From contig NZ_JADPMP010000006.1 of the NCBI RefSeq assembly GCF_015686655.1, forward strand, positions 186,001-250,000: a stretch of 64,000 nt of DNA, given 5' to 3'. Within the stretch, counting starts at the first letter, position 1. Every line of letters starts with the position of its first letter. Both the position numbers and the translations under genes were made by a program. Origin of the DNA: Pontibacter sp. FD36. Its GTDB lineage: Bacteria; Bacteroidota; Bacteroidia; Cytophagales; Hymenobacteraceae. Shown one piece after another: positions 1 to 64,000 of this stretch. The notes under the pieces were generated by a model. The model was given only the letters and a program-made list of their open reading frames with translations, was not told the origin of the DNA and did not search any database.

Positions 1-995
1 AAGGGCGATTTCGCAAGAACATCATCATCGACCACTGCTCCATGAGCTGGTCAACCGACGAGTGCGTCTCCTTCTACGCCAATGAAAACTTTACCTTGCA
101 GTGGTGCATTATTTCAGAGAGTCTGCGCAACTCGGCCCACGCAAAAGGAGCACATGGTTACGGTGGTATATGGGGCGGCAAAAACGCTTCATTTCACCAC
201 AACCTGCTCGCCCACCACGACAGCCGCAATCCGCGCTTCGGCGAGGAAGCCGGCAAAGCCTTTGCCCTGACCGACCTGGTGGATATGCGCAACAATGTGA
301 CCTTTAACTGGGGAAACAACAGCGCCTATGGCGGTGAAGCCATGAACATCAACATCGTGAACAACTACTACAAGCCAGGACCTGTCACGACCAAAAAGGA
401 GCGCATCTTCTCTATTGATAAAAATAAGATACCCGGCACGGAGGTATACGATATTTGGGGCAAGTTCTACATCGATGGCAATGTGGTGGAGGGCAGTACC
501 CGCGCCACGAACGACAACTGGAGCTATGGCGTGTACAACCAGTTTCATGGCAGCTACGGCACTGTCTCTGCCACCGACATGGCCGCTATGCGACTCGACG
601 CGCCACATCCGATCAACAACAATGTGACCACGCATACGGCTGAGATTGCTTATGAAAGAGTGCTGGCCTATGGTGGTGCCTCTCTGGTGCGCGACGCCGT
701 GGATCAACGGGTGATCGACAATGTGCGCAACAACTCGTTCACAGCGCCGGGTTCTAACGGCAGCACCAAAGGCATCATCGACTCGCAGGAGGATGTGGGC
801 GGTTGGCCGGAGCTGAAATCAAAGCCTGCCCCGAAAGACACAGACGGTGACGGAATACCTGACGACTGGGAAATTGCCCACAAACTGGATCCGGGTAAGC
901 CGCAGGACAAAAGAAATCTAAGCACTGCCTACGACGATATCGAGGTGTACATCAACAGTCTTGTGAGTGATATCATAAAAGAGCAGGTGAAATAA
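1..995 (+). CDS. Pectate lyase, PL1-like, 5' end cut by the window
   Basis: The frame is open from the window edge (first full codon at 3) to TAA at 993-995, so the N-terminus lies outside. The visible part starts inside the parallel beta-helix with IIIDHCSMSW, then HGYGGIWGG and HHNLLAHHDSRNPRF, the segment that holds the catalytic Arg in PL1 lyases. It matches the complete lyase at 2355-3788 motif for motif, which fixes the family. The C-terminus carries DTDGDGIPDDWE, a calcium-binding-type repeat common in secreted Bacteroidetes lyases. Expected role: beta-elimination of homogalacturonan outside the cytoplasm. The stop overlaps the next start (TAATG), suggesting translational coupling. The internal ATG at 42 falls within the helix and is not the true start. 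Confidence 0.88.
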   Translation, partial: GRFRKNIIIDHCSMSWSTDECVSFYANENFTLQWCIISESLRNSAHAKGAHGYGGIWGGKNASFHHNLLAHHDSRNPRFGEEAGKAFALTDLVDMRNNVTFNWGNNSAYGGEAMNINIVNNYYKPGPVTTKKERIFSIDKNKIPGTEVYDIWGKFYIDGNVVEGSTRATNDNWSYGVYNQFHGSYGTVSATDMAAMRLDAPHPINNNVTTHTAEIAYERVLAYGGASLVRDAVDQRVIDNVRNNSFTAPGSNGSTKGIIDSQEDVGGWPELKSKPAPKDTDGDGIPDDWEIAHKLDPGKPQDKRNLSTAYDDIEVYINSLVSDIIKEQVK

Positions 996-2290
996 TGACG
1001 ACAACAGCGAAGATGAATAACAGAATGAAGGTGTGGAAAAAAGGAGCATGCGTGCTGGCTGCGGTAATGCTAAGCCTCAACCTTTCGGCTCAGGACCTGC
1101 GCAAGGAGTATCCGAAGTCTTTCACCGTGAAGGTGACAAACCCACTTGGTCTGGAGCGTGAAAGTGCCGCAGTATACCTGAACGCTCAAGAGCTTCAGAA
1201 GAAGTATCCGAATTTTAATAGCCGCGCTTTTGTGGTGCTGGATGGAAAGACTGAGGTGCCGAGTCAGTACAATCACAAAGACGGCGACAAGCCGGGTGTC
1301 TTCCTGGTGCTTGACAAAATGGCCCCCAAAGCGACACGCACCCTGACGGTGCGCTACAAGGAAAACGGAGAAGCCAGCCGTAACTACACCAAGCGCACGC
1401 AGGCAGAGCTATCGCATAAAGTGGGCGGAGAGTTCAAGGACCGCAAGTACATCGGCGGTACCTTCCAGAATGTGGACTCGCTACGGGTACCAGACGAGGT
1501 GACCGACCATTCATACTTCATCCGCTATGAAGGTCCGGGCTGGGAGTCTGACAAAGTAGGCTACCGCTTTTACCTGGACTGGCGCAATGGCACCGACGTG
1601 TTCGGCAAAACCACCCGCGACATGGTGCTGCACAAAGCAGGGCAGGACGGTTATGACTCGTACCACGAACTGCAGGACTGGGGCATGGATGTGCTCAAAG
1701 TGGCCAAGTCGCTGGGGGTGGGCACACTGGCACACTTCCACAACGGAGCTGCCAACCGCATGGCCGAAACCGACAGCATGATCAGCGTGATCACTGAAAA
1801 CGGGCCGGTTTACTCGTCCATCCGGACAAACTACTACGGCTGGAAGATCGCCGACATGAACCTCAATATTAATTCCAACATCAACATACACGCCGGCACC
1901 CGGCTGACGCACCACCAGGTAGGTATAGCGGGTGACGAACCACAGAATCTGGCCACCGGTCTGATCAAAGACAAGCGGGCCAAGCTGCATACCAAAAAAG
2001 GCGGCAACGGTGAGTGGGGCTACATCGCCACCTACGGCAAGCAGAGTCTGAACGGCGAAGGCGATAACCTGGGTATAGCCGTGCTTTTCCGTCCGCAGGA
2101 CTTCATTGAGTTTACCACTGATGAGCACAGTCATGTGGTGAAACTGAAGCCAAGCGGCAACAAGCTCGAGTACTACTACCTGGCTGCCTGGGAACTGGAG
2201 CCGGAAGGTATAAAAGATGAAGCCGCTTTCCTGCAGTACCTGGACAGAACAGCTCATGAGCTGTCGAATCCGGTGCAGGTAAAGTTTTAA
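995..2290 (+). CDS. DUF4861 family exported protein
   Basis: A 431-residue protein that I place in DUF4861 from the opening KSFTVKVTNPLGLERES, the YFIRYEGPGWESDKVGYRFY segment and the overall length. This family recurs in pectin and other uronate-polysaccharide loci of Bacteroidetes; no activity is established that I know of. The start at 995 overlaps the previous stop by one base. A better signal peptide begins at Met11 (1025): MKVWKKGACVLAAVMLSLNLSAQ-type charge, hydrophobic core and AXA-like end, so translation may begin there. It is probably periplasmic. Its position between two pectate lyases suggests a role in handling unsaturated or branched pectin fragments, which is inference. Confidence 0.8.
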   Translation: MTTTAKMNNRMKVWKKGACVLAAVMLSLNLSAQDLRKEYPKSFTVKVTNPLGLERESAAVYLNAQELQKKYPNFNSRAFVVLDGKTEVPSQYNHKDGDKPGVFLVLDKMAPKATRTLTVRYKENGEASRNYTKRTQAELSHKVGGEFKDRKYIGGTFQNVDSLRVPDEVTDHSYFIRYEGPGWESDKVGYRFYLDWRNGTDVFGKTTRDMVLHKAGQDGYDSYHELQDWGMDVLKVAKSLGVGTLAHFHNGAANRMAETDSMISVITENGPVYSSIRTNYYGWKIADMNLNINSNINIHAGTRLTHHQVGIAGDEPQNLATGLIKDKRAKLHTKKGGNGEWGYIATYGKQSLNGEGDNLGIAVLFRPQDFIEFTTDEHSHVVKLKPSGNKLEYYYLAAWELEPEGIKDEAAFLQYLDRTAHELSNPVQVKF

Positions 2291-2303
2291 AGAATGATAA
2301 ATA

Positions 2304-2334
2304 AGGTATAGCCCTGAAAAGAGCACCTATACCT
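2304..2334. repeat. Inverted repeat made of AGGTATAG / CTATACCT
   Basis: AGGTATAG at 2304-2311 is answered by CTATACCT at 2327-2334, a perfect 8-bp stem with a 15-nt loop, in the 64-bp gap between the DUF4861 gene and the second pectate lyase. It lacks a T-run, so it is not a clear terminator. It uses the hexamer that is over-represented across the window. Confidence 0.6.
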
Positions 2335-2354
2335 GAAGCATAGAAATTAACAGC

Positions 2355-3788
2355 ATGATAACCCGAAACGACCTAAAGAAACTGATATCAAATAGCGTGG
2401 CGCTATTGGTAGTATGCCTGGCTGGGTGCGCATCGCACCCGACAGGTATACCTGTCGGGTCATCTGCAGAGACAGTAACAGCATCCACAAGTCCGGCTAT
2501 ACCTGCTGACACAAAGCCACTGGCTTTTCCGGGAGCGGAGGGCTTTGGCAAATACACGACCGGCGGCCGCGGCGGGCAGGTGGTGTATGTCACTAACCTT
2601 GAAGACAGTGGGGAAGGCAGCTTGCGCAAGGCCATCCAGAAAAAAGGCCCACGCATAATTGTATTTGCCGTGTCAGGTACCATCGCGCTTAAAGAGCCAC
2701 TGGACATCAACAACGGCGATGTGACCATCGCCGGCCAGTCGGCGCCGGGCGATGGTATTGCCATCCGCAACTATCCGGTCAATGTCAAGGCAGATAATGT
2801 GATCCTGCGCTACTTGCGCTTCCGGCTGGGCGACGTGACAGAGCAGCAGGAAGACGCTTTGAGTGGCAACAAAGGCCGCAGCAACATCATCATTGACCAT
2901 TGCTCTATGAGCTGGGCCACCGACGAGTGCGCTTCTTTTTACCGCAACAAGAACTTCACACTGCAGTGGAGCATTGTTTCCGAAAGCCTGAATAGATCAG
3001 TACATGCCAAGGGCGACCATGGCTACGGTGGCATCTGGGGAGGAGAGCGCGCCAGCTTTCACCACAACCTGATCGCTAACCACAGCAGCCGCACACCGCG
3101 TTTCTCCGGCTCCAAGTCTACGCCGAACAGTCCGGACGAACTGGTGGATTTCAGAAACAACGTCATCTTCAACTGGGTGCACAACAGTTCATACGGAGGG
3201 GAGAAAGGCCGCTATAATATGGTGAACAATTACTACAAGGCAGGCCCGGCTACGAACTCTTCCAAAGAAGATCGCATTGTGAACCCTTCGCAGCCATACG
3301 GGAAATTTTATGTAAATGGAAACCATGTAGAGGGATACCCGGCCATCACCAAAAACAACTGGGCAGGCGGTGTGCAGGCTAATCACCCGGATTCTGCCCG
3401 AGCGGTTAATCCTTTTGAGGTGGCAGCCATCAAAGAACAAACAGCTGCCCAGGCTTACGAACTGGTGCTGGGCCATGCCGGAGCCAGTCACAAGCGGGAT
3501 GCCGTGGATGCCCGTGTGGTAGCTGATGTGCGCTCCGGCAAACCAACCAGCGGCAGCAAGAAAAACGGTATCATCGACTCACAGCAGGATGTAGGTGGAT
3601 GGCCGGAACTGAAGTCAGCGCCTGCACCCGAAGACAAGGACCAGGACGGCATGCCGGATGCCTGGGAATTGCAGCAAAACCTGAACCCGAATGACCCGGC
3701 TGATGCGGCTGGCTATACCTTAGACAAGCAGTACACCAACGTGGAGGTATACCTGAACAGTTTAGTAAAACCGACAACCGAATTGTAG
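2355..3788 (+). CDS. Pectate lyase lipoprotein, PL1-like
   Basis: Complete 477-residue polysaccharide lyase. Residues 1-25 form a lipoprotein signal ending in LAGC (Cys25), followed by a short Ser/Thr/Pro linker and the typical domain start FPGAEGFG (58-65). IIIDH sits at 178-182 and HSSRTPRF, with Arg246 and Arg249, covers the expected catalytic Arg. A DKDQDGMPDAWE calcium-type motif lies near 427-438. The product should be tethered to a membrane, probably surface exposed, and cleave de-esterified homogalacturonan to unsaturated oligomers. It is closely similar in motif order to the partial lyase upstream, so the two are likely paralogs from duplication. The next gene starts only 3 bp after the stop. 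Confidence 0.9.
   Translation: MITRNDLKKLISNSVALLVVCLAGCASHPTGIPVGSSAETVTASTSPAIPADTKPLAFPGAEGFGKYTTGGRGGQVVYVTNLEDSGEGSLRKAIQKKGPRIIVFAVSGTIALKEPLDINNGDVTIAGQSAPGDGIAIRNYPVNVKADNVILRYLRFRLGDVTEQQEDALSGNKGRSNIIIDHCSMSWATDECASFYRNKNFTLQWSIVSESLNRSVHAKGDHGYGGIWGGERASFHHNLIANHSSRTPRFSGSKSTPNSPDELVDFRNNVIFNWVHNSSYGGEKGRYNMVNNYYKAGPATNSSKEDRIVNPSQPYGKFYVNGNHVEGYPAITKNNWAGGVQANHPDSARAVNPFEVAAIKEQTAAQAYELVLGHAGASHKRDAVDARVVADVRSGKPTSGSKKNGIIDSQQDVGGWPELKSAPAPEDKDQDGMPDAWELQQNLNPNDPADAAGYTLDKQYTNVEVYLNSLVKPTTEL
2437..2460. repeat. Perfect 24-bp palindrome inside the lyase linker
   Basis: The half-site ACCCGACAGGTA at 2437-2448 is followed directly by its exact reverse complement at 2449-2460. It encodes the HPTGIPVG linker just after the lipobox Cys of the pectate lyase, a segment under little protein constraint. 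The centre is the GGTATACC form of the hexamer found all over the window. Confidence 0.9.
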
Positions 3789-3791
3789 TAA

Positions 3792-4760
3792 ATGAAATAC
3801 TTCCTGACCATACTACTTTCTCTTAGCCTCTGGGCGGCGCAGACACAGCACAAAAAGCTGGTGGTGGCCCAGGACGGCAGCGGCGACTATACCAGTGTGC
3901 AGGAGGCGATCGATGCTATACCTGCCTTCCCGGTTGGGGGTGTGGAAGTGTTTGTGAAGAACGGCACTTACCGTGAAAAGGTGGTGATTCCTTCCTGGAA
4001 AACCGACATCCACCTGATTGGGGAAGACAAACATAAAACAATCATTGCCTGGGACGATTATTCGGGCAAAGGCGATATCAACACCTTTACCTCCTACACC
4101 GTGCTGGTGCAGGGCAATGGCTTCAAGGCCGAAAACATTACCTTCGAGAACACTGCCGGACCGGTAGGCCAAGCCGTGGCGCTGCACGTGGAGGCCGACC
4201 GGGCGGTGTTCCGGAACTGCCGCATTGTCGGTGATCAGGATACGCTGTATGTTGGCGTGAGTGGCAGCCGGCAATACTTCGTGGATTGCTACATCGAGGG
4301 TACGACTGACTTTATTTTCGGGCCAGCCACCTCGGTGTTTGAGCGCTGCACCATTCAGTGCAAGAAGAACTCTTACATCACAGCGGCTTCTACACCCGAA
4401 GGGCAGCCATTCGGGTTTGTCTTTCTGAACTGCACCGTAACAGCGGCCGATGACAAGCTTAAGGTATACCTGGGCAGACCTTGGCGGCCTTTCGCCCAGA
4501 CGGTTTTTCTGAACACGCGATTGGGTGGCCACATCCGCCCCGAAGGATGGCACAATTGGAACAAGCCGGAGGCTGAGCAGACAGCATTTTATGCCGAGTA
4601 CAATTCCTCCGGACCTGGTGCTATACCTGAGCAGCGGGCGAAATGGTCCAGACAACTGACAGTAAAAGAAGCCAAGCGCTATACGCCCGAAACAATATTG
4701 GCTGGTAAAGACAACTGGAAGCCTGAACTGAAAGCGACAAGCGCTGTAGGTACGAAATAA
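3792..4760 (+). CDS. Pectin methylesterase, CE8
   Basis: A 322-residue pectinesterase with a signal peptide (first ~18 residues). Family motifs are in order: VVAQDGSGDYTSVQEAIDAI at the helix start, GTYREKV, GDQDTLY with Gln149 and Asp150 (acid/base), TTDFIFG with Asp173 (nucleophile), and LGRPWRPF with Arg229. These match the CE8 catalytic set by family knowledge. It removes methyl esters from galacturonate so that lyases and polygalacturonases can act. It follows the lyase by 3 bp, so they are almost certainly co-transcribed. A second CE8 gene lies at 6062-7048. Confidence 0.94.
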   Translation: MKYFLTILLSLSLWAAQTQHKKLVVAQDGSGDYTSVQEAIDAIPAFPVGGVEVFVKNGTYREKVVIPSWKTDIHLIGEDKHKTIIAWDDYSGKGDINTFTSYTVLVQGNGFKAENITFENTAGPVGQAVALHVEADRAVFRNCRIVGDQDTLYVGVSGSRQYFVDCYIEGTTDFIFGPATSVFERCTIQCKKNSYITAASTPEGQPFGFVFLNCTVTAADDKLKVYLGRPWRPFAQTVFLNTRLGGHIRPEGWHNWNKPEAEQTAFYAEYNSSGPGAIPEQRAKWSRQLTVKEAKRYTPETILAGKDNWKPELKATSAVGTK

Positions 4761-4806
4761 TCAAAAAGAACACGAAAGCTGAAAAGCCTACGCAATAAAC
4801 AAGCTT

Positions 4807-6036
4807 ATGAAACTGATACGCTATACAGTAGCCGCCCTGATACTCCTGACTACCGCCTGCAAAACAAGCGACACGGCGCAACAGCAACAGTCTGTGACAC
4901 AGGAGGACGCTAAACCTTGGTCGGTGCAAATGGCAGACTCTGAGATGAAGCGCAGTCCGGAAGGATGGATGATCGATTTTCAGCCGAAGCCGAAGTGGGA
5001 TTATACCCAGGGCCTGTTTGCCAGCGCCCTCGAGCGGGTATGGAAACAGACCGGCGACGAGAAATACTTCAACTACATCAAGACCTTCGCCGACACCATG
5101 ATCACGGCGGACGGCACTATCCGCACTTACAAGAAACTGGATTACAACATTGACCGCGTGAACCCGGGCAAGTTCCTGATCAAGCTCTACGAGGAAACGG
5201 GCGACGAAAGGTATAAAATAGCATTTGACAACCTGCGCGACCAGATGCGCACGCACCCGCGCACGAGTGAAGGCGGCTTCTGGCACAAGAAGGTATATCC
5301 GCACCAGATGTGGCTCGACGGCCTGTATATGGCTTCGCCTTTTCTGGCAGAGTATGCCGCCAAATATAACGAGCCAGCTTTGTTTGATGATGTGGCCAAG
5401 CAGATTATTTTAGTTGACAAGTATACCTGGAATCCGGAAAAGGGTCTCTACCACCACGGTTGGGACGAGAGCCGCGAGCAGCAATGGGCAGACCCACAGA
5501 CAGGTCGTTCGCCGGAGGTATGGGGTCGCGCCATGGGCTGGTTTGCCATGTCGCTGGTTGATGTGCTGGACCACTTTCCGCAGGACCATCCGAAACGTGC
5601 CGAGATCCTGCAGATCACCCAAAAGCTGGCGAAGGCTATTGTGCAGTATCAGGATCCCAAAACCGGCCTTTGGTGGCAGGTAGTAGATCAGGGCGGTCGT
5701 GAGGGCAATTACCTGGAATCTTCGGCTTCGAGCATGTTCACTTACTTTCTGGTAAAAGCCAGCAAAAAGGGCTTCCTCGACCAGAGCTACATGCAGGCGG
5801 CTACCAAGGGCTATCAGGGTATACTGGATAACTTCATCCGTCAGGATGCAGACGGCGGCATCAGCATCACAGAAGTTTGCGCTGTGGCCGGGCTGGGTGG
5901 CAAACCTTACCGCGAAGGCACCTACGAGTACTACATCTCCGAGCCGAAACGCGATAACGATCCCAAGGCAGTAGGTCCGTTCATCATGGCCTCCATTGAA
6001 TTTGAAGAACTGAAAAGCGCGGCTGCTGCACGATAA
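4807..6036 (+). CDS. Unsaturated rhamnogalacturonyl hydrolase, GH105
   Basis: A 409-residue protein with a lipoprotein signal (LLTTAC, Cys18). The alpha/alpha-barrel family is recognised from FWHKKVYPHQMWLDGLYMA, VWGRAMGWFAMSLVDVLDH and GLWWQVVDQGGREGNYLESS. Asp171 in MWLDGLYMA aligns with the proposed catalytic Asp of YteR-type enzymes. It should release the 4,5-unsaturated uronate that pectate or rhamnogalacturonan lyases leave at chain ends. Whether it prefers rhamnogalacturonan or homogalacturonan products cannot be told from sequence. It lies within the esterase/lyase operon, and its TAA stop runs into GGTATAGC. Confidence 0.92.
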   Translation: MKLIRYTVAALILLTTACKTSDTAQQQQSVTQEDAKPWSVQMADSEMKRSPEGWMIDFQPKPKWDYTQGLFASALERVWKQTGDEKYFNYIKTFADTMITADGTIRTYKKLDYNIDRVNPGKFLIKLYEETGDERYKIAFDNLRDQMRTHPRTSEGGFWHKKVYPHQMWLDGLYMASPFLAEYAAKYNEPALFDDVAKQIILVDKYTWNPEKGLYHHGWDESREQQWADPQTGRSPEVWGRAMGWFAMSLVDVLDHFPQDHPKRAEILQITQKLAKAIVQYQDPKTGLWWQVVDQGGREGNYLESSASSMFTYFLVKASKKGFLDQSYMQAATKGYQGILDNFIRQDADGGISITEVCAVAGLGGKPYREGTYEYYISEPKRDNDPKAVGPFIMASIEFEELKSAAAAR

Positions 6037-6061
6037 GGTATAGCAACTGCATAAAGCAAGC

Positions 6062-7048
6062 ATGACATTGAAAACTTACCTGTTACTGATTACTTTACTC
6101 TTTCAATTTGCGCTGGCAAAGGCACAGACTTCTGCCTATGACTTTGTCGTTGCCGAAGACGGGAGCGGTGATTTCAGGTCGGTTCAGGAAGCCATCAACG
6201 CCGTACCGGATTTCCGCAAAAACACCACGACGATCTACATTAAAAGCGGCGTGTACAAAGAGAAACTGGTACTGCCGACTTCTAAAACCATGGTGAAACT
6301 GGTAGGAGAGGATGTGCAGCATACCATCCTGACCTACGACGACTATGCCTCTAAAAAGAACCGCTTCGGCGAGGAGATGGGCACGACCGGCTCTACCAGT
6401 TTTTTTGTGTTCGGAGATGATTTCTCAGCCGAGAACATCACCTTCGAGAACTCCGCTGGCCCGGTAGGGCAGGCGGTGGCGGTGCGCATCGACGGTGACC
6501 GGGTGATGTTCACCAACTGCCGCTTTCTGGGCAATCAGGACACGCTATACCCGCATGGTGAGAAGAGCCGGCAATATTACAAGAACTGTTACATCGAAGG
6601 CACCACCGACTTCATCTTTGGCTGGTCAACGGCTGTGTTCGACAACTGTGAGATCTACAGCAAAAAAGGGGGCAGCTATGTGACCGCCGCCTCAACAGTG
6701 GAGGGAGCACCTTTCGGTTTTGTTTTCCTGAACTGCCGCCTCACCGGCGACGCTCCGAAGGGCTCTTACTACCTGGGCCGCCCCTGGAGGCCGCATGCCA
6801 AAACCGTATTCATCAACAGCTACCTGGGTTCGCACATCAAGCCGGAGGGCTGGCACAACTGGAGCAAGCCGGAGGCTGAGCAAACGACTTTTTATGCCGA
6901 GTATAAGTCCAAAGGGCCGGGTGCCAAAGCCGGAAAGCGGGTGAAATGGGCGCACCAGCTCAGCAAAAAGCAACTGGAAGACTATACCCTGGAAAAGATC
7001 TTTAACGGCTGGATACCGGGACAACCTTACGTCGCGGCCAGTAAATAA
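6062..7048 (+). CDS. Pectin methylesterase, CE8 (second copy)
   Basis: A 328-residue CE8 esterase with an N-terminal signal peptide ending near AKAQT. Catalytic motifs: NQDTLY with Gln159 and Asp160, TTDFIFGW with Asp183, LGRPWRPH with Arg240. It shares the EGWHNWSKPEAEQTTFYAEY tail segment with the copy at 3792-4760, so the two are paralogs. It has an insert, KKNRFGEEMGTTG, before the third helix turn that the first copy lacks, which may change substrate choice. It starts 25 bp after the GH105 stop and is probably in the same operon. Confidence 0.94.
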   Translation: MTLKTYLLLITLLFQFALAKAQTSAYDFVVAEDGSGDFRSVQEAINAVPDFRKNTTTIYIKSGVYKEKLVLPTSKTMVKLVGEDVQHTILTYDDYASKKNRFGEEMGTTGSTSFFVFGDDFSAENITFENSAGPVGQAVAVRIDGDRVMFTNCRFLGNQDTLYPHGEKSRQYYKNCYIEGTTDFIFGWSTAVFDNCEIYSKKGGSYVTAASTVEGAPFGFVFLNCRLTGDAPKGSYYLGRPWRPHAKTVFINSYLGSHIKPEGWHNWSKPEAEQTTFYAEYKSKGPGAKAGKRVKWAHQLSKKQLEDYTLEKIFNGWIPGQPYVAASK

Positions 7049-7075
7049 ACCTTTGCAACATTAAACCCCTTCGCT

Positions 7076-8782
7076 ATGACTAAGAAACCTGTACTTTATG
7101 CTGCCGTTTGTTTTTCCGTACTGCTCAGTTCCTGTTCAGGCCTGGTGCAGAAAGAAAGTACAAACGCAACTGCAGAGACAATACAGCACACACCAAGTGC
7201 CATTTCGGAGGTATGGGTGTCTGATTTAGGCGATGGCAGGTATAAGAATCCCATTCTGTACGCCGACTACTCCGACCCGGATGTGGTGCAGGTGGGTTCA
7301 GATTATTACATGACCTCTTCGAGCTTCAATGCTATACCTGGTTTGCAGATTCTGCACTCCAATGACTTGGTGAACTGGAGCATCATCGGCTATGCACTCG
7401 ACCGCAATACGCCTTACGATCATTTCTCAAAGCCACAGCATGGTAACGGGGTATGGGCGCCTGCTATCCGGCACCATAACGGTGAGTTTTTCATCTACTG
7501 GGGCGATCCGGATTTCGGTATTTACATGGTGAAGACCAAAGATCCCGCCGGACAATGGGAGAAGCCGGTGCTGGTGAAGGAAGGCAAAGGTCTGATCGAC
7601 CCTTGTCCGCTGTGGGACGAAGACGGCAAAGCCTACCTGGTACATGGCTGGGCCGGAAGTCGCGCAGGTATAAAGAGTATTCTCACCATCAATAAACTCA
7701 AGCCGGATGGTACGAAGGTACTGGACGAAGGCATGATGATATTCGACGGGCATGACGCGCACCCGACCGTGGAAGGACCGAAGTTCTACAAGCGCAACGG
7801 CTACTACTACATTTTCGCTCCGGCCGGTGGCGTGTCGACTGGCTGGCAGTTGGTGCTGCGCTCGAAGAACGTGTATGGTCCTTACGAAGAGAAGATCGTG
7901 ATGGACCAGGGCAACACACCGATCAACGGTCCGCACCAGGGAGCCTGGGTGGAGACTACGACGGGCGAGGATTGGTTTATCCATTTTCAGGATATAGAAG
8001 CCTATGGCCGCGTGGTGCACCTGAACCCGATGAAGTGGGTGAATGACTGGCCTGTGATAGGTATAGACAAAGACGGCGACGGAAAAGGGGAGCCTGTGCT
8101 GACCTACCAGAAGCCAAATGTAGGCAAAGAATACGCAAAGGCTACACCACCAGAATCAGATGAATTTGATGGCCATACCTTAGGGCTGCAGTGGCAGTGG
8201 CATGCCAACCCAAAATCAACCTGGGCCTTCCCAACCGGCACCAAAGGACAGCTGCGCTTGTTCACGGGGCAGCTTCCTGAAGATTTCAAGAACTACTGGG
8301 ATGTGCCGAACCTTTTGCTGCAGAAGTTCCCGGCAGAGACCTTCACGACTACTACCAAACTCAAATTCACGCCAAACCCGAAACTGCAGGACGAGCGCAG
8401 TGGCCTCATCGTGATGGGCGAGAACTATGCCTATGTATCGCTGGTGAGCAAACCGGATGGGCTATACCTGACTTACAACACGGCTATTAAAGCCGATAAA
8501 GGCACACCGGAGAAAGAGGAGATGTTGGGCAAATTGAATGGCAATGAGGTTTATTTTCGGGTGAATGTGGGCAAAGACGCTACGTGCCAATTCAGCTATA
8601 GCGAAGACGGCACGACTTTCAAGTCGGTTGGAACTCCCTTCACAGCTGTGCCAGGCCGCTGGATAGGCGCCAAGGTAGGTTTGTTTGCAACCCGTCCCGG
8701 CAAAACCAACGACTCGGGTTACGCTGATGTAGACTGGTTCCGCATCACACCTAATCCATCTAAAATTTCTGTAAGAGACTAA
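7076..8782 (+). CDS. GH43 family glycosidase lipoprotein
   Basis: A 568-residue protein with lipobox LSSC (Cys20). The five-bladed propeller of GH43 begins at NPILYADYSDPDV (Asp67 is the likely base) and has TVEGPKFYKR with Glu233 as the likely acid. From about residue 365 a second beta-sandwich domain follows (DEFDGHTLGLQWQWHANP onward), the usual C-terminal jelly-roll of beta-xylosidase-type GH43 enzymes. Expected substrates are arabinose or xylose side chains of pectin; the exact specificity is not visible. It starts 27 bp after the CE8 gene. Confidence 0.9.
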   Translation: MTKKPVLYAAVCFSVLLSSCSGLVQKESTNATAETIQHTPSAISEVWVSDLGDGRYKNPILYADYSDPDVVQVGSDYYMTSSSFNAIPGLQILHSNDLVNWSIIGYALDRNTPYDHFSKPQHGNGVWAPAIRHHNGEFFIYWGDPDFGIYMVKTKDPAGQWEKPVLVKEGKGLIDPCPLWDEDGKAYLVHGWAGSRAGIKSILTINKLKPDGTKVLDEGMMIFDGHDAHPTVEGPKFYKRNGYYYIFAPAGGVSTGWQLVLRSKNVYGPYEEKIVMDQGNTPINGPHQGAWVETTTGEDWFIHFQDIEAYGRVVHLNPMKWVNDWPVIGIDKDGDGKGEPVLTYQKPNVGKEYAKATPPESDEFDGHTLGLQWQWHANPKSTWAFPTGTKGQLRLFTGQLPEDFKNYWDVPNLLLQKFPAETFTTTTKLKFTPNPKLQDERSGLIVMGENYAYVSLVSKPDGLYLTYNTAIKADKGTPEKEEMLGKLNGNEVYFRVNVGKDATCQFSYSEDGTTFKSVGTPFTAVPGRWIGAKVGLFATRPGKTNDSGYADVDWFRITPNPSKISVRD

Positions 8783-8792
8783 AGCTGAAGAT

Positions 8793-10547
8793 ATGATTAC
8801 GAAGAAGTTCTTTAAACACCGCTTGTTACTGGTAGCAGGTTTAGCCGGGGCACTACAATTCGGCTGTCAGCAACAGCCAGCCACAACTGCCTCTACAAAT
8901 AGCCCTACCGCTGCTCCTGTAGCAGCAACAGCCAGCACTGCCAACACCGATTGGGTATACGAAGGCATCGAGTTCGATATGCCGCGTGTGCAGGAGCCAA
9001 CGTTCGGCAGCTACCGTGTCAGCATCACTGATTTTGGGGCTGTAAGCGATGGCCTCACTAAAAATACACAAGCCTTTGAAAGAGCCATAGCGGATGTTTC
9101 TGCTAAAGGCGGTGGTACGGTGGTGATACCACGTGGTATGTGGTATACGGGCCCGATTGTGATGAGAAGCAATATCAACCTGCATGCAGAGGACGGTGCA
9201 CTGATTTTGTTCAGCAAAGACTTCGATGATTATCCGCTTGTGAAGACCAGCTTCGAGGGACTCAATACTTTCCGCTGCCAGTCACCGATCTCAGGATATG
9301 GACTGGAGAATGTGGCTATTACCGGTAAAGGCGTTTTTGACGGAAATGGCGATGCTTGGCGCCCGGTGAAGAAAGGCAAAATGACCGACGCGCAGTGGAA
9401 AACCTTGGTGAATTCCGGTGGTGTGCTGAGCAACGATGGCAAGACGTGGTATCCTTCTCAAAGCTCGAAGAACGGGGCTACAACCGGCAACTTCAACGTG
9501 CCACTTGATCTGACGGAGAAAGAACAATTTGAGCCGATAAAAGACTTCATGCGCCCAGTGCTCCTGAGTATAATTAACAGTAAAAAAGTGATGCTGGACG
9601 GTCCTACTTTCCAGAACTCTCCAGCTTGGAACCTGCACCCGCTAATGTGCGAAGATGTGACCATCCGCAACCTGACCGTGCGCAACCCTTGGTACTCGCA
9701 GAACGGCGACGGCCTAGACCTAGAGTCTTGCAAGAATGCCGTGGTGTATAACAACACCTTCGACGTAGGTGACGATGCCATTTGTTTTAAATCCGGTAAG
9801 GACAAAGACGGTCGTGATCGCGGTATACCTACTGAGAACGTGATCGTGAAAAACAATGTGGTATACCACGGTCATGGCGGCTTCGTGGTAGGCAGCGAAA
9901 TGTCTGGCGGCGTGAAGAACGTGCACGTGTCTAACTGTACGTTCATTGGCACCGACATCGGACTGCGCTTTAAGAGCACACGCGGTCGTGGTGGTGTGGT
10001 AGAGAACATCTATATCTCTAACATCGACATGATCAACATCCCGACACAGGCCATCAGTTTTAACCTGTTCTATGGCGGTAACTCACCTACCATGGATGCC
10101 GAGCAAGGCGGGGCTAAGAAGGAGGAAAAGCTGGAGTCGGTGACAGAAAAGACACCTTCGTTCAAGAACATCTACATGAAAAACATACGTGTGGCTGGTG
10201 CTGACGAGGCGCTGGCGCTACAAGGTTTGCCAGAGATGAACCTGCAAAATGTGAACATTGAAAATGCCGTACTGAAAGCCAAGAAAGGGATAACTGCAGT
10301 AGATTCTGACGGCATTGTGCTCAAAAATGTGAAGGTAGAAGCAGAACAAGGACCAGCATTAACCATTTTCAACAGCAAGAACATTGACATCACAGGCTTT
10401 AGCTACAACGAGGGGAAAGAGCCGGTGGTAAAAATACTCGGGCCGAAGACGGAGAAGGTGCGCCTAGAGAAAAAAGACTTTAACAACGCCGCCAAACAGG
10501 TTTCGAAAGGGAAAGACCTGACTGGCACGGCACTCAACATAGAGTAA
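8793..10547 (+). CDS. Polygalacturonase-type GH28 lipoprotein
   Basis: A 584-residue right-handed beta-helix enzyme with lipobox QFGC (Cys25). The GH28 catalytic signatures are present: NGDGLD (304-309, Asp306), GDDAICFKSG (Asp327, Asp328), HGHGGFVVGSE (His361) and RFKSTRGRGG (Arg392, Lys394). It should hydrolyse alpha-galacturonide links, perhaps exo-acting, or act on rhamnogalacturonan. The gene starts 10 bp after GH43 and ends at the hairpin 10570-10599, so it closes a transcription unit. Confidence 0.92.
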   Translation: MITKKFFKHRLLLVAGLAGALQFGCQQQPATTASTNSPTAAPVAATASTANTDWVYEGIEFDMPRVQEPTFGSYRVSITDFGAVSDGLTKNTQAFERAIADVSAKGGGTVVIPRGMWYTGPIVMRSNINLHAEDGALILFSKDFDDYPLVKTSFEGLNTFRCQSPISGYGLENVAITGKGVFDGNGDAWRPVKKGKMTDAQWKTLVNSGGVLSNDGKTWYPSQSSKNGATTGNFNVPLDLTEKEQFEPIKDFMRPVLLSIINSKKVMLDGPTFQNSPAWNLHPLMCEDVTIRNLTVRNPWYSQNGDGLDLESCKNAVVYNNTFDVGDDAICFKSGKDKDGRDRGIPTENVIVKNNVVYHGHGGFVVGSEMSGGVKNVHVSNCTFIGTDIGLRFKSTRGRGGVVENIYISNIDMINIPTQAISFNLFYGGNSPTMDAEQGGAKKEEKLESVTEKTPSFKNIYMKNIRVAGADEALALQGLPEMNLQNVNIENAVLKAKKGITAVDSDGIVLKNVKVEAEQGPALTIFNSKNIDITGFSYNEGKEPVVKILGPKTEKVRLEKKDFNNAAKQVSKGKDLTGTALNIE

Positions 10548-10569
10548 AGAACTTTCATTTGAAACACTA

Positions 10570-10599
10570 AGCATGGTCACTGTGGGGCCATGCTTTTTT
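10570..10599 (+). terminator. Rho-independent terminator after GH28
   Basis: Stem AGCATGG (10570-10576) with CCATGCT (10588-10594), extended by G-U and C-G pairs, followed by a T-run to 10599. It sits 23 bp after the polygalacturonase stop and splits the pectin cluster in two. Confidence 0.8.
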
Positions 10600-10641
10600 A
10601 TCTCCCATCATCAGAAACTTTTTACCTGAAATAACACAACA

Positions 10642-11457
10642 ATGCAGAAGCTAGCTTTTGGACTTGCCGCAATAGCTCTAAGCCTGGCGCTGATGGCCTT
10701 TATTCCTTTCAAGAAGAAAACAGTGACGGTATACCTGATCGGCGACTCTACTGTGGCTGATTATACAGGCGATTATGAAGAGGAAGACTATATGCTCAAG
10801 CGCTACCCGGTGGCCGGCTGGGGGCAGATGTTCCAGCCCTTCATGCGGCCTGACAGCCTGACCAAACTCCGCCATTTGATCAAAGCAGACAGCGTGGTAG
10901 TAGATGACAGAGCAAGGGGAGGACGCAGCACGCGTACTTTCTTTGAAGAAGGCCGCTGGTCGGCGGTTGTTCGCTCACTGCAGAAAGGTGATCTGGTCAT
11001 GATTCAGTTCGGGCACAACGATGCTGCCGAGAACAAACCAGAGCGCTACACCAATGTAACAGCCTACAAAGAGTATCTGCGCCTGTACGTTAACCAGACC
11101 CGCGAAAAGAAAGCCATTCCGATTCTGATCACTCCGGTGAACCGCAATTATCCGTGGAAAGATGGCCAGTTAAGCAATGTGCACGGCGAGTACCCACAGG
11201 CGGTGAAAGATGTAGCCAAGGAACTGAACGTGCAGCTAATCGATTTGACGCAGCTATCCATTGACCATTTCACTGCCAAAGGTCAGGATTATGTAACAAA
11301 GCATTATTTTATGCACCTGGCGCCCGGTGAATATGTAGCATACCCTGACGGGCAGAAGGATAACACGCATTTTAAAGGTGCAGGTGCTACAGCGGTTGCG
11401 CAGCTTGTGTTTAACGGGATGAAGAGTTTGAAAGGAGGCGCTGCAGCGAAGAAGTAA
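10642..11457 (+). CDS. Rhamnogalacturonan acetylesterase, SGNH (CE12-type)
   Basis: A 271-residue SGNH hydrolase with an uncleaved-looking N-terminal hydrophobic segment (residues 4-21). Motifs: VYLIGDST with Ser36 (nucleophile), the oxyanion Gly in GGRSTRTFF, QFGHND (124-127), and DNTHF with Asp240 and His243 completing the triad. It should remove acetyl groups from rhamnogalacturonan I. A second enzyme of the same type is at 15855-16595. It has its own start after the GH28 terminator, so a promoter may lie in 10600-10641, though I see no clear element. Confidence 0.9.
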   Translation: MQKLAFGLAAIALSLALMAFIPFKKKTVTVYLIGDSTVADYTGDYEEEDYMLKRYPVAGWGQMFQPFMRPDSLTKLRHLIKADSVVVDDRARGGRSTRTFFEEGRWSAVVRSLQKGDLVMIQFGHNDAAENKPERYTNVTAYKEYLRLYVNQTREKKAIPILITPVNRNYPWKDGQLSNVHGEYPQAVKDVAKELNVQLIDLTQLSIDHFTAKGQDYVTKHYFMHLAPGEYVAYPDGQKDNTHFKGAGATAVAQLVFNGMKSLKGGAAAKK

Positions 11458-11534
11458 CGCAACTGAGTTACGGCTCCGGGCTATTATACCCGTGGAGAGC
11501 ATGGAATCATTGACCTATAACTCAACTGAATGAT

Positions 11535-14018
11535 ATGAACATCAGACGACACTTCTTATGGCTTGTAGTCTCACTTTGGTTTAGCGTAGGTAGCGCTTCG
11601 GCCCAAAACGAAGCTAGTATGTACCACAAGCTTTGGTATAAACAGCCTGCCGGCAACTGGAATGAAGCACTGCCACTTGGAAACGGGCGATTAGGAGCCA
11701 TGGTCTTCGGCCAGCCGGCACAGGAACAGTTGCAGCTGAATGAAGAGACGGTTTGGGCTGGTGAACCGGGTAATAATGTGTTGACTGCATTACATAGCGC
11801 GTTGCCCGAAATCAGAGCACTTATAAATGCAGGGAGGCATAAAGAAGCGCATGATCTGGCTTCTGAAAAGATTCCCCGCCATCCGGCCGCCGATAACAAT
11901 TATGGTATGCCTTATCAGCCAGTCGGAAATCTGTTTATTTCCTTTCCGGGCCACAAGCAAGCCACAGACTACTACCGTGATCTGGATATTCAACAAGCCA
12001 CCGCAACGGTTTCTTATAAAGTAAACGGCGTTACGTTCAAGCGGGAAGTATTATCATCATTCACGGATGATGTCGTGATCGTGCGGCTTACAGCAGATAA
12101 GCCTAAAAGTATAAACTTTACACTCACGGCCGATAGTCCACACAAAAGTTACACGGTCAGAACACAGGATAACCAGCTTTTGCTGAGCGGTGTTTCCGGT
12201 GATGCAGACAACAAAAAAGGGAAGGTAAAATTTGAAACGCGTGTTAAACCTGAAGCGGAGGGAGGCAAGGTCACCAGCACACCGGAAGGCGTACAGGTGA
12301 GCGGAGCCAATGCCGCCACGATCTATATCTCCATTGGTACAAATTTTAAAAACTACAAAGACCTGAGTAGCATTGGCGAGGCAAAAGCAGCAAGTTTGCT
12401 GACCAGTGCCGTTAAGAAGAAGTATAAGAAAGCAAAAGCAGAGCATATCGCCTTCTACAGAAACTACTTCGACCGTGCTTCCCTGAACCTGGGCACGACT
12501 GCAGCTATGCAGAAACCAACGGACGAACGCCTGGCTGCTTTTGCTAGTTCGAACGACCCGCATTTAGCGGCACTGTATTTTCAGTTCGGACGCTACCTGC
12601 TTATCTCTAGTTCGCAGCCGGGTACACAGCCCGCTAACCTACAGGGCATCTGGAACGACAAAATCGCACCGTCCTGGGACAGCAAGTATACTGTCAATAT
12701 CAACACCGAAATGAATTATTGGCCGTCTGAGGTAACCAACCTTTCAGAAATGCACGAACCACTGTTTGGCATGCTGAAAGATCTCTCGCAGGCCGGTAAA
12801 GAAAGTGCCGCCAAAATGTATGGGGCCCGCGGCTGGATGATGCATCATAATACGGACATTTGGCGGATGACCGGCCCCATTGACGGTGCTTTTTATGGCC
12901 TGTGGCCTATGGGAGGAGCCTGGCTGACGCAGCATCTGTGGCAACGTTATCTGTATACCGGCAATCAGGCTTTTCTGAAAGAGGTATACCCGGTACTTAA
13001 AGGTGCAGCCTTGTTCTACGCCGATGTGTTGCAAGAGGAGCCAACGAACAAATGGCTGGTGGTAAGTCCGTCTATGTCGCCGGAGAACAAACACCAGAGC
13101 GGTGTGTCTATTGCCGCCGGAACCACCATGGATAACCAGCTTATCTTCGATCTTTTCAGCAATGTGATTAGAGCTTCCGAAGTGCTGAATACTGATCTGG
13201 CTTTTGCCGACTCACTACGCACCATGAAAGACAGGTTGCCTCCTATGCAGATAGGGCAGCATAACCAATTGCAGGAGTGGTTGCAGGACTTAGATCGGAA
13301 AGATGATAAACACCGCCACGTTTCCCATCTTTACGGCTTATTCCCGAGCAACCAGGTTTCGCCTTATAGCCATCCTCATTTGTTTGAAGCTGCCAAAAAC
13401 TCGCTTGTTTACCGGGGTGACAAATCTACAGGCTGGTCGATGGGTTGGAAAGTGAACCTGTGGGCAAGGCTGCTGGATGGCAACCGTGCTTATAAACTGA
13501 TACAGGACCAACTGACACCTGCCGGACTGGAAGGCAAAGGAGAGAGTGGAGGCACTTATCCGAACCTGTTCGACGCGCATCCACCTTTCCAGATTGATGG
13601 CAATTTCGGTTGCACGGCAGGTATAGCTGAGATGTTACTTCAAAGTCATGATGGGACGCTGCATGTGCTTCCGGCGCTGCCCGATGTGTGGCAAACCGGT
13701 GAGGTAAAAGGACTGGTAGCGAGAGGCGGTTTTGTGATAGATATGGCCTGGGAGGCAGGAAAAGTGAAAACAGTGAAAATACATTCCAAACTGGGTGGCA
13801 ACTGCCGCATCAGAACAAGCGAACTCTTGCAATTAGCCAGTAAAGGTAACCTGAAAGAAGCAACTGGTGAAAACCCAAACTTCTTTTACCAGAGAGCAGC
13901 TATTAAAGATCCATTGGTATCGGAGAAAGCACAATTGCAGGAGGGAAGTATAGCCGATGTGCTAGAACTCGATCTGGCTACTGAAAAAGGAAAAACTTAT
14001 TTGTTAAGATTAAACTAA
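11535..14018 (+). CDS. GH95 family alpha-L-fucosidase/galactosidase
   Basis: An 827-residue exported enzyme (signal peptide ending near SASAQ). GH95 is clear from [18 protein letters not shown] near the start, INTEMNYWP (Asn390-Pro397), and [17 protein letters not shown] with Asp688, the position of the catalytic Asp in the family. Length matches full GH95 proteins. In pectin loci such enzymes remove terminal L-galactose or L-fucose from rhamnogalacturonan side chains; which sugar cannot be decided here. Its TAA stop is followed by GGTATAGCCC, the left arm of an inverted repeat. Confidence 0.92.
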
Positions 14019-14049
14019 GGTATAGCCCATCTCACGGGCGCTTATACCT
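14018..14049. repeat. Imperfect hairpin after the GH95 stop
   Basis: AGGTATAGCCC (14018-14028) pairs with GGGC...TATACCT (14036-14049), giving 11 bp with a 3-nt bulge. There is no T-run. It may attenuate or protect mRNA ends; it is another instance of the GGTATA motif abutting a stop codon. Confidence 0.55.
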
Positions 14050-14082
14050 GCTTACGTGTACATTGTGAAGGTAATCAACCAG

Positions 14083-15297
14083 ATGTTGAGCAAGAGATGG
14101 CAACCACTAGCGAAGGCATACTTATGGGTATGGCTCATATTGGTTGCTGCTACTGCCGATGCACAGAAGTCAGATGTGGGTAACTTTTATCCACTGCTCC
14201 AATCTCATGCTGCTAAAAATAACAGCAGCCTCTCCTTCCTGAACAGTAAGCACCGCAACACAGAAAAGTGGCGGAAAGAAGCAAAGGGAAAACTGCAGGA
14301 ATTGCTGGCTTACAGCCCGGAGCATGTACCTTTACAAAGTCAGGTTATCAGCACCACCAAGCGCGATGGCTATACCCAGCACCTAGTGCGCTACAATGTA
14401 AGCGCAGGCCAGCAAACAGAAGCTTTTTTGCTTATACCTGATAACCTGACCAAACCTGCTCCAGCCATCATTGCCCTGCACGACCATGGCGGCTTTTACT
14501 TTTTCGGGAAAGAAAAACACAGTATCACCGATGATCAGCCGGAGGTGCTGGTAGAGTATATTCAGAACCTATATGAAGGCAGGGCTTATGCCGACGAATT
14601 AGTTAAAAGGGGCTTTGTGGTGCTCTCGCCAGATGCGCCTTATTTTGGGTCGCAGAAGCTAGACCCGGAACTGGTAAGCGATAAAAACGCGAAGTCCTAT
14701 TATGACAAAGTCACGGAAGACGAGAGCGAGAACATCAAAGCTTATAACAAGTTTGCCGGAGCACAGGAGATACCGATGAACAAGACCATCCTGACAGCGG
14801 GTACCACCTGGCTCGGCATGATCGTGCATAGCGACAGAGTAGCGATTGATTACCTGTTGTCGCGCCCGGAGGTAGACCCGGAGCGGATCGGCTGCATCGG
14901 CTTGTCGCTGGGCGGGTTGCGTAGCACGTACCTTTTCGGTCTCGATGCCAGGATTAAGACAGGTGTAGTGGCGGCTTTTTCTACTACCTACGAGCACATG
15001 CTGCAGGAACACGTGCGCCATACCTGGATGATGTATGTGCCAAGGCAGTACCAATACCTGGACCTGCCCGATGTGGCTTCGCTGAATGCACCGCGTCCAC
15101 TGTTGGTGCAGAACTGTCAGCAGGACAAGCTATTTAACCCAGCTGGTATGAAAGCTGCAGAAACAAAACTGACCGACATCTACAGCAAGATGAAGGCTGC
15201 AGATAAATTCAAGGCCAGCTATTACGACGTGCCACACTCAATGACCATCGCCATGCAGAACGATGCTTTTGAGTGGCTGGAGAAATGGCTGAAATAA
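14083..15297 (+). CDS. Exported alpha/beta hydrolase (putative esterase)
   Basis: A 404-residue protein from the ATG at 14083; a GTG at 14056 would add nine residues, but the signal peptide fits best starting at MLSKRWQPLAKAY. The alpha/beta hydrolase fold is shown by LIPDNLTKPAPAIIALHDHGG, the nucleophile elbow GLSLGG (Ser275), and VPHSMT near the end (His385). Related proteins are annotated as dienelactone hydrolases or acetyl-xylan esterases. In this cluster an ester-removing role on pectin (acetyl or feruloyl) is likely but unproven. The VOC gene starts 21 bp downstream. Confidence 0.78.
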   Translation: MLSKRWQPLAKAYLWVWLILVAATADAQKSDVGNFYPLLQSHAAKNNSSLSFLNSKHRNTEKWRKEAKGKLQELLAYSPEHVPLQSQVISTTKRDGYTQHLVRYNVSAGQQTEAFLLIPDNLTKPAPAIIALHDHGGFYFFGKEKHSITDDQPEVLVEYIQNLYEGRAYADELVKRGFVVLSPDAPYFGSQKLDPELVSDKNAKSYYDKVTEDESENIKAYNKFAGAQEIPMNKTILTAGTTWLGMIVHSDRVAIDYLLSRPEVDPERIGCIGLSLGGLRSTYLFGLDARIKTGVVAAFSTTYEHMLQEHVRHTWMMYVPRQYQYLDLPDVASLNAPRPLLVQNCQQDKLFNPAGMKAAETKLTDIYSKMKAADKFKASYYDVPHSMTIAMQNDAFEWLEKWLK

Positions 15298-15318
15298 GTA
15301 CGAAGAGAGAATACTTTT

Positions 15319-15729
15319 ATGAAATTAGAACACTTTGCGTTGAATGTAGAAGACCCGGTGGCTATGGCGGCCTGGTATGTGGAACACCTGGGTATGACAA
15401 TTGTCCGGCAGATGGAGCAGTCGCCTTTTATGACCTTTCTGGCCGATGACAGTGGGAGGGTTATGGTGGAGATATACCTCAACCCGGCTGACGAAGTGCC
15501 GGCCTACCGGGAAATGAACCCGCTGTTGGTGCATCTGGCATTTGTGTCAGAAAACCCAATTGCCGATCAGGATCGATTAGTCGCTGCAGGAGCAAGTTTG
15601 GTCTCGGAGCAGCACTTGGAAGATGGTTCGCATCTGGTGATGCTGCGCGATCCCTGGGGCCTGGCCCTGCAGCTTTGCAAAAGGGGAGTGCCGATGCTGG
15701 CTGAGAAAGAACGTTCGTCGAAGGTATAG
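15319..15729 (+). CDS. VOC/glyoxalase-fold protein
   Basis: A 136-residue single vicinal-oxygen-chelate protein: MKLEHFALNVEDP at the start with the metal-ligand His, then WYVEHLGMTIVR, LVHLAFVSENP and HLVMLRDPWGLALQL. No signal peptide, so cytoplasmic. It could be a lactoylglutathione lyase-like, isomerase or resistance protein; the substrate is not visible. It is closely spaced behind the putative esterase and just ahead of the second acetylesterase, so it may act on a product of the pathway or simply ride in the operon. Confidence 0.75.
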   Translation: MKLEHFALNVEDPVAMAAWYVEHLGMTIVRQMEQSPFMTFLADDSGRVMVEIYLNPADEVPAYREMNPLLVHLAFVSENPIADQDRLVAAGASLVSEQHLEDGSHLVMLRDPWGLALQLCKRGVPMLAEKERSSKV

Positions 15730-15854
15730 GTGTAAGTATTTAGGCTATTCAGAAAGTGGTGACTGTTGCATTCATCCTATAATAGATAAAGCACCCATCC
15801 TGTGGAGTGGCCTGATTTTAGAGTGACAGTTGTAAAATAATAAAGTGTGTTCGT

Positions 15855-16595
15855 ATGAAAATATTCCTGTTGTTGGCGACTACATTACTGATGGCATTGC
15901 TTCCTGCCCAACAGAAGCAGCCCATCAAGGTATACCTGATCGGTGACTCCACCATCTCCATCAAAGAAACGAAAGCCTATCCGGAGACGGGTTGGGGAAT
16001 GCCATTTGTACATTTCTTCGATTCAAGCGTGACAGTGGACAACCGGGCAAAAAACGGCCGCAGCACCCGCACCTTTATTGAGGAAGGCCTATGGCAGCCC
16101 GTGGTAGATAACCTGCAGGCTGGCGACTATGTGTTCATTCAGTTCGGGCACAACGACGAAGTGGAGACCAAAAAAAGCTATACCCCGCAGGACCAGTACC
16201 GTGCTAACCTGGCACGGTTCGTACATGAGACCAGAAAGAAGAAAGCTATACCTGTACTGATCACGCCAGCGGCCCGTCGCCAGTTCGACGAAGCCGGTAA
16301 GATCGTGGGAACACACGACACCTATTCAGCCATTGTACGTGAGGTAGCCAAGAAGCATAAAGTGCCGCTCATTGACCTAGACAAGAAAAGCCAGGAGCTG
16401 TTGCAGCAGTTCGGCACAGAAAACTCGAAGCACCTGTTTCTGCAACTGGAAGCCGGTGAGCATCCTAATTACCCTGAAGGCAAAGATGATAACACCCACT
16501 TCAGCGAACTAGGCGCACGCAAGATGGCGCAGCTGGTACTGACCGGCATAAGAGATCAGAAGCTGGAATTGGCAGATAGGATTGTGAAAAAGTAA
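15855..16595 (+). CDS. Rhamnogalacturonan acetylesterase, SGNH (second copy)
   Basis: A 246-residue SGNH esterase with a signal peptide (MKIFLLLATTLLMALLPAQ). Motifs mirror the enzyme at 10642: VYLIGDST with Ser32, NGRSTRTF, QFGHND, and DDNTHF with Asp212 and His215. It is shorter than the first copy and differs in the segment after the nucleophile. Role: deacetylation of rhamnogalacturonan. A 125-bp gap with no clear signal separates it from the VOC gene. Confidence 0.9.
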   Translation: MKIFLLLATTLLMALLPAQQKQPIKVYLIGDSTISIKETKAYPETGWGMPFVHFFDSSVTVDNRAKNGRSTRTFIEEGLWQPVVDNLQAGDYVFIQFGHNDEVETKKSYTPQDQYRANLARFVHETRKKKAIPVLITPAARRQFDEAGKIVGTHDTYSAIVREVAKKHKVPLIDLDKKSQELLQQFGTENSKHLFLQLEAGEHPNYPEGKDDNTHFSELGARKMAQLVLTGIRDQKLELADRIVKK

Positions 16596-16646
16596 GCGTG
16601 CTGGTACAGTAATAGATGTGTATATCCTGAAACAGGTATAAATGAA

Positions 16647-17333
16647 ATGAAAAGTAAACAGCCGTGGTGGATGAACGCTGCAGCAGGAGTAATGCTTGGC
16701 GTCCTGTGCCTGTCAGGTATAAGCTGTTCTAATTTCAGAACACAGGCATCGCAACCGGGTGTAAAGGTATGGCAGGTCAATTCGCTCACGTCGATTGCGG
16801 GGTATCAGCCAACAGTAATAGGTAACCCAAAGGTAATTGATGCTGGGACGCACGAACTGGCGATTGCGTTTGATGGTATAGACGATGGGTTGCTGATCAA
16901 CTCTAACCCGATTGCCGGAGCAGAGGATTTTGAAATAGAGGTGGAGTTTAAGCCCTATACCGGTTATCCCGATAACATCGAGCAGCGCTTTCTGCACATA
17001 CAGGACCCTGCTAACCCAGATAGGAGAATCCTGATCGAGCTTCGGCTCAATAACCGGCAACAGTGGTATGCCGACTTCTTTATGCGAACCGAGAACGCGT
17101 CAATTACCCTGATCGACTCTACTAAAACGCATCCAGTTGATGAGTGGGCTACCATCAAGCTACATTACAGCCGGGGTCAGATGAAAGGCTTTGTAAATGG
17201 ATTAGAAGAGGTGTCGGGAGAGATTACTTACCTGCCCATAAGTCCTTCTGCCAGCACTTCCATTGGCACCCGTATGGACAAACGCTCCTGGTTCAAGGGC
17301 ACGATCAAAACTGTACGATTCAGCACAAAGTAA
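16647..17333 (+). CDS. LamG/concanavalin-like lipoprotein
   Basis: A 228-residue lipoprotein (lipobox SGISC, Cys27). The rest reads as one jelly-roll domain: AFDGIDDGLLINSNPIAG, EVEFKPYTGYPDNIEQRFLH, DEWATIKLHYSRGQMKGFVNG, and the typical final strand SWFKGTIKTVRFS. Such modules bind carbohydrates or form small esterase/lyase-like sandwiches; no catalytic residues can be assigned. It ends the plus-strand pectin cluster, so it may be a surface pectin-binding protein. I do not recognise a more exact family. Confidence 0.65.
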   Translation: MKSKQPWWMNAAAGVMLGVLCLSGISCSNFRTQASQPGVKVWQVNSLTSIAGYQPTVIGNPKVIDAGTHELAIAFDGIDDGLLINSNPIAGAEDFEIEVEFKPYTGYPDNIEQRFLHIQDPANPDRRILIELRLNNRQQWYADFFMRTENASITLIDSTKTHPVDEWATIKLHYSRGQMKGFVNGLEEVSGEITYLPISPSASTSIGTRMDKRSWFKGTIKTVRFSTK

Positions 17334-17360
17334 TTTATCACCTGCTAAGCTTGGGTATAT

Positions 17361-17392
17361 AAAAAAGCCGGTTCCTCCTAAGAAGAACCGGC
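17361..17392 (-). terminator. Terminator for the altronate dehydratase gene
   Basis: GCCGGTTC (17367-17374) pairs with GAACCGGC (17385-17392). On the minus strand the stem is followed by six T residues (A-run at 17361-17366 on the plus strand), so it mainly serves the minus-strand gene. It lies between the two convergent genes and may also stop plus-strand transcripts. Confidence 0.85.
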
Positions 17393-17442
17393 CTTCACCT
17401 CATTTAACAAACGCAATAACAATCTATTATCAATCAGGCGTA

Positions 17443-19089
17443 TTACAGTGATACGCCACGTTTCCAAGGTATAAAGTCATCCTGTCCCAACTGCTGGGCT
17501 TTGGACTGGATGTTGCCACTGGCTACTTCAATTATATAGTCCAGCATCGCCTCACCCATCTCTTCAATGGTTTTCTCACCGGCTATCACCGGACCTGTGT
17601 CCACATCAATGATGTCGGGCATACGCTGAGCCAGTTTTGTGTTGGACGATACCTTGATCACCGGAGCGATCGGGTTGCCAGTCGGCGTGCCGAGCCCTGT
17701 TGTAAAGAGTATGATGTTGGCGCCCGACCCAGCCATGGCCGTGGTGCTTTCCACGTCATTGCCCGGCGTGCACAGCAGGTTCAGACCTGGACGGGTTGCA
17801 TATTCTCCATAGTCCAGTACATCCACTACAGGGGAGGTACCACCTTTCTTGGCCGCACCCGCCGACTTGATCGCATCTGTGATTAGCCCGTCTTTGATGT
17901 TGCCCGGGCTTGGGTTCATATCGAAGCCAGAACCCACCGCCTCAGCAGCACGCGCATAGGCACGCATCAGGTGCACGAAGCGGTCAGCTTGCTCGTCGCT
18001 TACACAACGGTTAATCAACTCTTGCTCTACGCCGCATAGCTCTGGAAACTCCGACAGCATGGACTTACCACCCAATGCCACCACCAGGTCCGACACATGG
18101 CCGACCGCTGGGTTAGCCGAAATGCCAGAGAAGCCATCAGAACCACCGCACTCCAGTCCGATCACCAGTTTGCTGAGCGGTGCGGGCTCACGCTTTTGTT
18201 TATTGGCCTCTACCAGCCCCAGGAAGGTGCGACGTATGGCCAGTGTCAGCAGTTCCTGCTCGGTACCCTCTTTCTGTTGCTCGAGTATAATGAGCGGTTT
18301 CGAAAAATTCGGGTTAAGAGCTTTGATACGCTCTTCAAGTATAGGTACCTGCGCATTCTGGCAGCCCAGACTCAAAATAGTAGCGCCTGCCACATTCGGG
18401 TTGTGGATATAGCCGGCCAGAAGGGCGCAAAGCATATCCGAATCCTGACGAATGCCGCCGCAGCCTCCTTCGTGTGTCAGGAACTTGATGCCATCGATGT
18501 TCTCAAAGATGCGCTGTTGTCCGTTAGAAGCAACTGAATTGAGCGGTAGTTTGGCTATTTCGTGTGTCTTGCCGGCCTGGTAAAGATCCACCATCTGTTG
18601 CACATACGACTTGTACAGGTCCTGGTGCCCAAAGCCGAGCGTCTCCATGAAAGCCTGCTTGATAGTCTCTACATTGCGGTTTTCGCAGAATACCAGCGGT
18701 ATCACAAGCCAGTAGTTACCTGTGCCTACCTGTCCGTCTTTGCGGTGATAGCCCAGGAAAGTCTTGTCCACCCACTTCGATACGTCTGGTGCCTGCCAGC
18801 CAATGGTTTTAGTTTTGCCTGTAAAGCCTGAAACCTGGTGCTTGACATTGCCGGTAGTCAGGATGCCGCCGGCAGGTATAGCCTCCACAGCCTTGCCCAC
18901 CAGCGAGCCATACATGATGATTTCCTGGCCCGGCGTCAGTTGCTGTTCGGCAAACTTATGCTTGGCAGGTATATTCGCCACAATCCCGATCTGTCTGCCA
19001 TTGAATTCTACCACATCACCCGCCTGCAGGTCTGTCAAGGCGACCAGCACATTATCCTCCGGATGAATCTTTAAAGTATTATTTGCCAT
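17443..19089 (-). CDS. uxaA: Altronate dehydratase, UxaA family
   Basis: A 548-residue cytoplasmic enzyme. The N-terminal SAF-type domain (about 1-95, with VALTDLQAGDVV and ANIPAKHKFA) is followed by the large altronate dehydratase domain, marked by GYHRKDGQVGTGNYW, THEGGCGGIRQDSDMLC, LGLGC-like LSLGCQNAQ and GLECGGSDGFSG. It converts D-altronate to 2-keto-3-deoxygluconate in galacturonate breakdown, the fate of the sugar released by the neighbouring pectin enzymes. Both domains are in one chain, as is usual in Bacteroidetes. A LacI-type operator lies 19 bp upstream of the start. Confidence 0.92.
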   Translation of the reverse strand: MANNTLKIHPEDNVLVALTDLQAGDVVEFNGRQIGIVANIPAKHKFAEQQLTPGQEIIMYGSLVGKAVEAIPAGGILTTGNVKHQVSGFTGKTKTIGWQAPDVSKWVDKTFLGYHRKDGQVGTGNYWLVIPLVFCENRNVETIKQAFMETLGFGHQDLYKSYVQQMVDLYQAGKTHEIAKLPLNSVASNGQQRIFENIDGIKFLTHEGGCGGIRQDSDMLCALLAGYIHNPNVAGATILSLGCQNAQVPILEERIKALNPNFSKPLIILEQQKEGTEQELLTLAIRRTFLGLVEANKQKREPAPLSKLVIGLECGGSDGFSGISANPAVGHVSDLVVALGGKSMLSEFPELCGVEQELINRCVSDEQADRFVHLMRAYARAAEAVGSGFDMNPSPGNIKDGLITDAIKSAGAAKKGGTSPVVDVLDYGEYATRPGLNLLCTPGNDVESTTAMAGSGANIILFTTGLGTPTGNPIAPVIKVSSNTKLAQRMPDIIDVDTGPVIAGEKTIEEMGEAMLDYIIEVASGNIQSKAQQLGQDDFIPWKRGVSL

Positions 19090-19107
19090 GCTTATAAAAT
19101 GCTCTTA

Positions 19108-19125
19108 TGTGCAATCGATTGCGCA
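19108..19125. promoter_or_regulatory. LacI-family operator upstream of uxaA
   Basis: GCAATCGATTGC is a perfect 12-bp palindrome at 19111-19122, extending to 16 of 18 symmetric positions. The central CG inside AATCGATT is typical of LacI/PurR-family operators. A candidate minus-strand -7 element, TATACTTG (complement of 19132-19139), lies just upstream of it, so a bound repressor would block uxaA transcription. The repressor gene is not in the window. Confidence 0.72.
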
Positions 19126-19491
19126 CTAAGACAAGTATACATAAGTTTTCGGAAAATGAAAAATATTAAAGCAGAAGTTTTCAGCAAAACTTCTGCCATT
19201 GTTTAGCCATCACTGTGTCATTTCGACCTTCGGGAGAAATCTGAATCATTTATGTGTTGCCCAATTAACCCAGATATTTCATTGCTTTCGAGAAGATAGT
19301 ATTGAGTTCTATCTTTTGGGAAGATTAGGGGATTCAAATAGCTCGCTAGTACCAAAGTGCATTTTCTTAGAAGCCTAAAATACACAAGCAGGAAACCTTT
19401 TTAAAATAATTGATGTATATACATTTAAAGTCTATACATTTATTGTAAGTTTGTAGCAGGAAACATTTTAACCCAAATAAAAGATAAGATT
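19126..19491. other. Intergenic region between uxaA and the YceI gene
   Basis: A divergent gap with no credible gene. At 19216-19246 it holds a fragment, TCATTTCGACCTTCGGGAGA and on, resembling the arm of the inverted repeat at 20042-20106. AATGTATA-type words occur on the minus strand, read as TGTATA at 19414 and TATACA at 19433. TAAGTTTG at 19446-19453 fits the Bacteroidetes -7 consensus for the YceI gene. Confidence 0.5.
19446..19453 (+). promoter_or_regulatory. Candidate -7 promoter element for the YceI operon
   Basis: TAAGTTTG agrees exactly with the Bacteroidetes -7 consensus TAnnTTTG and is 39 bp upstream of the YceI start. The inverted pair TGTATA (19414-19419) / TATACA (19433-19438) lies where a repressor would compete with the polymerase. 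No good -33 TTTG is seen, so confidence is moderate. Confidence 0.5.
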
Positions 19492-20028
19492 ATGGCAAAC
19501 GTAAAATGGTCAGTAGACCCAACGCACAGCGAAGTACAGTTTAAAGTAAAACACCTGATGATCACGACTGTGACAGGTTATTTTGAAAAATTCACAGTAG
19601 AGGCCGAGAGTGAGGATGAGAACTTCAACGGTGCCAGCAACATTGTGTTCACGGCCGATGTGAACTCGATCAGTACTAACAATGAGCAGCGTGATACGCA
19701 CTTGAAATCAGGCGATTTCTTTGATGTAGAGAAGCACGACGAGATTCGCTTTGTAGGCAAGGACTACGAGCTTAGCGGCAATGGGGAAGCTAAACTACAT
19801 GGCGACCTGACCATCCGTGACGTGACCAAGCCTGTTACTGTGGACGTGGAGTTTGGCGGAACGGTAGTTGATCCTTACGGACAGCACAAAGCAGGCTTTA
19901 CAGTAACTGGCAAGATCAGCCGTAAAGAGTTCGGTCTGACCTGGAACGCGGTAACAGAAGCCGGTAGCGTGGTAGTGAGCGACGATATCAAGCTGCAGGC
20001 TGAAATACAGCTGGTGAAGCAGGGCTAA
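19492..20028 (+). CDS. YceI family protein
   Basis: A 178-residue lipocalin-like protein: KWSVDPTHSEVQFKVKHLMI at the start, IDVNSISTNNEQRDTHLKSGDFF, and GKISRKEFGLTWN near the end are the YceI signatures. YceI proteins bind isoprenoid-type lipids such as polyprenyl compounds. There is no signal peptide, so this copy is cytoplasmic. It heads a stress module with a ring-cleaving dioxygenase and an MhqD-like hydrolase, a common trio in Bacteroidetes linked to quinones or electrophiles. Confidence 0.9.
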   Translation: MANVKWSVDPTHSEVQFKVKHLMITTVTGYFEKFTVEAESEDENFNGASNIVFTADVNSISTNNEQRDTHLKSGDFFDVEKHDEIRFVGKDYELSGNGEAKLHGDLTIRDVTKPVTVDVEFGGTVVDPYGQHKAGFTVTGKISRKEFGLTWNAVTEAGSVVVSDDIKLQAEIQLVKQG

Positions 20029-20041
20029 GTTTGCACATTGT

Positions 20042-20106
20042 CATTTCGGATGCAGTGAGAAATCCGGATAATAAATGCCTTAAGATTTCTCGCTGCATCC
20101 AAAATG
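20042..20106. repeat. Long imperfect inverted repeat (interspersed palindrome)
   Basis: Arms of 23 nt at 20042-20064 and 20084-20106 match at 21 of 23 positions, and both differences allow G-U pairing in RNA. The loop is 19 nt. It lies between the YceI gene and the dioxygenase gene with no T-run. The left arm shares TCATTTCG...GAGAAATC with 19216-19246, so it looks like a dispersed repeat family rather than a private terminator. Confidence 0.8.
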
Positions 20107-20158
20107 GCATCTTACCTCCCACCTCGCGTATACCTTTTAATAGCTAAACAGTATTACC

Positions 20159-21094
20159 ATGGAAGACAGAATTTTAGGACTTCACCATATCACAGCCATT
20201 GCTGATTCAGCAAAAAGCAACCTGGACTTTTATACCAAAGTGCTCGGCTTAAGGCTGCTCAAAAAGACGGTTAACTTCGACGACCCCGGCACCTATCACC
20301 TCTATTATGGCGATGAGGCGGGCAGTCCGGGAACTATCCTGACCTTCTTCCCTTACGCAGGTGCACGTCGTGGCAAGGCCGGTACAGGTATGGCCACGCA
20401 TATTGGCTACGCTGTGCCCGAGGGCAGTTTCGACTTCTGGATGAAACGCTTCGAAGAGCATGGAGTAAGCTACGGTCGCCCTGCGGAGAAATTCGGGGAG
20501 CAGTACCTGCCTTTCCAGGACCCGGACGGACTGTTGCTGGAACTGGTGATCCCTAAGAGCACTGACAACCGCAAGCCCTGGGAAACCGACGAAGTGAAAG
20601 CAGACGTGGCAACCAAAGGTTTCCATAGCGTGACGCTGACATTGGGTAAGGCTGAAAAGACGGCGGCTATCCTGACCGACATCTTTGGCTATACCTTGCA
20701 GGACCAGACAGGAAACAGCTACAGGTATAGCACCGATGCTGTGGAAGGCGCCAACAACATTGACATCGTGGAAAACCCAAATGTAAGTCGTGGAGAAGGC
20801 GGAGCAGGTACCAACCATCACATCGCTTTCCGGGTGAAAGACGAGGAGGTACTGATGCGATTCCGTGAAAAAGTGGCCAGCAAAGGCTTCAATATCACCG
20901 AGAAGATCGACCGCAATTACTTCTACTCGCTTTACTTCCGGGAGCCGGGCGGCGTGCTCTTCGAGATCGCAACCGACAACCCGGGCTTTGCGATAGACGA
21001 ACCGGTGGAAGAACTGGGTCAGAAACTCCTGCTGCCACCGCAGTACGAGCCGCACAGGGCCAAAATCGAAGCCGTTCTGCCAAGTCTGGACTAA
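20159..21094 (+). CDS. Ring-cleaving dioxygenase, VOC family (MhqO-like)
   Basis: A 311-residue protein with two VOC modules. The first opens with GLHHITAI (His9 or His10 as metal ligand), the second with GFHSVTLTLG, and PGGVLFEIATD supplies the C-terminal Glu ligand; together these give the His-His-Glu site of extradiol-type enzymes. It resembles LinE/MhqO proteins that open catechol or hydroquinone rings. It lies downstream of YceI and 33 bp before the MhqD-like hydrolase, as in quinone-detoxification operons. The real substrate is not visible. Confidence 0.87.
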   Translation: MEDRILGLHHITAIADSAKSNLDFYTKVLGLRLLKKTVNFDDPGTYHLYYGDEAGSPGTILTFFPYAGARRGKAGTGMATHIGYAVPEGSFDFWMKRFEEHGVSYGRPAEKFGEQYLPFQDPDGLLLELVIPKSTDNRKPWETDEVKADVATKGFHSVTLTLGKAEKTAAILTDIFGYTLQDQTGNSYRYSTDAVEGANNIDIVENPNVSRGEGGAGTNHHIAFRVKDEEVLMRFREKVASKGFNITEKIDRNYFYSLYFREPGGVLFEIATDNPGFAIDEPVEELGQKLLLPPQYEPHRAKIEAVLPSLD

Positions 21095-21127
21095 GGCAGT
21101 CATCTTAAACTGAACGAAAGGTATAGC

Positions 21128-21757
21128 ATGTACACACACGAAAAGCAAGTACGCACGCAGGGCAAACCCTTGTCGGAAACTGGCAAGGCGCTGATCCTGA
21201 TCCATGGGAGAGGGGCTACGGCGGCGAGCATATTGCCCTTGGCGCAGGAACTGGGAGCGGATGATTTTACCTTGTTTGCGCCGCAGGCCACCAGCAACAC
21301 CTGGTACCCTTACAGCTTCATGGCACCGGCCGATCAGAATCAGCCCGCTTTGGACTCGGCCCTGGAACTGATCGACGAAACGGTGCAAAGCATAAAGTCA
21401 CAAGGTATAGCCAGCGAGCATATCTACCTGCTCGGCTTTTCGCAGGGCGCCTGCTTAACGGCAGAGTACGCAACCCGGCACGCACAGCGCTTCGGTGGTC
21501 TGCTGATCTTCACGGGCGGGCTGATCGGTCAGGAATTGAACACGCGTAACTACAAAGGCGATTTCGAGGGTACACCGGTGTTCATTTCTACAGGAGACCC
21601 TGATCCGCATGTACCGGTAAGTAGGGTAGATGAAACGGTAAAGCAAATGGAAGGTATGGGTGCAAGTGTGACCCGCAAGGTATACCCAGGACGCCCGCAT
21701 ACCATCTTGCAGGAAGAGTTAGAGCTAGCCAAAAAGATACTGGCTTCTAAAGAATAG
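21128..21757 (+). CDS. Phospholipase/carboxylesterase-type hydrolase (MhqD-like)
   Basis: A 209-residue alpha/beta hydrolase. LILIHGRGA gives the oxyanion loop, LGFSQGA the nucleophile elbow (Ser105), STGDPDPHVP the acid and RPHTIL the His191. No signal peptide. It pairs with the ring-cleaving dioxygenase, so it probably hydrolyses a ring-cleavage product or an electrophile adduct. The start codon follows directly after AGGTATAGC. Confidence 0.85.
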   Translation: MYTHEKQVRTQGKPLSETGKALILIHGRGATAASILPLAQELGADDFTLFAPQATSNTWYPYSFMAPADQNQPALDSALELIDETVQSIKSQGIASEHIYLLGFSQGACLTAEYATRHAQRFGGLLIFTGGLIGQELNTRNYKGDFEGTPVFISTGDPDPHVPVSRVDETVKQMEGMGASVTRKVYPGRPHTILQEELELAKKILASKE

Positions 21758-21777
21758 TTTAATTGTTTAGCTGTAAA

Positions 21778-21817
21778 CGAGAGAGCCGGAAGCTGATGCT
21801 TCCGGCTCTCTCGTTTT
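21778..21817. terminator. Bidirectional terminator between convergent genes
   Basis: A 16-bp perfect stem, 21778-21793 with 21798-21813, capped by TGAT and followed by TTTTATA. It separates the plus-strand hydrolase gene from the minus-strand Ig-like protein gene and can serve both. Confidence 0.92.
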
Positions 21818-21827
21818 ATAAGGTATA

Positions 21828-23411
21828 CTAATTCTGACTCTCGTAACCAAAGTCTTTAAAGGTCTTGGCGATATTTTCGTCGCTGGCTTTGCTCCTGTTC
21901 TTCCAGCTGGCATCCAGCTCCAGGGCGACCATGCCCTTCAGATTCATCACCGCTACAAAATCATCTACATCTTTGAGGAAATCCGGTTTGCGGCGGGATG
22001 ACTTGAGTGCATACTTACGGGCGAAGACATCGCCTTTGGTCTGCAGTTCGTTGCGCTTCTCGATGATGTAATTCAGGCGCTCTACCAGGTCTTTGGTGGA
22101 GCGGCCGATCACCTCCGTCGCTTCCAGCGTGCCGATGGTCATGACAGTCGTACCGCCGATGGTGGTGATCTTTTTGCTGGTGGCCGGCTCGTCTATGATG
22201 ACAGGGGCCACACCCGTTACAGCGCCCATCGAGGCGTTGGCCAGGGAGCGACCTTTCTTGCCTTTGCGGGCGCGGTTATATTTCTTCTTCAGGTCTTTTT
22301 CAGTTTCCTTGAGCTGCTCCATCAAGTCCCAGGCACGCACCAGGGCAGCACGATACTCGTTGTAGAGCTTCTGGTCTTTTTCGCCTTCGTTTACGGCATT
22401 GATAATGGTGATAGACACGGTGCGCTCGTCGCGCTTGTTGGATTTGTCCAGCACAAAAAAGGTCATCTCAAAAGCCACAGAGTCGAGCGGGTCGCGCACA
22501 AATTCGTAGCCTGGCCGCCATATGAATTCATACTGCGAAGGTGTATTTTTTACCAGGGCTGAAGCCGGCACGTTGGTGTTCGTTGATATAAAGCTGAAAG
22601 AGGCGATGTCCGCCTCACCGTTCGGGTCATAGATCTGGAACTTGATGTTCACAGTGGCGTCCTCTTTGTATACAAAACGCTTCTGCGACGGGATCATCTG
22701 TAGGGTAGGGGGCAGGTCCTGCTGTGTTACCTCCACTTTGAACGAACCACGGGTACGGGCCTTGGCTGGCTGGTCTTCCACATAAAACTCTACTTTGATC
22801 GGGTTGTTGCGGAGGCGGTTGAACTGCGTGAGCGAAGGCTTCCAGGTAAACTCGCCCTGCGCCGAAAGCTTGGCGCCTTCCGGCATACCGTCCGCAATGG
22901 CTACAAACACGATCGGGTCCTCGTCTTCGTCCTGTACCGCCGCTGACTCAATGGTATAAGTATTCTGGGTGTTGTAGCGTACATAGAGCGGCTTCAGTTC
23001 GCCTACCACCGGCGGCCGGTTCACGTGCTCTACTTTAAAGTCTACGACCTGGCTGGCGCTCTCGTCTTTTTCGTTGCGCACTTCAAAGATCACCTGCAAC
23101 ACACGGCCTCCGCTCAGGCGGTCCACAAAATCGTAGCTGGGCGTCCAGGAGAAGTAGCCGGTTGAGTCGAAGACCATGCCATCGACTTTGCCTTGCTTGA
23201 TGCTATACCTGAAATCGGTGCCCGTGCCACCACTGGCCTGCACGTCGAATTCGAGTTTCTGTCCCTCTTTGAGCACGTTCCAGCCGGGGTCAGTGGGGAA
23301 CTGTAGCTTGATAGGCGATGATCTGGAAGATTTGCCGGAGGGTGTGTCCTGGGCAATTGCTTGGCTGATAAGTAGTATCAGGAGAGAAAAAAGAAGTAGA
23401 CTCTTTTTCAT
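21828..23411 (-). CDS. Exported Ig/cadherin-like domain protein of unknown function
   Basis: From the ATG at 23411 this is a 527-residue protein with signal peptide MKKSLLLFSLLILLISQAIAQ; a TTG six codons upstream is a weaker start. At least three putative-Ig (He_PIG-like) repeats are seen, each with a strand phrase such as GYFSWTPSYDFVDR, GEFTWKPSLTQFNR and YEFIWRPGYEFVRD. The C-terminal 170 residues are charged and helical (KETEKDLKKKYNRARKGKK), with a short hydrophobic TTIGGTTVMTIGTL stretch. No enzymatic motif is seen. It may be a periplasmic or surface structural protein. Confidence 0.7.
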   Translation of the reverse strand: MKKSLLLFSLLILLISQAIAQDTPSGKSSRSSPIKLQFPTDPGWNVLKEGQKLEFDVQASGGTGTDFRYSIKQGKVDGMVFDSTGYFSWTPSYDFVDRLSGGRVLQVIFEVRNEKDESASQVVDFKVEHVNRPPVVGELKPLYVRYNTQNTYTIESAAVQDEDEDPIVFVAIADGMPEGAKLSAQGEFTWKPSLTQFNRLRNNPIKVEFYVEDQPAKARTRGSFKVEVTQQDLPPTLQMIPSQKRFVYKEDATVNIKFQIYDPNGEADIASFSFISTNTNVPASALVKNTPSQYEFIWRPGYEFVRDPLDSVAFEMTFFVLDKSNKRDERTVSITIINAVNEGEKDQKLYNEYRAALVRAWDLMEQLKETEKDLKKKYNRARKGKKGRSLANASMGAVTGVAPVIIDEPATSKKITTIGGTTVMTIGTLEATEVIGRSTKDLVERLNYIIEKRNELQTKGDVFARKYALKSSRRKPDFLKDVDDFVAVMNLKGMVALELDASWKNRSKASDENIAKTFKDFGYESQN

Positions 23412-23938
23412 ATAAGGTGAATTGTGCAATAAGGTGCGTAGAGAATGCTTAAACTTTTATTCGGCCCCTAGGAGCGGGTAGGAGCAAGGCTTCAGAATGG
23501 TACTAAAGCCGCATAGCAGCGCAGCGCGTCCTGAGATAGCGAATTGTGGCTTCCGCTGCAAAGTGGGTGCTATATGAAAGACAAAGTTTGAACATGCTCT
23601 TTTAGAAGCCTCTAAGTTAGCAAAGACTTCTGCGTTTATCAAAGCAGGCCCTCTTCTAAAATTTCAGGCAGCCTTGTTCTGAATAGTGATAGGGAAAAAT
23701 AGGATACATAATTGTATTATATCAGGTGTTAAGATGGGCAGTATCGGTCCGTGTCGTGATGAAATGTGTCCTGAGAGTTTGTATATTTAGGAGCCTGTTA
23801 TCATCAGTCCTGCTAAACACCTGAAAATTTTTTACGTTTGAAGTCAGGCCTGTAAAGCTGATGTGCGGGACCGGTACATTGCGCTGCATTTCGAGGCAGC
23901 TATGCAGGTGGCCGATGTATACCTGAACTTAACCACAC
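23412..23938. other. Divergent intergenic region before galK
   Basis: About 527 bp with no supportable gene; short open frames here have no recognisable family or start signal. TACGTTTG at 23833-23840 fits the -7 consensus for galK transcription, with a roughly 100-nt leader. GTATACCTG occurs 17 bp before the start codon. Confidence 0.4.
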
Positions 23939-25096
23939 ATGAATATGGTGCAGGAAATTATTACTCAATTTAGAGCGCGCTTTAAACAAGAACCAGTGGT
24001 GGTCCGCTCACCCGGCCGGGTAAACCTGATCGGCGAGCACACGGATTATAACGAGGGCTTTGTGTTGCCGGCTGCTATTAACAAGGAGATTTACTTTGCC
24101 TTGGCTCCGAATAACAGCAACACGTTTCGGGTATACGCTCATGACCTGCAGCAGGAAGCAGAATTTGATCTGCATCAGGTGCAGCGATCTGAGCTCAGTT
24201 GGGCGAATTATCTGTTGGGTGTGATCGCGCAGCTGCAGCAGGCCGGATACGAAGTGAAAGGGTTTGACCTGGTGTACGGCGGTAATATTCCGATAGGGGC
24301 CGGGTTGTCGTCTTCAGCGGCCGTGGAGTGCGGACTGGCTTTTGGGCTGAACCATGTTTTCGGCTATGCTATACCTAAGTTTGACCTGGTGAAGATGGCG
24401 CAAATGGCTGAGCATACCTATGCCGGGGTGCGCTGCGGCATCATGGACCAGTTTGCCAGCATGTACGGCCGTCAGCAGCACGCCGTTAAGCTCGACTGCC
24501 GCTCTATGGAGTTCGACTACTACCCGCTGGACATGGCGGACTATCGCATTGTGCTTTGTGATACGCAGGTAAAGCATAGCCTGGCCTCGTCGGAGTACAA
24601 TACCCGCCGACAGGAGTGCGAAGCCGGTGTAGCCCTGCTGCAGCGTCACTACCCGCAGGTGTACAGTTTGCGTGACGTTACCGTGGCTATGCTGGAGCAG
24701 CACCAGGAAGAGTTTAATCCGGTAGTGTACAGGCGATGCTCTTATGTTGTGCACGAGAACATTCGTGTAGAGGAAGCCTGTCGGGCACTGGAGCAGGGCG
24801 ATCTGCATACCTTTGGCGAAAAAATGTATGCCTCGCATCACGGTCTGCAGCACGACTACGAGGTAAGCTGCCCGGAGCTGGATTTTCTGGTAGACCAGAC
24901 AAGCGATATGGAGGAAGTGATGGGAGCCCGCATGATGGGCGGTGGCTTTGGCGGCTGTACCATCAACCTTGTGAAGCTGGACGCACTAGAGGCCTTTACT
25001 CGGAATATGGAGGAAGCTTACAAGCTGCGGTTCGGCATTAACCTGAAAACTTATGTAGCTGAGATTGTGGATGGGACAAGTCTGGTACAAGCGTAA
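23939..25096 (+). CDS. galK: Galactokinase
   Basis: A 385-residue GHMP kinase. The galactose-binding signature GRVNLIGEHTDYN is at 26-38, the phosphate loop PIGAGLSSSAA at 118-128, and the third GHMP motif MGGGFGGCTINLV near the C-terminus. It phosphorylates galactose at C1, the first Leloir step after mutarotation. With galT and a sugar symporter it makes a compact utilisation operon, plausibly for galactose from pectic galactan side chains. Confidence 0.95.
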   Translation: MNMVQEIITQFRARFKQEPVVVRSPGRVNLIGEHTDYNEGFVLPAAINKEIYFALAPNNSNTFRVYAHDLQQEAEFDLHQVQRSELSWANYLLGVIAQLQQAGYEVKGFDLVYGGNIPIGAGLSSSAAVECGLAFGLNHVFGYAIPKFDLVKMAQMAEHTYAGVRCGIMDQFASMYGRQQHAVKLDCRSMEFDYYPLDMADYRIVLCDTQVKHSLASSEYNTRRQECEAGVALLQRHYPQVYSLRDVTVAMLEQHQEEFNPVVYRRCSYVVHENIRVEEACRALEQGDLHTFGEKMYASHHGLQHDYEVSCPELDFLVDQTSDMEEVMGARMMGGGFGGCTINLVKLDALEAFTRNMEEAYKLRFGINLKTYVAEIVDGTSLVQA

Positions 25097-25238
25097 GTAT
25101 TAGAATCTTGGTGAAATGAATAACCGGTATGGCAGTAGGTTTAGTATCTTACTGTTGCCACCAGGGTCAGGATTCTTTCAGAATGATAAAGAAATAAAAT
25201 GGACTTGCTTTCAAAGCAGTAATCTAATTAAACATACC

Positions 25239-26273
25239 ATGGCTACTTTTGATCTGGCAGAGCATCCGCATCGTCGCTACAATCCGCTCACCGGTGAGTG
25301 GGTGCTGGTATCGCCGCACCGTTCCAAGCGCCCCTGGCAGGGACAGCAGGAGGAGGAGAGCTGCGAGACGCGCCCCGAGTATGATCCCAGCTGCTACCTG
25401 TGCCCCACCAATACCCGCGCCAACGGCGAGCAGAACCCTGCTTATACCTCCACTTATGTGTTCGACAACGACTTCGGTGCCTTGCAGGCCGATGCACCCC
25501 AAGGTGCCTTTGTGGTGGGCGACCTGATTCGGGCAGAGAGTGAGCGTGGCATTTGCCGGGTCATCTGCTTCTCGCCAAGGCACGACCTGACATTGGCAGA
25601 TATGGAAGCTGCTGACATCCGCCAGGTAGTGGACCTCTGGCAAAAGGAGTATGCCGAACTCGGGAGTCTGGACTTCATCAACTACGTGCAGATATTCGAG
25701 AACAAAGGGAGCATTATGGGCTGCAGCAACCCGCATCCGCACGGGCAGATCTGGGCGCAGAGCACGGTGCCGGTAGAGCCTGCTAAGGAAACCATGCAAC
25801 AGACCCAATACTTTGAAAAGCACGGTCACAGTCTGTTGGCTGATTACCTGCATCTGGAACTGGAGCAAGGAGAGCGCATCGTAGTGCAGAACGAACACTT
25901 CGCTGCGCTGGTGCCCTTTTGGGCGGTGTGGCCTTTCGAAACCATCATCATCAGCAAACGCCATTTTCAGCACATCGGGCAGATGACTGATGAAGAGAAA
26001 GACGGCTTCAGTCAGATCATTCAGTCGCTCACGGCCACGTACGACCGGGTGTTTGGGGTGTCATTTCCTTACTCCTCGGGCATCCACCAAAGCCCAACCG
26101 ACGGACAGGAATACCCAGGCTGGCACTTTCACATGCATTTCTACCCGCCACTGCTGCGCTCGGCCACTGTCAAGAAGTTCATGGTAGGCTATGAGATGAT
26201 GGGAAACCCGCAGCGCGACATTACCCCGGAAGCGGCTGCCAGCCTGTTGCGGGGTCTCGTGGATCCTGCCTGA
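25239..26273 (+). CDS. galT: Galactose-1-phosphate uridylyltransferase
   Basis: A 344-residue HIT-superfamily enzyme. I start it at ATG 25239 ([20 protein letters not shown]); the frame is open upstream to 25116, but the extra 41 residues do not resemble the family. CYLC (Cys52, Cys55) is the zinc site and SNPHPHGQ carries His166 and His168, the latter being the uridylylated residue in the family. It converts galactose-1-phosphate and UDP-glucose to glucose-1-phosphate and UDP-galactose. galE is not in the window. Confidence 0.95.
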
Positions 26274-26368
26274 TAGACAGACTGCGGAGCCGATCGAAAA
26301 TAACTACTTCTGCCTGTACTATTTATTAAATCTAATATTCTATATTAGCTATTCTAAATAACCATGCA

Positions 26369-27946
26369 ATGAATTTTTCTACATTGGATTTTGCCATTTT
26401 CATTGGCTACTGTGTGCTTATTATAGCGGTCGGCATTTGGGTGTCCCGCGAAAAGAAAGGCCACATCAAAAACTCAACGGACTACTTCCTGGCCAGTAAG
26501 TCCCTGCCCTGGTGGGCGATCGGGGCTTCGCTCATCGCCTCCAACATTTCGGCCGAGCAGTTCATCGGTATGTCGGGCTCCGGTTTTGCCATTGGTCTAG
26601 GTATAGCCAGTTACGAGTTTATGGCAGCGGCCACGCTCATCATTGTAGCCAAATTCTTCCTGCCGATCTACATCAAAGAGGGCATCTTTACTATGCCGCA
26701 GTTCCTGAAGCTGCGTTATGACGACCGCATTCGCACCAGTCTGGCCATTTTCTGGATCATGCTCTACATTTTCGTGAACCTGACCACGGTGCTATACCTG
26801 TCAGCGCTGGCCCTGAGCGTAGTGTTCGGTGTGAGTACCATGTGGGCAATCGTCGGCCTTGCTGTGGTAGCAGTTTCGTACTCGATTTACGGTGGTCTTA
26901 AGGCGGTAGCCTGGACTGATGTGATCCAGGTGGTGTTCCTGATATTGGGTGGTTTGGTAACTACTTTTCTGGCACTTGATGCCGTGAGTGGTGGCGAAGG
27001 CCCAATGCGCGGTATGGCCATGCTGTTTGAGCAGGCGCCGGAGAAGTTCGATATGATCCTGTCGGAGGAGAATCCTTTCTACAAAGACCTGCCCGGTATG
27101 ACCGTGCTCTTTGGAGGTATGTGGATTGCCAACATCAGCTACTGGGGCTTTAACCAGTACATTGTACAGCGTGCCCTGGCTGCCAAAAGCCTGAAAGAAG
27201 TGCAGTGGGGCCTGGTGTTTGCCGCCTTCCTGAAGCTCCTGATTCCTTTGGTAGTGGTGATTCCAGGTATAGCGGCCTTTGCCCTGAATGCCGAGATCAG
27301 CCGCTATGACGAGGCCTACCCTTGGTTGCTCAGCAACCTGGTGCCGACTGGTCTGAAAGGCCTGGCCTTTGCTGCCCTGATGGCGGCGGCCCTTTCTTCG
27401 CTCAGTTCTATGATGAACTCCACGGCCACGATCTTTACCATGGACATCTACAAAGCACACCTGAAGCCGGACGCCAACGAAAAGCAATTGGTTGTGATCG
27501 GGCGATTGGTTAGTTTGACAGCTATTATCATTGCGGTGCTGGTAGCGGAGCCATTGCTGGGAGGGGAGGAGCAGATCTTCCAGTTCATCCAGAAGTACAC
27601 CGGCTATGTGAGTCCGGGCATTGTGGTGCTGTTCGTGTTTGGTCTGTTCTGGAAAAAGGCGACTTCCAATGCCGCACTTGCCACGGCTATCGCTTCAGTA
27701 CCTTTCAGTATTGCCATCGATCAGCTATTCCCGACCATGCCGTTCCTGGACCAGATGGGACTGGTGTTCCTCCTGCTGTCTACGTTGATGATTGTGTACT
27801 CACTTTATGAGAACAAATCACGCGGCATCGTGCCGGCCAATCCAATCCAGTATGACAGGTCGCTGTTCCGAACAGACATGATCTTCAATGTGGCATCTTT
27901 TGCTATCGTATTGACTCTGGCTGCGATCTACATTATCTTCTGGTAA
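26369..27946 (+). CDS. Sodium/sugar symporter, SSS family (SGLT-like)
   Basis: A 525-residue membrane protein with about 14 hydrophobic segments. GASLIASNISAEQFIGMSGSG, the WTDVIQVVFLILGG segment and ALMAAALSSLSSMMNSTATIF are typical of sodium/glucose-galactose transporters of the vSGLT group. Its place after galK-galT makes galactose the likely substrate. It is followed by a strong terminator at 27969-28005. Confidence 0.9.
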   Translation: MNFSTLDFAIFIGYCVLIIAVGIWVSREKKGHIKNSTDYFLASKSLPWWAIGASLIASNISAEQFIGMSGSGFAIGLGIASYEFMAAATLIIVAKFFLPIYIKEGIFTMPQFLKLRYDDRIRTSLAIFWIMLYIFVNLTTVLYLSALALSVVFGVSTMWAIVGLAVVAVSYSIYGGLKAVAWTDVIQVVFLILGGLVTTFLALDAVSGGEGPMRGMAMLFEQAPEKFDMILSEENPFYKDLPGMTVLFGGMWIANISYWGFNQYIVQRALAAKSLKEVQWGLVFAAFLKLLIPLVVVIPGIAAFALNAEISRYDEAYPWLLSNLVPTGLKGLAFAALMAAALSSLSSMMNSTATIFTMDIYKAHLKPDANEKQLVVIGRLVSLTAIIIAVLVAEPLLGGEEQIFQFIQKYTGYVSPGIVVLFVFGLFWKKATSNAALATAIASVPFSIAIDQLFPTMPFLDQMGLVFLLLSTLMIVYSLYENKSRGIVPANPIQYDRSLFRTDMIFNVASFAIVLTLAAIYIIFW

Positions 27947-27968
27947 ACTAATATATAACCAGCAATTG

Positions 27969-28005
27969 CAAAGGGCAGGTATAGCGAGACTATACCTGCC
28001 CTTTG
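27969..28005 (+). terminator. Terminator built from AGGTATAG/CTATACCT
   Basis: A 16-bp perfect stem (27969-27984 with 27990-28005), loop CGAGA, followed by TTATTATC. The upper half of the stem is AGGTATAG/CTATACCT, the window-wide motif. It ends the galactose operon. Confidence 0.88.
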
Positions 28006-28046
28006 TTATTATCGATTATCAAATTGCTAATAGAGTACCGGGTTTT

Positions 28047-28067
28047 ATGCATGTTTTTGCGGATTTG
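28047..28067. promoter_or_regulatory. TTTTTGCG element upstream of the NamZ gene
   Basis: ATGCATGTTTTTGCGGATTTG lies about 160 bp upstream of the DUF1343 start. Related words stand before the SusC gene (29804-29831) and before the metallophosphoesterase gene (40674-40700). They could be operators of one of the two regulators in the locus, or merely TTTG-rich -33 promoter elements. Confidence 0.35.
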
Positions 28068-28224
28068 ATAAAATAGTCAGCATAAAATTTGGTATATATA
28101 AATATAAATGAGTTAATTAGTGAAGGAAAAAGCAGGAATAGCAAAAGAGCTTGCATAAAGCTGCGTATTTCGATTATCACTTGGCCTTTATAGCAGGCCA
28201 GGTTGCCGGAGTAATTAACTAACT

Positions 28225-29493
28225 ATGTATACTTCCTTCAAAGTAAAAGTGCTGGTAAACAGCGCACTAGCTTTAGTGCTGGCAGCCGCATCCTGCAAAG
28301 CGCCGCAACAGAGCGAAACCACGCCAGTTGCACAAAGCACTGCGACAGCCCCGGAAGCCAGGCAGGCTCCGATTGTGACCGGTGCTGACCAAACCGAAGC
28401 CTACCTGCCTTACCTAAAAGGCAAGCGTGTCGCCATGGTGGTGAACCCAACTTCCATTATTGGCAACAAACTAAGTGTTGATAGTTTGCATGCGCTCGGA
28501 GTGAACATTGTGAAAGTGTTCGGCCCTGAGCACGGCTTCAGAGGTGATGCCAGTGCTGGCATTAAGGTGGAGGATAGTGTGGACCCCAAAACAGGTATAC
28601 CGGTGGTGTCGCTTTATGGTAAGCGCAACAAGCCTACAAAAGAAGACCTGGCCGATGTAGACCTGATGGTTTTTGATATACAGGATGTAGGCACCCGCTT
28701 CTATACCTATACCATTACGCTGCACCGTGTGATGGAAGCCTGCGCCGAAAACGGCGTGGAGCTGATGGTGCTGGACAGACCTAACCCCAATGGTTTCCTG
28801 ATAGATGGTCCGATTCTGGAGCCAGAGAACAAATCAGGGATTGGCATACATCCTATACCTATTGCGCATGGCCTGACGGTGGGCGAGTTCGCCCAGATGA
28901 TCAACGGCGAAAAGTGGCTGGCAAATGGCGTGCAGTGCAAGCTCAAGGTTGTGAAGGTCAAAAACTACAACCACGACATGCCTTATGACTTGCCCGTATG
29001 GCCATCTCCAAACCTTAACACACAACAGTCCATTCTGTTATATCCTTCCACCTGCCTATTTGAAGGCACGATTTTCAACCACGGTCGTGGTACGATGTTT
29101 CCTTTTACAGTGCTGGGGCATCCAATCATGAAAGATAAATACTCCTTCAGCTATACCCCCACAGGTATAAAAGGCATGGCTGAAACGCCTTTGCACCAGG
29201 ACAAGGTATGTTACGGACTGGACCTGCGCAACTATGATGTGAATACCTTCCGGGAGACAGGAAGAATCAACCTGAGCTGGATGATCGAGCTATATCAGGC
29301 CTATCCGGATAAGGAGCGGTTCTTTGATCAATCACAGAGCAATCAGATCGGTAACATTGACCGGCTGGCAGGCACTAAAAAGTTTAGAGAACAGATCATA
29401 GCAGGTGTCTCGGAAGAAGAGATTCGGCAGAGCTGGGAGCCAGGGCTGAGCCAGTACAAAGAGAAGCGTAAAAAGTATCTGCTGTACCCTTGA
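28225..29493 (+). CDS. Exo-beta-N-acetylmuramidase, DUF1343/NamZ-like (GH171)
   Basis: A 422-residue lipoprotein (LAAASC, Cys24). DUF1343 is recognised from KGKRVAMVVNPTSIIGNK, VKVFGPEHGFRG, DLMVFDIQDVGTRFYTY, MVLDRPNPNG and GRGTMFPFTVLGHP. NamZ of Bacillus subtilis, in this family, removes terminal MurNAc from peptidoglycan glycans with free non-reducing ends. The lipid anchor puts this copy outside the cytoplasm. It opens the peptidoglycan cluster and would supply free MurNAc for uptake and MurQ. Confidence 0.88.
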   Translation: MYTSFKVKVLVNSALALVLAAASCKAPQQSETTPVAQSTATAPEARQAPIVTGADQTEAYLPYLKGKRVAMVVNPTSIIGNKLSVDSLHALGVNIVKVFGPEHGFRGDASAGIKVEDSVDPKTGIPVVSLYGKRNKPTKEDLADVDLMVFDIQDVGTRFYTYTITLHRVMEACAENGVELMVLDRPNPNGFLIDGPILEPENKSGIGIHPIPIAHGLTVGEFAQMINGEKWLANGVQCKLKVVKVKNYNHDMPYDLPVWPSPNLNTQQSILLYPSTCLFEGTIFNHGRGTMFPFTVLGHPIMKDKYSFSYTPTGIKGMAETPLHQDKVCYGLDLRNYDVNTFRETGRINLSWMIELYQAYPDKERFFDQSQSNQIGNIDRLAGTKKFREQIIAGVSEEEIRQSWEPGLSQYKEKRKKYLLYP

Positions 29494-30088
29494 TGCCAGA
29501 AACCGGCTGGATTGAAAAATTTCGGGACACGAGTACTGGTGCTGTTAGCCTGATCAGAAGCATGTGTAATATGTTATGGGTTAACAGGTTGCTGGAATCA
29601 GTTGCAATAACACGGTTTGTAGCTCTATGTTATAAAGGTTTTGTTTGTGACAGGTTTGCCGAAGTTTGCATGTTTGCTCGAGTGGCCTAGCTAGCTGTAT
29701 CAGTGGCGATGCTGTTTTAAAAGCTAATTGAGCATGTTTTTGTTGCGTATAAGGCGTAATTAGATTTATTGTTAAAAATTATATTAAATAAATCTATTTT
29801 TATATGCATGAATTTGCGTTTTTGCGTATAGTATCATGTTGCTGCTTTTTTCTTTTTTAGTTAAAATCATTGCAATAACCTGTGTGCTGTATTCCTTTTT
29901 TAGTAGCTTTAATGTGAGTTTAATATATACTGACATACAGGGATATTAATGTAGCTGGCTGAATTGTATTTTGTTGATATGATTTGCTGTGATGCTTAGC
30001 CGGAGAGTTGGAGAGAGTTTATTCTATGTTTTACCTATAACCTATAATCAATCTACCCACAATAATCTTAACCAATAGCCACGTAGTT
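29494..30088. other. Long leader region before the SusC gene
   Basis: About 595 bp, AT-rich from 29700 onward, with no gene I can support. ATGCATGAATTTGCG with TTTTTGCG directly after (29804-29831) resembles elements at 28047 and 40674. T-rich tracts at 29846-29860 and TATGATTTG near 29978 might be promoter parts; none is a clean TAnnTTTG. The length suggests a long untranslated leader or complex control. Confidence 0.4.
29804..29831. promoter_or_regulatory. TTTGCG tandem element upstream of SusC
   Basis: Two TTTGCG words, at 29813-29818 and 29821-29826, follow ATGCATG. The first part repeats the 28047 element. It is a candidate shared operator for the peptidoglycan genes; evidence is only resemblance. 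Confidence 0.35.
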
Positions 30089-33000
30089 ATGATGAAAAAA
30101 TTACAATGTTACCTATGGGGGATATGTTTCCTCCTGTTTCACTTTACAGCCAATGCCCAGAGCACGACTGTGACCGGCACGGTAACTGCCGCCTCCGACA
30201 ATACCCCGCTACCTGGTGTGACGGTAGCCGTTAAAGGCCAGCCGCGTGGTACGAATACCGACACGGATGGCAAATTCTCCATTTCTGTGACACCTTCTGA
30301 TGTATTGGTGTTCAGCTTTATCGGTATGAAACCTGCTGAGAGACCTGTGGGTACTAACACAGTAATCAATGTTGCACTGCAAGCCAATGCTGAGAGCCTG
30401 AGCGAAGTAGTAGTAACAGCCCTTGGTATCAAGCAGGAAAAGAAAGCGCTCGGTTACGCCGTAACAGAGGTTAAAGGTGCTACCATTGCACAGACACAGC
30501 GTGAGAACTTCGTGAACGGCCTTGCCGGTCGTGTGGCTGGTGTGGAAGTAAACGCTTCTTCTGGTCTGCCAGGTTCTTCTTCTTCTATCGTAATCCGTGG
30601 TATCAGCTCCCTGAGCGGTAACAACCAGCCACTGTTCGTAGTAGATGGTCTTCCGATCAGCAACAACACAACTTCTACAGGCGTGTTCGCTTCTTCTATC
30701 GGTGCCGGTTCCCGTTCATTCGAGAACAGAGGTGTTGACTTCACTAACCGTGCAGCTGACATCAACCCAGAGGATATCGAAAGCATCACAGTTCTGAAAG
30801 GCCCTGAAGCGGCCGCTCTTTATGGTATCGAGGCTGCCTCTGGTGCGATCGTGATTACCACCAAGCGTGGTCAGGCTGGCAAAGCCCGTATCAACTACAG
30901 CAACAGTTTCCGTCTGGATCGTATCGTGCGTTACCCTGAAATTCAGCAGAAGTACGACAGAGGTATTAATGGCTATACAGTTGAGCAAGGTGAGAGTATC
31001 GGATTTTTCGGTGCCCCTTATCCATCAGAAGTTCAGTTTTATGACAACGTGAAGAACTTCTTCCAGGACGCTTTCACACAAAAGCATAACCTGGCCTTTA
31101 CTGGTGGCAACGAAGCGGCGCAGTACCGCATCTCCGGTTCTTTCACAGATGCACAGGGCTTCATTCCAAATACAGGACTAGAGCGTATTACCCTTTCTTC
31201 AGCGATTACAGCGAAACTGAGCAAATATCTGTCAACAGATGTAACTTTCGACTATACCCGTTCTGACAACGACCAGGCTTTCAGAGGTGCCGGTGGTCCA
31301 TTGCTTCAGTTGCTACGTTGGCCATCTACTGACGACGCCAGCAACTACCTGACTCCAAGTGGGGGCAGAAGAGATTATGCTCCATTCGCAACAGCTGTTG
31401 AAAACCCATATTTCAACGTAAATAAGAACATCTTCAACTCTCTGACAGACCGTTACAGACTGAACGCCAGCCTTACGGCGGATGTGACAGACTGGATGAA
31501 ACTCGTTGGTCAGGCAGGTGTTGACTACTATACCGAGAAAAACACGATCGTACGTCACCCAGAGTCAAATGCTGGTCGCTCGTTCGGTGGTATCTTCGAC
31601 CAGGCGGTAGTTACAAACCGTAACCTGACGTTCCAGTACTATGCTCAGTTCACGGCACCTACGCTGTTCAACGACAAGCTGCGTACTGACCTGAAAGTGG
31701 GTAGTACAGTGTACGACTGGAACACATTTAGTGCTGCCGCTACTGGTGAGCAGTTCATGGCCCCGGATCTGTACTCGATCAACAACACAGCTCTTACCAC
31801 ACAGCGTGCTTACAACAACCTGACGCAGCGTCGTCTGGTAGGTGCCTGGGGCAGCTTCAACGCCAGCTACAACGACATAGTATACTTGACGTTGACGGGC
31901 CGTAATGACTGGAGCTCTACGCTTCCGGTTGAAAACAATTCTTTCTTCTACCCATCAGCCGCTTTGAGCTTTGTGTTCACCGAGTTGGAGCCATTCCAGG
32001 GTATTAAGAATGTGCTTTCTTTCGGTAAGTTGAGAGGCTCTATTGCCCAGGTAGGTAAAGATGCAAGGCCTTACAGTCTGCGTCCGTTCTATGAATCAGC
32101 ACAGACTACGGGTGGTGGCTTCCGTTACGGTTTCACAGGCCCAAGCCTGAACCTGCGTCCGGAAATGACGACTTCTTACGAATTCGGTACAGAGTTGAAG
32201 TTCTTCAACGACCGTTTCGGTATCGATGCGACCTATTTCAAGAAGAAATCTGTTGACCAGATCGTACAGAACCTGCGTCTGAGCTACGCTACAGGTTTCG
32301 TATTGATGACCTTCAACGCCGGTGAGATGGAGAACTCAGGTATAGAGCTCCAGTTGAACGGTACGCCGGTGCAGAACAGCAACTTCACGTGGGATGTATT
32401 GCTGAACTACACAAAGAACAACAGCAAGCTGACGAAACTGCCTGGCGATGTGCAGGAGTTCTACAATTCTGACACTTGGTTGTATGGCAACGTGCGTGTA
32501 GGTTCCCGTTTGGATGGTCCGCTTACAACCTTTACAGGTTATGACTATCAGCGCAACGACAACGGTGATGTATTGATCAACCCATCTACTGGTTTGCCTT
32601 TGTTGAACACGAGCGAGTGGGTAGTGGTAGGTGATCGTAACCCAGATTTCAACATCGGTCTGACAAACACATTTACTTACAAGAACCTGTCGCTTAACTT
32701 CCTGCTTGACATCCGCAAAGGAGGTGACGTGTATAATGCAACAGAGCATTACCTGACAGTAACAGGTTTGAGCAAACGCACTTTAGATCGTGAGACGCCG
32801 CGTATTGTGACTGGTGTTCTTAGAGATGGTTTGGAAAATACTGCCAACCCAACGCAGAATAACATTCCGATTGATCTTCACAGAAACTCCGATTACTGGG
32901 CTTCTATCTACCCGCACCAAAATTTCGTCGAGAAGGATGTGAACTGGGTACGTTTGCGTGACGTGACATTGAACTACCGTATGCCGACTAGTATCATGCA

Positions 33001-33196
33001 GCGTGTGAAGTTCATCGAAGACCTGAACGTGTTTGTAACTGGTACAGATCTGTTCCTGATCACAAACTACTCTGGTCTGGATCCGGTAGCAAACGGTAAC
33101 TCTGCTGCAGTAGGTGGCGCAGGTGGTGGTGGCCTCGACTATGGTAACTTCCCGTTGCCAAGAGGAATTAACTTTGGAATTAGAGCAGGATTTTAA
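30089..33196 (+). CDS. SusC/RagA-type TonB-dependent outer-membrane transporter
   Basis: A 1035-residue protein with signal peptide (to about ANAQS). Order: carboxypeptidase-like domain (TVTGTVTAASDNTPLPGVTV, about 27-105), TonB-box-like SLSEVVVTALG, plug domain with SSIVIRGISSLSGNNQPLFVVDG and LKGPEAAALYGIEAASG, then a beta-barrel ending in the aromatic INFGIRAGF. With the SusD partner 5 bp downstream it should import large oligomers in a TonB-driven way. All its neighbours act on peptidoglycan or amino sugars, so muropeptides or glycan fragments are the likely cargo. Codon use and the scarcity of GGTATA motifs differ from the flanking genes. Confidence 0.93.
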   Translation: MMKKLQCYLWGICFLLFHFTANAQSTTVTGTVTAASDNTPLPGVTVAVKGQPRGTNTDTDGKFSISVTPSDVLVFSFIGMKPAERPVGTNTVINVALQANAESLSEVVVTALGIKQEKKALGYAVTEVKGATIAQTQRENFVNGLAGRVAGVEVNASSGLPGSSSSIVIRGISSLSGNNQPLFVVDGLPISNNTTSTGVFASSIGAGSRSFENRGVDFTNRAADINPEDIESITVLKGPEAAALYGIEAASGAIVITTKRGQAGKARINYSNSFRLDRIVRYPEIQQKYDRGINGYTVEQGESIGFFGAPYPSEVQFYDNVKNFFQDAFTQKHNLAFTGGNEAAQYRISGSFTDAQGFIPNTGLERITLSSAITAKLSKYLSTDVTFDYTRSDNDQAFRGAGGPLLQLLRWPSTDDASNYLTPSGGRRDYAPFATAVENPYFNVNKNIFNSLTDRYRLNASLTADVTDWMKLVGQAGVDYYTEKNTIVRHPESNAGRSFGGIFDQAVVTNRNLTFQYYAQFTAPTLFNDKLRTDLKVGSTVYDWNTFSAAATGEQFMAPDLYSINNTALTTQRAYNNLTQRRLVGAWGSFNASYNDIVYLTLTGRNDWSSTLPVENNSFFYPSAALSFVFTELEPFQGIKNVLSFGKLRGSIAQVGKDARPYSLRPFYESAQTTGGGFRYGFTGPSLNLRPEMTTSYEFGTELKFFNDRFGIDATYFKKKSVDQIVQNLRLSYATGFVLMTFNAGEMENSGIELQLNGTPVQNSNFTWDVLLNYTKNNSKLTKLPGDVQEFYNSDTWLYGNVRVGSRLDGPLTTFTGYDYQRNDNGDVLINPSTGLPLLNTSEWVVVGDRNPDFNIGLTNTFTYKNLSLNFLLDIRKGGDVYNATEHYLTVTGLSKRTLDRETPRIVTGVLRDGLENTANPTQNNIPIDLHRNSDYWASIYPHQNFVEKDVNWVRLRDVTLNYRMPTSIMQRVKFIEDLNVFVTGTDLFLITNYSGLDPVANGNSAAVGGAGGGGLDYGNFPLPRGINFGIRAGF

Positions 33197-33201
33197 TTAA
33201 G

Positions 33202-34809
33202 ATGAAAATGAGAAAGATAGTATTTGCTTCTCTTATAGCGGCCAGCGTGTTTTCGGCATCTGGCTGTAAAGATTACCTAGATGTAAACACAAACCCGAAC
33301 GGTCCGGATGCTTTGCTGCAGCCGGAGCTGTTCCTCCCTCAGATACAGTCTGAAATGGCAGTAGCCGTGCAGTGGGATGGTCGCTTTGCCGGTCAGTATG
33401 TGCAGAACTGGGCATCAACTGTGACAAACAATGCTATTGATCAGCATGGTAACCCACTATCAGATTCTTATGCACAGCTTTGGAGAGCGGTGTACTGGAG
33501 CATGGGCTACAACCTATCAGACATGATTGAGAGCGGCGAGCGCAGCAAGAAGTACGATTTTGTAGGAGTTGGACATGTTATGCGCGCTTACGGATGGCAA
33601 AACCTGACCGATTACCATGGTCCGGTGATCATGACAGAGGCTTTTGACCCTGACAAACGTGTGTTCAACTACGATGAGCAGGATGTTGTATATCCTGAAA
33701 TCAAGCGTCTGTTGGAAGAAGGCATTAAGAGCCTGGAGCGTACAGATGGTCTGGATGCTGCCAGCTCTGGCTTATCTAAGAGCGACTTGATTTATGGAGG
33801 TAATCGTGAGCAGTGGAAGCGTTTTGCATACGGCCTACTGGCTATCAATGCACACCGCCTGACAAACAAGCCTTCTTATGACCCGAACAAAGTGATCGAG
33901 TACGTAGATCAGGCACTTGCCAGCAACGCTGACAATGCTTTGATTCGCTTCGAAGGAACTGTTAGCGCGAACACAAGCTTCTTTGGTCCGCTTCGTAATA
34001 ACATAGCTTCCAATCGCCAGACAAAATACATCGTTGGATTATTGGATGGTACTAACTCTGAGCTGACCGATAGTGGTTTGCAAGGTGCAGATCCTATTTT
34101 CGAAGGCCAGCACTTGAAGGATCCACGCATCACAGCCATGTTGGCTCCTTCTCCGGATGGCGAGTACAGAGGAATTACTCCTACTTTGGGTCTGTCTGAG
34201 TTTCCTAACTCAACCGATCCGCGCATTCCTAAAAACCTGTGGAATGCGACAGGAGTTTCTACTGTGCCAACTGGTCCTCAAATCTATTTCTTCGCAAATG
34301 CAGCCAGATTCCCGCTGATGACCTATTCACAGCTACAGTTTATTAAGGCTGAAGCCGCTTGGATTGCTGGTAAGAAGGACATTGCTCTTCAAGCATACAG
34401 AAATGGTGTAATTGCGCATATCGATTTTGCACGCACTTACGCTCCCGATCCTGCTGTGTATGATGAGCGTAAGGAAGCATATTTGGCCAGTGAAGTTATG
34501 ATGCCATCAACATCTGCCGGTCTAACACTTTCTAAGATTATGCTGCAGAAGTATATCGCGACTTGGGGTTGGGGTTTCCTTGAGACCTGGTCTGATATGA
34601 GAAGATATCACTATAACCAAGACGAAGAAGTTTATACTGATTTTGTATTGCCTAACACACTGAACGTAGCAAATATGGGCAAACCTGCTTACCGAGCTCG
34701 TCCGAGATACAATTCAGATTATATGTGGAACCAGGAAGCGCTTCGTGCAATGGGTGGCTTTGAGGAGGACTACCATACATATGAAACTTGGTTCAGCAAA
34801 CGTCAATAA
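33202..34809 (+). CDS. SusD/RagB-type substrate-binding lipoprotein
   Basis: A 535-residue surface lipoprotein (lipobox SASGC, Cys22) of the SusD-like_2 type, recognised from CKDYLDVNTNPNGPD, RAVYWSMGYNLSDMI, RFAYGLLAINAHRLTNK, PLMTYSQLQFIKAEAAW and the late WGWGFLETWSDMRRY. It caps the SusC channel and binds the glycan. No GGTATA motif was seen in the gene. The next gene starts 15 bp downstream. Confidence 0.92.
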   Translation: MKMRKIVFASLIAASVFSASGCKDYLDVNTNPNGPDALLQPELFLPQIQSEMAVAVQWDGRFAGQYVQNWASTVTNNAIDQHGNPLSDSYAQLWRAVYWSMGYNLSDMIESGERSKKYDFVGVGHVMRAYGWQNLTDYHGPVIMTEAFDPDKRVFNYDEQDVVYPEIKRLLEEGIKSLERTDGLDAASSGLSKSDLIYGGNREQWKRFAYGLLAINAHRLTNKPSYDPNKVIEYVDQALASNADNALIRFEGTVSANTSFFGPLRNNIASNRQTKYIVGLLDGTNSELTDSGLQGADPIFEGQHLKDPRITAMLAPSPDGEYRGITPTLGLSEFPNSTDPRIPKNLWNATGVSTVPTGPQIYFFANAARFPLMTYSQLQFIKAEAAWIAGKKDIALQAYRNGVIAHIDFARTYAPDPAVYDERKEAYLASEVMMPSTSAGLTLSKIMLQKYIATWGWGFLETWSDMRRYHYNQDEEVYTDFVLPNTLNVANMGKPAYRARPRYNSDYMWNQEALRAMGGFEEDYHTYETWFSKRQ

Positions 34810-34824
34810 TTAGATTGAAACGTT

Positions 34825-35631
34825 ATGAGAAAGATATTAAATAGAGCAATGTTATTTATAGGAGCGAGCCTGATGCTAGCTGCCTGTGAGAAAAATGAAA
34901 TACCTGAAGTAGCGAAGCCGGTAGGAGAGGGAACTTATGTTAAATTCTTCTTTCATGCTCAGGATGCCCCTCGATCTAACTTTTATTTGGACAACAATAA
35001 AGTTACTGGGGTTGCACCTACTACAGCAGGACAGGTTTTAGGGAATGCTTACGCTTCTGTCTACCCAAGTAATGCGTATGCTTTACTGCCTGCTGGTTCA
35101 TATTCTATGAGCGTAATCGATACTGTTACGACAGGAAAAGGAACAGCAGATGTTTTGGCTAGCACATCTGTAAACCTAGCTAACAATAAGTTCTATTCTG
35201 CTTATTTAGTTGGTACAAAGCCTAACTTTGATGCCTTCGTGATTGAAGATGAACTGCCACCAGCTGACAACACCAAAATTTGGTGGAGGTTTGTAAATAC
35301 CATGGCTAACATCCCTTTTGCAGTAGACGCCTACGCCGTGCGTGCGGCAATTCCAGCAACAGATAACTCCCCTGCTGAACCTATGGAAATAGTTGAGCTA
35401 GGTAAGAATATCGACTTCAAAGGTTATAGCCAGTATGTAGAATTGAAGAGAGGTGTTTATACTTTCAAGGTATTTCCATCAGGCACTGAGTATGATCCGG
35501 CTACTACGCCAGCATTCATTCAAAACTCAGTAACATTGGCAAGTTTAGGTCGTGTATATTCGACCCAGATCAGAGGCACTTACGCCGAAAAGCCTGCAAC
35601 CAGCAACATTGATTACTGGAGAGAGAGATAA
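34825..35631 (+). CDS. DUF4397 lipoprotein
   Basis: A 268-residue lipoprotein (LAAC, Cys21). The domain FFHAQDAPRSNFYLDNNKVTG, SNAYALLPAGSYSMSVIDT and the repeat-like second half (NTMANIPFAVDAYA, ELKRGVYTFKVFPSG) fit DUF4397, an Ig-like beta-sandwich common behind SusCD pairs. Probably an accessory surface glycan-binding protein of the SusC/D complex. No catalytic motif is seen. Confidence 0.75.
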   Translation: MRKILNRAMLFIGASLMLAACEKNEIPEVAKPVGEGTYVKFFFHAQDAPRSNFYLDNNKVTGVAPTTAGQVLGNAYASVYPSNAYALLPAGSYSMSVIDTVTTGKGTADVLASTSVNLANNKFYSAYLVGTKPNFDAFVIEDELPPADNTKIWWRFVNTMANIPFAVDAYAVRAAIPATDNSPAEPMEIVELGKNIDFKGYSQYVELKRGVYTFKVFPSGTEYDPATTPAFIQNSVTLASLGRVYSTQIRGTYAEKPATSNIDYWRER

Positions 35632-35638
35632 GGTGGTA

Positions 35639-35665
35639 AACCCGGGGCAGCGCTGGTCCCGGGTT
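35639..35665 (+). terminator. Hairpin after the DUF4397 gene
   Basis: AACCCGGG (35639-35646) pairs with CCCGGGTT (35658-35665), 7 bp after the stop. Only a weak T-rich tail (ATTTCCC) follows, so it is a partial terminator or an mRNA-stabilising stem ending the SusCD unit. Confidence 0.6.
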
Positions 35666-35773
35666 ATTTCCCACTTTTCCTTTCTGCACAAGGCAAGTCG
35701 GTTTCAGACCTGGCTTGCATCCTAGTACAAATAGTGATAGATTAGCTTACGAATAGTTTTATCAACATGAAAG

Positions 35774-35812
35774 AGCCCCTCCTTTACTAAACCTATTGGA
35801 GGGCTTTTTTTT
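35774..35812 (+). terminator. Rho-independent terminator before the GHL10 gene
   Basis: AGCCC-CTCC (35774-35782, one bulged C) pairs with GGAGGGCT (35798-35805), followed by eight T residues. It separates the SusCD/DUF4397 unit from the glycosidase gene that begins at 35838. Confidence 0.85.
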
Positions 35813-35837
35813 AGCCACCCTATACCCAACCGGAACA

Positions 35838-37379
35838 ATGATTAGAAACTTTACACTTTTAGCCGCCCTGCTACTCAGTTCAGTCAGCCTGTTTGCACAG
35901 GGTACAAAGAACCCTCCTAAACGTGAGTTCAGAGGCGTGTGGATTGCCACGGTGCAGAACATCGACTGGCCTTCCAAGCCAAAGCAGGGGGTAGACTCCC
36001 AGCAGCAGATGCAGGAACTGGTCGACATTTTCGACACCCATCAGAAAACAGGTATAAATGCTGTGATGCTGCAAGTGCGTCCTTCGGCTGACGCGTTCTA
36101 TGCCAAAGGCCGTGAGCAGTGGAGCATGTTCCTGACCGGCAAGCAAGGCACGCTGCCAGAGCCATTTTATGATCCGCTGGAGTTTGCCATTGAGGAAGCC
36201 CACAAGCGTGGCATGGAGCTGCATGCCTGGATCAATCCATACCGTGCTTCCACCAGCCTGGCCGATTCGCTGGTGAGCAGCGAGCATATTTCCCGCATTC
36301 AGCCGGACTGGTTCTTTACCTATGGCGACAAAAAATATTTCAACCCCGGCATACCTGAGGTGCGCCACTACCTCGTGGATGTGATCATGGATGTGGTGCG
36401 CAACTACGACATCGACGGCATCCATTTCGACGATTACTTTTACCCTTATCCGGGCAAAACTGCCCTGCCAGACTCCATCACTTATATGTTGCATGAGCAA
36501 GGCATTAAGAACATAGAAGACTGGCGCCGTAACAATGTGGACCAGCTGATCAAAGACCTCTCAGAGGCGATCAAGAAAGAGAAGAAGCATGTGAAGTTCG
36601 GTATCAGCCCGTTTGGTATCTGGCGCAACAAGTCACAGGACCCGCAGGGCTCTGAGAGCAATGGCCTGTCAGGGTATAGCGCCTTGTATGCCGATGCCCG
36701 CAAGTGGGTGCAGGAAGGCTGGATCGATTATATCAACCCGCAGCTGTACTTCCCCTTTGGCTATACCCCGGCACCTTACGAGAAACTGCTGGACTGGTGG
36801 GCTGACAATGCCAACGGCAAGCACGTATACATAGGCCAGGGTGCCTACCGTGCCATGGAAGACCGCGAAGGCTGGCGCGACAGGCAGCAGCTGCCAAACC
36901 AGGTGCGCTATCTGCGCGAAAACCCGCGCGTGCAGGGCAGTGTGTATTTCAGTTCCCGTTCGCTTACCAACAACCTGGCTGGTTTCCGCGATTCCCTGCA
37001 ACACGACCTGTACCGCTACCCGGCGCTGCAGCCGATTATGCCCTGGTTAGGTATGGCCAAACCTGCCAAGCCAGTTAGTCTGCGCGAAGACAAGTTCCTG
37101 CTCTTCTTACCGCGACTTCGCAAGGCAATTATTAAATGGGATTACCCGGATCAGGAAGAGGATGTGTATGGTTTTGTGGTATACCGCTTCGACGAAAACG
37201 AACCGATCAACCTGGAACATGCCCGCAACATTCGCCACATCCAATTCAACGATTACGAGCTGGGCTTCCACGACGAGACAGCCGAACGCGGAAAGACCTA
37301 CAAGTATGTGGTGACATCCATCGACAGGTTGAAAAATGAGAGTAAGCCTTCTAATGTTTACCTAAAAAAACTACGCTAG
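35838..37379 (+). CDS. GHL10-family glycosyl hydrolase (DigH/YngK-like)
   Basis: A 513-residue exported protein. The ATG at 35838 gives signal peptide MIRNFTLLAALLLSSVSLFAQ; the frame is open to 35796 but that overlaps a terminator. The (beta/alpha)8 domain begins with FRGVWIATVQNIDWPS and has NAVMLQVRPSADAFY, HAWINPYRAS, DIDGIHFDDYFYPYP (Asp193, Asp198) and WIDYINPQLYFP. A fibronectin-like domain follows (about 415-510). E. coli DigH of this family cleaves peptide-free (denuded) peptidoglycan glycans, which fits the neighbourhood. The GH9 gene begins 4 bp later. Confidence 0.85.
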   Translation: MIRNFTLLAALLLSSVSLFAQGTKNPPKREFRGVWIATVQNIDWPSKPKQGVDSQQQMQELVDIFDTHQKTGINAVMLQVRPSADAFYAKGREQWSMFLTGKQGTLPEPFYDPLEFAIEEAHKRGMELHAWINPYRASTSLADSLVSSEHISRIQPDWFFTYGDKKYFNPGIPEVRHYLVDVIMDVVRNYDIDGIHFDDYFYPYPGKTALPDSITYMLHEQGIKNIEDWRRNNVDQLIKDLSEAIKKEKKHVKFGISPFGIWRNKSQDPQGSESNGLSGYSALYADARKWVQEGWIDYINPQLYFPFGYTPAPYEKLLDWWADNANGKHVYIGQGAYRAMEDREGWRDRQQLPNQVRYLRENPRVQGSVYFSSRSLTNNLAGFRDSLQHDLYRYPALQPIMPWLGMAKPAKPVSLREDKFLLFLPRLRKAIIKWDYPDQEEDVYGFVVYRFDENEPINLEHARNIRHIQFNDYELGFHDETAERGKTYKYVVTSIDRLKNESKPSNVYLKKLR

Positions 37380-37383
37380 CCTT

Positions 37384-39243
37384 ATGAAGAACAGGAAAAA
37401 GACCATATTGGCGCTGGTGCTGACGACGATGATCGTGGCGGCCAACGCCATTGCGTTCTCGAACAAAGCTACTCCTGCTATCGAGGAGGCAGGTATAGTC
37501 GCCAAAGGTCCTGCCTGGATTCGCATTAACCAGTTAGGCTATACTCCTCAAGGTATAAAAGTAGCCGTATGGGGAAGTAAATCGAAAGAAAAGCTTCGCC
37601 GCTTTCAGCTGGTGGACGCTAGCACTGGCAAAGTAGTCTTCAAAGGCAAAGCTGGTGATGCTTTTGGTGCTTACGGACCGTTTGAGGAATCTTACCGCCT
37701 GAACTTCACCGATTATAACAAGCCGGGTACTTACTACCTGCAGGCCGGCAGTGCTAAGTCGCCCGAGTTCCGGATTGACGCCGACGTGTACAAAGGTACC
37801 GCTGATTTTGCACTGCGTTATATGCGCCAGCAACGCAGCGGCTTCAACCCCTACCTGCAAGACTCCTGCCATACCCAGGACGGCTATACCATGTATGGCC
37901 CGATGCCCGACAGCACCATCATCGACGTGTCGGGTGGCTGGCACGACGCTTCGGATTACCTGCAATATGCCACTACCTCAGCCAATGCGACATACCACCT
38001 GCTGGCCGCCTACCGTGACTTTCCGGGCGTGTTCACTGACAAGCACCAGGCCAACGGACTCGAAGGGACCAACGGTGTGGCCGACGTGCTTGACGAAGCA
38101 AAGTGGGGACTGGACTGGCTTGTGAAGATGCACCCACGTGAAGACTGGCTCTTCAACCAACTAGCTGACGACCGCGATCACCAGGGCATGCGGCTTCCAA
38201 CGAATGACCCTGTTGACTATGGCATGGGCAATGGAGGTCCGCGTCCGGTATACTTTGCCTCCGGGGAGCCGCAAGGCCTGGGCAAGTACCAGAACCGAGC
38301 GACTGGCGTTGCCTCTATTGCCGGGAAGTTTACGAGTGCTTTCGGGCTGGCCGCTCAGATTTACAGCACCAAAGATCAGAGCCTTTCTAATCTCTTTGGC
38401 CAGAAAGCACAGTCTGCCTACAAACTGGGCCTGGCCAAACCAGGCGTTGCACAGACCGCTCCTAACAGGGCGCCTTATTTCTATGAGGAAGACAACTGGG
38501 TAGATGACATGCAGCTGGGTGCCGCGGCGCTTTACCAGCTGACCGGCAAGCAGGAATTCTTCCAGCAAGCCTACACCTACGGACTTCAGGAAAAGGTAAC
38601 CCCGTGGATGGGGGCCGATACAGCCCGCCATTATCAGTGGTACCCGTTTCACAACTTCGGTCACTTTGAGCTGGCCAAAAAATCTGACGACAAGACGAAA
38701 GCAGAGTTGATCGGATTCTACAAGGAAGGTATAGAAAAGGTATATGCCAAGGCAAAGAAGAATGCCTTTTACCGTGGAGTGCCGTTCATCTGGTGCTCCA
38801 ACAACCTGACTACTTCTTTTGCCATCCAAAGCTTCCTGTACCGCCAGTTATCCGGCGACCAGACTTACGCTGAGCTGGAGCAGGCAAACTTAGACTGGTT
38901 GTTCGGCACAAACCCTTGGGGGACGAGCATGGTATATGGCCTGCCAGCGTACGGCGATACGCCAACAGACCCGCACTCCGCCTTCACCCGACTGAACAAG
39001 TACCCGATTGATGGAGGGCTGGTGGATGGTCCGGTGTATGGCAGCATCTTCAACAACCTACAACATCTGAAGTTATACAGCGAGGATGCTTATGCCGAAT
39101 TTCAGTCTGACCTGGCCGTATACCACGATGACTTCGGCGACTACAGCACCAACGAGCCAACCATGGACGGTACCGCTTCGCTGATCTACCTGCTGGCATC
39201 CAAAGAGTATAGCTCACGGGAGGGGAGTCAGGCAAAAAAGTAA
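37384..39243 (+). CDS. GH9-type glycosidase with N-terminal Ig domain
   Basis: A 619-residue exported protein. An Ig-like CelD_N module (about 43-130, IRINQLGYTPQGIKVAVWGS) precedes the (alpha/alpha)6 domain with GGWHDASDY (184-192, Asp188 and Asp191 as base pair) and the late Glu591 in STNEPTMDG as likely acid. GH9 is mostly cellulase, but exo-glucosaminidases are known in the family, and nothing here suggests cellulose. The stop TAA at 39241 follows A AAA AAG, and the -1 frame continues directly into a polysaccharide deacetylase domain (39240-39953). A two-domain GH9-deacetylase protein is therefore likely, either ancestral or made by frameshifting. Confidence 0.87.
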   Translation: MKNRKKTILALVLTTMIVAANAIAFSNKATPAIEEAGIVAKGPAWIRINQLGYTPQGIKVAVWGSKSKEKLRRFQLVDASTGKVVFKGKAGDAFGAYGPFEESYRLNFTDYNKPGTYYLQAGSAKSPEFRIDADVYKGTADFALRYMRQQRSGFNPYLQDSCHTQDGYTMYGPMPDSTIIDVSGGWHDASDYLQYATTSANATYHLLAAYRDFPGVFTDKHQANGLEGTNGVADVLDEAKWGLDWLVKMHPREDWLFNQLADDRDHQGMRLPTNDPVDYGMGNGGPRPVYFASGEPQGLGKYQNRATGVASIAGKFTSAFGLAAQIYSTKDQSLSNLFGQKAQSAYKLGLAKPGVAQTAPNRAPYFYEEDNWVDDMQLGAAALYQLTGKQEFFQQAYTYGLQEKVTPWMGADTARHYQWYPFHNFGHFELAKKSDDKTKAELIGFYKEGIEKVYAKAKKNAFYRGVPFIWCSNNLTTSFAIQSFLYRQLSGDQTYAELEQANLDWLFGTNPWGTSMVYGLPAYGDTPTDPHSAFTRLNKYPIDGGLVDGPVYGSIFNNLQHLKLYSEDAYAEFQSDLAVYHDDFGDYSTNEPTMDGTASLIYLLASKEYSSREGSQAKK

Positions 39244-39953
39244 TAGTAGACAGCCACGGCGCGATCATTCGGGGCGATACAACTGCCCGGCAGATTGCGC
39301 TGATCTTTACTGGAGATGAGTTTGCAGACGGAGGAGAAATGATCAGTAATGTACTGAAAAAGCACCGGGCTAAAGCCTCCTTCTTTCTAACGGGGCGCTT
39401 TTACCGGAATCCTGCTTTCAATCACTTGATCAGGGAATTGAAGAAAGAGGGCCACTACCTGGGTGCGCACTCCGACGAGCACCTGCTGTACTGCGACTGG
39501 ACAAAACGCGACAGTCTGCTGGTCACAAAGGAGCAGTTCAGCCAGGACCTGCGGAAAAATTACCAGCGCATGGAGGCCTTTGGTGTGAAGAAGAAAGACG
39601 CGCCTTACTTTCTGCCGCCATACGAATGGTATAACCGCAGCATCAGTAACTGGACATCGGCGGAAGGGCTGCAACTGGTTAATTTTTCGCCCGGCACCCG
39701 TTCTGCCGCCGACTATACCTACCCCGAAATGGGCAACCGATATGTGGACTCGGAAACGGTGCTGCAGTCGATCATGAGGTACGAGGTGAAAGACAGGAAC
39801 GGGTTGAACGGCTTTATGCTGCTCCTGCACATTGGCACCGATCCGAGGCGAACGGACAAATTTTACCACCGGCTGGACGAAATGCTCACGAAGCTGAAAG
39901 AGAAAAACTATCAATTCGTGCGGTTGGATGACTTGCTGGAGCAAGAAAAGTAG
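39240..39953 (+). CDS. NodB-type polysaccharide deacetylase module in the -1 frame of GH9
   Basis: The frame is open from 39213 with no ATG before 39339. Read from the end of GH9 in the -1 frame it gives VIVDSHGAIIRGDTTARQ, then IALIFTGDEFADGG, the first strand and catalytic-Asp region of the NodB fold, then KASFFLTGRFY, GAHSDEHLLYCDW (metal His pair), PYFLPPYEWYN and FMLLLHIGTDP. The ATG at 39339 has a GGAGGAG upstream, but starting there removes the first strand and its Asp, so an independent short gene would be damaged. Likely role: N- or O-deacetylation of a glycan, perhaps peptidoglycan or chitin-like oligomers. Either a programmed frameshift product, a split gene or an A-run indel. Confidence 0.7.
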   Translation, partial: VIVDSHGAIIRGDTTARQIALIFTGDEFADGGEMISNVLKKHRAKASFFLTGRFYRNPAFNHLIRELKKEGHYLGAHSDEHLLYCDWTKRDSLLVTKEQFSQDLRKNYQRMEAFGVKKKDAPYFLPPYEWYNRSISNWTSAEGLQLVNFSPGTRSAADYTYPEMGNRYVDSETVLQSIMRYEVKDRNGLNGFMLLLHIGTDPRRTDKFYHRLDEMLTKLKEKNYQFVRLDDLLEQEK

Positions 39954-39987
39954 TGCGCTTTGCCTGCGCTTTAAAGATTAGAGACAA

Positions 39988-40605
39988 ATGAAAAAAATAC
40001 TGATACTGGTGTGCGCCCTTGCCGGCTTTGTTGGTTGCCAGCAACCTGCTACCACCTCGGATACACCGCTGATACCGGAAGGTATAACCTACCTGTCGCG
40101 GGAGGAGTGGGGAGCTAATGCCCCTGTGCTGCCGATGCGACCGCATAAGCTGACGAGGCTGACCATTCATCATACTGGCGTGCCGCAGTTGTTTGAACGT
40201 AGCCTGACTGACAAGCTGCGCAATCTGCAGAAGTTCTCACAGGAAGACAGCCCCTTGGCGGATGGTCGCATGAAACCGGCCTGGGCGGATGTGCCTTATC
40301 ACCTGTATGTGGATGTGCATGGGGCTGTAGGGGAGGCACGGGACCTCAACTATGCCGGCGATTCGAACACCAGTTACGATCCGGCCGGACACCTGCTGGT
40401 AGTGGTAGAGGGTAACTTTGAAAAGGAAGCGATCACGGAGGCACAGCTGAAAACACTCGAAAAACTGGTGCCGGCCCTGGCGAAGCGTTTCGGTATACCT
40501 GCCGACAGCCTGGGGGCGCACAAGGATTTTGCTGATACCAGCTGTCCGGGCGCTGGCTTGTATGCGGAGCTGCCACGATTCAGGCAATTAGTGAAAGGCA
40601 ATTAA
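39988..40605 (+). CDS. N-acetylmuramoyl-L-alanine amidase lipoprotein, Amidase_2/PGRP type
   Basis: A 205-residue lipoprotein (FVGC, Cys17). LSREEWGANAP is the PGRP-type opening, TIHHTG gives zinc ligand His61, and GAHKDFADTSCPG supplies His178 and Cys186. PYHLYVDVHGAVGEARDLNYAGDSN is the substrate groove. It should cut the bond between MurNAc and L-Ala on the outer or periplasmic side, freeing glycans and stem peptides. A second, different amidase of the clan is at 54532-55446. Confidence 0.92.
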   Translation: MKKILILVCALAGFVGCQQPATTSDTPLIPEGITYLSREEWGANAPVLPMRPHKLTRLTIHHTGVPQLFERSLTDKLRNLQKFSQEDSPLADGRMKPAWADVPYHLYVDVHGAVGEARDLNYAGDSNTSYDPAGHLLVVVEGNFEKEAITEAQLKTLEKLVPALAKRFGIPADSLGAHKDFADTSCPGAGLYAELPRFRQLVKGN

Positions 40606-40899
40606 ATGCCGGCTTTAATAGCTGAACCACAGCCCGGGGTCAGTACCGGAATATATAGATTAATAAAAAGAGGTTTTTTGCGTGTTTTTGCCGGTTTTAG
40701 AAAAAAACTTGCGAAATAGTTTGAACTTTAGGAACAAGTGCTTAGTTTTATACAAAATAAAGGGACAGTATTCGTTTTGCTCGTGCGCTTTTGTGCGGTT
40801 TCTGCGCTAGTTTACCAAACAAAAGGCAGCATGAGCAGAATGGGTACAACTACTCTAAGTGCTGCCATCGGTCTTTTTGCTTCAAGAGGAAATAAACAG
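40606..40899. promoter_or_regulatory. Regulatory gap before the metallophosphoesterase gene
   Basis: Contains TTTTTTGCGTGTTTTTGC at 40674-40691 and further TTTTG/TGCG words at 40774-40806, like those before the NamZ and SusC genes. AATAGTTTG at 40716-40723 is close to a -7 element. An open frame with a GTG at 40738 extends the downstream gene, but the added residues are basic and unlike a signal peptide, so I treat this as noncoding. Confidence 0.4.
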
Positions 40900-42762
40900 A
40901 TGAATTTACGGAAGTATGCCGCTTTGTTAGCACTGTTTCTAATCGCCAATCTTGGCTATAGTCAGTCTTTTCAATTTGCTTTTGTATCCGATACCCACAT
41001 CGGCAATCCCACTGCACAGGAAGACCTTGAGCGCACCATCGCTGACATTAACGCTAACCCCAATCTTGAGTTTGTAGTGATCACCGGCGATATCACCGAG
41101 TTTGGTTCCGATGAAGAACTAAAATTGGCTAAAAAGCTGTTTGATACCCTCCAAAAGCCCTGGTATATTGTGCCCGGCAATCACGATACGAACTGGTCAG
41201 AAAGCGGCAGCAATAGCTTTCGGGTTGTTTTCGGGGCAGAGACTTTTGCATTTACTCACAAAGGTTACCTCTTTGCCGGCACTGGCTCAGGACCAAACAT
41301 GCGAATGGGGCCGGGGCAGATTCCGCGCGAGAACATCGTGTGGCTGGATTCGGTGCTCAAGCACATGCCCGATCCGGAAATGCCAGTCATTTTCCTCAAC
41401 CACTACCCACAGGACTCTTCGCTAAACAACTGGTACGACGTAACGGACAAGCTGCGTTCCTACAACACCCAGCTGATCCTGCACGGCCATGGCCACAACA
41501 ACCGCGAATACCGCTACGACGGTATACCTGCCGTGATGGGACGCTCTAATCTGCGTGCAAAAGAAGAAGTGGGAGGGTATAATATCGTGACCTTCGCCGT
41601 TGGCAAGGCCAGTTTTGAAATCCGGAAGCCAGGTATAGCATCCTTGCCGAGATGGATAGAAGTGCCGTTGGTAAAACATGATTTCGCCAACGACCCGACG
41701 AAGCACCACCGTCCGTCTTTTGCCGTAAATAAGTTATACCCAAATGTGAAACTGGTATGGGAATACCAGGACGATAGCGATGTAGGAGCAGGTACGGCTG
41801 TTTATAAAGATCTGATTATTGCCACGAACACGACTGGCCAGGTATATGCGCTGGATAGTAAAGCCGGAAAGCGCAGGTGGACTTACCGCACCAATGGCAA
41901 AATCTACTCTACTCCGGCTGTGGCGAATGGCTATGTGGTGGTAGGCTCCTCAGATGACCATATTTACTGCCTCTCTGCCACTACAGGCAAGTTGGCCTGG
42001 AAGTTTAAAGCCAACAGACCTGTGCTGGGTTCGCCGCTTATCGAGAAAGGGGTAGTCTACGTAGGTGCCTCGGATGGGCATTTTCGTGCACTGGATCTGA
42101 AGACTGGCAAGCTGCTGTGGGATTTTGACCAAGTGAATAACTTTGTTGTGACCAAACCGCTGCTTTACCAGGGCAAGGTATACTTCGGTAGCTGGGGAAA
42201 TGAGTTTTACGCCCTCGATGCCAAAACTGGTCAGCTGGCCTGGAAATGGAGCAACGGCTCCAGCAACCGGATGTTTTCACCTGCTGCCTGCTACCCCGTC
42301 GCTGCCAATGGCCGCATCTTTATTGTGGCCCCTGACCGCTTTATGACCTCACTGGACGCCAACACAGGTGAAGTAGTGTGGCGTGAACAAATGAAAGAAG
42401 GCCGCGTGCGCGAGTCGATGGGGATATCTAATGACGGTAAGCTGGCATACGTGAAGACCATGGATGGGCAGGTATACGGCGTTTCTACCTCGGCAAATGT
42501 CTTGCAGGTAGACTGGAAATCGCCGCTGCAGCTGCCATACGAGCTGGCCCCTTCAGCTATAGTCGAGCATAAGAATGTCGTACTGGTGCCTTCGCACTCA
42601 GGTCTGGTCAGCGCATTGGACAGACAGAGTGGGGAAGTACTTTGGAAATACAAGAGTTCAAACAGTCTCATGAACCCGGTGATGCCGCTCGGCAAAAACA
42701 GAGTGATCGTGAGCACAATGGATGGGAAGATCGCCTGCCTGGAGTATGTGCCTGCCAAATAA
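40900..42762 (+). CDS. Metallophosphoesterase with PQQ-type beta-propeller
   Basis: A 620-residue exported protein. ATG 40900 has AGAGGA at a good distance and gives signal peptide MNLRKYAALLALFLIANLGY. The phosphoesterase domain (about 24-270) has all metal motifs: SDTHIG, TGDITEFG, PGNHDTNW and HGHGHN. From about 295 there are seven or eight PQQ-like blades (for example GKIYSTPAVANGYVVVGSSD and GKLLWDFDQ). The target is unknown; a phosphodiester in wall polymers or on sugar phosphates is possible. Position between an amidase and murQ ties it to wall turnover by context only. Confidence 0.85.
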   Translation: MNLRKYAALLALFLIANLGYSQSFQFAFVSDTHIGNPTAQEDLERTIADINANPNLEFVVITGDITEFGSDEELKLAKKLFDTLQKPWYIVPGNHDTNWSESGSNSFRVVFGAETFAFTHKGYLFAGTGSGPNMRMGPGQIPRENIVWLDSVLKHMPDPEMPVIFLNHYPQDSSLNNWYDVTDKLRSYNTQLILHGHGHNNREYRYDGIPAVMGRSNLRAKEEVGGYNIVTFAVGKASFEIRKPGIASLPRWIEVPLVKHDFANDPTKHHRPSFAVNKLYPNVKLVWEYQDDSDVGAGTAVYKDLIIATNTTGQVYALDSKAGKRRWTYRTNGKIYSTPAVANGYVVVGSSDDHIYCLSATTGKLAWKFKANRPVLGSPLIEKGVVYVGASDGHFRALDLKTGKLLWDFDQVNNFVVTKPLLYQGKVYFGSWGNEFYALDAKTGQLAWKWSNGSSNRMFSPAACYPVAANGRIFIVAPDRFMTSLDANTGEVVWREQMKEGRVRESMGISNDGKLAYVKTMDGQVYGVSTSANVLQVDWKSPLQLPYELAPSAIVEHKNVVLVPSHSGLVSALDRQSGEVLWKYKSSNSLMNPVMPLGKNRVIVSTMDGKIACLEYVPAK

Positions 42763-42815
42763 GGTATAGAAACAGGTATAGCGATTGATTTAGAAGGATT
42801 TATTTAAAACACAAC

Positions 42816-43628
42816 ATGGAGATTACAACCGAGAAAGACTCGAACTATAACAACCTGGAAAAGATGTCGGTGAGGGAAGTGCTGGAGAACATCAACCGTG
42901 AAGACAAAAGCGTACCCCTTGCCGTTGAAAAGGCAATTCCACAAATTGAAAAACTGGCTGAAGTAGTAGCAGATCGCATGAAAAAAGGCGGTCGGTTATT
43001 CTACATCGGCGCCGGCACCAGCGGCCGTCTGGGCGTAGTGGACGCCTCTGAGTGCCCACCGACCTTTGGTGTGCCCTTTGATATGGTAGTTGGCCTGATC
43101 GCCGGTGGTGACACGGCCATTCGTAAAGCCGTTGAGTTCGCCGAAGACGACATGGAGCAAGCATGGGAAGACCTGAAAGAATACGGCCTTGACGAGCACG
43201 ATGTCATTGTAGGTATAGCCGCCTCTGGCACGACACCTTACGTGATTGGTGGCTTGCGCATGGCCAATGAATACGGTCTGGCAACAGGCTGTATCGTGTG
43301 CAACACCGGTAGCCCGGTAGCGGCAGAGGCGCAATATCCGGTAGAGGTAGTGGTGGGACCAGAGTTTGTGACAGGCAGCACCCGTATGAAAGCCGGTACG
43401 GCTCAGAAACTGGTGCTCAACATGCTCAGCACGACCGTGATGATCCAACTGGGTCGCGTGCGTGGCAACAAGATGGTGGACATGCAGCTGACGAACCACA
43501 AGCTTTACCACCGCGGCGTGCGCATGGTCATGTCGGAGACAGGTGCTGACGAAACAACAGCGGCTGCACTGCTGGAGAAACATGGCAGTGTACGCAAGGC
43601 TGTAGCCAGTGTGCTGGTGTCGAAGTAG
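42816..43628 (+). CDS. murQ: N-acetylmuramic acid 6-phosphate etherase
   Basis: A 270-residue SIS-domain lyase: RLFYIGAGTSGRLGVVDASE, the catalytic-Glu ECPPTFG loop, IAGGDTAIRKAVEFAEDD, GIAASGTTPYVIGG and the family signature GPEFVTGSTRMKAGTAQKL. It splits MurNAc-6-phosphate into GlcNAc-6-phosphate and D-lactate in the cytoplasm. It lacks about 30 C-terminal residues relative to E. coli MurQ, as in some Bacteroidetes. A symporter and a D-lactate dehydrogenase follow, which covers import and the use of the second product. Confidence 0.96.
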   Translation: MEITTEKDSNYNNLEKMSVREVLENINREDKSVPLAVEKAIPQIEKLAEVVADRMKKGGRLFYIGAGTSGRLGVVDASECPPTFGVPFDMVVGLIAGGDTAIRKAVEFAEDDMEQAWEDLKEYGLDEHDVIVGIAASGTTPYVIGGLRMANEYGLATGCIVCNTGSPVAAEAQYPVEVVVGPEFVTGSTRMKAGTAQKLVLNMLSTTVMIQLGRVRGNKMVDMQLTNHKLYHRGVRMVMSETGADETTAAALLEKHGSVRKAVASVLVSK

Positions 43629-43749
43629 TACCGCCAGCCAATATTGCCGCCAATTCGGCAAATCTGTGTAACTTACCATCCTATGTGGTCAAGAAAGGGG
43701 AGCGATAGCTGCTTTTCTTTCTAACCCTCTGATGGTTAATTAACTTATT

Positions 43750-45276
43750 ATGTCTCCAATCGTTCTTTTATCGTTTCTGATAGGCTACTTCGCGGTGCTG
43801 ATAGGTATATCCTACTTTACTTCGAAAGGATCATCAGACAACTCCAGTTTCTTCATCGCCAACCGCAACTCAAAGTGGTACTTCGTAGCCTTTGGTATGA
43901 TCGGTACCGCTTTGTCTGGCGTAACCTTCATTTCGGTGCCGGGAGCGGTGGTGAACAGTAGTTTCGGCTATTTCCAGTTTGTGCTCGGCAACACGGTCGG
44001 CTTTGTGCTGATCGCCTTTGTGCTCCTGCCGCTCTACTACCGCATGAACCTGATCTCCATTTATACCTACCTGGAGAAACGCTTTGGCTATTGGAGCTAT
44101 AAATCGGGTGCCATGATCTTCCTGGTGTCGCGCACCATTGGCTCTGCTTTCCGTCTGTACCTGGTAGCCATTGTGCTACAGCGTTTTATCTTCGATGCCT
44201 GGAACGTACCTTTTGTGGCCACTGTGGCGATTTGCTTGATTCTCATTTGGCTCTATACCCACAAAGGCGGCCTTAAAACGATCGTAATCACGGATACGCT
44301 GCAGACGCTCTTCATTGTGTCTTCGGTTATTTTCTCGATCATCTTTATCGCCAGCAGCCTCGACCTGAACGTGGTGCAGACCTTTGAGGCGGTGAAAAAC
44401 AGCTCTTACTCCAAGATGTTCTTCTGGGAAGATTTCCTGGGTACGAAGAGCCACTTCCTGAAGCATTTCATTGGTGGTATTTTTGTGACGATTGCCATGA
44501 CGGGCCTGGATCAGGACCTGATGCAGAAGAACCTGAGCTGCAAAAACATCGGCGAAGCGCAGAAGAACATGCTGACGTTTACGGGTGTTTTCGTGTCGAT
44601 CAACATCTTCTTCCTGAGCGTGGGAGCCCTGCTGTACATTTATGCAGAAGCGAATGGCATTGATGTAACGGCCCTTGCGACGCCTGACCACCTGTTCCCG
44701 GAAATCGCCCTGAACCACATGGCCATGATTCCGGCCATCATCTTTATGCTCGGCCTTACGGCAGCTACCTTTGCCACCACTGACTCTGCACTGACAGCAC
44801 TTACTACATCTTTCTGCGTGGACTTCCTGAACTTCACCAAAAAAGCCAACCACGATGACATCAAACTGATCCGCACCCGCCACATGGTGCACATTGGCTT
44901 CTCGGTAGTCATGCTGCTGGTTATCCTCGTGTTCAAGATCATCAACGACGACTCCGTGGTGAACGCCATCTTCAAAGCGGCCGGCTATACCTATGGTCCG
45001 TTGCTGGGCTTGTTTGCTTTCGGTATGGCCAACAAACGCGCCGTGGCAGACAAATTGGTGCCGTATATCTGCGTGGTCTCGCCAGTGCTGACATATATTC
45101 TGGACAGCAATTCTGTAGATTGGACAGGCTATGCGATGGGTTTTGAACTGATCGTGATCAATGCCGCGATTACATTTATCCTGTTGCTGGTAACAAGCAA
45201 ACCAGGTGGCGGCATGATGATGGATGCTTTGGAAGAAGCTGAACGCGGTCCTAAAGTAAAACAGACAACTTATTAA
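43750..45276 (+). CDS. Sodium:solute symporter, candidate MurNAc transporter
   Basis: A 508-residue SSS-family permease with about 13 membrane segments: MIGTALSGVTFISVPGAVVNSS, GGLKTIVITDTLQTLF and GLTAATFATTDSALTALTTSFCVDF are family landmarks. It differs clearly from the galactose-type symporter at 26369. Its position between murQ and the D-lactate dehydrogenase suggests MurNAc or a disaccharide as substrate; a symporter-type MurNAc importer (MurT) is known from Tannerella forsythia, as I recall. D-lactate is an alternative cargo. Confidence 0.85.
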   Translation: MSPIVLLSFLIGYFAVLIGISYFTSKGSSDNSSFFIANRNSKWYFVAFGMIGTALSGVTFISVPGAVVNSSFGYFQFVLGNTVGFVLIAFVLLPLYYRMNLISIYTYLEKRFGYWSYKSGAMIFLVSRTIGSAFRLYLVAIVLQRFIFDAWNVPFVATVAICLILIWLYTHKGGLKTIVITDTLQTLFIVSSVIFSIIFIASSLDLNVVQTFEAVKNSSYSKMFFWEDFLGTKSHFLKHFIGGIFVTIAMTGLDQDLMQKNLSCKNIGEAQKNMLTFTGVFVSINIFFLSVGALLYIYAEANGIDVTALATPDHLFPEIALNHMAMIPAIIFMLGLTAATFATTDSALTALTTSFCVDFLNFTKKANHDDIKLIRTRHMVHIGFSVVMLLVILVFKIINDDSVVNAIFKAAGYTYGPLLGLFAFGMANKRAVADKLVPYICVVSPVLTYILDSNSVDWTGYAMGFELIVINAAITFILLLVTSKPGGGMMMDALEEAERGPKVKQTTY

Positions 45277-45279
45277 GCT

Positions 45280-45298
45280 TATACCTGTAACGGGTATA
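45280..45298. repeat. TATACC...GGTATA inverted pair
   Basis: TATACC (45280-45285) and GGTATA (45293-45298) form a small stem in the 70-bp gap after the symporter stop. No T-run; another intergenic use of the window-wide hexamer. Confidence 0.45.
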
Positions 45299-45346
45299 CA
45301 GTGAGTGGGGCAGTATTTGTCCTTTATCTAAAGTTCTTTTGTCCTC

Positions 45347-48178
45347 ATGCTTATGAATATAGCATTGCTTTTGGAGAGTGTTTTACCAAAAGCGCGCATA
45401 CGGGCACGCCTGATCGATGTCGTGTCCTACGCTTCTGACGCGGGCTTTTACTACCTCAGGCCGAAGGCCGTGGTGCAGCCGGTGTCGGAGGTGGAGATTA
45501 AACAGTTATTTGCTTTTTCGCACCAGCACAAGGTGCCTTTGACCTTCCGGACAGCCGGGACCAGCCTTTCAGGGCAATCGATAACAGATGGCATACTGGT
45601 TGATCTGAGTCAGTACTGGAACAAGGTACAAGTAGAGCAGGAGGGAGCGCAGGTACGGGTGCAACCCGGCGTGATCGGTGCCATCGTGAATGCGCATCTA
45701 CGTCCATTTAAGCGCAAGATCGGTCCGGACCCGGCCAGCATCAACTCGGCCATGATGGGCGGCATACTCTCGAATAACGCCAGCGGCATGTGCTGCGGCG
45801 TGAGCAAGAACTCCTACCACACCACGAAGTACATCAGCTTTGTGCTGCCCAGCGGCCAGTGCTTCACCACCGAAAAACAGATCGACTACTTGCGCTTCAG
45901 TGAGGAGTGCCCGGAGCTATACCTGACCCTGCAAAAGATCAAGCAGCAGATTCGCAACAACCCGGAACTACATTACCTGATCCGGCACAAGTATAAGACT
46001 AAGAATACGGTTGGCTACTCTGTCAACGCTTTCATCGACTACGAGCACCCACTCGACATCATGGGGCATTTGCTGATAGGAGCAGAAGGTACGCTCGGCT
46101 TCATTGCTGAGGCGGTGCTGCAAACTGTGCCCGATTATCCGGCTAAGTCGACTGCGCTACTCTATTTTCCTGATATCTATGCCGCTTGTCAGGCCATAGT
46201 GCCACTGACGGAGGCGGGTGCCGAGGCGGTCGAGCTGATGGACCGCGCCTCGTTGCGCTCTATTGAGCACATGGCAGGCGTGCCGGCTGTGATCAAGACC
46301 TTACCCGACACCGCGGCTGCTTTGCTGGTGGAGTTCCAGGCGAACACGCACGAAGAGGTGCAGGAGAAAATCCTGAAATTTATGGCGCTGGCACCGGAGT
46401 TGGCTTTGCTGGAGCAGCCTGTGTTCACAACCGACCCAATCGAACAAGGCTTGTTGTGGAAGGTGCGCAAAGGCATGTTCCCGGCGGTAGGTGCTGTGCG
46501 GGCCAGCGGTAGCACCGTATTGCTCGAAGACATTGCCGTACCGGTTGCTCAACTTGGCAATGCCATCCTTGACCTGCAGGAGCTCTTCCGCAAACACGGG
46601 TATAGTAACGCCATCATTTTTGGTCACGCCAAGGATGGTAACATCCACTTTGTAGTTACGCAGGCCTTCGACACACCCGAAGAAGTAACCCGCTACGACC
46701 GCTTCCTGAAAGAAGTGGTGAAGCTGGTGGTGAAGAAATACGAAGGTGCCCTGAAAGCCGAGCACGGCACGGGCCGCAACATGGCGCCGTTTGTAGAGAC
46801 TGAATGGGGACCGGAGGTATACCGCATCATGAAGGCGCTGAAACAGGTGGTGGATCCGGAGAACCTGCTTAACCCAGGCGTTATCATCAACCACGACCAG
46901 AACGCGCACATCCAGAACCTGAAGGACCTGCCGAAGGTGGAAGAGGAAGTGGACCGCTGCATGGAATGTGGCTTCTGTGAGCATAAGTGTCCGAGCCGCA
47001 ACCTCACACTGACGCCCCGGCAGCGCATCGTAGTGCGCCGGGAATTGCTGAATCTGCAACGCAGAGGTAAGAAGAAAGAGCACAAAGAACTGCTGAACCA
47101 GTACCAGTATGACGGCTTGGATACCTGCGCCGTTGACGGTCTCTGCGCCACTGCCTGCCCGGTTGATATAAATACCGGTGATCTGGTGAAGCGCCTGCGC
47201 CGCGAGAACCACAGCGAACTGGCCAACCAAGTGGCTTTGATGGTAGCGAAGAATTTCAAACCCGTTGCTGCGACCGTGAAGTTCGGACTGCAGGCAGGAG
47301 CGGGTGTGAACAAGGTTCTGGGTGCCAATACAATCTCCAGGCTGACAGAGGAAGTGAAAGATATGATCCCTTCTTTTCCACTCTGGACAAAGCAACTGGC
47401 CCCGGCCCCAGGTATAGCCAAATCCATTGCCTATGCGACGGCTCCTGTGGCAGAAGCTGCTGTGGTTTACTTTCCCACCTGTATCTCACGAACGATGGGT
47501 GCCGCTGAGTCGGGTAAGAAAAACATCATTGACACATTCAGAAGTGTATCAGACAAGGTAGGGCTGAAGTTTATGATCCCGCAGGATGTGCAAGGCGCCT
47601 GTTGCGGCCAAATCTTCTCTTCGAAAGGATACAGCAAGGCATTTGCTTATACTGCCAATGAAACAATAGAGAAGGTATGGCAATGGACCGATAAAGGCCG
47701 CCTGCCGCTGGTGCTCGATATCACCTCCTGCACCCAAACCCTGCAAAGCTGCCGTCCGGTACTCACCGCTGAGAACAAGCAGAAGTTCGACAGCATCAAA
47801 ATCATCGACAGCATCGACTACATAGCTGATTTTATACTTCCGAATGCCACTGTGCAGCACAAGAAAGCAAATGTGGTGCTACACCCCGTTTGCTCCCTGC
47901 AGAAAATGGGGCTGGAAGGGCGTTTTGTAAGTATAGCCAGACAATTGGCCGAGGAAGTAACCGTGCCGATGCACGCCGGTTGCTGCGGTATGGCCGGCGA
48001 CCGTGGTTTCCTGGTGCCGGAGCTTACTGCATCTGCGACTGCCCCTGAAGCTGCGGAGGTGAAGCAGCAAGAGTATGATGGGTATTACTCTTCAGGCAAG
48101 ACCTGCGAAATGGCCATGACAGAAGCGGTTGGTCGTAACTACGAGTCAATTGTTTATCTGCTGGATGAGTGTTTGTAG
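45347..48178 (+). CDS. FAD/Fe-S D-lactate dehydrogenase (Dld-II type)
   Basis: A 943-residue fusion. The FAD-binding domain (about 35-260) has LTFRTAGTSLSGQ and GPDPASINSAMMGGILSNNASG; a FAD-oxidase C domain follows to about 525 (FGHAKDGNIHFV). Then come two 4Fe-4S motifs, CMECGFCEHKC (Cys538-548) and CAVDGLCATAC (Cys594-604), and two CCG domains (CCG at 752-754 and 879-881). This is the layout of quinone-linked D-lactate dehydrogenases. It sits behind murQ, whose reaction yields D-lactate, so pyruvate recovery is the natural role. A glycolate oxidase-like or D-2-hydroxyglutarate activity cannot be excluded by sequence. Confidence 0.9.
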   Translation: MLMNIALLLESVLPKARIRARLIDVVSYASDAGFYYLRPKAVVQPVSEVEIKQLFAFSHQHKVPLTFRTAGTSLSGQSITDGILVDLSQYWNKVQVEQEGAQVRVQPGVIGAIVNAHLRPFKRKIGPDPASINSAMMGGILSNNASGMCCGVSKNSYHTTKYISFVLPSGQCFTTEKQIDYLRFSEECPELYLTLQKIKQQIRNNPELHYLIRHKYKTKNTVGYSVNAFIDYEHPLDIMGHLLIGAEGTLGFIAEAVLQTVPDYPAKSTALLYFPDIYAACQAIVPLTEAGAEAVELMDRASLRSIEHMAGVPAVIKTLPDTAAALLVEFQANTHEEVQEKILKFMALAPELALLEQPVFTTDPIEQGLLWKVRKGMFPAVGAVRASGSTVLLEDIAVPVAQLGNAILDLQELFRKHGYSNAIIFGHAKDGNIHFVVTQAFDTPEEVTRYDRFLKEVVKLVVKKYEGALKAEHGTGRNMAPFVETEWGPEVYRIMKALKQVVDPENLLNPGVIINHDQNAHIQNLKDLPKVEEEVDRCMECGFCEHKCPSRNLTLTPRQRIVVRRELLNLQRRGKKKEHKELLNQYQYDGLDTCAVDGLCATACPVDINTGDLVKRLRRENHSELANQVALMVAKNFKPVAATVKFGLQAGAGVNKVLGANTISRLTEEVKDMIPSFPLWTKQLAPAPGIAKSIAYATAPVAEAAVVYFPTCISRTMGAAESGKKNIIDTFRSVSDKVGLKFMIPQDVQGACCGQIFSSKGYSKAFAYTANETIEKVWQWTDKGRLPLVLDITSCTQTLQSCRPVLTAENKQKFDSIKIIDSIDYIADFILPNATVQHKKANVVLHPVCSLQKMGLEGRFVSIARQLAEEVTVPMHAGCCGMAGDRGFLVPELTASATAPEAAEVKQQEYDGYYSSGKTCEMAMTEAVGRNYESIVYLLDECL

Positions 48179-48200
48179 AAAGTCTATTTCATCACAAAAC

Positions 48201-48231
48201 AAAGAGACCCGTTCAAGTGACGGGCCTCTTT
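48201..48231. terminator. Bidirectional terminator between dehydrogenase and deoR-type gene
   Basis: AAAGAGACCCGT (48201-48212) pairs with ACGGGCCTCTTT (48220-48231) with one mismatch. T-rich sequence lies downstream and A-rich upstream, so it serves both convergent genes. Confidence 0.85.
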
Positions 48232-48252
48232 GTTTATGCTGTGTATGATTTT

Positions 48253-48996
48253 TTAGACTGTTTCGACTACGGCTGCATACTCTTTCAGACTTGCATCTTC
48301 AGGATTCAGATCTGTCACCAGGTAGTGGATTGAGTTGAGATCGCATACCTTCATATTCTGGTCGGAGCCGAGTTTTTCGGCGATACTCATGATGGCGGTT
48401 TTCTTGGCAGATCGGATCATCGCTTTCTTTACCTGCACTACTTCCCAGTCAGAATCGGTGAGGCCGTCTTCTACGGAGAGGGAGTTGGTGCCCAATATAC
48501 AGAGATCCACTTTGATCTCAGAAAGCTGGTTTACCACCTGTGCACCGATCATGATGTGGGAGTTCTTCGAAAGCTGTCCGCCCAGCAGGATCACGTTGAT
48601 ATTTGGGCGTTCGGCCAACTCCAAAGCCACCAGCGGACTCACCGTAAAGAAGGTACAGCGCAGGGTATCCGGAATCATACGGGCTACTTCGATCATAGTG
48701 GTACCACCACCAACCAATATGCTCATACCGTCTTTCAATAGGTCAATTACCTTGCGGGCAATTTCCTTTTTCGACTCCTTGGCGTATACCTCCGACTGGC
48801 TGAATGGATAATGGAAGGATTTCGACAGAGCGCCACCATGTACCTTCAGAATCTGACCGCTTTCTGCCAGTTCGTTCAAGTCTCTTCTAACCGTATCTTC
48901 CGATACATTGAGCTTCAAACTCAAATCTGATGAAAGCACCTTGTTGTGCAGATTGATCTGCTTTATGATAAAAGCCTGCCGTTCTTCCTTAAGCAT
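48253..48996 (-). CDS. DeoR/GlpR-family transcriptional regulator
   Basis: A 247-residue protein. The N-terminal winged helix (about 3-58) has ERQAFIIKQINLHNKVLSSDL and the recognition helix VSEDTVRRDLNEL; the DeoR C-terminal sensor (about 75-235) has ILVGGGTTMIEVARMIPD and VILLGGQLSKNSHIMIG. Such regulators usually respond to a phosphosugar. In this locus GlcNAc-6-P, GlcN-6-P or MurNAc-6-P is a reasonable effector. The gene is convergent to the D-lactate dehydrogenase and downstream of the minus-strand nagX-like gene across a MITE-like element. Confidence 0.92.
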   Translation of the reverse strand: MLKEERQAFIIKQINLHNKVLSSDLSLKLNVSEDTVRRDLNELAESGQILKVHGGALSKSFHYPFSQSEVYAKESKKEIARKVIDLLKDGMSILVGGGTTMIEVARMIPDTLRCTFFTVSPLVALELAERPNINVILLGGQLSKNSHIMIGAQVVNQLSEIKVDLCILGTNSLSVEDGLTDSDWEVVQVKKAMIRSAKKTAIMSIAEKLGSDQNMKVCDLNSIHYLVTDLNPEDASLKEYAAVVETV

Positions 48997-49049
48997 TCTG
49001 GACGTATTTAATCTGTAAAAATCAAATATAGATTTTTTTCTGATATTAT

Positions 49050-49463
49050 TTTGTCTGAATCAGGATTTTCAGGATTCAAGATGGCCTCTATCCCCACGGA
49101 TTGACAGGATTTATGGAATGGAATGTTTAACGTGTAGGGACAGGTCGTGACCTGTCCAATCGTGCACCAGCAAAAAACTAGATGATTACAAATGGTCTTC
49201 GTGACACCCATGTCCCAAAGCTATATACAGGGGCCCTATCCCCACTGTAGGGGACTTCCTGGTCCCCATGTGCTGGTAAACGCGGACTAGAAGGTCCGCA
49301 GCAGAATAGGATTCGGACAAGGATGTCCGAGTCAGCTGTAGTTCACCGTATATATCAATCCTGTTTCATTGCACAGTCATCGCGCGGACAAGTCGCGACC
49401 TTTCCCTACGGTATATAAATCCTATGTATCCTTTTTAATCCTGTAAATCCTGATTCAGACAAA
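49050..49463. mobile_element. MITE-like element with 27-bp terminal inverted repeats
   Basis: TTTGTCTGAATCAGG... at 49050-49076 and its reverse complement at 49437-49463 agree at 26 of 27 positions. Inside is a second inverted pair, GTAGGGACAGGTCGTGACC from 49135 against 49384-49411, plus small palindromes such as GGACAGGTC-GT-GACCTGTCC (49138-49157). No coding capacity. Part of the terminal sequence recurs at 53977-54020. This pattern fits a non-autonomous, dispersed palindromic element. Confidence 0.7.
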
Positions 49464-49467
49464 TTAA

Positions 49468-49497
49468 AAAGCCTGCCCCACTAATGGGACAGGCTTT
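49468..49497 (-). terminator. Terminator after the NagX-like gene
   Basis: AAAGCCTGCCCCA (49468-49480) and TGGGACAGGCTTT (49485-49497) pair with a single G-U on the minus strand, and minus-strand T residues follow. It closes the nagZ-nagX unit. Confidence 0.85.
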
Positions 49498-49518
49498 CAA
49501 AAAAAGGCATGCTATACC

Positions 49519-50694
49519 TTATACCTTTACATAGATCTTCTTCTTATCCATCCAGAATCCGATCACCCACATGGTTAACATATAGGCAAGTGCGAACAGG
49601 AGAGATGCTGTTTTTCCTTCGGACCAACTCAGGAAAAGATGGGTATAAAGCCACTTCTGCAAGCTCATATCATCTATTCGGATGAAGTTAAGCAGCTTGA
49701 TGACCAGTGTCGCAAAAGCGAAGATGAAGAGTGGGTTTTTGCCGAAGGCCTCGAAAAAGTAAGACCATTTCACAAAGCCTAATACTTCGATCACCAGCAT
49801 CAGCGCACCGATCAACATCACACTTAGACCCACTGAGTGTAGCACATAAGAACTTGTCCAGATCGGCTTGTTGATTGGGAAAGCAAAATCCCACACAAAA
49901 GCGATGGCCACCAGGGCAGCCCCAGCCAGGTTGAGTTTGAAGACGGTGCTCAGGTTGTTGCCGTTTTTCTGGATAAACAGACCTGCAAAGTAACCCGCTA
50001 TCACATTCACGGTGGCTGGCAGTGTGCTCAGCAATCCTTCCGGGTCGAAAGGTATACCGAAGCCTTTGTAGAGGTTTGTTTCAGGTATGATTAGGTCATC
50101 GAACTTGCGGGCGGCATTGCCAGCGAGACTGTACGGATCAGCAGCATCGCCGAAGAAGTACATCACAGCCCAGTAGCCCAACAATACCACCACACTGAAA
50201 ATGGCGGCACCCTTGAACTTGAGGTAATGCACCGCCAGCGAAGCGATGAAATAGCAGAGCGCTATACGCTGTAACACACCCATAATTCGAACCGCCGTGA
50301 AATCCTTCATGACGATGGCGCCTTCCGGATTGCGCATAACGAAAGGGAACAAATTCAGGAACAGACCGATCAGGAAAATAAGGGCCGTGCGCTTGAACAC
50401 CTTGCGCAGGAACACACTGTCGGACTGCCTTTCGAACTTGCGCATACTGAAGCTCATGGCGTTGCCTACCACAAACAGGAAGGACGGAAACACCAGGTCT
50501 GTCACTGTAAAGCCGTGCCAGGCAGCATGCTTGAAAGGCGCGTAGATGCTGCCCCAGCTGCCGGGATTGTTCACCACGACCATCAAGGCGATGGTGAGGC
50601 CACGGAGCACATCAAGTGAAAGGTAACGCTCATACGTTTGCGGTCTGAGTAAACCAGCGTCTGTCAGGGGAGGGGCGGTCGAGAGTTTAGTCAT
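49519..50694 (-). CDS. NagX-like membrane acyltransferase (DUF5009/HGSNAT family)
   Basis: A 391-residue protein with about ten hydrophobic helices. The family is shown by RYLSLDVLRGLTIALMVVVNNPG, TVTDLVFPSFLFVVGNAMS and the terminal FALAYMLTMWVIGFWMDKK. Related proteins acetylate terminal glucosamine across the membrane (heparan-alpha-glucosaminide N-acetyltransferase) or are NagX of GlcNAc loci. Here it could re-acetylate GlcN made by the deacetylase module before transport. It lies 51 bp downstream of the nagZ-type gene, separated by a hairpin. Confidence 0.82.
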   Translation of the reverse strand: MTKLSTAPPLTDAGLLRPQTYERYLSLDVLRGLTIALMVVVNNPGSWGSIYAPFKHAAWHGFTVTDLVFPSFLFVVGNAMSFSMRKFERQSDSVFLRKVFKRTALIFLIGLFLNLFPFVMRNPEGAIVMKDFTAVRIMGVLQRIALCYFIASLAVHYLKFKGAAIFSVVVLLGYWAVMYFFGDAADPYSLAGNAARKFDDLIIPETNLYKGFGIPFDPEGLLSTLPATVNVIAGYFAGLFIQKNGNNLSTVFKLNLAGAALVAIAFVWDFAFPINKPIWTSSYVLHSVGLSVMLIGALMLVIEVLGFVKWSYFFEAFGKNPLFIFAFATLVIKLLNFIRIDDMSLQKWLYTHLFLSWSEGKTASLLFALAYMLTMWVIGFWMDKKKIYVKV

Positions 50695-50710
50695 GGGGTC
50701 TAAAAATAAT

Positions 50711-50733
50711 GCCGTCCCCTATTGAGGGACGGC
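50711..50733 (-). terminator. Hairpin between the NagZ-type and NagX-type genes
   Basis: GCCGTCCC (50711-50718) pairs with GGGACGGC (50726-50733). On the minus strand ATTATTTTTA follows. It likely gives partial termination, lowering expression of the acyltransferase relative to the upstream hydrolase. Confidence 0.75.
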
Positions 50734-50745
50734 TATACCTATAAA

Positions 50746-53700
50746 TTAATTCGCGGAAGCTTCTGCAGGCTGTTTCTCTTTGCTCTTGCCCATGGCGTCA
50801 TACACCACTTGCAGCACACCGGTGCGGGTATTGAGTTTGCTCAGTTTGTTGTTCTCGCGGGTAGGGTTCACGCGGTTGCTCAGGAACACATACACCAGGT
50901 TGTTCACCGGATCGACCCAGGTATAAGTACCGGTAAAGCCTGAGTGACCGAAGCTTTCTGCCGGAGCACTTGGAGCGGCATTGCTGTTCGGGGCACCCGG
51001 TTTGGCCGGACGGTCGAAGCCAAGAGCGCGGTAGTTGCCTTGGTCGCAGAACTGGCACTTGCTATACTGGCTTACTACACCATCCACAATAATTTGCTTG
51101 TTGGCATACAGGCCGTCGTTCAGGTATAAGTGCATCAGTTTGGCTACGTCATTGGAGTTGCCGAACAAACCAGCGTGACCACTCACACCACCCAGCATTG
51201 CAGCACCTTCGTCGTGCACAGTGGCATGCAGAAGCTGCTTGCGGAAGTGCGGTTCAAATTCGGTTGGTACTACACGAGAGGCAGGATAATGTTTGTATGG
51301 ATTGAATGTCAAAGTTGTCGCACCGATTGGCTTGTAGATCATGTTCTGCAGATAGGTTTCAAAGCCCACGCCTGTGATGTTCTCTACTACTTTCGGAGCC
51401 AGGATAAACGAGAGGTCGCTGTATACATAGCCTGGTTTTTCGTTCAGCGGCGACTCCATGATCTCCTTGTATATCCTGTCGGCATACTTGCGGTGGATGT
51501 ACAGGTTGTTGGCTACTTTGATTGGGAATCTTCTTGTAGAATCCGCCTTAAACGTACGCCATTTGAAGTTACCGCTTTTCTTAACGGTCTCTTTCCAGAA
51601 CGGGATCCAGGACTTGAGTCTGGCTTGGTGCGTGAGGATGTCACGGTAGTTGAGGTCGGCCTTGTTCGTGCCGGCAGCCATTGGCAGGTAGGTGCCTAGC
51701 GTCTGGTTTTCGTCAAAGCGACCTTCCCCTTTCAGGCGCATCAGTGCAGCCATGGAGGTACTGATCTTGGTCACAGAAGCAAGATCATAGATATCGTCGA
51801 CACGAACCGGTTGCTCCTTGTCGTAGGTATGGTATCCGAAAGCTTTGTGATAGATCACTTTGCCGTCTTTGGCCACGAGTATCTGCGCACCTGGGGCAGC
51901 CTCTTCACGGATAGCCTGATGCACAAGCGAGTCTATACCTGCCAGATCCTGTGATTTTATACCCACCGCTTCCGGCATAGAGTAAGCCATACGCCAGCCG
52001 CCGCGGGTCAGGAGACCGTCGTCAATTTTGAAGGCGTTGCTTACTGTCACCGGCAATTTGCCTGTAGCGCCTATACCTCCGAAAATTAGCTGCGAAACAA
52101 GGTCCTGCGTGGTGGCATTCTCCTGGTAAGCGGCAATAACGGCGTCAGCTTTGTCGAGGCTCTCCATCTCGGCAAGGCTATACACGTTGCCAAACACGCT
52201 CACGATCGTTTTCTTATTACGGATAAGCTCTTTCAGGAACAGGTTCATCTCGGCTGTGATACCAAAATTGCTACTGCCCGCCTTGAGTTGCAGGGAGTGT
52301 ACACCCGCGATGATCAGGTTGTAGTCCTTTAGTTTTTCCTTCATAGCCAACAATTCTTCAATAGAGTTGGTCGGCTGCAGGAAGAAGGTGTCTACTTGCG
52401 TATAGCGAGCCAGGTCGCGCTGGAAAGCAGTTTCTTTTTTTGTGCCAATTGCCAGCGCAGCTACTTTTAACGTGTCGAGCGTCTGGATCGGCAGGATGTG
52501 GTTTTTGTTGCGCAAGAGCGTGAGCGAAGCCTCGGTCAGCTGACGGTTCAGGTATTGCGCATGCGGATTGTTGAGGTCGGCGATCAGGTTTTTAGTTTCG
52601 ATCGGCTTCCACTTGTCCAGCCCTACCCATTGCTTGGCGGCCAGCACTTTGCGAACGCGGAAGTCAATCTCATCCTGCGTGATCTCTTTGTTGGCAATAG
52701 CCTTTTTTACTTCCTGAATGGTTGTTTTCACATCCATTGTGTTCAGCATCACATCGTTACCAGCTACCAGGGCTTTCACATCTACCACCCCCGGAGGATA
52801 GAACTTGGCTACGCCCTGCATGTTAAGAGCGTCTGTAAACACCAGTCCTTTGTAGTTAAGCTCGTTTTTAAGAAGGTCCGTTACAATCGGCTTCGAAAGG
52901 GTAGAGGCGAGGTTCGGGGTATTATCGAGCACCGGAATGTTCATGTGCGCGACCATCACGCTGCCCAGGCCTTTGTCCATGAGTGCACGGAAAGGGTGCA
53001 GTTCGATAGAGTCAAGGCGGATGCGGGAGAAGTTGATCAGCGGCAGACCGTAATGCGAGTCCACGTTGGTGTCGCCGTGGCCCGGGAAGTGCTTGGCACT
53101 GGCCAGCACGTGGTTGTCCTGCATGCCTTTCATGTAAGCCAATGACTTGCTGGCCACATTGTGCTTTTCCTCACCGAAAGAGCGGAAGCCGATCACGGGG
53201 TTGTTGGCGTTGTTGTTAATATCCACAGTTGGCGCGAAGTTCACATGCACGCCTAGTCGCTGGCACTGACGAGCGATTTCAGCACCCATCTCGTAGATAA
53301 GGCGCTCGTTATCGATACCGCCAAGCGCCATCTGGTACGGGAAGCGGATGGTGCTATCCAGGCGCATGGCCAGACCCCACTCCCCGTCAATGGATATCAT
53401 CAATGGCACCTTACTTTCCTGCTGGTAGCGGTTGGTCATCTTAGCCTGACGCACCGGACCACCTTGAAAGAAAATCATACCGCCGACTTTATAGGTCTTC
53501 ACGATATTGCTGATCGAGTCAATGTGCGCCTGGTTCTTGTTAGAGTACACCGGAATCGAGATCAGTTGCGCGATGCGCTCTTCCGGCGTCAGGGTTTTCA
53601 TGACAGAGTCAACCCAGCGGCTGTTCACGTACTGCAGGAATTCAGCATCACGGCCCGGTGTATAGCTGGCAGCAGTTGCTTTCTTAGCGGCAGCCTTGCC

Positions 53701-53793
53701 TGTTTTTGCTTTGTTGGTCTGGCCTTGCAGGTTGTTTGTGCCGAAAATCAGCACCAGAACAAAGGCCAACGAGAAGTAATAGGATGGTTTCAA
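50746..53793 (-). CDS. Exported NagZ (GH3) fused to a serine hydrolase
   Basis: A 1015-residue protein with a TTG start giving signal peptide MKPSYYFSLAFVLVLIFG. The GH3 domain (about 60-400) has KHFPGHGDTNVDSH (234-247, the NagZ His/Asp dyad loop) and nucleophile Asp321 in FTDALNMQG. A GH3 C-terminal alpha/beta domain follows to about 600. Residues 615-1010 form a beta-lactamase-type serine hydrolase with SVTK (Ser673, Lys676), YSD (791-793) and HSG (950-952). GH3 should remove GlcNAc from muropeptides; the second half may be a D-Ala or D-amino-acid peptidase. The signal peptide places NagZ activity in the periplasm, unlike the cytoplasmic E. coli enzyme. Confidence 0.92.
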   Translation of the reverse strand: MKPSYYFSLAFVLVLIFGTNNLQGQTNKAKTGKAAAKKATAASYTPGRDAEFLQYVNSRWVDSVMKTLTPEERIAQLISIPVYSNKNQAHIDSISNIVKTYKVGGMIFFQGGPVRQAKMTNRYQQESKVPLMISIDGEWGLAMRLDSTIRFPYQMALGGIDNERLIYEMGAEIARQCQRLGVHVNFAPTVDINNNANNPVIGFRSFGEEKHNVASKSLAYMKGMQDNHVLASAKHFPGHGDTNVDSHYGLPLINFSRIRLDSIELHPFRALMDKGLGSVMVAHMNIPVLDNTPNLASTLSKPIVTDLLKNELNYKGLVFTDALNMQGVAKFYPPGVVDVKALVAGNDVMLNTMDVKTTIQEVKKAIANKEITQDEIDFRVRKVLAAKQWVGLDKWKPIETKNLIADLNNPHAQYLNRQLTEASLTLLRNKNHILPIQTLDTLKVAALAIGTKKETAFQRDLARYTQVDTFFLQPTNSIEELLAMKEKLKDYNLIIAGVHSLQLKAGSSNFGITAEMNLFLKELIRNKKTIVSVFGNVYSLAEMESLDKADAVIAAYQENATTQDLVSQLIFGGIGATGKLPVTVSNAFKIDDGLLTRGGWRMAYSMPEAVGIKSQDLAGIDSLVHQAIREEAAPGAQILVAKDGKVIYHKAFGYHTYDKEQPVRVDDIYDLASVTKISTSMAALMRLKGEGRFDENQTLGTYLPMAAGTNKADLNYRDILTHQARLKSWIPFWKETVKKSGNFKWRTFKADSTRRFPIKVANNLYIHRKYADRIYKEIMESPLNEKPGYVYSDLSFILAPKVVENITGVGFETYLQNMIYKPIGATTLTFNPYKHYPASRVVPTEFEPHFRKQLLHATVHDEGAAMLGGVSGHAGLFGNSNDVAKLMHLYLNDGLYANKQIIVDGVVSQYSKCQFCDQGNYRALGFDRPAKPGAPNSNAAPSAPAESFGHSGFTGTYTWVDPVNNLVYVFLSNRVNPTRENNKLSKLNTRTGVLQVVYDAMGKSKEKQPAEASAN

Positions 53794-53976
53794 GGTGATA
53801 TAGGTTTTTGTAATATCAGATATACTGCAATTTAACAGTTTTCAGGTATATGTATTTTTATTTGCGGTAATTTTTTAAATTCCTGCAAATAAAAGCAATA
53901 TTAGGGGCGTCAATTTATAAAAGGCTAAAGTCAAATATACGATGTTGCGGCGGGTATACCTATAAGTTGGAGGTGT

Positions 53977-54020
53977 TGTCAGAATCAGGATTTTCAGGAT
54001 TTAAGGATTGACAGGATTCT
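53977..54020. repeat. Fragment of the MITE-like terminal repeat
   Basis: TGTCAGAATCAGGATTTTCA and onward matches the left end of the element at 49050, including the later GGATTGACAGGAT word. No partner arm is seen nearby, so it is a solo or decayed copy. Confidence 0.65.
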
Positions 54021-54213
54021 TATGAACGATTAACACACCCCTGCCCTTCTCGAGAGGGGAATCTACGCATCAAAAGTTTAGCAGGTATAAGCATTGTAGT
54101 GACTACTATACACCACTGGCAGGTATAGCAAGACTAACTCGCACGCTGGCCATGAAACGGACCACAGTGCCAAGTGCGCTTTTCGGCGCTCCACTGTTTG
54201 AGCGTTCAGCGAG

Positions 54214-54277
54214 TGGGGGTAGGGGCCCTCTATTTGGAGCGTCTTGATTTTTTTGCTTACTGGGGGTAGGGGCCCTC
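54214..54277. repeat. Direct repeat of TGGGGGTAGGGGCCCTC
   Basis: Exact 17-bp copies at 54214-54230 and 54261-54277, 30 bp apart, each containing the palindrome GGGCCC and followed by T-rich sequence. Origin unknown; perhaps a remnant of an element. Confidence 0.7.
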
Positions 54278-54531
54278 GATTTTTTCATCAAGGAAAAAAG
54301 TAAGGCCCGCCTGGCCAGGGCATACCATGCCCGCCGCATAGGCGAAGCTATAGAACAACGCTGGTTGCTATACCTACGACAGCTGCCGCTACGCCAGTTA
54401 AAAACCGGCCCCATGCGTCACCACATTTGCGCTGACGCTAAACTTGAAGTACAAATAAGTATAGATAAGCTATTCCCATTAACTTACAGGTATAGCCAAA
54501 TCGAATAAACAACTTTACTGAATAAGTAAAA

Positions 54532-55446
54532 ATGAAAAGAATTTTCACTCAGGCATTCGGCCTACTGCTGTGCACCAGCCTACTGGCAGGCTGTGCCACA
54601 AACCCTTATGCCACAACCAACAAATCTTATAAAAAGCAGGCCAAAGCGTACGCCAAGTCGCTGCGATCTACACCTGCGGCACCGAACGGCGAGCACACCT
54701 ATCCACAGGGAGACTACTGGGTAGGCACGACGAACTTTAACCTGCGCAAGCCGAATTTCGTGATCATCCACCATACGGCGCAGAACTCCACGGAGCATAC
54801 CCTAAAAACTTTCACAATGCCCTCCACGAAGGTGAGTTCTCATTATGTGATCGGACGCGACGGCAAGGTATACCAGATGTTGCACGACCACATGCGCGCC
54901 TGGCATGGCGGCAACAGCAAGTGGGGAAGCAACACCGATCTCAACTCATCTTCGATAGGTATAGAGCTTGATAACAACGGCTCTGAACCGTTCCCGGAGG
55001 AAATGATTAATAGTTTGATCGCCGTGCTGGGTAAGCTCAAAAAAGAGCACGGTATACCTGCGGAAAACTTCATCGGTCACGCCGACATCGCTCCGGTACG
55101 TAAGGTAGACCCAAGTCCGCTTTTCCCGTGGAAGACGCTTGCTGATAATGGATTTGGTTTATGGTTTGATGAGGACGTGCTGGAAAAAGAACAGGTGTTG
55201 CGCGAAGTGCCTGTAGGTGGTGAAGGCGATCAAAGTCCATTGCTGGTGATGGAGACGGTGCCCAAATATGTATTGCCGGAGCACTTTAACCCACTCGACG
55301 CCTTGCGTATCATCGGTTATGATGTGCGTAATCCGGAGGCTGCTGTACGTGCTTTCAAAATTCACTTTATCCAGACGGATGTAAATGCTCCCTTGACAGA
55401 GGATGAGAAACTGATTCTGTATAACCTGTATCAGAAGTATTTGTAA
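54532..55446 (+). CDS. N-acetylmuramoyl-L-alanine amidase lipoprotein, AmiD-like
   Basis: A 304-residue lipoprotein (LLAGC, Cys21). The Amidase_2 domain (about 60-205) has FVIIHHTAQ (His80), SSHYVIGRDGKVYQML, SIGIELDNNG and IGHADIAPVRKVDPSP with His183 and Asp193, the zinc set of AmpD/AmiD enzymes. The C-terminal part (about 240-304, PLDALRIIGYDVRNPEAAVR) looks like a peptidoglycan-binding domain, as in AmiD. It cuts stem peptides from muropeptides at the membrane. dacB-type gene follows after 28 bp. Confidence 0.93.
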   Translation: MKRIFTQAFGLLLCTSLLAGCATNPYATTNKSYKKQAKAYAKSLRSTPAAPNGEHTYPQGDYWVGTTNFNLRKPNFVIIHHTAQNSTEHTLKTFTMPSTKVSSHYVIGRDGKVYQMLHDHMRAWHGGNSKWGSNTDLNSSSIGIELDNNGSEPFPEEMINSLIAVLGKLKKEHGIPAENFIGHADIAPVRKVDPSPLFPWKTLADNGFGLWFDEDVLEKEQVLREVPVGGEGDQSPLLVMETVPKYVLPEHFNPLDALRIIGYDVRNPEAAVRAFKIHFIQTDVNAPLTEDEKLILYNLYQKYL

Positions 55447-55474
55447 ATTGGGATAATCAAACCACACCCACCCT

Positions 55475-56776
55475 ATGACCAGACCATTACTCACCCGCTA
55501 TACCCTGCGCCTTATACCTTGTCTCAGCTTGCTCTTTCTGCTTGGCTGTAGCGTTGCGAAACCCGTAGCGGAAATGCCTGCGCCTTACGGACCGGCGGAG
55601 ATACAGCGGCAGGTAATGGGAGTGGTGGCATTGCAACAGAGCTTTGTGGGCTTTGTGTTGTATGACCCGGAACTGGGCAAGGCGGTGGTGGAGCACAATG
55701 CCGACAAGTACTTCGTGCCGGCTTCCAATACAAAACTGTTTACCTTTTATGCGGCTTCCAAAATGCTAGGCGACTCTATACCTGCGCTCAAGTATGTGGT
55801 CAAAGGCGACTCACTGATTTTCTGGGGTACCGGTGACCCGACCTTCACGCACATGGACCTCCAGAACAACATCGCCTACGATTTCCTGAAGAACCGCAAA
55901 GAGAAACTCTACTACATCGAGGCGCCCATGACCAGCACGCCTTATGCTACTAACTGGGGCTGGGACGATTACAACTACTATTACCAACCGGAGCGCAGCC
56001 CTTTCCCGATTCACGGTAACATCATAAAGTTTAAAAAGGACAGCACCTCAGCCTATACCGTTACACCAGCTTTTTTTAAGGAGCAAGTAAAGCCCGATAC
56101 TTCCAGGAATGCCCACCGCGACACCTTCCGCAGGGCATGGCGCAGCAACGACATTGCCTACAACCCAAAGCGTGCTGCAATCGCTTTCTCGCAGGAAGTG
56201 CCTTTCATTACTTCGCCTGAGCTGACGGTGCAGCTACTGGCTGACACCCTGAAACGCCCTGTGAAACTGGTGAAGCGATCTATACCTGCGGGGGGACAAA
56301 TTCTCTACGGCCTGCCTGCCGATACCGTGTTCAAACGTATGCTGCAGGTGAGCGACAATCTAATGGCCGAGCAATTGATGATACTGAGTTCCGGGACTTT
56401 TTCGGATACCCTGTCAGTAGAACGGGCTATCCGGTATGCCGTGAAAACTTACTTGTCCGATTTGCAGGATGCGCCGGTATGGATTGATGGCTCAGGCCTG
56501 TCTTCCATGAACATGTTTACGCCACGCAGCATTATTGCGCTGTTGCAGAAGCTGCATGCCGAGCGCCCAAGAGAAAAGTTGCTCCCCATGCTGGCGGTCG
56601 GAGGCAGACCCGGTACTTTCCGGAACATCTACAAAGCGGATGTGCCTTTCGTGTTCGGCAAATCCGGTACGCTCTCTCACGTACACAACCAAAGCGGCTA
56701 TATCATTACGAAGAGCGGCAAACTGTTGATGTACAGCTTTATGAACAACAACTTTAAAACATCACCTCAGAAATAA
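55475..56776 (+). CDS. dacB: D-Ala-D-Ala carboxypeptidase/endopeptidase (PBP4), C-terminus frameshifted
   Basis: A 433-residue S13 peptidase lipoprotein (FLLGC, Cys25). Active-site motifs: SNTK (Ser84, Lys87), SDN (293-295) and KSG (396-398). It trims D-Ala or cuts D,D-crosslinks in peptidoglycan. The frame ends early at 56774-56776; the -1 frame continues as SEIRSAMERIMTEVHEKY to TAA at 56821-56823, a natural PBP4 C-terminus. One extra A in the AAAA run at 56755-56758 would restore it. The catalytic part is intact, so the protein may still work. Confidence 0.92.
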   Translation: MTRPLLTRYTLRLIPCLSLLFLLGCSVAKPVAEMPAPYGPAEIQRQVMGVVALQQSFVGFVLYDPELGKAVVEHNADKYFVPASNTKLFTFYAASKMLGDSIPALKYVVKGDSLIFWGTGDPTFTHMDLQNNIAYDFLKNRKEKLYYIEAPMTSTPYATNWGWDDYNYYYQPERSPFPIHGNIIKFKKDSTSAYTVTPAFFKEQVKPDTSRNAHRDTFRRAWRSNDIAYNPKRAAIAFSQEVPFITSPELTVQLLADTLKRPVKLVKRSIPAGGQILYGLPADTVFKRMLQVSDNLMAEQLMILSSGTFSDTLSVERAIRYAVKTYLSDLQDAPVWIDGSGLSSMNMFTPRSIIALLQKLHAERPREKLLPMLAVGGRPGTFRNIYKADVPFVFGKSGTLSHVHNQSGYIITKSGKLLMYSFMNNNFKTSPQK

Positions 56777-56828
56777 GAAGCGCCATGGAGCGTATTATGA
56801 CGGAGGTGCATGAAAAGTATTAATTAAT

Positions 56829-56954
56829 AGCCCTCGCTCGCATCCCGCGAGTGTACGCTATTCAGTGGCGTCCCGCCACTTGTGCCACCAGGCACAGAAA
56901 AAAGGGGCCAGAGTCCGCTCGATAGCTTCCACCTGCGGGATACGAGCAAGGGCT
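56829..56954. repeat. Structured palindromic repeat element
   Basis: Outer arms AGCCCTCGCTCGCATCCCGC (56829-56848) and 56935-56954 match at 18 of 20 positions with both differences allowing G-U pairs. Two internal hairpins: AGTGGCG/CGCCACT (56864-56880) and TGTGCC/GGCACA (56881-56896), the latter followed by GAAAAAA. Together about 126 bp with cruciform-like potential, resembling REP/BIME or MITE elements. Confidence 0.75.
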
Positions 56955-57026
56955 TAAAAGTGACAATCAATAACAAGCAATCAACAACAAACAACCCATA
57001 CCTGACCACATAAACAAACCAATACT

Positions 57027-58046
57027 ATGTTGAAACTAACGATACGCTCTTTTGATCTGCCGCTACGGCATACCTTCACCATTTCCTACGACTCACGCGA
57101 TGTGCAGCCAACCATGATCGTGGAGCTGCAGCACGGTGAGCACAAAGGCTATGGCGAGGCGACCAGCAATCCATACTATGGCTTCACCATTGAGAGCATG
57201 ACCGCAGCGCTGGAGAATATCCGTGAGCAAATTGAATCGACCGAGCTGACTTCACCGGAAGAATTCTGGGCGCAGATGCAGCCACATCTGGCTGACAACC
57301 CTTTTGCTCTCTGCGCACTGGACCTGGCTGCCAATGACTTGTTCGGCAAAATGAAAGGGCAGCCGCTCTATAAAATCTGGGGGCTGGAGGCGAAGAACAT
57401 GCCGCTCACCAACTACACCATCGGCATCGATTCGGTGGATAACATGGTGAAAAAGCTGCAGGAAATGCCGTGGCCGCTTTATAAGATCAAGCTGGGTACA
57501 AAAGAGGACGTGGCCATCATCAAGGAACTGCGCAAGCATACCGACGCCATTTTTCGTGTAGATGCTAACTGTGCCTGGGGTGTGGAAGAGACGATCGAGA
57601 ACTCAAAGCAACTGAAGGAACTCGGCGTGCAGTTCATCGAGCAGCCCATGAAAGCCGACGATCTGGAAGGAATGAAGCAGGTATACGAGCGCTCTGAACT
57701 ACCCCTGATCGCCGACGAAAGCTGCATTACCGAGTCTGACGTAGCCAAGTGCCACGGTTTGTTCCATGGCGTGAACATCAAGCTTACCAAATGCGGCGGC
57801 CTGACGCCTGCACGTCGTATGATTGCCGAGGCCAAGAGCCTGGGCATGAAAGTGATGGTAGGCTGCATGACTGAGTCCAGCGTAGGTATATCGGCCATTG
57901 CGCAGCTGCTCCCGATGCTTGACTATGTGGACATGGACGGAGCCCTGCTGCTGAGCAAGGACATTGCCACTGGTGTGACCATCGAGCAAGGCAAGGTGAG
58001 CTATAGCGAAAATGTGAACGGCACGGGCGCCGCTCTTATAGCATAA
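57027..58046 (+). CDS. L-Ala-D/L-Glu epimerase (dipeptide epimerase)
   Basis: A 339-residue enolase-superfamily enzyme. The KxK pair is Lys153/Lys155 (YKIKLGT); metal ligands are Asp179 (RVDANCAWG), Glu205 (FIEQPM) and Asp230 (IADES); the opposite base is Lys252 (NIKLTKCGG). This matches YcjG/YkfB enzymes that turn L-Ala-D-Glu into L-Ala-L-Glu for hydrolysis. It handles stem-peptide fragments in the cytoplasm. Its TAA overlaps the next ATG (TAATG). Confidence 0.93.
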   Translation: MLKLTIRSFDLPLRHTFTISYDSRDVQPTMIVELQHGEHKGYGEATSNPYYGFTIESMTAALENIREQIESTELTSPEEFWAQMQPHLADNPFALCALDLAANDLFGKMKGQPLYKIWGLEAKNMPLTNYTIGIDSVDNMVKKLQEMPWPLYKIKLGTKEDVAIIKELRKHTDAIFRVDANCAWGVEETIENSKQLKELGVQFIEQPMKADDLEGMKQVYERSELPLIADESCITESDVAKCHGLFHGVNIKLTKCGGLTPARRMIAEAKSLGMKVMVGCMTESSVGISAIAQLLPMLDYVDMDGALLLSKDIATGVTIEQGKVSYSENVNGTGAALIA

Positions 58047-59128
58047 TGGCCAACAAGGTATACACAGACCAGCTGCCGGGCCGCACCCTGGTGGTAGACG
58101 GTGAGGAGTTCCTGTTTTTTAGCGGGACCTCCTACCTTGGTATACCTGTCAACGAGGCTTTTAGGAACTGTGTGCTGGAGGGGATGGCCCGCTATGGCAC
58201 CAATTACTCCAGCTCCCGCAACTCCAACCTGCAACTGCGGGTGTTCGGGGAGGTAGAAGAATATCTGGCCAGGTATGCGGGAGCCGAAGCAGCTTTCACC
58301 ATGTCGTCAGGCTATCTTGCCGGGCAGGCGCTGGTGCAGGCTTTGCAAGGGAGTGGCCATTTTATCTATGCTCCCAACACACACCCGGCCCTTTGGCGCA
58401 GCACTACTGACGAAGTCATCGGCGACTATGACGCCTGGGTGGGCCCTATGTTGCGGCAGGTAAAGGATTCGAAGGAAGAGCACATCATATTAGTCTGTAA
58501 CTCCCTCGACCCGCTCAAAGCCCGCAACCACGGCTTCAGTTGGCTGTCTGCTTTGCCGATTGACAAGCAAATCACACTGATCGTGGATGATTCGCATGGT
58601 TTCGGGGTAACGGGAGAAGATGGTGCCGGCGTATTCGCGCAGCTGAAAGCCCGTCTGCAGGCTAATGTGCAACTGGTGGTGGCGAGTTCGATGGGCAAAG
58701 CTTTGGGTATACCTGCCGGAGTCGTGTTGGGTGACAAGGAGCTGGTGGACAAGCTGCGGCACAGCCACTATTTCGGCGGAGCGTCACCGGCTATACCTGC
58801 CTACCTGTATGCCTTTCTGCAGTGCGAGTCTTTGTTCAAAGCAGCACGTCAAAAGCTGTTTTCAAACATTGCCCTTTTCCTGCAGCATTTGGAGCGACCG
58901 AATCAATTCAGTTACTTTGAAAAATACCCGGTGTTCGGGGTGCATGACCATCGCTTAGCGGCGTACCTGCAGGAGCATGGGGTGATTATCTCCAGTTTCC
59001 GGTATCCGACACCGGCCGATGACCCGATCACTAGGGTCATCCTGAGCAGTTCGCACCGAGAGGGTGATGTGTTGCGGCTGGCAGAGTTGATCAATCGCTA
59101 CTCTGTGGAGCAGCAGGCAAATGGCTAA
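58046..59128 (+). CDS. PLP-dependent aminotransferase class I/II, AONS/KBL-like
   Basis: A 360-residue fold-type I PLP enzyme. TMSSGYLAGQALVQAL covers the cofactor phosphate turn, VDDSHGFG holds Asp181 and His184, and ASSMGKALG holds the PLP Lys218. It is closest to alpha-oxoamine synthases (8-amino-7-oxononanoate synthase, 2-amino-3-ketobutyrate ligase) but lies far from any biotin gene. Start overlaps the epimerase stop, so the two are coupled. A role in metabolising a stem-peptide amino acid is inference. Confidence 0.8.
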   Translation: MANKVYTDQLPGRTLVVDGEEFLFFSGTSYLGIPVNEAFRNCVLEGMARYGTNYSSSRNSNLQLRVFGEVEEYLARYAGAEAAFTMSSGYLAGQALVQALQGSGHFIYAPNTHPALWRSTTDEVIGDYDAWVGPMLRQVKDSKEEHIILVCNSLDPLKARNHGFSWLSALPIDKQITLIVDDSHGFGVTGEDGAGVFAQLKARLQANVQLVVASSMGKALGIPAGVVLGDKELVDKLRHSHYFGGASPAIPAYLYAFLQCESLFKAARQKLFSNIALFLQHLERPNQFSYFEKYPVFGVHDHRLAAYLQEHGVIISSFRYPTPADDPITRVILSSSHREGDVLRLAELINRYSVEQQANG

Positions 59129-59188
59129 AGCACTAAGCTTATCAATATTTTAATCTAATTCCTTTTGTAAAGGGAAATCAAACATTGC

Positions 59189-60448
59189 ATGGAAGAAACT
59201 ACCGCTGCAGCACCTCTTATCACCAACGATGCCGTCGTGCTGGGCATTCTCGTCGTCATATTAGCGATCATATTCAAGACATCATCCAGCGAACGCACCG
59301 TCTTCAGGAAATTCTACTCGGTAGTGCCTTCGCTCTTGCTGTGTTACCTCATTCCGAGTTTGCTGAACTCTCTGAACATTATCTCAGGTGAAACCTCAGC
59401 ACTGTACGGGATGGCGTCGCGTTACCTGTTGCCAGCGAGCTTGGTGCTCTTCACTATCAGCCTCGACCTGAAAGAGATCTGGAAACTGCGCCATAAAGCG
59501 GGACTTATGTTCATTACCGGTACGGTCGGTATTGTGATTGGTGGTCCGCTGGCAATCCTGATCGTCTCTACTTTTGCACCCGATGTGGTGGGAGGAGCGG
59601 GTCCTGATGCTGTCTGGCGTGGACTGACCACCATTGCAGGCAGCTGGATCGGCGGCGGTGCCAACCAGTTGGCGATGTACGAGATCTTCCAGCCTAGTCC
59701 GAACCTGTTCTCTGCCGTAATTGCGGTGGATGTGATCGTGGCTAATATCTGGATGGCAGTATTATTGTACGGATCAGGGAGATCAGAAAAGATAGACGCT
59801 TTCTTTAAGGCCGACAGTTCGGCTGTAACTAACCTGAAAAATAAGATTGAGCAATACCGCAAGAGTATCATGCGGGTGCCCACTATGCCTGATCTGATGC
59901 TGATAGCAGGTATAGGCTTCGGTTTGACAGGGCTCGCGCACTTCTTTGCGGATATTATCGCTCCCTGGATTGAGGCGAATGCACCAGAGTTGGCTCGTTT
60001 CAGTCTCACCTCCGGTTTTTTCTGGTTGGTGGTGCTGGCTACCACTTTTGGTATGCTGCTTTCAACTACCAAAGCCCGTAACCTGGAAGGCGCGGGTGCT
60101 TCGCGTGTTGCCAGTATATTCCTTTACATCCTGGTGGCGACTATCGGCATGCAGATGGATGTGACGGCCATCGTGAGTCAGCCGGGTCTGTTCCTGGTGG
60201 GTCTTATCTGGATTTCGATGCACATGCTGCTGCTCTTTATCGTGGGCAAACTCATCAAGGCACCGTTCTTCTTCCTGGCTGTGGGTAGTCAGGCGAATGT
60301 GGGAGGTGCGGCTTCGGCTCCGATTGTGGCGGCGGCCTTCCATCCGGCACTGGCTCCTGTTGGCGTGCTATTGTCTATTCTGGGTTATGCCGTGGGTACC
60401 TATGGAGCTTATATCTCAGGTATACTCATGCAGCTCGTAGCAGAGTAG
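59189..60448 (+). CDS. DUF819 family membrane protein (YjcL-like)
   Basis: A 419-residue integral membrane protein with about 11 hydrophobic segments. SRYLLPASLVLFTISLDLKE, GSWIGGGANQLAMYEIFQ and VGGAASAPIVAAAFHPALAPVGVLLSILGYAVGTYGAYISG are family landmarks. The symmetrical glycine-rich segments in each half suggest a carrier. Substrate unknown; between the dipeptide epimerase and the NlpC/P60 endopeptidase, a muropeptide-derived di- or tripeptide is a reasonable guess. Confidence 0.85.
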   Translation: MEETTAAAPLITNDAVVLGILVVILAIIFKTSSSERTVFRKFYSVVPSLLLCYLIPSLLNSLNIISGETSALYGMASRYLLPASLVLFTISLDLKEIWKLRHKAGLMFITGTVGIVIGGPLAILIVSTFAPDVVGGAGPDAVWRGLTTIAGSWIGGGANQLAMYEIFQPSPNLFSAVIAVDVIVANIWMAVLLYGSGRSEKIDAFFKADSSAVTNLKNKIEQYRKSIMRVPTMPDLMLIAGIGFGLTGLAHFFADIIAPWIEANAPELARFSLTSGFFWLVVLATTFGMLLSTTKARNLEGAGASRVASIFLYILVATIGMQMDVTAIVSQPGLFLVGLIWISMHMLLLFIVGKLIKAPFFFLAVGSQANVGGAASAPIVAAAFHPALAPVGVLLSILGYAVGTYGAYISGILMQLVAE

Positions 60449-60531
60449 CGAATTATTGTTAATGTATTAATGTTCAGTATGTAATGCTGTTGTCAGGCTT
60501 TGGCGCCTGCCCACGTTTTAAAACCTATACT

Positions 60532-61740
60532 ATGATTAGAAAGAGTCTTTTTGCATTGTTGCTCCCACTGGTGCTTTCGGCCTGTGCGGGCACACAAACC
60601 GCTACATCTGAAAATGCAACTACCGCAAGCGCTGCTACCGCTGTTTCTCCTGTCAAGGTGCACATTGATGCAGTGCGTCAGCAGTTCGCCCCTGATAAGC
60701 GTGTGGCCCTGTTTGATGTGGAACCTAATGGCAACGTGCTACGTGGCGAAACGAACATGCCGGAAGCCAAAGCGGATCTGCTCAAGCGTCTGCAGGCGGC
60801 CAATGTTTCGTTTGTAGACAGTATACAGGTGCTGCCGGAAGCAGAACTGGAAGGGAAGCACCAGGCCATCGTAACGATCTCGGTTGCCAACCTGCGCTCA
60901 CAGCCAAAGCACTCAGCCGAACTGGCTACACAGGCAACCATGGGCACCCCGCTTAAGGTATGGAAGAAGCAAAACGGCTGGTACCTGGTGCAGACGCCTG
61001 ACCAGTACCTGGCTTGGGTAGATTACGGTGGCGTAGCCCTGATGGACCAGACAGCCTTCAACAACTGGCAGCAGGGCAAAAAGCTGATTTACACCAAAAC
61101 CTATGGTTTTGCGCACGCCACGGGAGACAAGAACGCTACGATTGTGTCGGATATGGTGTATGGTGACGTGATGGTGTTGAAGAACAAAACGAAAGATTTT
61201 TATGAAGTGGCTTTCCCGGATGGCCGAACCGGATTTGTGTCTGCTGCCGAAGCCATGGACTTCAAGGAGTGGGTAGCCACCCGTAAACCGACTGAGGAGA
61301 ACCTGGTGGCTTCCAGCAAAGAGATGCTGGGTATGCCATACCTGTGGGGCGGCACTTCCGTGAAAGGAATGGACTGCAGCGGCTTTACCAAAACCATCTT
61401 CTTTATGAACGGCCTGGTGCTGCCGCGTGATGCTTCGCAGCAGGTGCACATTGGCGAGTTGGTGCCGACTGACAAGGGTTGGGACGAATTGCGTCCGGGT
61501 GACCTGTTGTTTTTTGGCGTGCCTGCCAAAGACGGTAAGCCGGAGCGTGTGGTGCACGTAGGTATGTGGATTGGCGGTAATCAGGAATTCATTCACTCCG
61601 CCGGACGTGTGCGTATCAACAGTATGAATCCGTCAGCTGAAAACCATGATGCTTCTGAACTGGCCCGCTTCCTGCGTGCCAAGCGTATATCACCGGAAGC
61701 AACGCTGGTAGATTTGCGTCAGAAGCCGCTGTATGAATAA
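60532..61740 (+). CDS. SH3-NlpC/P60 gamma-D-Glu-diamino acid endopeptidase (YkfC-like)
   Basis: A 402-residue lipoprotein (LSAC, Cys18) from ATG 60532; the frame is open to 60484 but the extra residues precede a clear signal. Two SH3b-like modules (about 110-250; ISVANLRSQPKHSAELATQ and KTYGFAHATGDKNATIVSD) precede NlpC/P60 with GMDCSGF (Cys282), VVHVGMW (His342) and FIHSAG (His355). Such enzymes cut the gamma-D-Glu-meso-DAP bond in stem peptides that have a free N-terminal L-Ala, giving L-Ala-D-Glu, the epimerase substrate. This is the ykfB-ykfC pairing seen in Bacillus. Confidence 0.92.
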   Translation: MIRKSLFALLLPLVLSACAGTQTATSENATTASAATAVSPVKVHIDAVRQQFAPDKRVALFDVEPNGNVLRGETNMPEAKADLLKRLQAANVSFVDSIQVLPEAELEGKHQAIVTISVANLRSQPKHSAELATQATMGTPLKVWKKQNGWYLVQTPDQYLAWVDYGGVALMDQTAFNNWQQGKKLIYTKTYGFAHATGDKNATIVSDMVYGDVMVLKNKTKDFYEVAFPDGRTGFVSAAEAMDFKEWVATRKPTEENLVASSKEMLGMPYLWGGTSVKGMDCSGFTKTIFFMNGLVLPRDASQQVHIGELVPTDKGWDELRPGDLLFFGVPAKDGKPERVVHVGMWIGGNQEFIHSAGRVRINSMNPSAENHDASELARFLRAKRISPEATLVDLRQKPLYE

Positions 61741-61761
61741 GGTATAGCAAGGAACCTATAG

Positions 61762-61793
61762 AAAGGCAGTGGCGAAAGCTACTGCCTTTTTTT
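61762..61793 (+). terminator. Terminator after the NlpC/P60 gene
   Basis: AAAGGCAGTGGC (61762-61773) pairs with GCTACTGCCTTT (61778-61789), one G-U, GAAA tetraloop, then a T-run to 61793. A strong Rho-independent terminator. Confidence 0.93.
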
Positions 61794-62115
61794 GTGGTGT
61801 GATTTATTGATGTAGCAAAACTTATGACTGTTGATGGAGTGGACCTGGCTCAGGATAGGGATTCAACCTAGGTGGGACAAGTACGCGACATCGCCTAGGG
61901 TAACCTCGCCGACTACTTCAATATGAATTCAACCTAGGTAAGAGAAGTATTTAACCCTCGGTAACAGATTAAGTTTTATTAAAAATTTGTCTGGACGCAG
62001 GTTGTTACATTATTTTTTATTTAATTTATCTATACTTTAATAAAAATTTAACAAAAGTTTTTGGATATAATCTCTTAATCCTCGTACTTTATAGTATAAC
62101 ACCAAAACTGATAGC
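61794..62115. other. Gap before the ROK gene with a decayed tandem repeat
   Basis: ATTCAACCTAGGT...AAGTA occurs at 61861-61883 and again at 61927-61949, a 66-bp step; further matching words (CTAGGGTAACCTCG, CCTCGGTAAC) follow each copy. From 61975 the sequence is AT-rich and probably carries the promoter of the ROK gene. No gene is supported. Confidence 0.5.
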
Positions 62116-63369
62116 ATGAGCGCATTCCTGGCACTGGAAGAAGGATATCTGGAGAAGCTGAACCACGTGGAGCGGAAGAAGCATCTGCAGAAGATCAGGA
62201 TCGTGCGGCACTTGTATGTAAAGGGCGCTCGCTCTAACGCCGATATCTGTAACCGCTTCAATATCAGTTCGCCAACCTCCATGGCTTTGCTAAATGAATT
62301 GATGGCTGAAGGGCTGGTGGAGAAGCAGGGGCGTGGCGAATCAGTAGGAGGGCGAAAGCCTGAGCTGTATGGGCTGCGCAATAATTCTCTTTTCGTGCTG
62401 AGCATTGAAATGGAAAAGTTCAGTACCCGCATGGCCATTTTTGATGGGAACAATAACAACATCACCGGTGTCCATACCTTTCCACTAAATCTCTCAAAAG
62501 ATCTCAGCGCTATTGAGGAGTTGTACCAGCATGCCAACAGCCTGGTGCTTTCGGCAGGTATAGATACTGACAAACTGATGGGCATTGGCCTAAGCATGCC
62601 GGGCCTTGTGTCATCACGCGAAGGCGACAGCTATACCTATTTGCTCACGGGGCAGAACGAAACACCGCTGCAGGATCTGCTGGCGCTGAAGTTCAGCAAG
62701 CCAGTCTACATCCAAAATGACGTGAAAAGCATCACCTTGGCAGAATACCGCTTTGGGGCTGCGCAGAGCAAACGCGACGTGCTGGTGCTCACACTGGACT
62801 GGGGCATCGGTCTGGGCATCATCATGGACGGGAAGCTGCGTGTGGGCACCTCCGGTTTTGCGGGCGAGTTCGGGCACATTCCTTTTATCGACAACGGCGT
62901 GCTGTGCCACTGCGGCAAGCGGGGCTGTCTGGAGACGGTGGCTTCAGGAAGTGCACTGGCACGTATGGCTCGCGAAGGGCTTCAGGCAGGACAGGATACT
63001 TTGCTTAAAGCGCTGTCTGACCACGAGCCGGAGAAGATTGAACCGCAGGCCATCATACAGGCTGCACACGAAGGGGACCAGTACGCCATCAACATATTGG
63101 CCGAAACAGGCCGCAACCTGGGCAAAGGCATCGCCATGCTGATCCAGCTGTTTAACCCGGAGCTGATCATCATCGGCGGCAAAATGGCCGAAGCCAGGCA
63201 GTATCTCACCACCCCGATACAGCAATCGATCAACACGTACTGCATGACGCAGCTGCGCGAACGCACTGAAATAGCACTCTCCAAACTGGGGCAGAAGGCA
63301 GGTATACTAGGGCCGGTGGCCACGGTAATGGAGCGCATTTTTGAGCACCGCATTGAATCAACGAAATAA
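62116..63369 (+). CDS. ROK-family transcriptional regulator (NagC-like)
   Basis: A 417-residue protein with an N-terminal winged helix (about 20-80; GARSNADICNRFNISSPTSMALLNELMAEGLV) and a ROK sugar-binding domain. The zinc motif is His254 plus CHCGKRGC (Cys264, Cys266, Cys271). The kinase-like NDxN site reads QNDVKS, lacking the second Asn, in line with a regulator rather than a kinase. It lies 41 bp before nagB and likely senses GlcNAc or GlcNAc-6-P to control the amino-sugar genes. Confidence 0.9.
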   Translation: MSAFLALEEGYLEKLNHVERKKHLQKIRIVRHLYVKGARSNADICNRFNISSPTSMALLNELMAEGLVEKQGRGESVGGRKPELYGLRNNSLFVLSIEMEKFSTRMAIFDGNNNNITGVHTFPLNLSKDLSAIEELYQHANSLVLSAGIDTDKLMGIGLSMPGLVSSREGDSYTYLLTGQNETPLQDLLALKFSKPVYIQNDVKSITLAEYRFGAAQSKRDVLVLTLDWGIGLGIIMDGKLRVGTSGFAGEFGHIPFIDNGVLCHCGKRGCLETVASGSALARMAREGLQAGQDTLLKALSDHEPEKIEPQAIIQAAHEGDQYAINILAETGRNLGKGIAMLIQLFNPELIIIGGKMAEARQYLTTPIQQSINTYCMTQLRERTEIALSKLGQKAGILGPVATVMERIFEHRIESTK

Positions 63370-63410
63370 CAGAACAACGAAACACAACATCACATTATAG
63401 CACAAATAAA

Positions 63411-64000
63411 ATGGCACGATTAAATCTTCTGGAAGAAACCCGATTTGAAAAGCTTCCGGTTACTGTTTACTCCGATGAATATGTCGCTTCCGTAAAAGTG
63501 GCGCAGCGCATTGCGGAGTTGATCCGATACAAGCAGGGACGCAACGAGAAGGCTGTGCTCGGTCTGGCCACTGGTGCCACGCCGGTGAAGGTATACGCCG
63601 AGCTGGTGCGCCTGCACCGCGAAGAAGGCCTGAGCTTCCGCAATGTGATCACCTTCAATCTGGACGAGTACTACCCGATGCAGCCGACTGCGGTGCAGAG
63701 CTACGTGACGTTCATGAACGAGAATCTGTTCGACCACATTGACATCAACAAAAACAACGTACACATACCGGATGGCACCCTGCCGCAGGAAAGAATTCAT
63801 GACTACTGCCTGGAGTACGAGCGCAAGATCGAAGCCGTAGGCGGACTGGACCTGCAGTTGCTGGGGATAGGCCGTACAGGTCACATCGGTTTCAACGAAC
63901 CGGGCTCTGCGCCAAACTCAGGCACACGTCTGGTGACGCTCGACGACCTGACCCGTCGCGATGCCTCCCGTGACTTTGGTGGTAAAGAGAATGTGCCGCG
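63411..64000 (+). CDS. nagB: Glucosamine-6-phosphate deaminase, 3' end cut by the window
   Basis: Open from ATG 63411 to the window edge with no stop (196 residues seen). VLGLATGATPVKVY is the phosphate loop, FNLDEYYP (Asp85, Glu86) and GIGRTGHIGFNEPGS (His158, Glu163) are the catalytic segments. It converts GlcN-6-P to fructose-6-P and ammonium, the exit from amino-sugar catabolism into glycolysis. The opening residues resemble the long Bacteroidetes form that carries a PIG-L-type C-terminal domain; that part would lie outside. Confidence 0.93.
   Translation, partial: MARLNLLEETRFEKLPVTVYSDEYVASVKVAQRIAELIRYKQGRNEKAVLGLATGATPVKVYAELVRLHREEGLSFRNVITFNLDEYYPMQPTAVQSYVTFMNENLFDHIDINKNNVHIPDGTLPQERIHDYCLEYERKIEAVGGLDLQLLGIGRTGHIGFNEPGSAPNSGTRLVTLDDLTRRDASRDFGGKENVP

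Follow-up and report, generated by a model that had tools for sequence, protein, structure and literature searches.

Among the cellular genes of bacteria, few are well known for conserved frameshifting, dnaX and prfB being the textbook cases. In the Escherichia coli genome record (L291), an AGGGAG element of dnaX ends 10 nt before the heptamer A AAA AAG. Ribosomal slipping at A AAA AAG aided by a Shine-Dalgarno (SD)-like element is known from the sections consulted of PMC5009743 and PMC3711429; the latter gives dnaX a downstream hairpin, and the former mentions dnaX candidates of reversed polarity. The same portion of PMC5009743 places efficient transcriptional slippage at runs of nine, as at the nine A/T of Thermus thermophilus dnaX. 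For Bacteroidia, the part used of PMC8710568 reports the +1 site of prfB in 523 of 726 genomes, together with ribosomes that generally fail to recognise SD sequences and rarely use them for initiation. Among archaeal enzymes, the α-L-fucosidase of Saccharolobus solfataricus is made by −1 frameshifting (PMC8037382, sections consulted). A frameshift gene that joins GH9 to NodB was unreported in the literature searched, in one collection, on frameshifting in glycoside hydrolases, deacetylases and Bacteroidetes. The words "cellulase" and "deacetylase" were not found in the part covered of the main text of the 2013 GeneTack survey (PMC3711429), nor were cellulase, deacetylase, glycosidase, Bacteroidetes or Flavobacter in the portion covered of the 2016 review (PMC5009743). 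The part covered of a survey of multi-domain hydrolases describes polysaccharide deacetylase domains in xylanases, and the GH9 pair was not seen there (PMC4928363).

Here we analyze a GH9-NodB gene in a 64,000-nt stretch of Pontibacter sp. FD36 DNA, which we call the window. From its sequence and that of its relatives, we consider it very probable that the gene is expressed by dnaX-like programmed −1 frameshifting, which would yield GH9 alone and an exported GH9-deacetylase of 856 aa. The features of the locus, in positions of the window, are as follows.

30089..33196, + strand: SusC-like TonB-dependent receptor (PF00593, PF07715)
33202..34809, + strand: SusD-like protein (PF12771, 148 bits)
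35796..37379, + strand: GHL10 glycosyl hydrolase-like open reading frame (PF02638, 236.4 bits, scanned from 35841; TTG start according to the ORF list)
37384..39243, + strand: GH9 gene, 619-aa 0-frame product with a hydrophobic N-terminus, CelD_N and a complete GH9 domain
39219..39223, + strand: GGAGG, an internal SD-like element whose final G lies 10 nt upstream of the A run
39234..39240, + strand: slippery heptamer A AAA AAG, read from the sequence, with identical codons in 20/20 Pontibacter
39241..39243, + strand: 0-frame stop TAA directly 3′ of the heptamer, followed by TAG
39237..39953, + strand: −1 frame with a linker and a NodB/CE4 polysaccharide deacetylase domain, which would be read after the shift
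39988..40605, + strand: N-acetylmuramoyl-L-alanine amidase, Amidase_2 (PF01510, 42.2 bits)
42816..43628, + strand: MurQ, N-acetylmuramic acid 6-phosphate etherase (TIGR00274, 331.6 bits; cut-off, 302)
43750..45276, + strand: sodium:solute symporter (PF00474, 79.4 bits)

The 0-frame product contains CelD_N (PF02927, 83.6 bits) and matches the GH9 profile from end to end (PF00759, 227.9 bits, profile positions 1 to 444 of 444), the match ending at residue 604 of 619; by this full-length, above-cut-off domain it is a member of the GH9 family. The 3′ end of the gene reads gcA AAA AAG TAA TAG. As an earlier note on this DNA had claimed, GH9 thus ends at a heptamer of the X XXY YYZ type in the correct 0 frame, with the stop directly behind it, and the −1 frame is open into a NodB domain. 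This frame has no stop from 39213 to the one at 39951-39953, and its translation runs KKVIVDSHGAIIRGD...IALIFTGDEFADGG; 237 residues follow the two lysines, and the length predicted for the fusion is the 856 aa given above.

The −1-frame domain belongs to the NodB/CE4 family, as judged from its Pfam score (PF01522, 50.6 bits; cut-off, 23.1; match from −1-frame residue 16) and its predicted CE4 fold. An AlphaFold2 model of this part has a mean pLDDT of 93.8 and a strand at residues 20 to 27, Foldseek ranks CE4 proteins highest among the PDB structures compared with it (E values down to 2.4e-15), and the nearest solved relatives by sequence profile are deacetylases of the PdaA type. The CE4 metal site comprises motif 1 (FDD) and motif 2 (HxxxH). 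In 21 aligned sequences, Glu29, His79 and His83 are invariant and residue 28 is Asp or His; motif 1 reads FTG(D/H)E in most sequences, not FDD. The first ATG of the −1 frame, at 39339, is residue 36 and lies past the strand at 20 to 27; a start there would therefore lose the first strand and motif 1. The earlier note had held that the strand and its Asp would be lost in this way: the loss of the strand, and of motif 1 with it, stands, while the stress on the Asp does not, since Asp28 varies.

To describe conservation within the genus, we searched 119 genomes (own included) with the deacetylase and obtained 38 matches at E 1e-3, of which 19 strong ones were other genomes of the same genus; the window makes 20. 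All 20 same-genus genomes with both domains have A AAA AAG, an immediate TAA or TAG, GGAGG at 10 nt and NodB in the −1 frame, at identities to the window of 67 to 93% in the deacetylase and 76 to 97% in GH9. Across these 20 genomes, which were picked without regard to the A run, synonymous constraint within GH9 peaks over the last four codons: the same codon is used for the same residue at a rate of 0.993 there versus 0.515 overall. The codon 5′ of AAA AAG varies among GCA, CCA and GTA, with A in third position throughout, and the GAG codon of the GGAGG element is unchanged in 20/20. Same-codon use in 34 other loci was 42.5% overall and 96.8% in the last codons, but these loci had been picked for A6-8G and an immediate stop, so that constancy at the end is there by construction; we set this comparison aside as support.

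Relatives that have GH9 alone were also found. A GH9 search in the genus matched 25 of 50 genomes (own included) at E 1e-60: 20 with NodB, three close relatives without it and two distant ones (about 60%). In two of the NodB-less close relatives (G021 and G031), GGAGG and the in-phase heptamer are lost; six A are still present, either not in phase or lacking the following G. The third (G018) retains both GGAGG and the heptamer, and its loss of NodB is perhaps recent. In two of three close relatives, then, the putative frameshift signal went with NodB, and it tends to vanish once NodB is gone.

Beyond the genus, an order-level search matched 50 of 390 genomes and a phylum-level search 41 of 395 (own included in both), and 109 of 301 genomes matched in the family to which Pedobacter and Arcticibacter belong; further named loci are the best 80 of a longer list. 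Left out although matched were the weak matches of the 119-genome search, three genomes of the order search (G404, G418 and G345), the fused loci of the phylum search and, from the family search, G813 and 23 of 56 fused loci. Among the resulting 211 distinct loci, 87 are fused in one frame, 84 overlap by −1, 30 have no GH9 nearby, 5 have GH9 elsewhere, 3 overlap by +1 and 2 are separate; most non-fused but only part of the fused loci were taken for classing, a sampling that favoured the non-fused, and these counts are therefore not prevalences. Fused frames of the order-level search span 829 to 930 aa. One −1 overlap (L250) was rejected for its ATG overlapping the stop and its hydrophobic start and was dropped from the run counts, which thus cover 83 loci.

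These 83 loci fall into 65 with runs of six to eight A (A6-8; 62 have six) and 18 with nine or ten (A9-10). GGAGG stands 5 to 16 nt upstream in 60 of the 65 A6-8 loci, at exactly 10 nt in 49, and A6G with an immediate TAA or TAG is present in 59; TGA is the stop at none of the 65. The A9-10 loci have GGAGG in 2 of 18 cases and a variable stop position. As controls, GGAGG occurs within the 90 nt that precede the core in 6 of the 87 fused loci and, in the remainder of the GH9 genes from the 65 A6-8 loci, in 90 of 5,053 segments of 22 nt. A Fisher test gives 5.2e-11 with relatedness ignored; the loci are mutually related, so their counts are not independent. The split between A6-8 with GGAGG and A9-10 agrees with the two mechanisms known, ribosomal and polymerase slipping, and the A9-10 relatives probably use transcriptional slippage. 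Some in-frame relatives also carry long runs, A11 in L318 and L323 and A9 in L152 and L156; this fits polymerase slippage, because the nominal frame matters little there. Pedobacter rhodius (L160 and L350) has an in-frame run of seven A and retains both GGAGG and a hairpin, with the polarity reversed.

A6-8 sites are found under nine genus codes and in named Pedobacter, Arcticibacter and Pararcticibacter loci, and the frameshift-type gene in 11 or more genera or genus groups; in Pedobacter, fused and frameshifted states occur side by side. A FastTree phylogeny of the NodB domain from 178 loci calls for at least 14 changes between the two states, and with 62 of 174 inner branches weak, we claim repeated change and no single transition or history. 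We lean toward a broader reading of this distribution, which we hold with less assurance than the frameshift itself: that one family has repeatedly swapped three routes to the same bifunctional enzyme (A6G with GGAGG, ribosomal; A9-11, mostly without GGAGG, transcriptional; and hard fusion), reversed in at least one locus, and that ribosomes which ignore SD sequences at the start would read one during elongation, setting the ratio of GH9 to fusion in a murein-sugar locus.

Other explanations for the break in the window were weighed against this record. A sequencing error or a true deletion of A residues might have broken the frame of what would then be a decayed in-frame fusion, and in-frame fusions do exist in relatives (the 87 of 211 loci above). 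The earlier note had called an A-run deletion a strong rival on the grounds that dacB, in the same window, also loses its frame. That parallel was rejected and the rival fails with it: of 28 relatives searched, 20 matched dacB, and in 20/20 of these the frame runs to the usual C-terminus, so that the dacB loss is private to the window (0/20 relatives), while the GH9 break is common to relatives and stands at exactly six A in all 20 same-genus genomes with both domains, their proteins still well conserved. Relatives keep the same signal, which therefore points to a built-in switch rather than a sequencing error, and we regard error or decay as extremely improbable. Slippage of RNA polymerase, not of the ribosome, on the A run would also join the frames, and it is the likelier course where the run is A9-10 (18 of the 83 −1 loci, with GGAGG missing from 16) and in the in-frame A11 loci. 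The window, however, has six A only, short of the run of about nine or more at which transcriptional slippage is seen, and neither the conserved GGAGG nor the constant G after six A is required for it; we think it quite unlikely here.

NodB could instead be made separately, by termination and re-initiation with GGAGG as the ribosome-binding site. GGAGG does stand ahead of the stop, and in 5 of 65 A6-8 loci (L265, L268, L269, L278 and L283) the final base of the stop doubles as the first G of a GTG. Yet ATG, GTG and TTG are absent ahead of the NodB core in all 20 Pontibacter and in 36 of the 65 A6-8 loci; in the other 29, the first start-like codon falls inside the strand at 20 to 27 (14 loci), immediately ahead of it (4) or further upstream (11). 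A start 5 to 9 nt past GGAGG would sit in GH9 codons before the run, SD sequences are rarely used for initiation in Bacteroidia (PMC8710568, part used), and re-initiation leaves the constant A AAA AAG of the genus unexplained. The re-initiated protein would, moreover, be without an export signal. A hydrophobic N-terminal segment is present in 41/41 NodB genes without an attached GH9, in 1/76 −1 NodB frames and in 73/76 of their GH9 partners, as scored by a simple hydropathy threshold, not a signal-peptide predictor, at the best of all start codons, a choice that favours positives for free-standing NodB; for the −1 frames, the scan covered everything from the preceding stop onward. From the contrast between free-standing and −1 NodB frames, the deacetylase would be exported only as the GH9-NodB fusion. 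Separate synthesis of NodB thus appears very improbable. With the slippery stop conserved and a NodB start of its own in 0/20 genomes of the genus, homologs bear out the view of the earlier note that one mRNA could give both GH9 and GH9-deacetylase; the GGAGG 10 nt upstream and the A9-10 relatives that point to transcriptional slippage are additions to it.

In the programmed frameshifting that we favor, most ribosomes would presumably stop at TAA and release GH9 alone. A fraction would pause there through base-pairing between 16S rRNA and the internal GGAGG, shift by −1 on A AAA AAG (Lys-Lys in both frames) and continue into the 856-aa GH9-NodB, the only form in which the deacetylase would gain an N-terminal export signal. 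A downstream RNA structure was rejected as a general stimulator in Pontibacter: some single sequences of 60 nt fold well (z ≤ −3 in 6 of the 76 loci; −3.2 for the site in the window), but an alignment of the Pontibacter-type set (22 sequences) gave no consensus fold downstream (RNAalifold, −0.13 kcal/mol; 0 compensatory pairs). Six loci, five from Pedobacter and one from a Chitinophagaceae MAG, have a hairpin directly after the site. Its cells are 97.2% paired versus 39 to 58% when slid, and 2 of 6 pairs are compensatory; in shuffles, 20/500 paired as well and 61/500 had as many double changes. With 20/500 shuffles pairing as well and six sequences only, support for a hairpin in the Pedobacter-type set is moderate.

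Because SD sequences generally go unrecognised by Bacteroidia ribosomes, the GGAGG stimulator could be weaker than assumed. The own prfB nevertheless retains AGGAGGTATCTTTGAC, the +1 site with its SD, and SD-assisted frameshifting is therefore probably retained in this lineage. Among the matches listed, the own genome has three tRNA-Lys genes, all UUU; a CUU tRNA-Lys was not found there with two sequence patterns, which can miss genes. A first UUU pattern was too strict (hits in 4/80 genomes, of which two or more are doubtful) and was replaced by a looser one; absence by the matching CUU pattern is therefore not trusted alone. The CUU-type pattern is present in many Sphingobacteriaceae-type A6G genomes, where the three matches inspected were all tRNA-Lys CTT. 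By the reasoning in the portion consulted of PMC5009743, a CUU isoacceptor should lower slipping; these matches count against a strict single-tRNA requirement.

The neighboring genes, among which a PQQ/metallophosphatase protein is also found, suggest a locus through which amino-sugar or murein fragments are taken up and used. Since they point to murein sugars, GH9 may not be a cellulase here, and the two enzymes would act on GlcNAc/MurNAc glycans. MurQ occurs in the flank of 18/58 A6-8, 10/18 A9-10 and 0/61 fused loci (178 loci, with short and unequal flanks). The frameshift gene would join two enzymes and explain how the second is exported. Its relatives offer a natural series for asking why evolution settles on fusion or on slipping by the ribosome or by the polymerase, and a test ground for SD action in elongation where ribosomes hide the anti-SD.

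Among known systems, E. coli dnaX is alike in A AAA AAG, in a purine SD-like element at 10 nt and in the two products with a common N-terminus that are predicted here. Unlike in dnaX, the shift would here give the long product, not the short one; the Pontibacter-type set has no conserved hairpin, though the Pedobacter-type set has one; and what the shift would yield is an enzyme for export instead of a polymerase subunit. The slippage of T. thermophilus dnaX resembles the A9-10 GH9-NodB loci, 16/18 of which lack GGAGG, and not the six A of the window. With the S. solfataricus α-L-fucosidase, the gene would share the making of a carbohydrate-active enzyme by −1 frameshifting; there, in an archaeon, the shift yields one functional enzyme, whereas here a second catalytic domain would join a complete one. 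Bacteroidia prfB, whose site is present in the own genome, offers a likeness from the same group, SD-assisted frameshifting where initiation with SD is rare, and differs in being +1, on CTT TGA, and autoregulatory.

The dacB gene (window positions 55475-56776), whose frame loss had led the earlier note to raise an A-run deletion as a rival explanation for the break after GH9, loses its frame ∼20 residues short of the usual C terminus. Because the frame is kept in all relatives with a dacB match (20/20), we attribute the dacB break, from this sequence comparison, either to an indel private to this genome or to an error in the sequence.

Within the GH9-NodB gene family, one sub-clade (loci L272, L273, L275, L276, L279, L280, L282, L287, L289, and L243) carries runs of 10 A residues at the junction and lacks the upstream Shine-Dalgarno-like GGAGG; this sub-clade is a candidate for transcriptional slippage. 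In Pedobacter rhodius (L160/L350), the run is A7 and in frame, with GGAGG and the hairpin both retained, and the polarity is predicted to be reversed, the fusion being the default product and shifting leading to truncation. GGAGG and A AAA AAG TAG also persist in a Pontibacter GH9 gene without NodB (L292, genome G018), possibly as a relic.

All 65 of the −1 loci with A6-8 runs end the 0 frame with TAA or TAG and none with TGA (0/65); TGA occurs at 2 of the 18 A9-10 loci. Motif 1 of NodB (window positions 39306-39320) reads FTG(D/H)E, not FDD, in most aligned members; its chemistry may be unusual. In the genome that holds the window, prfB (L221, 1497-1512) contains an intact +1 frameshift site, AGGAGGTATCTTTGAC.
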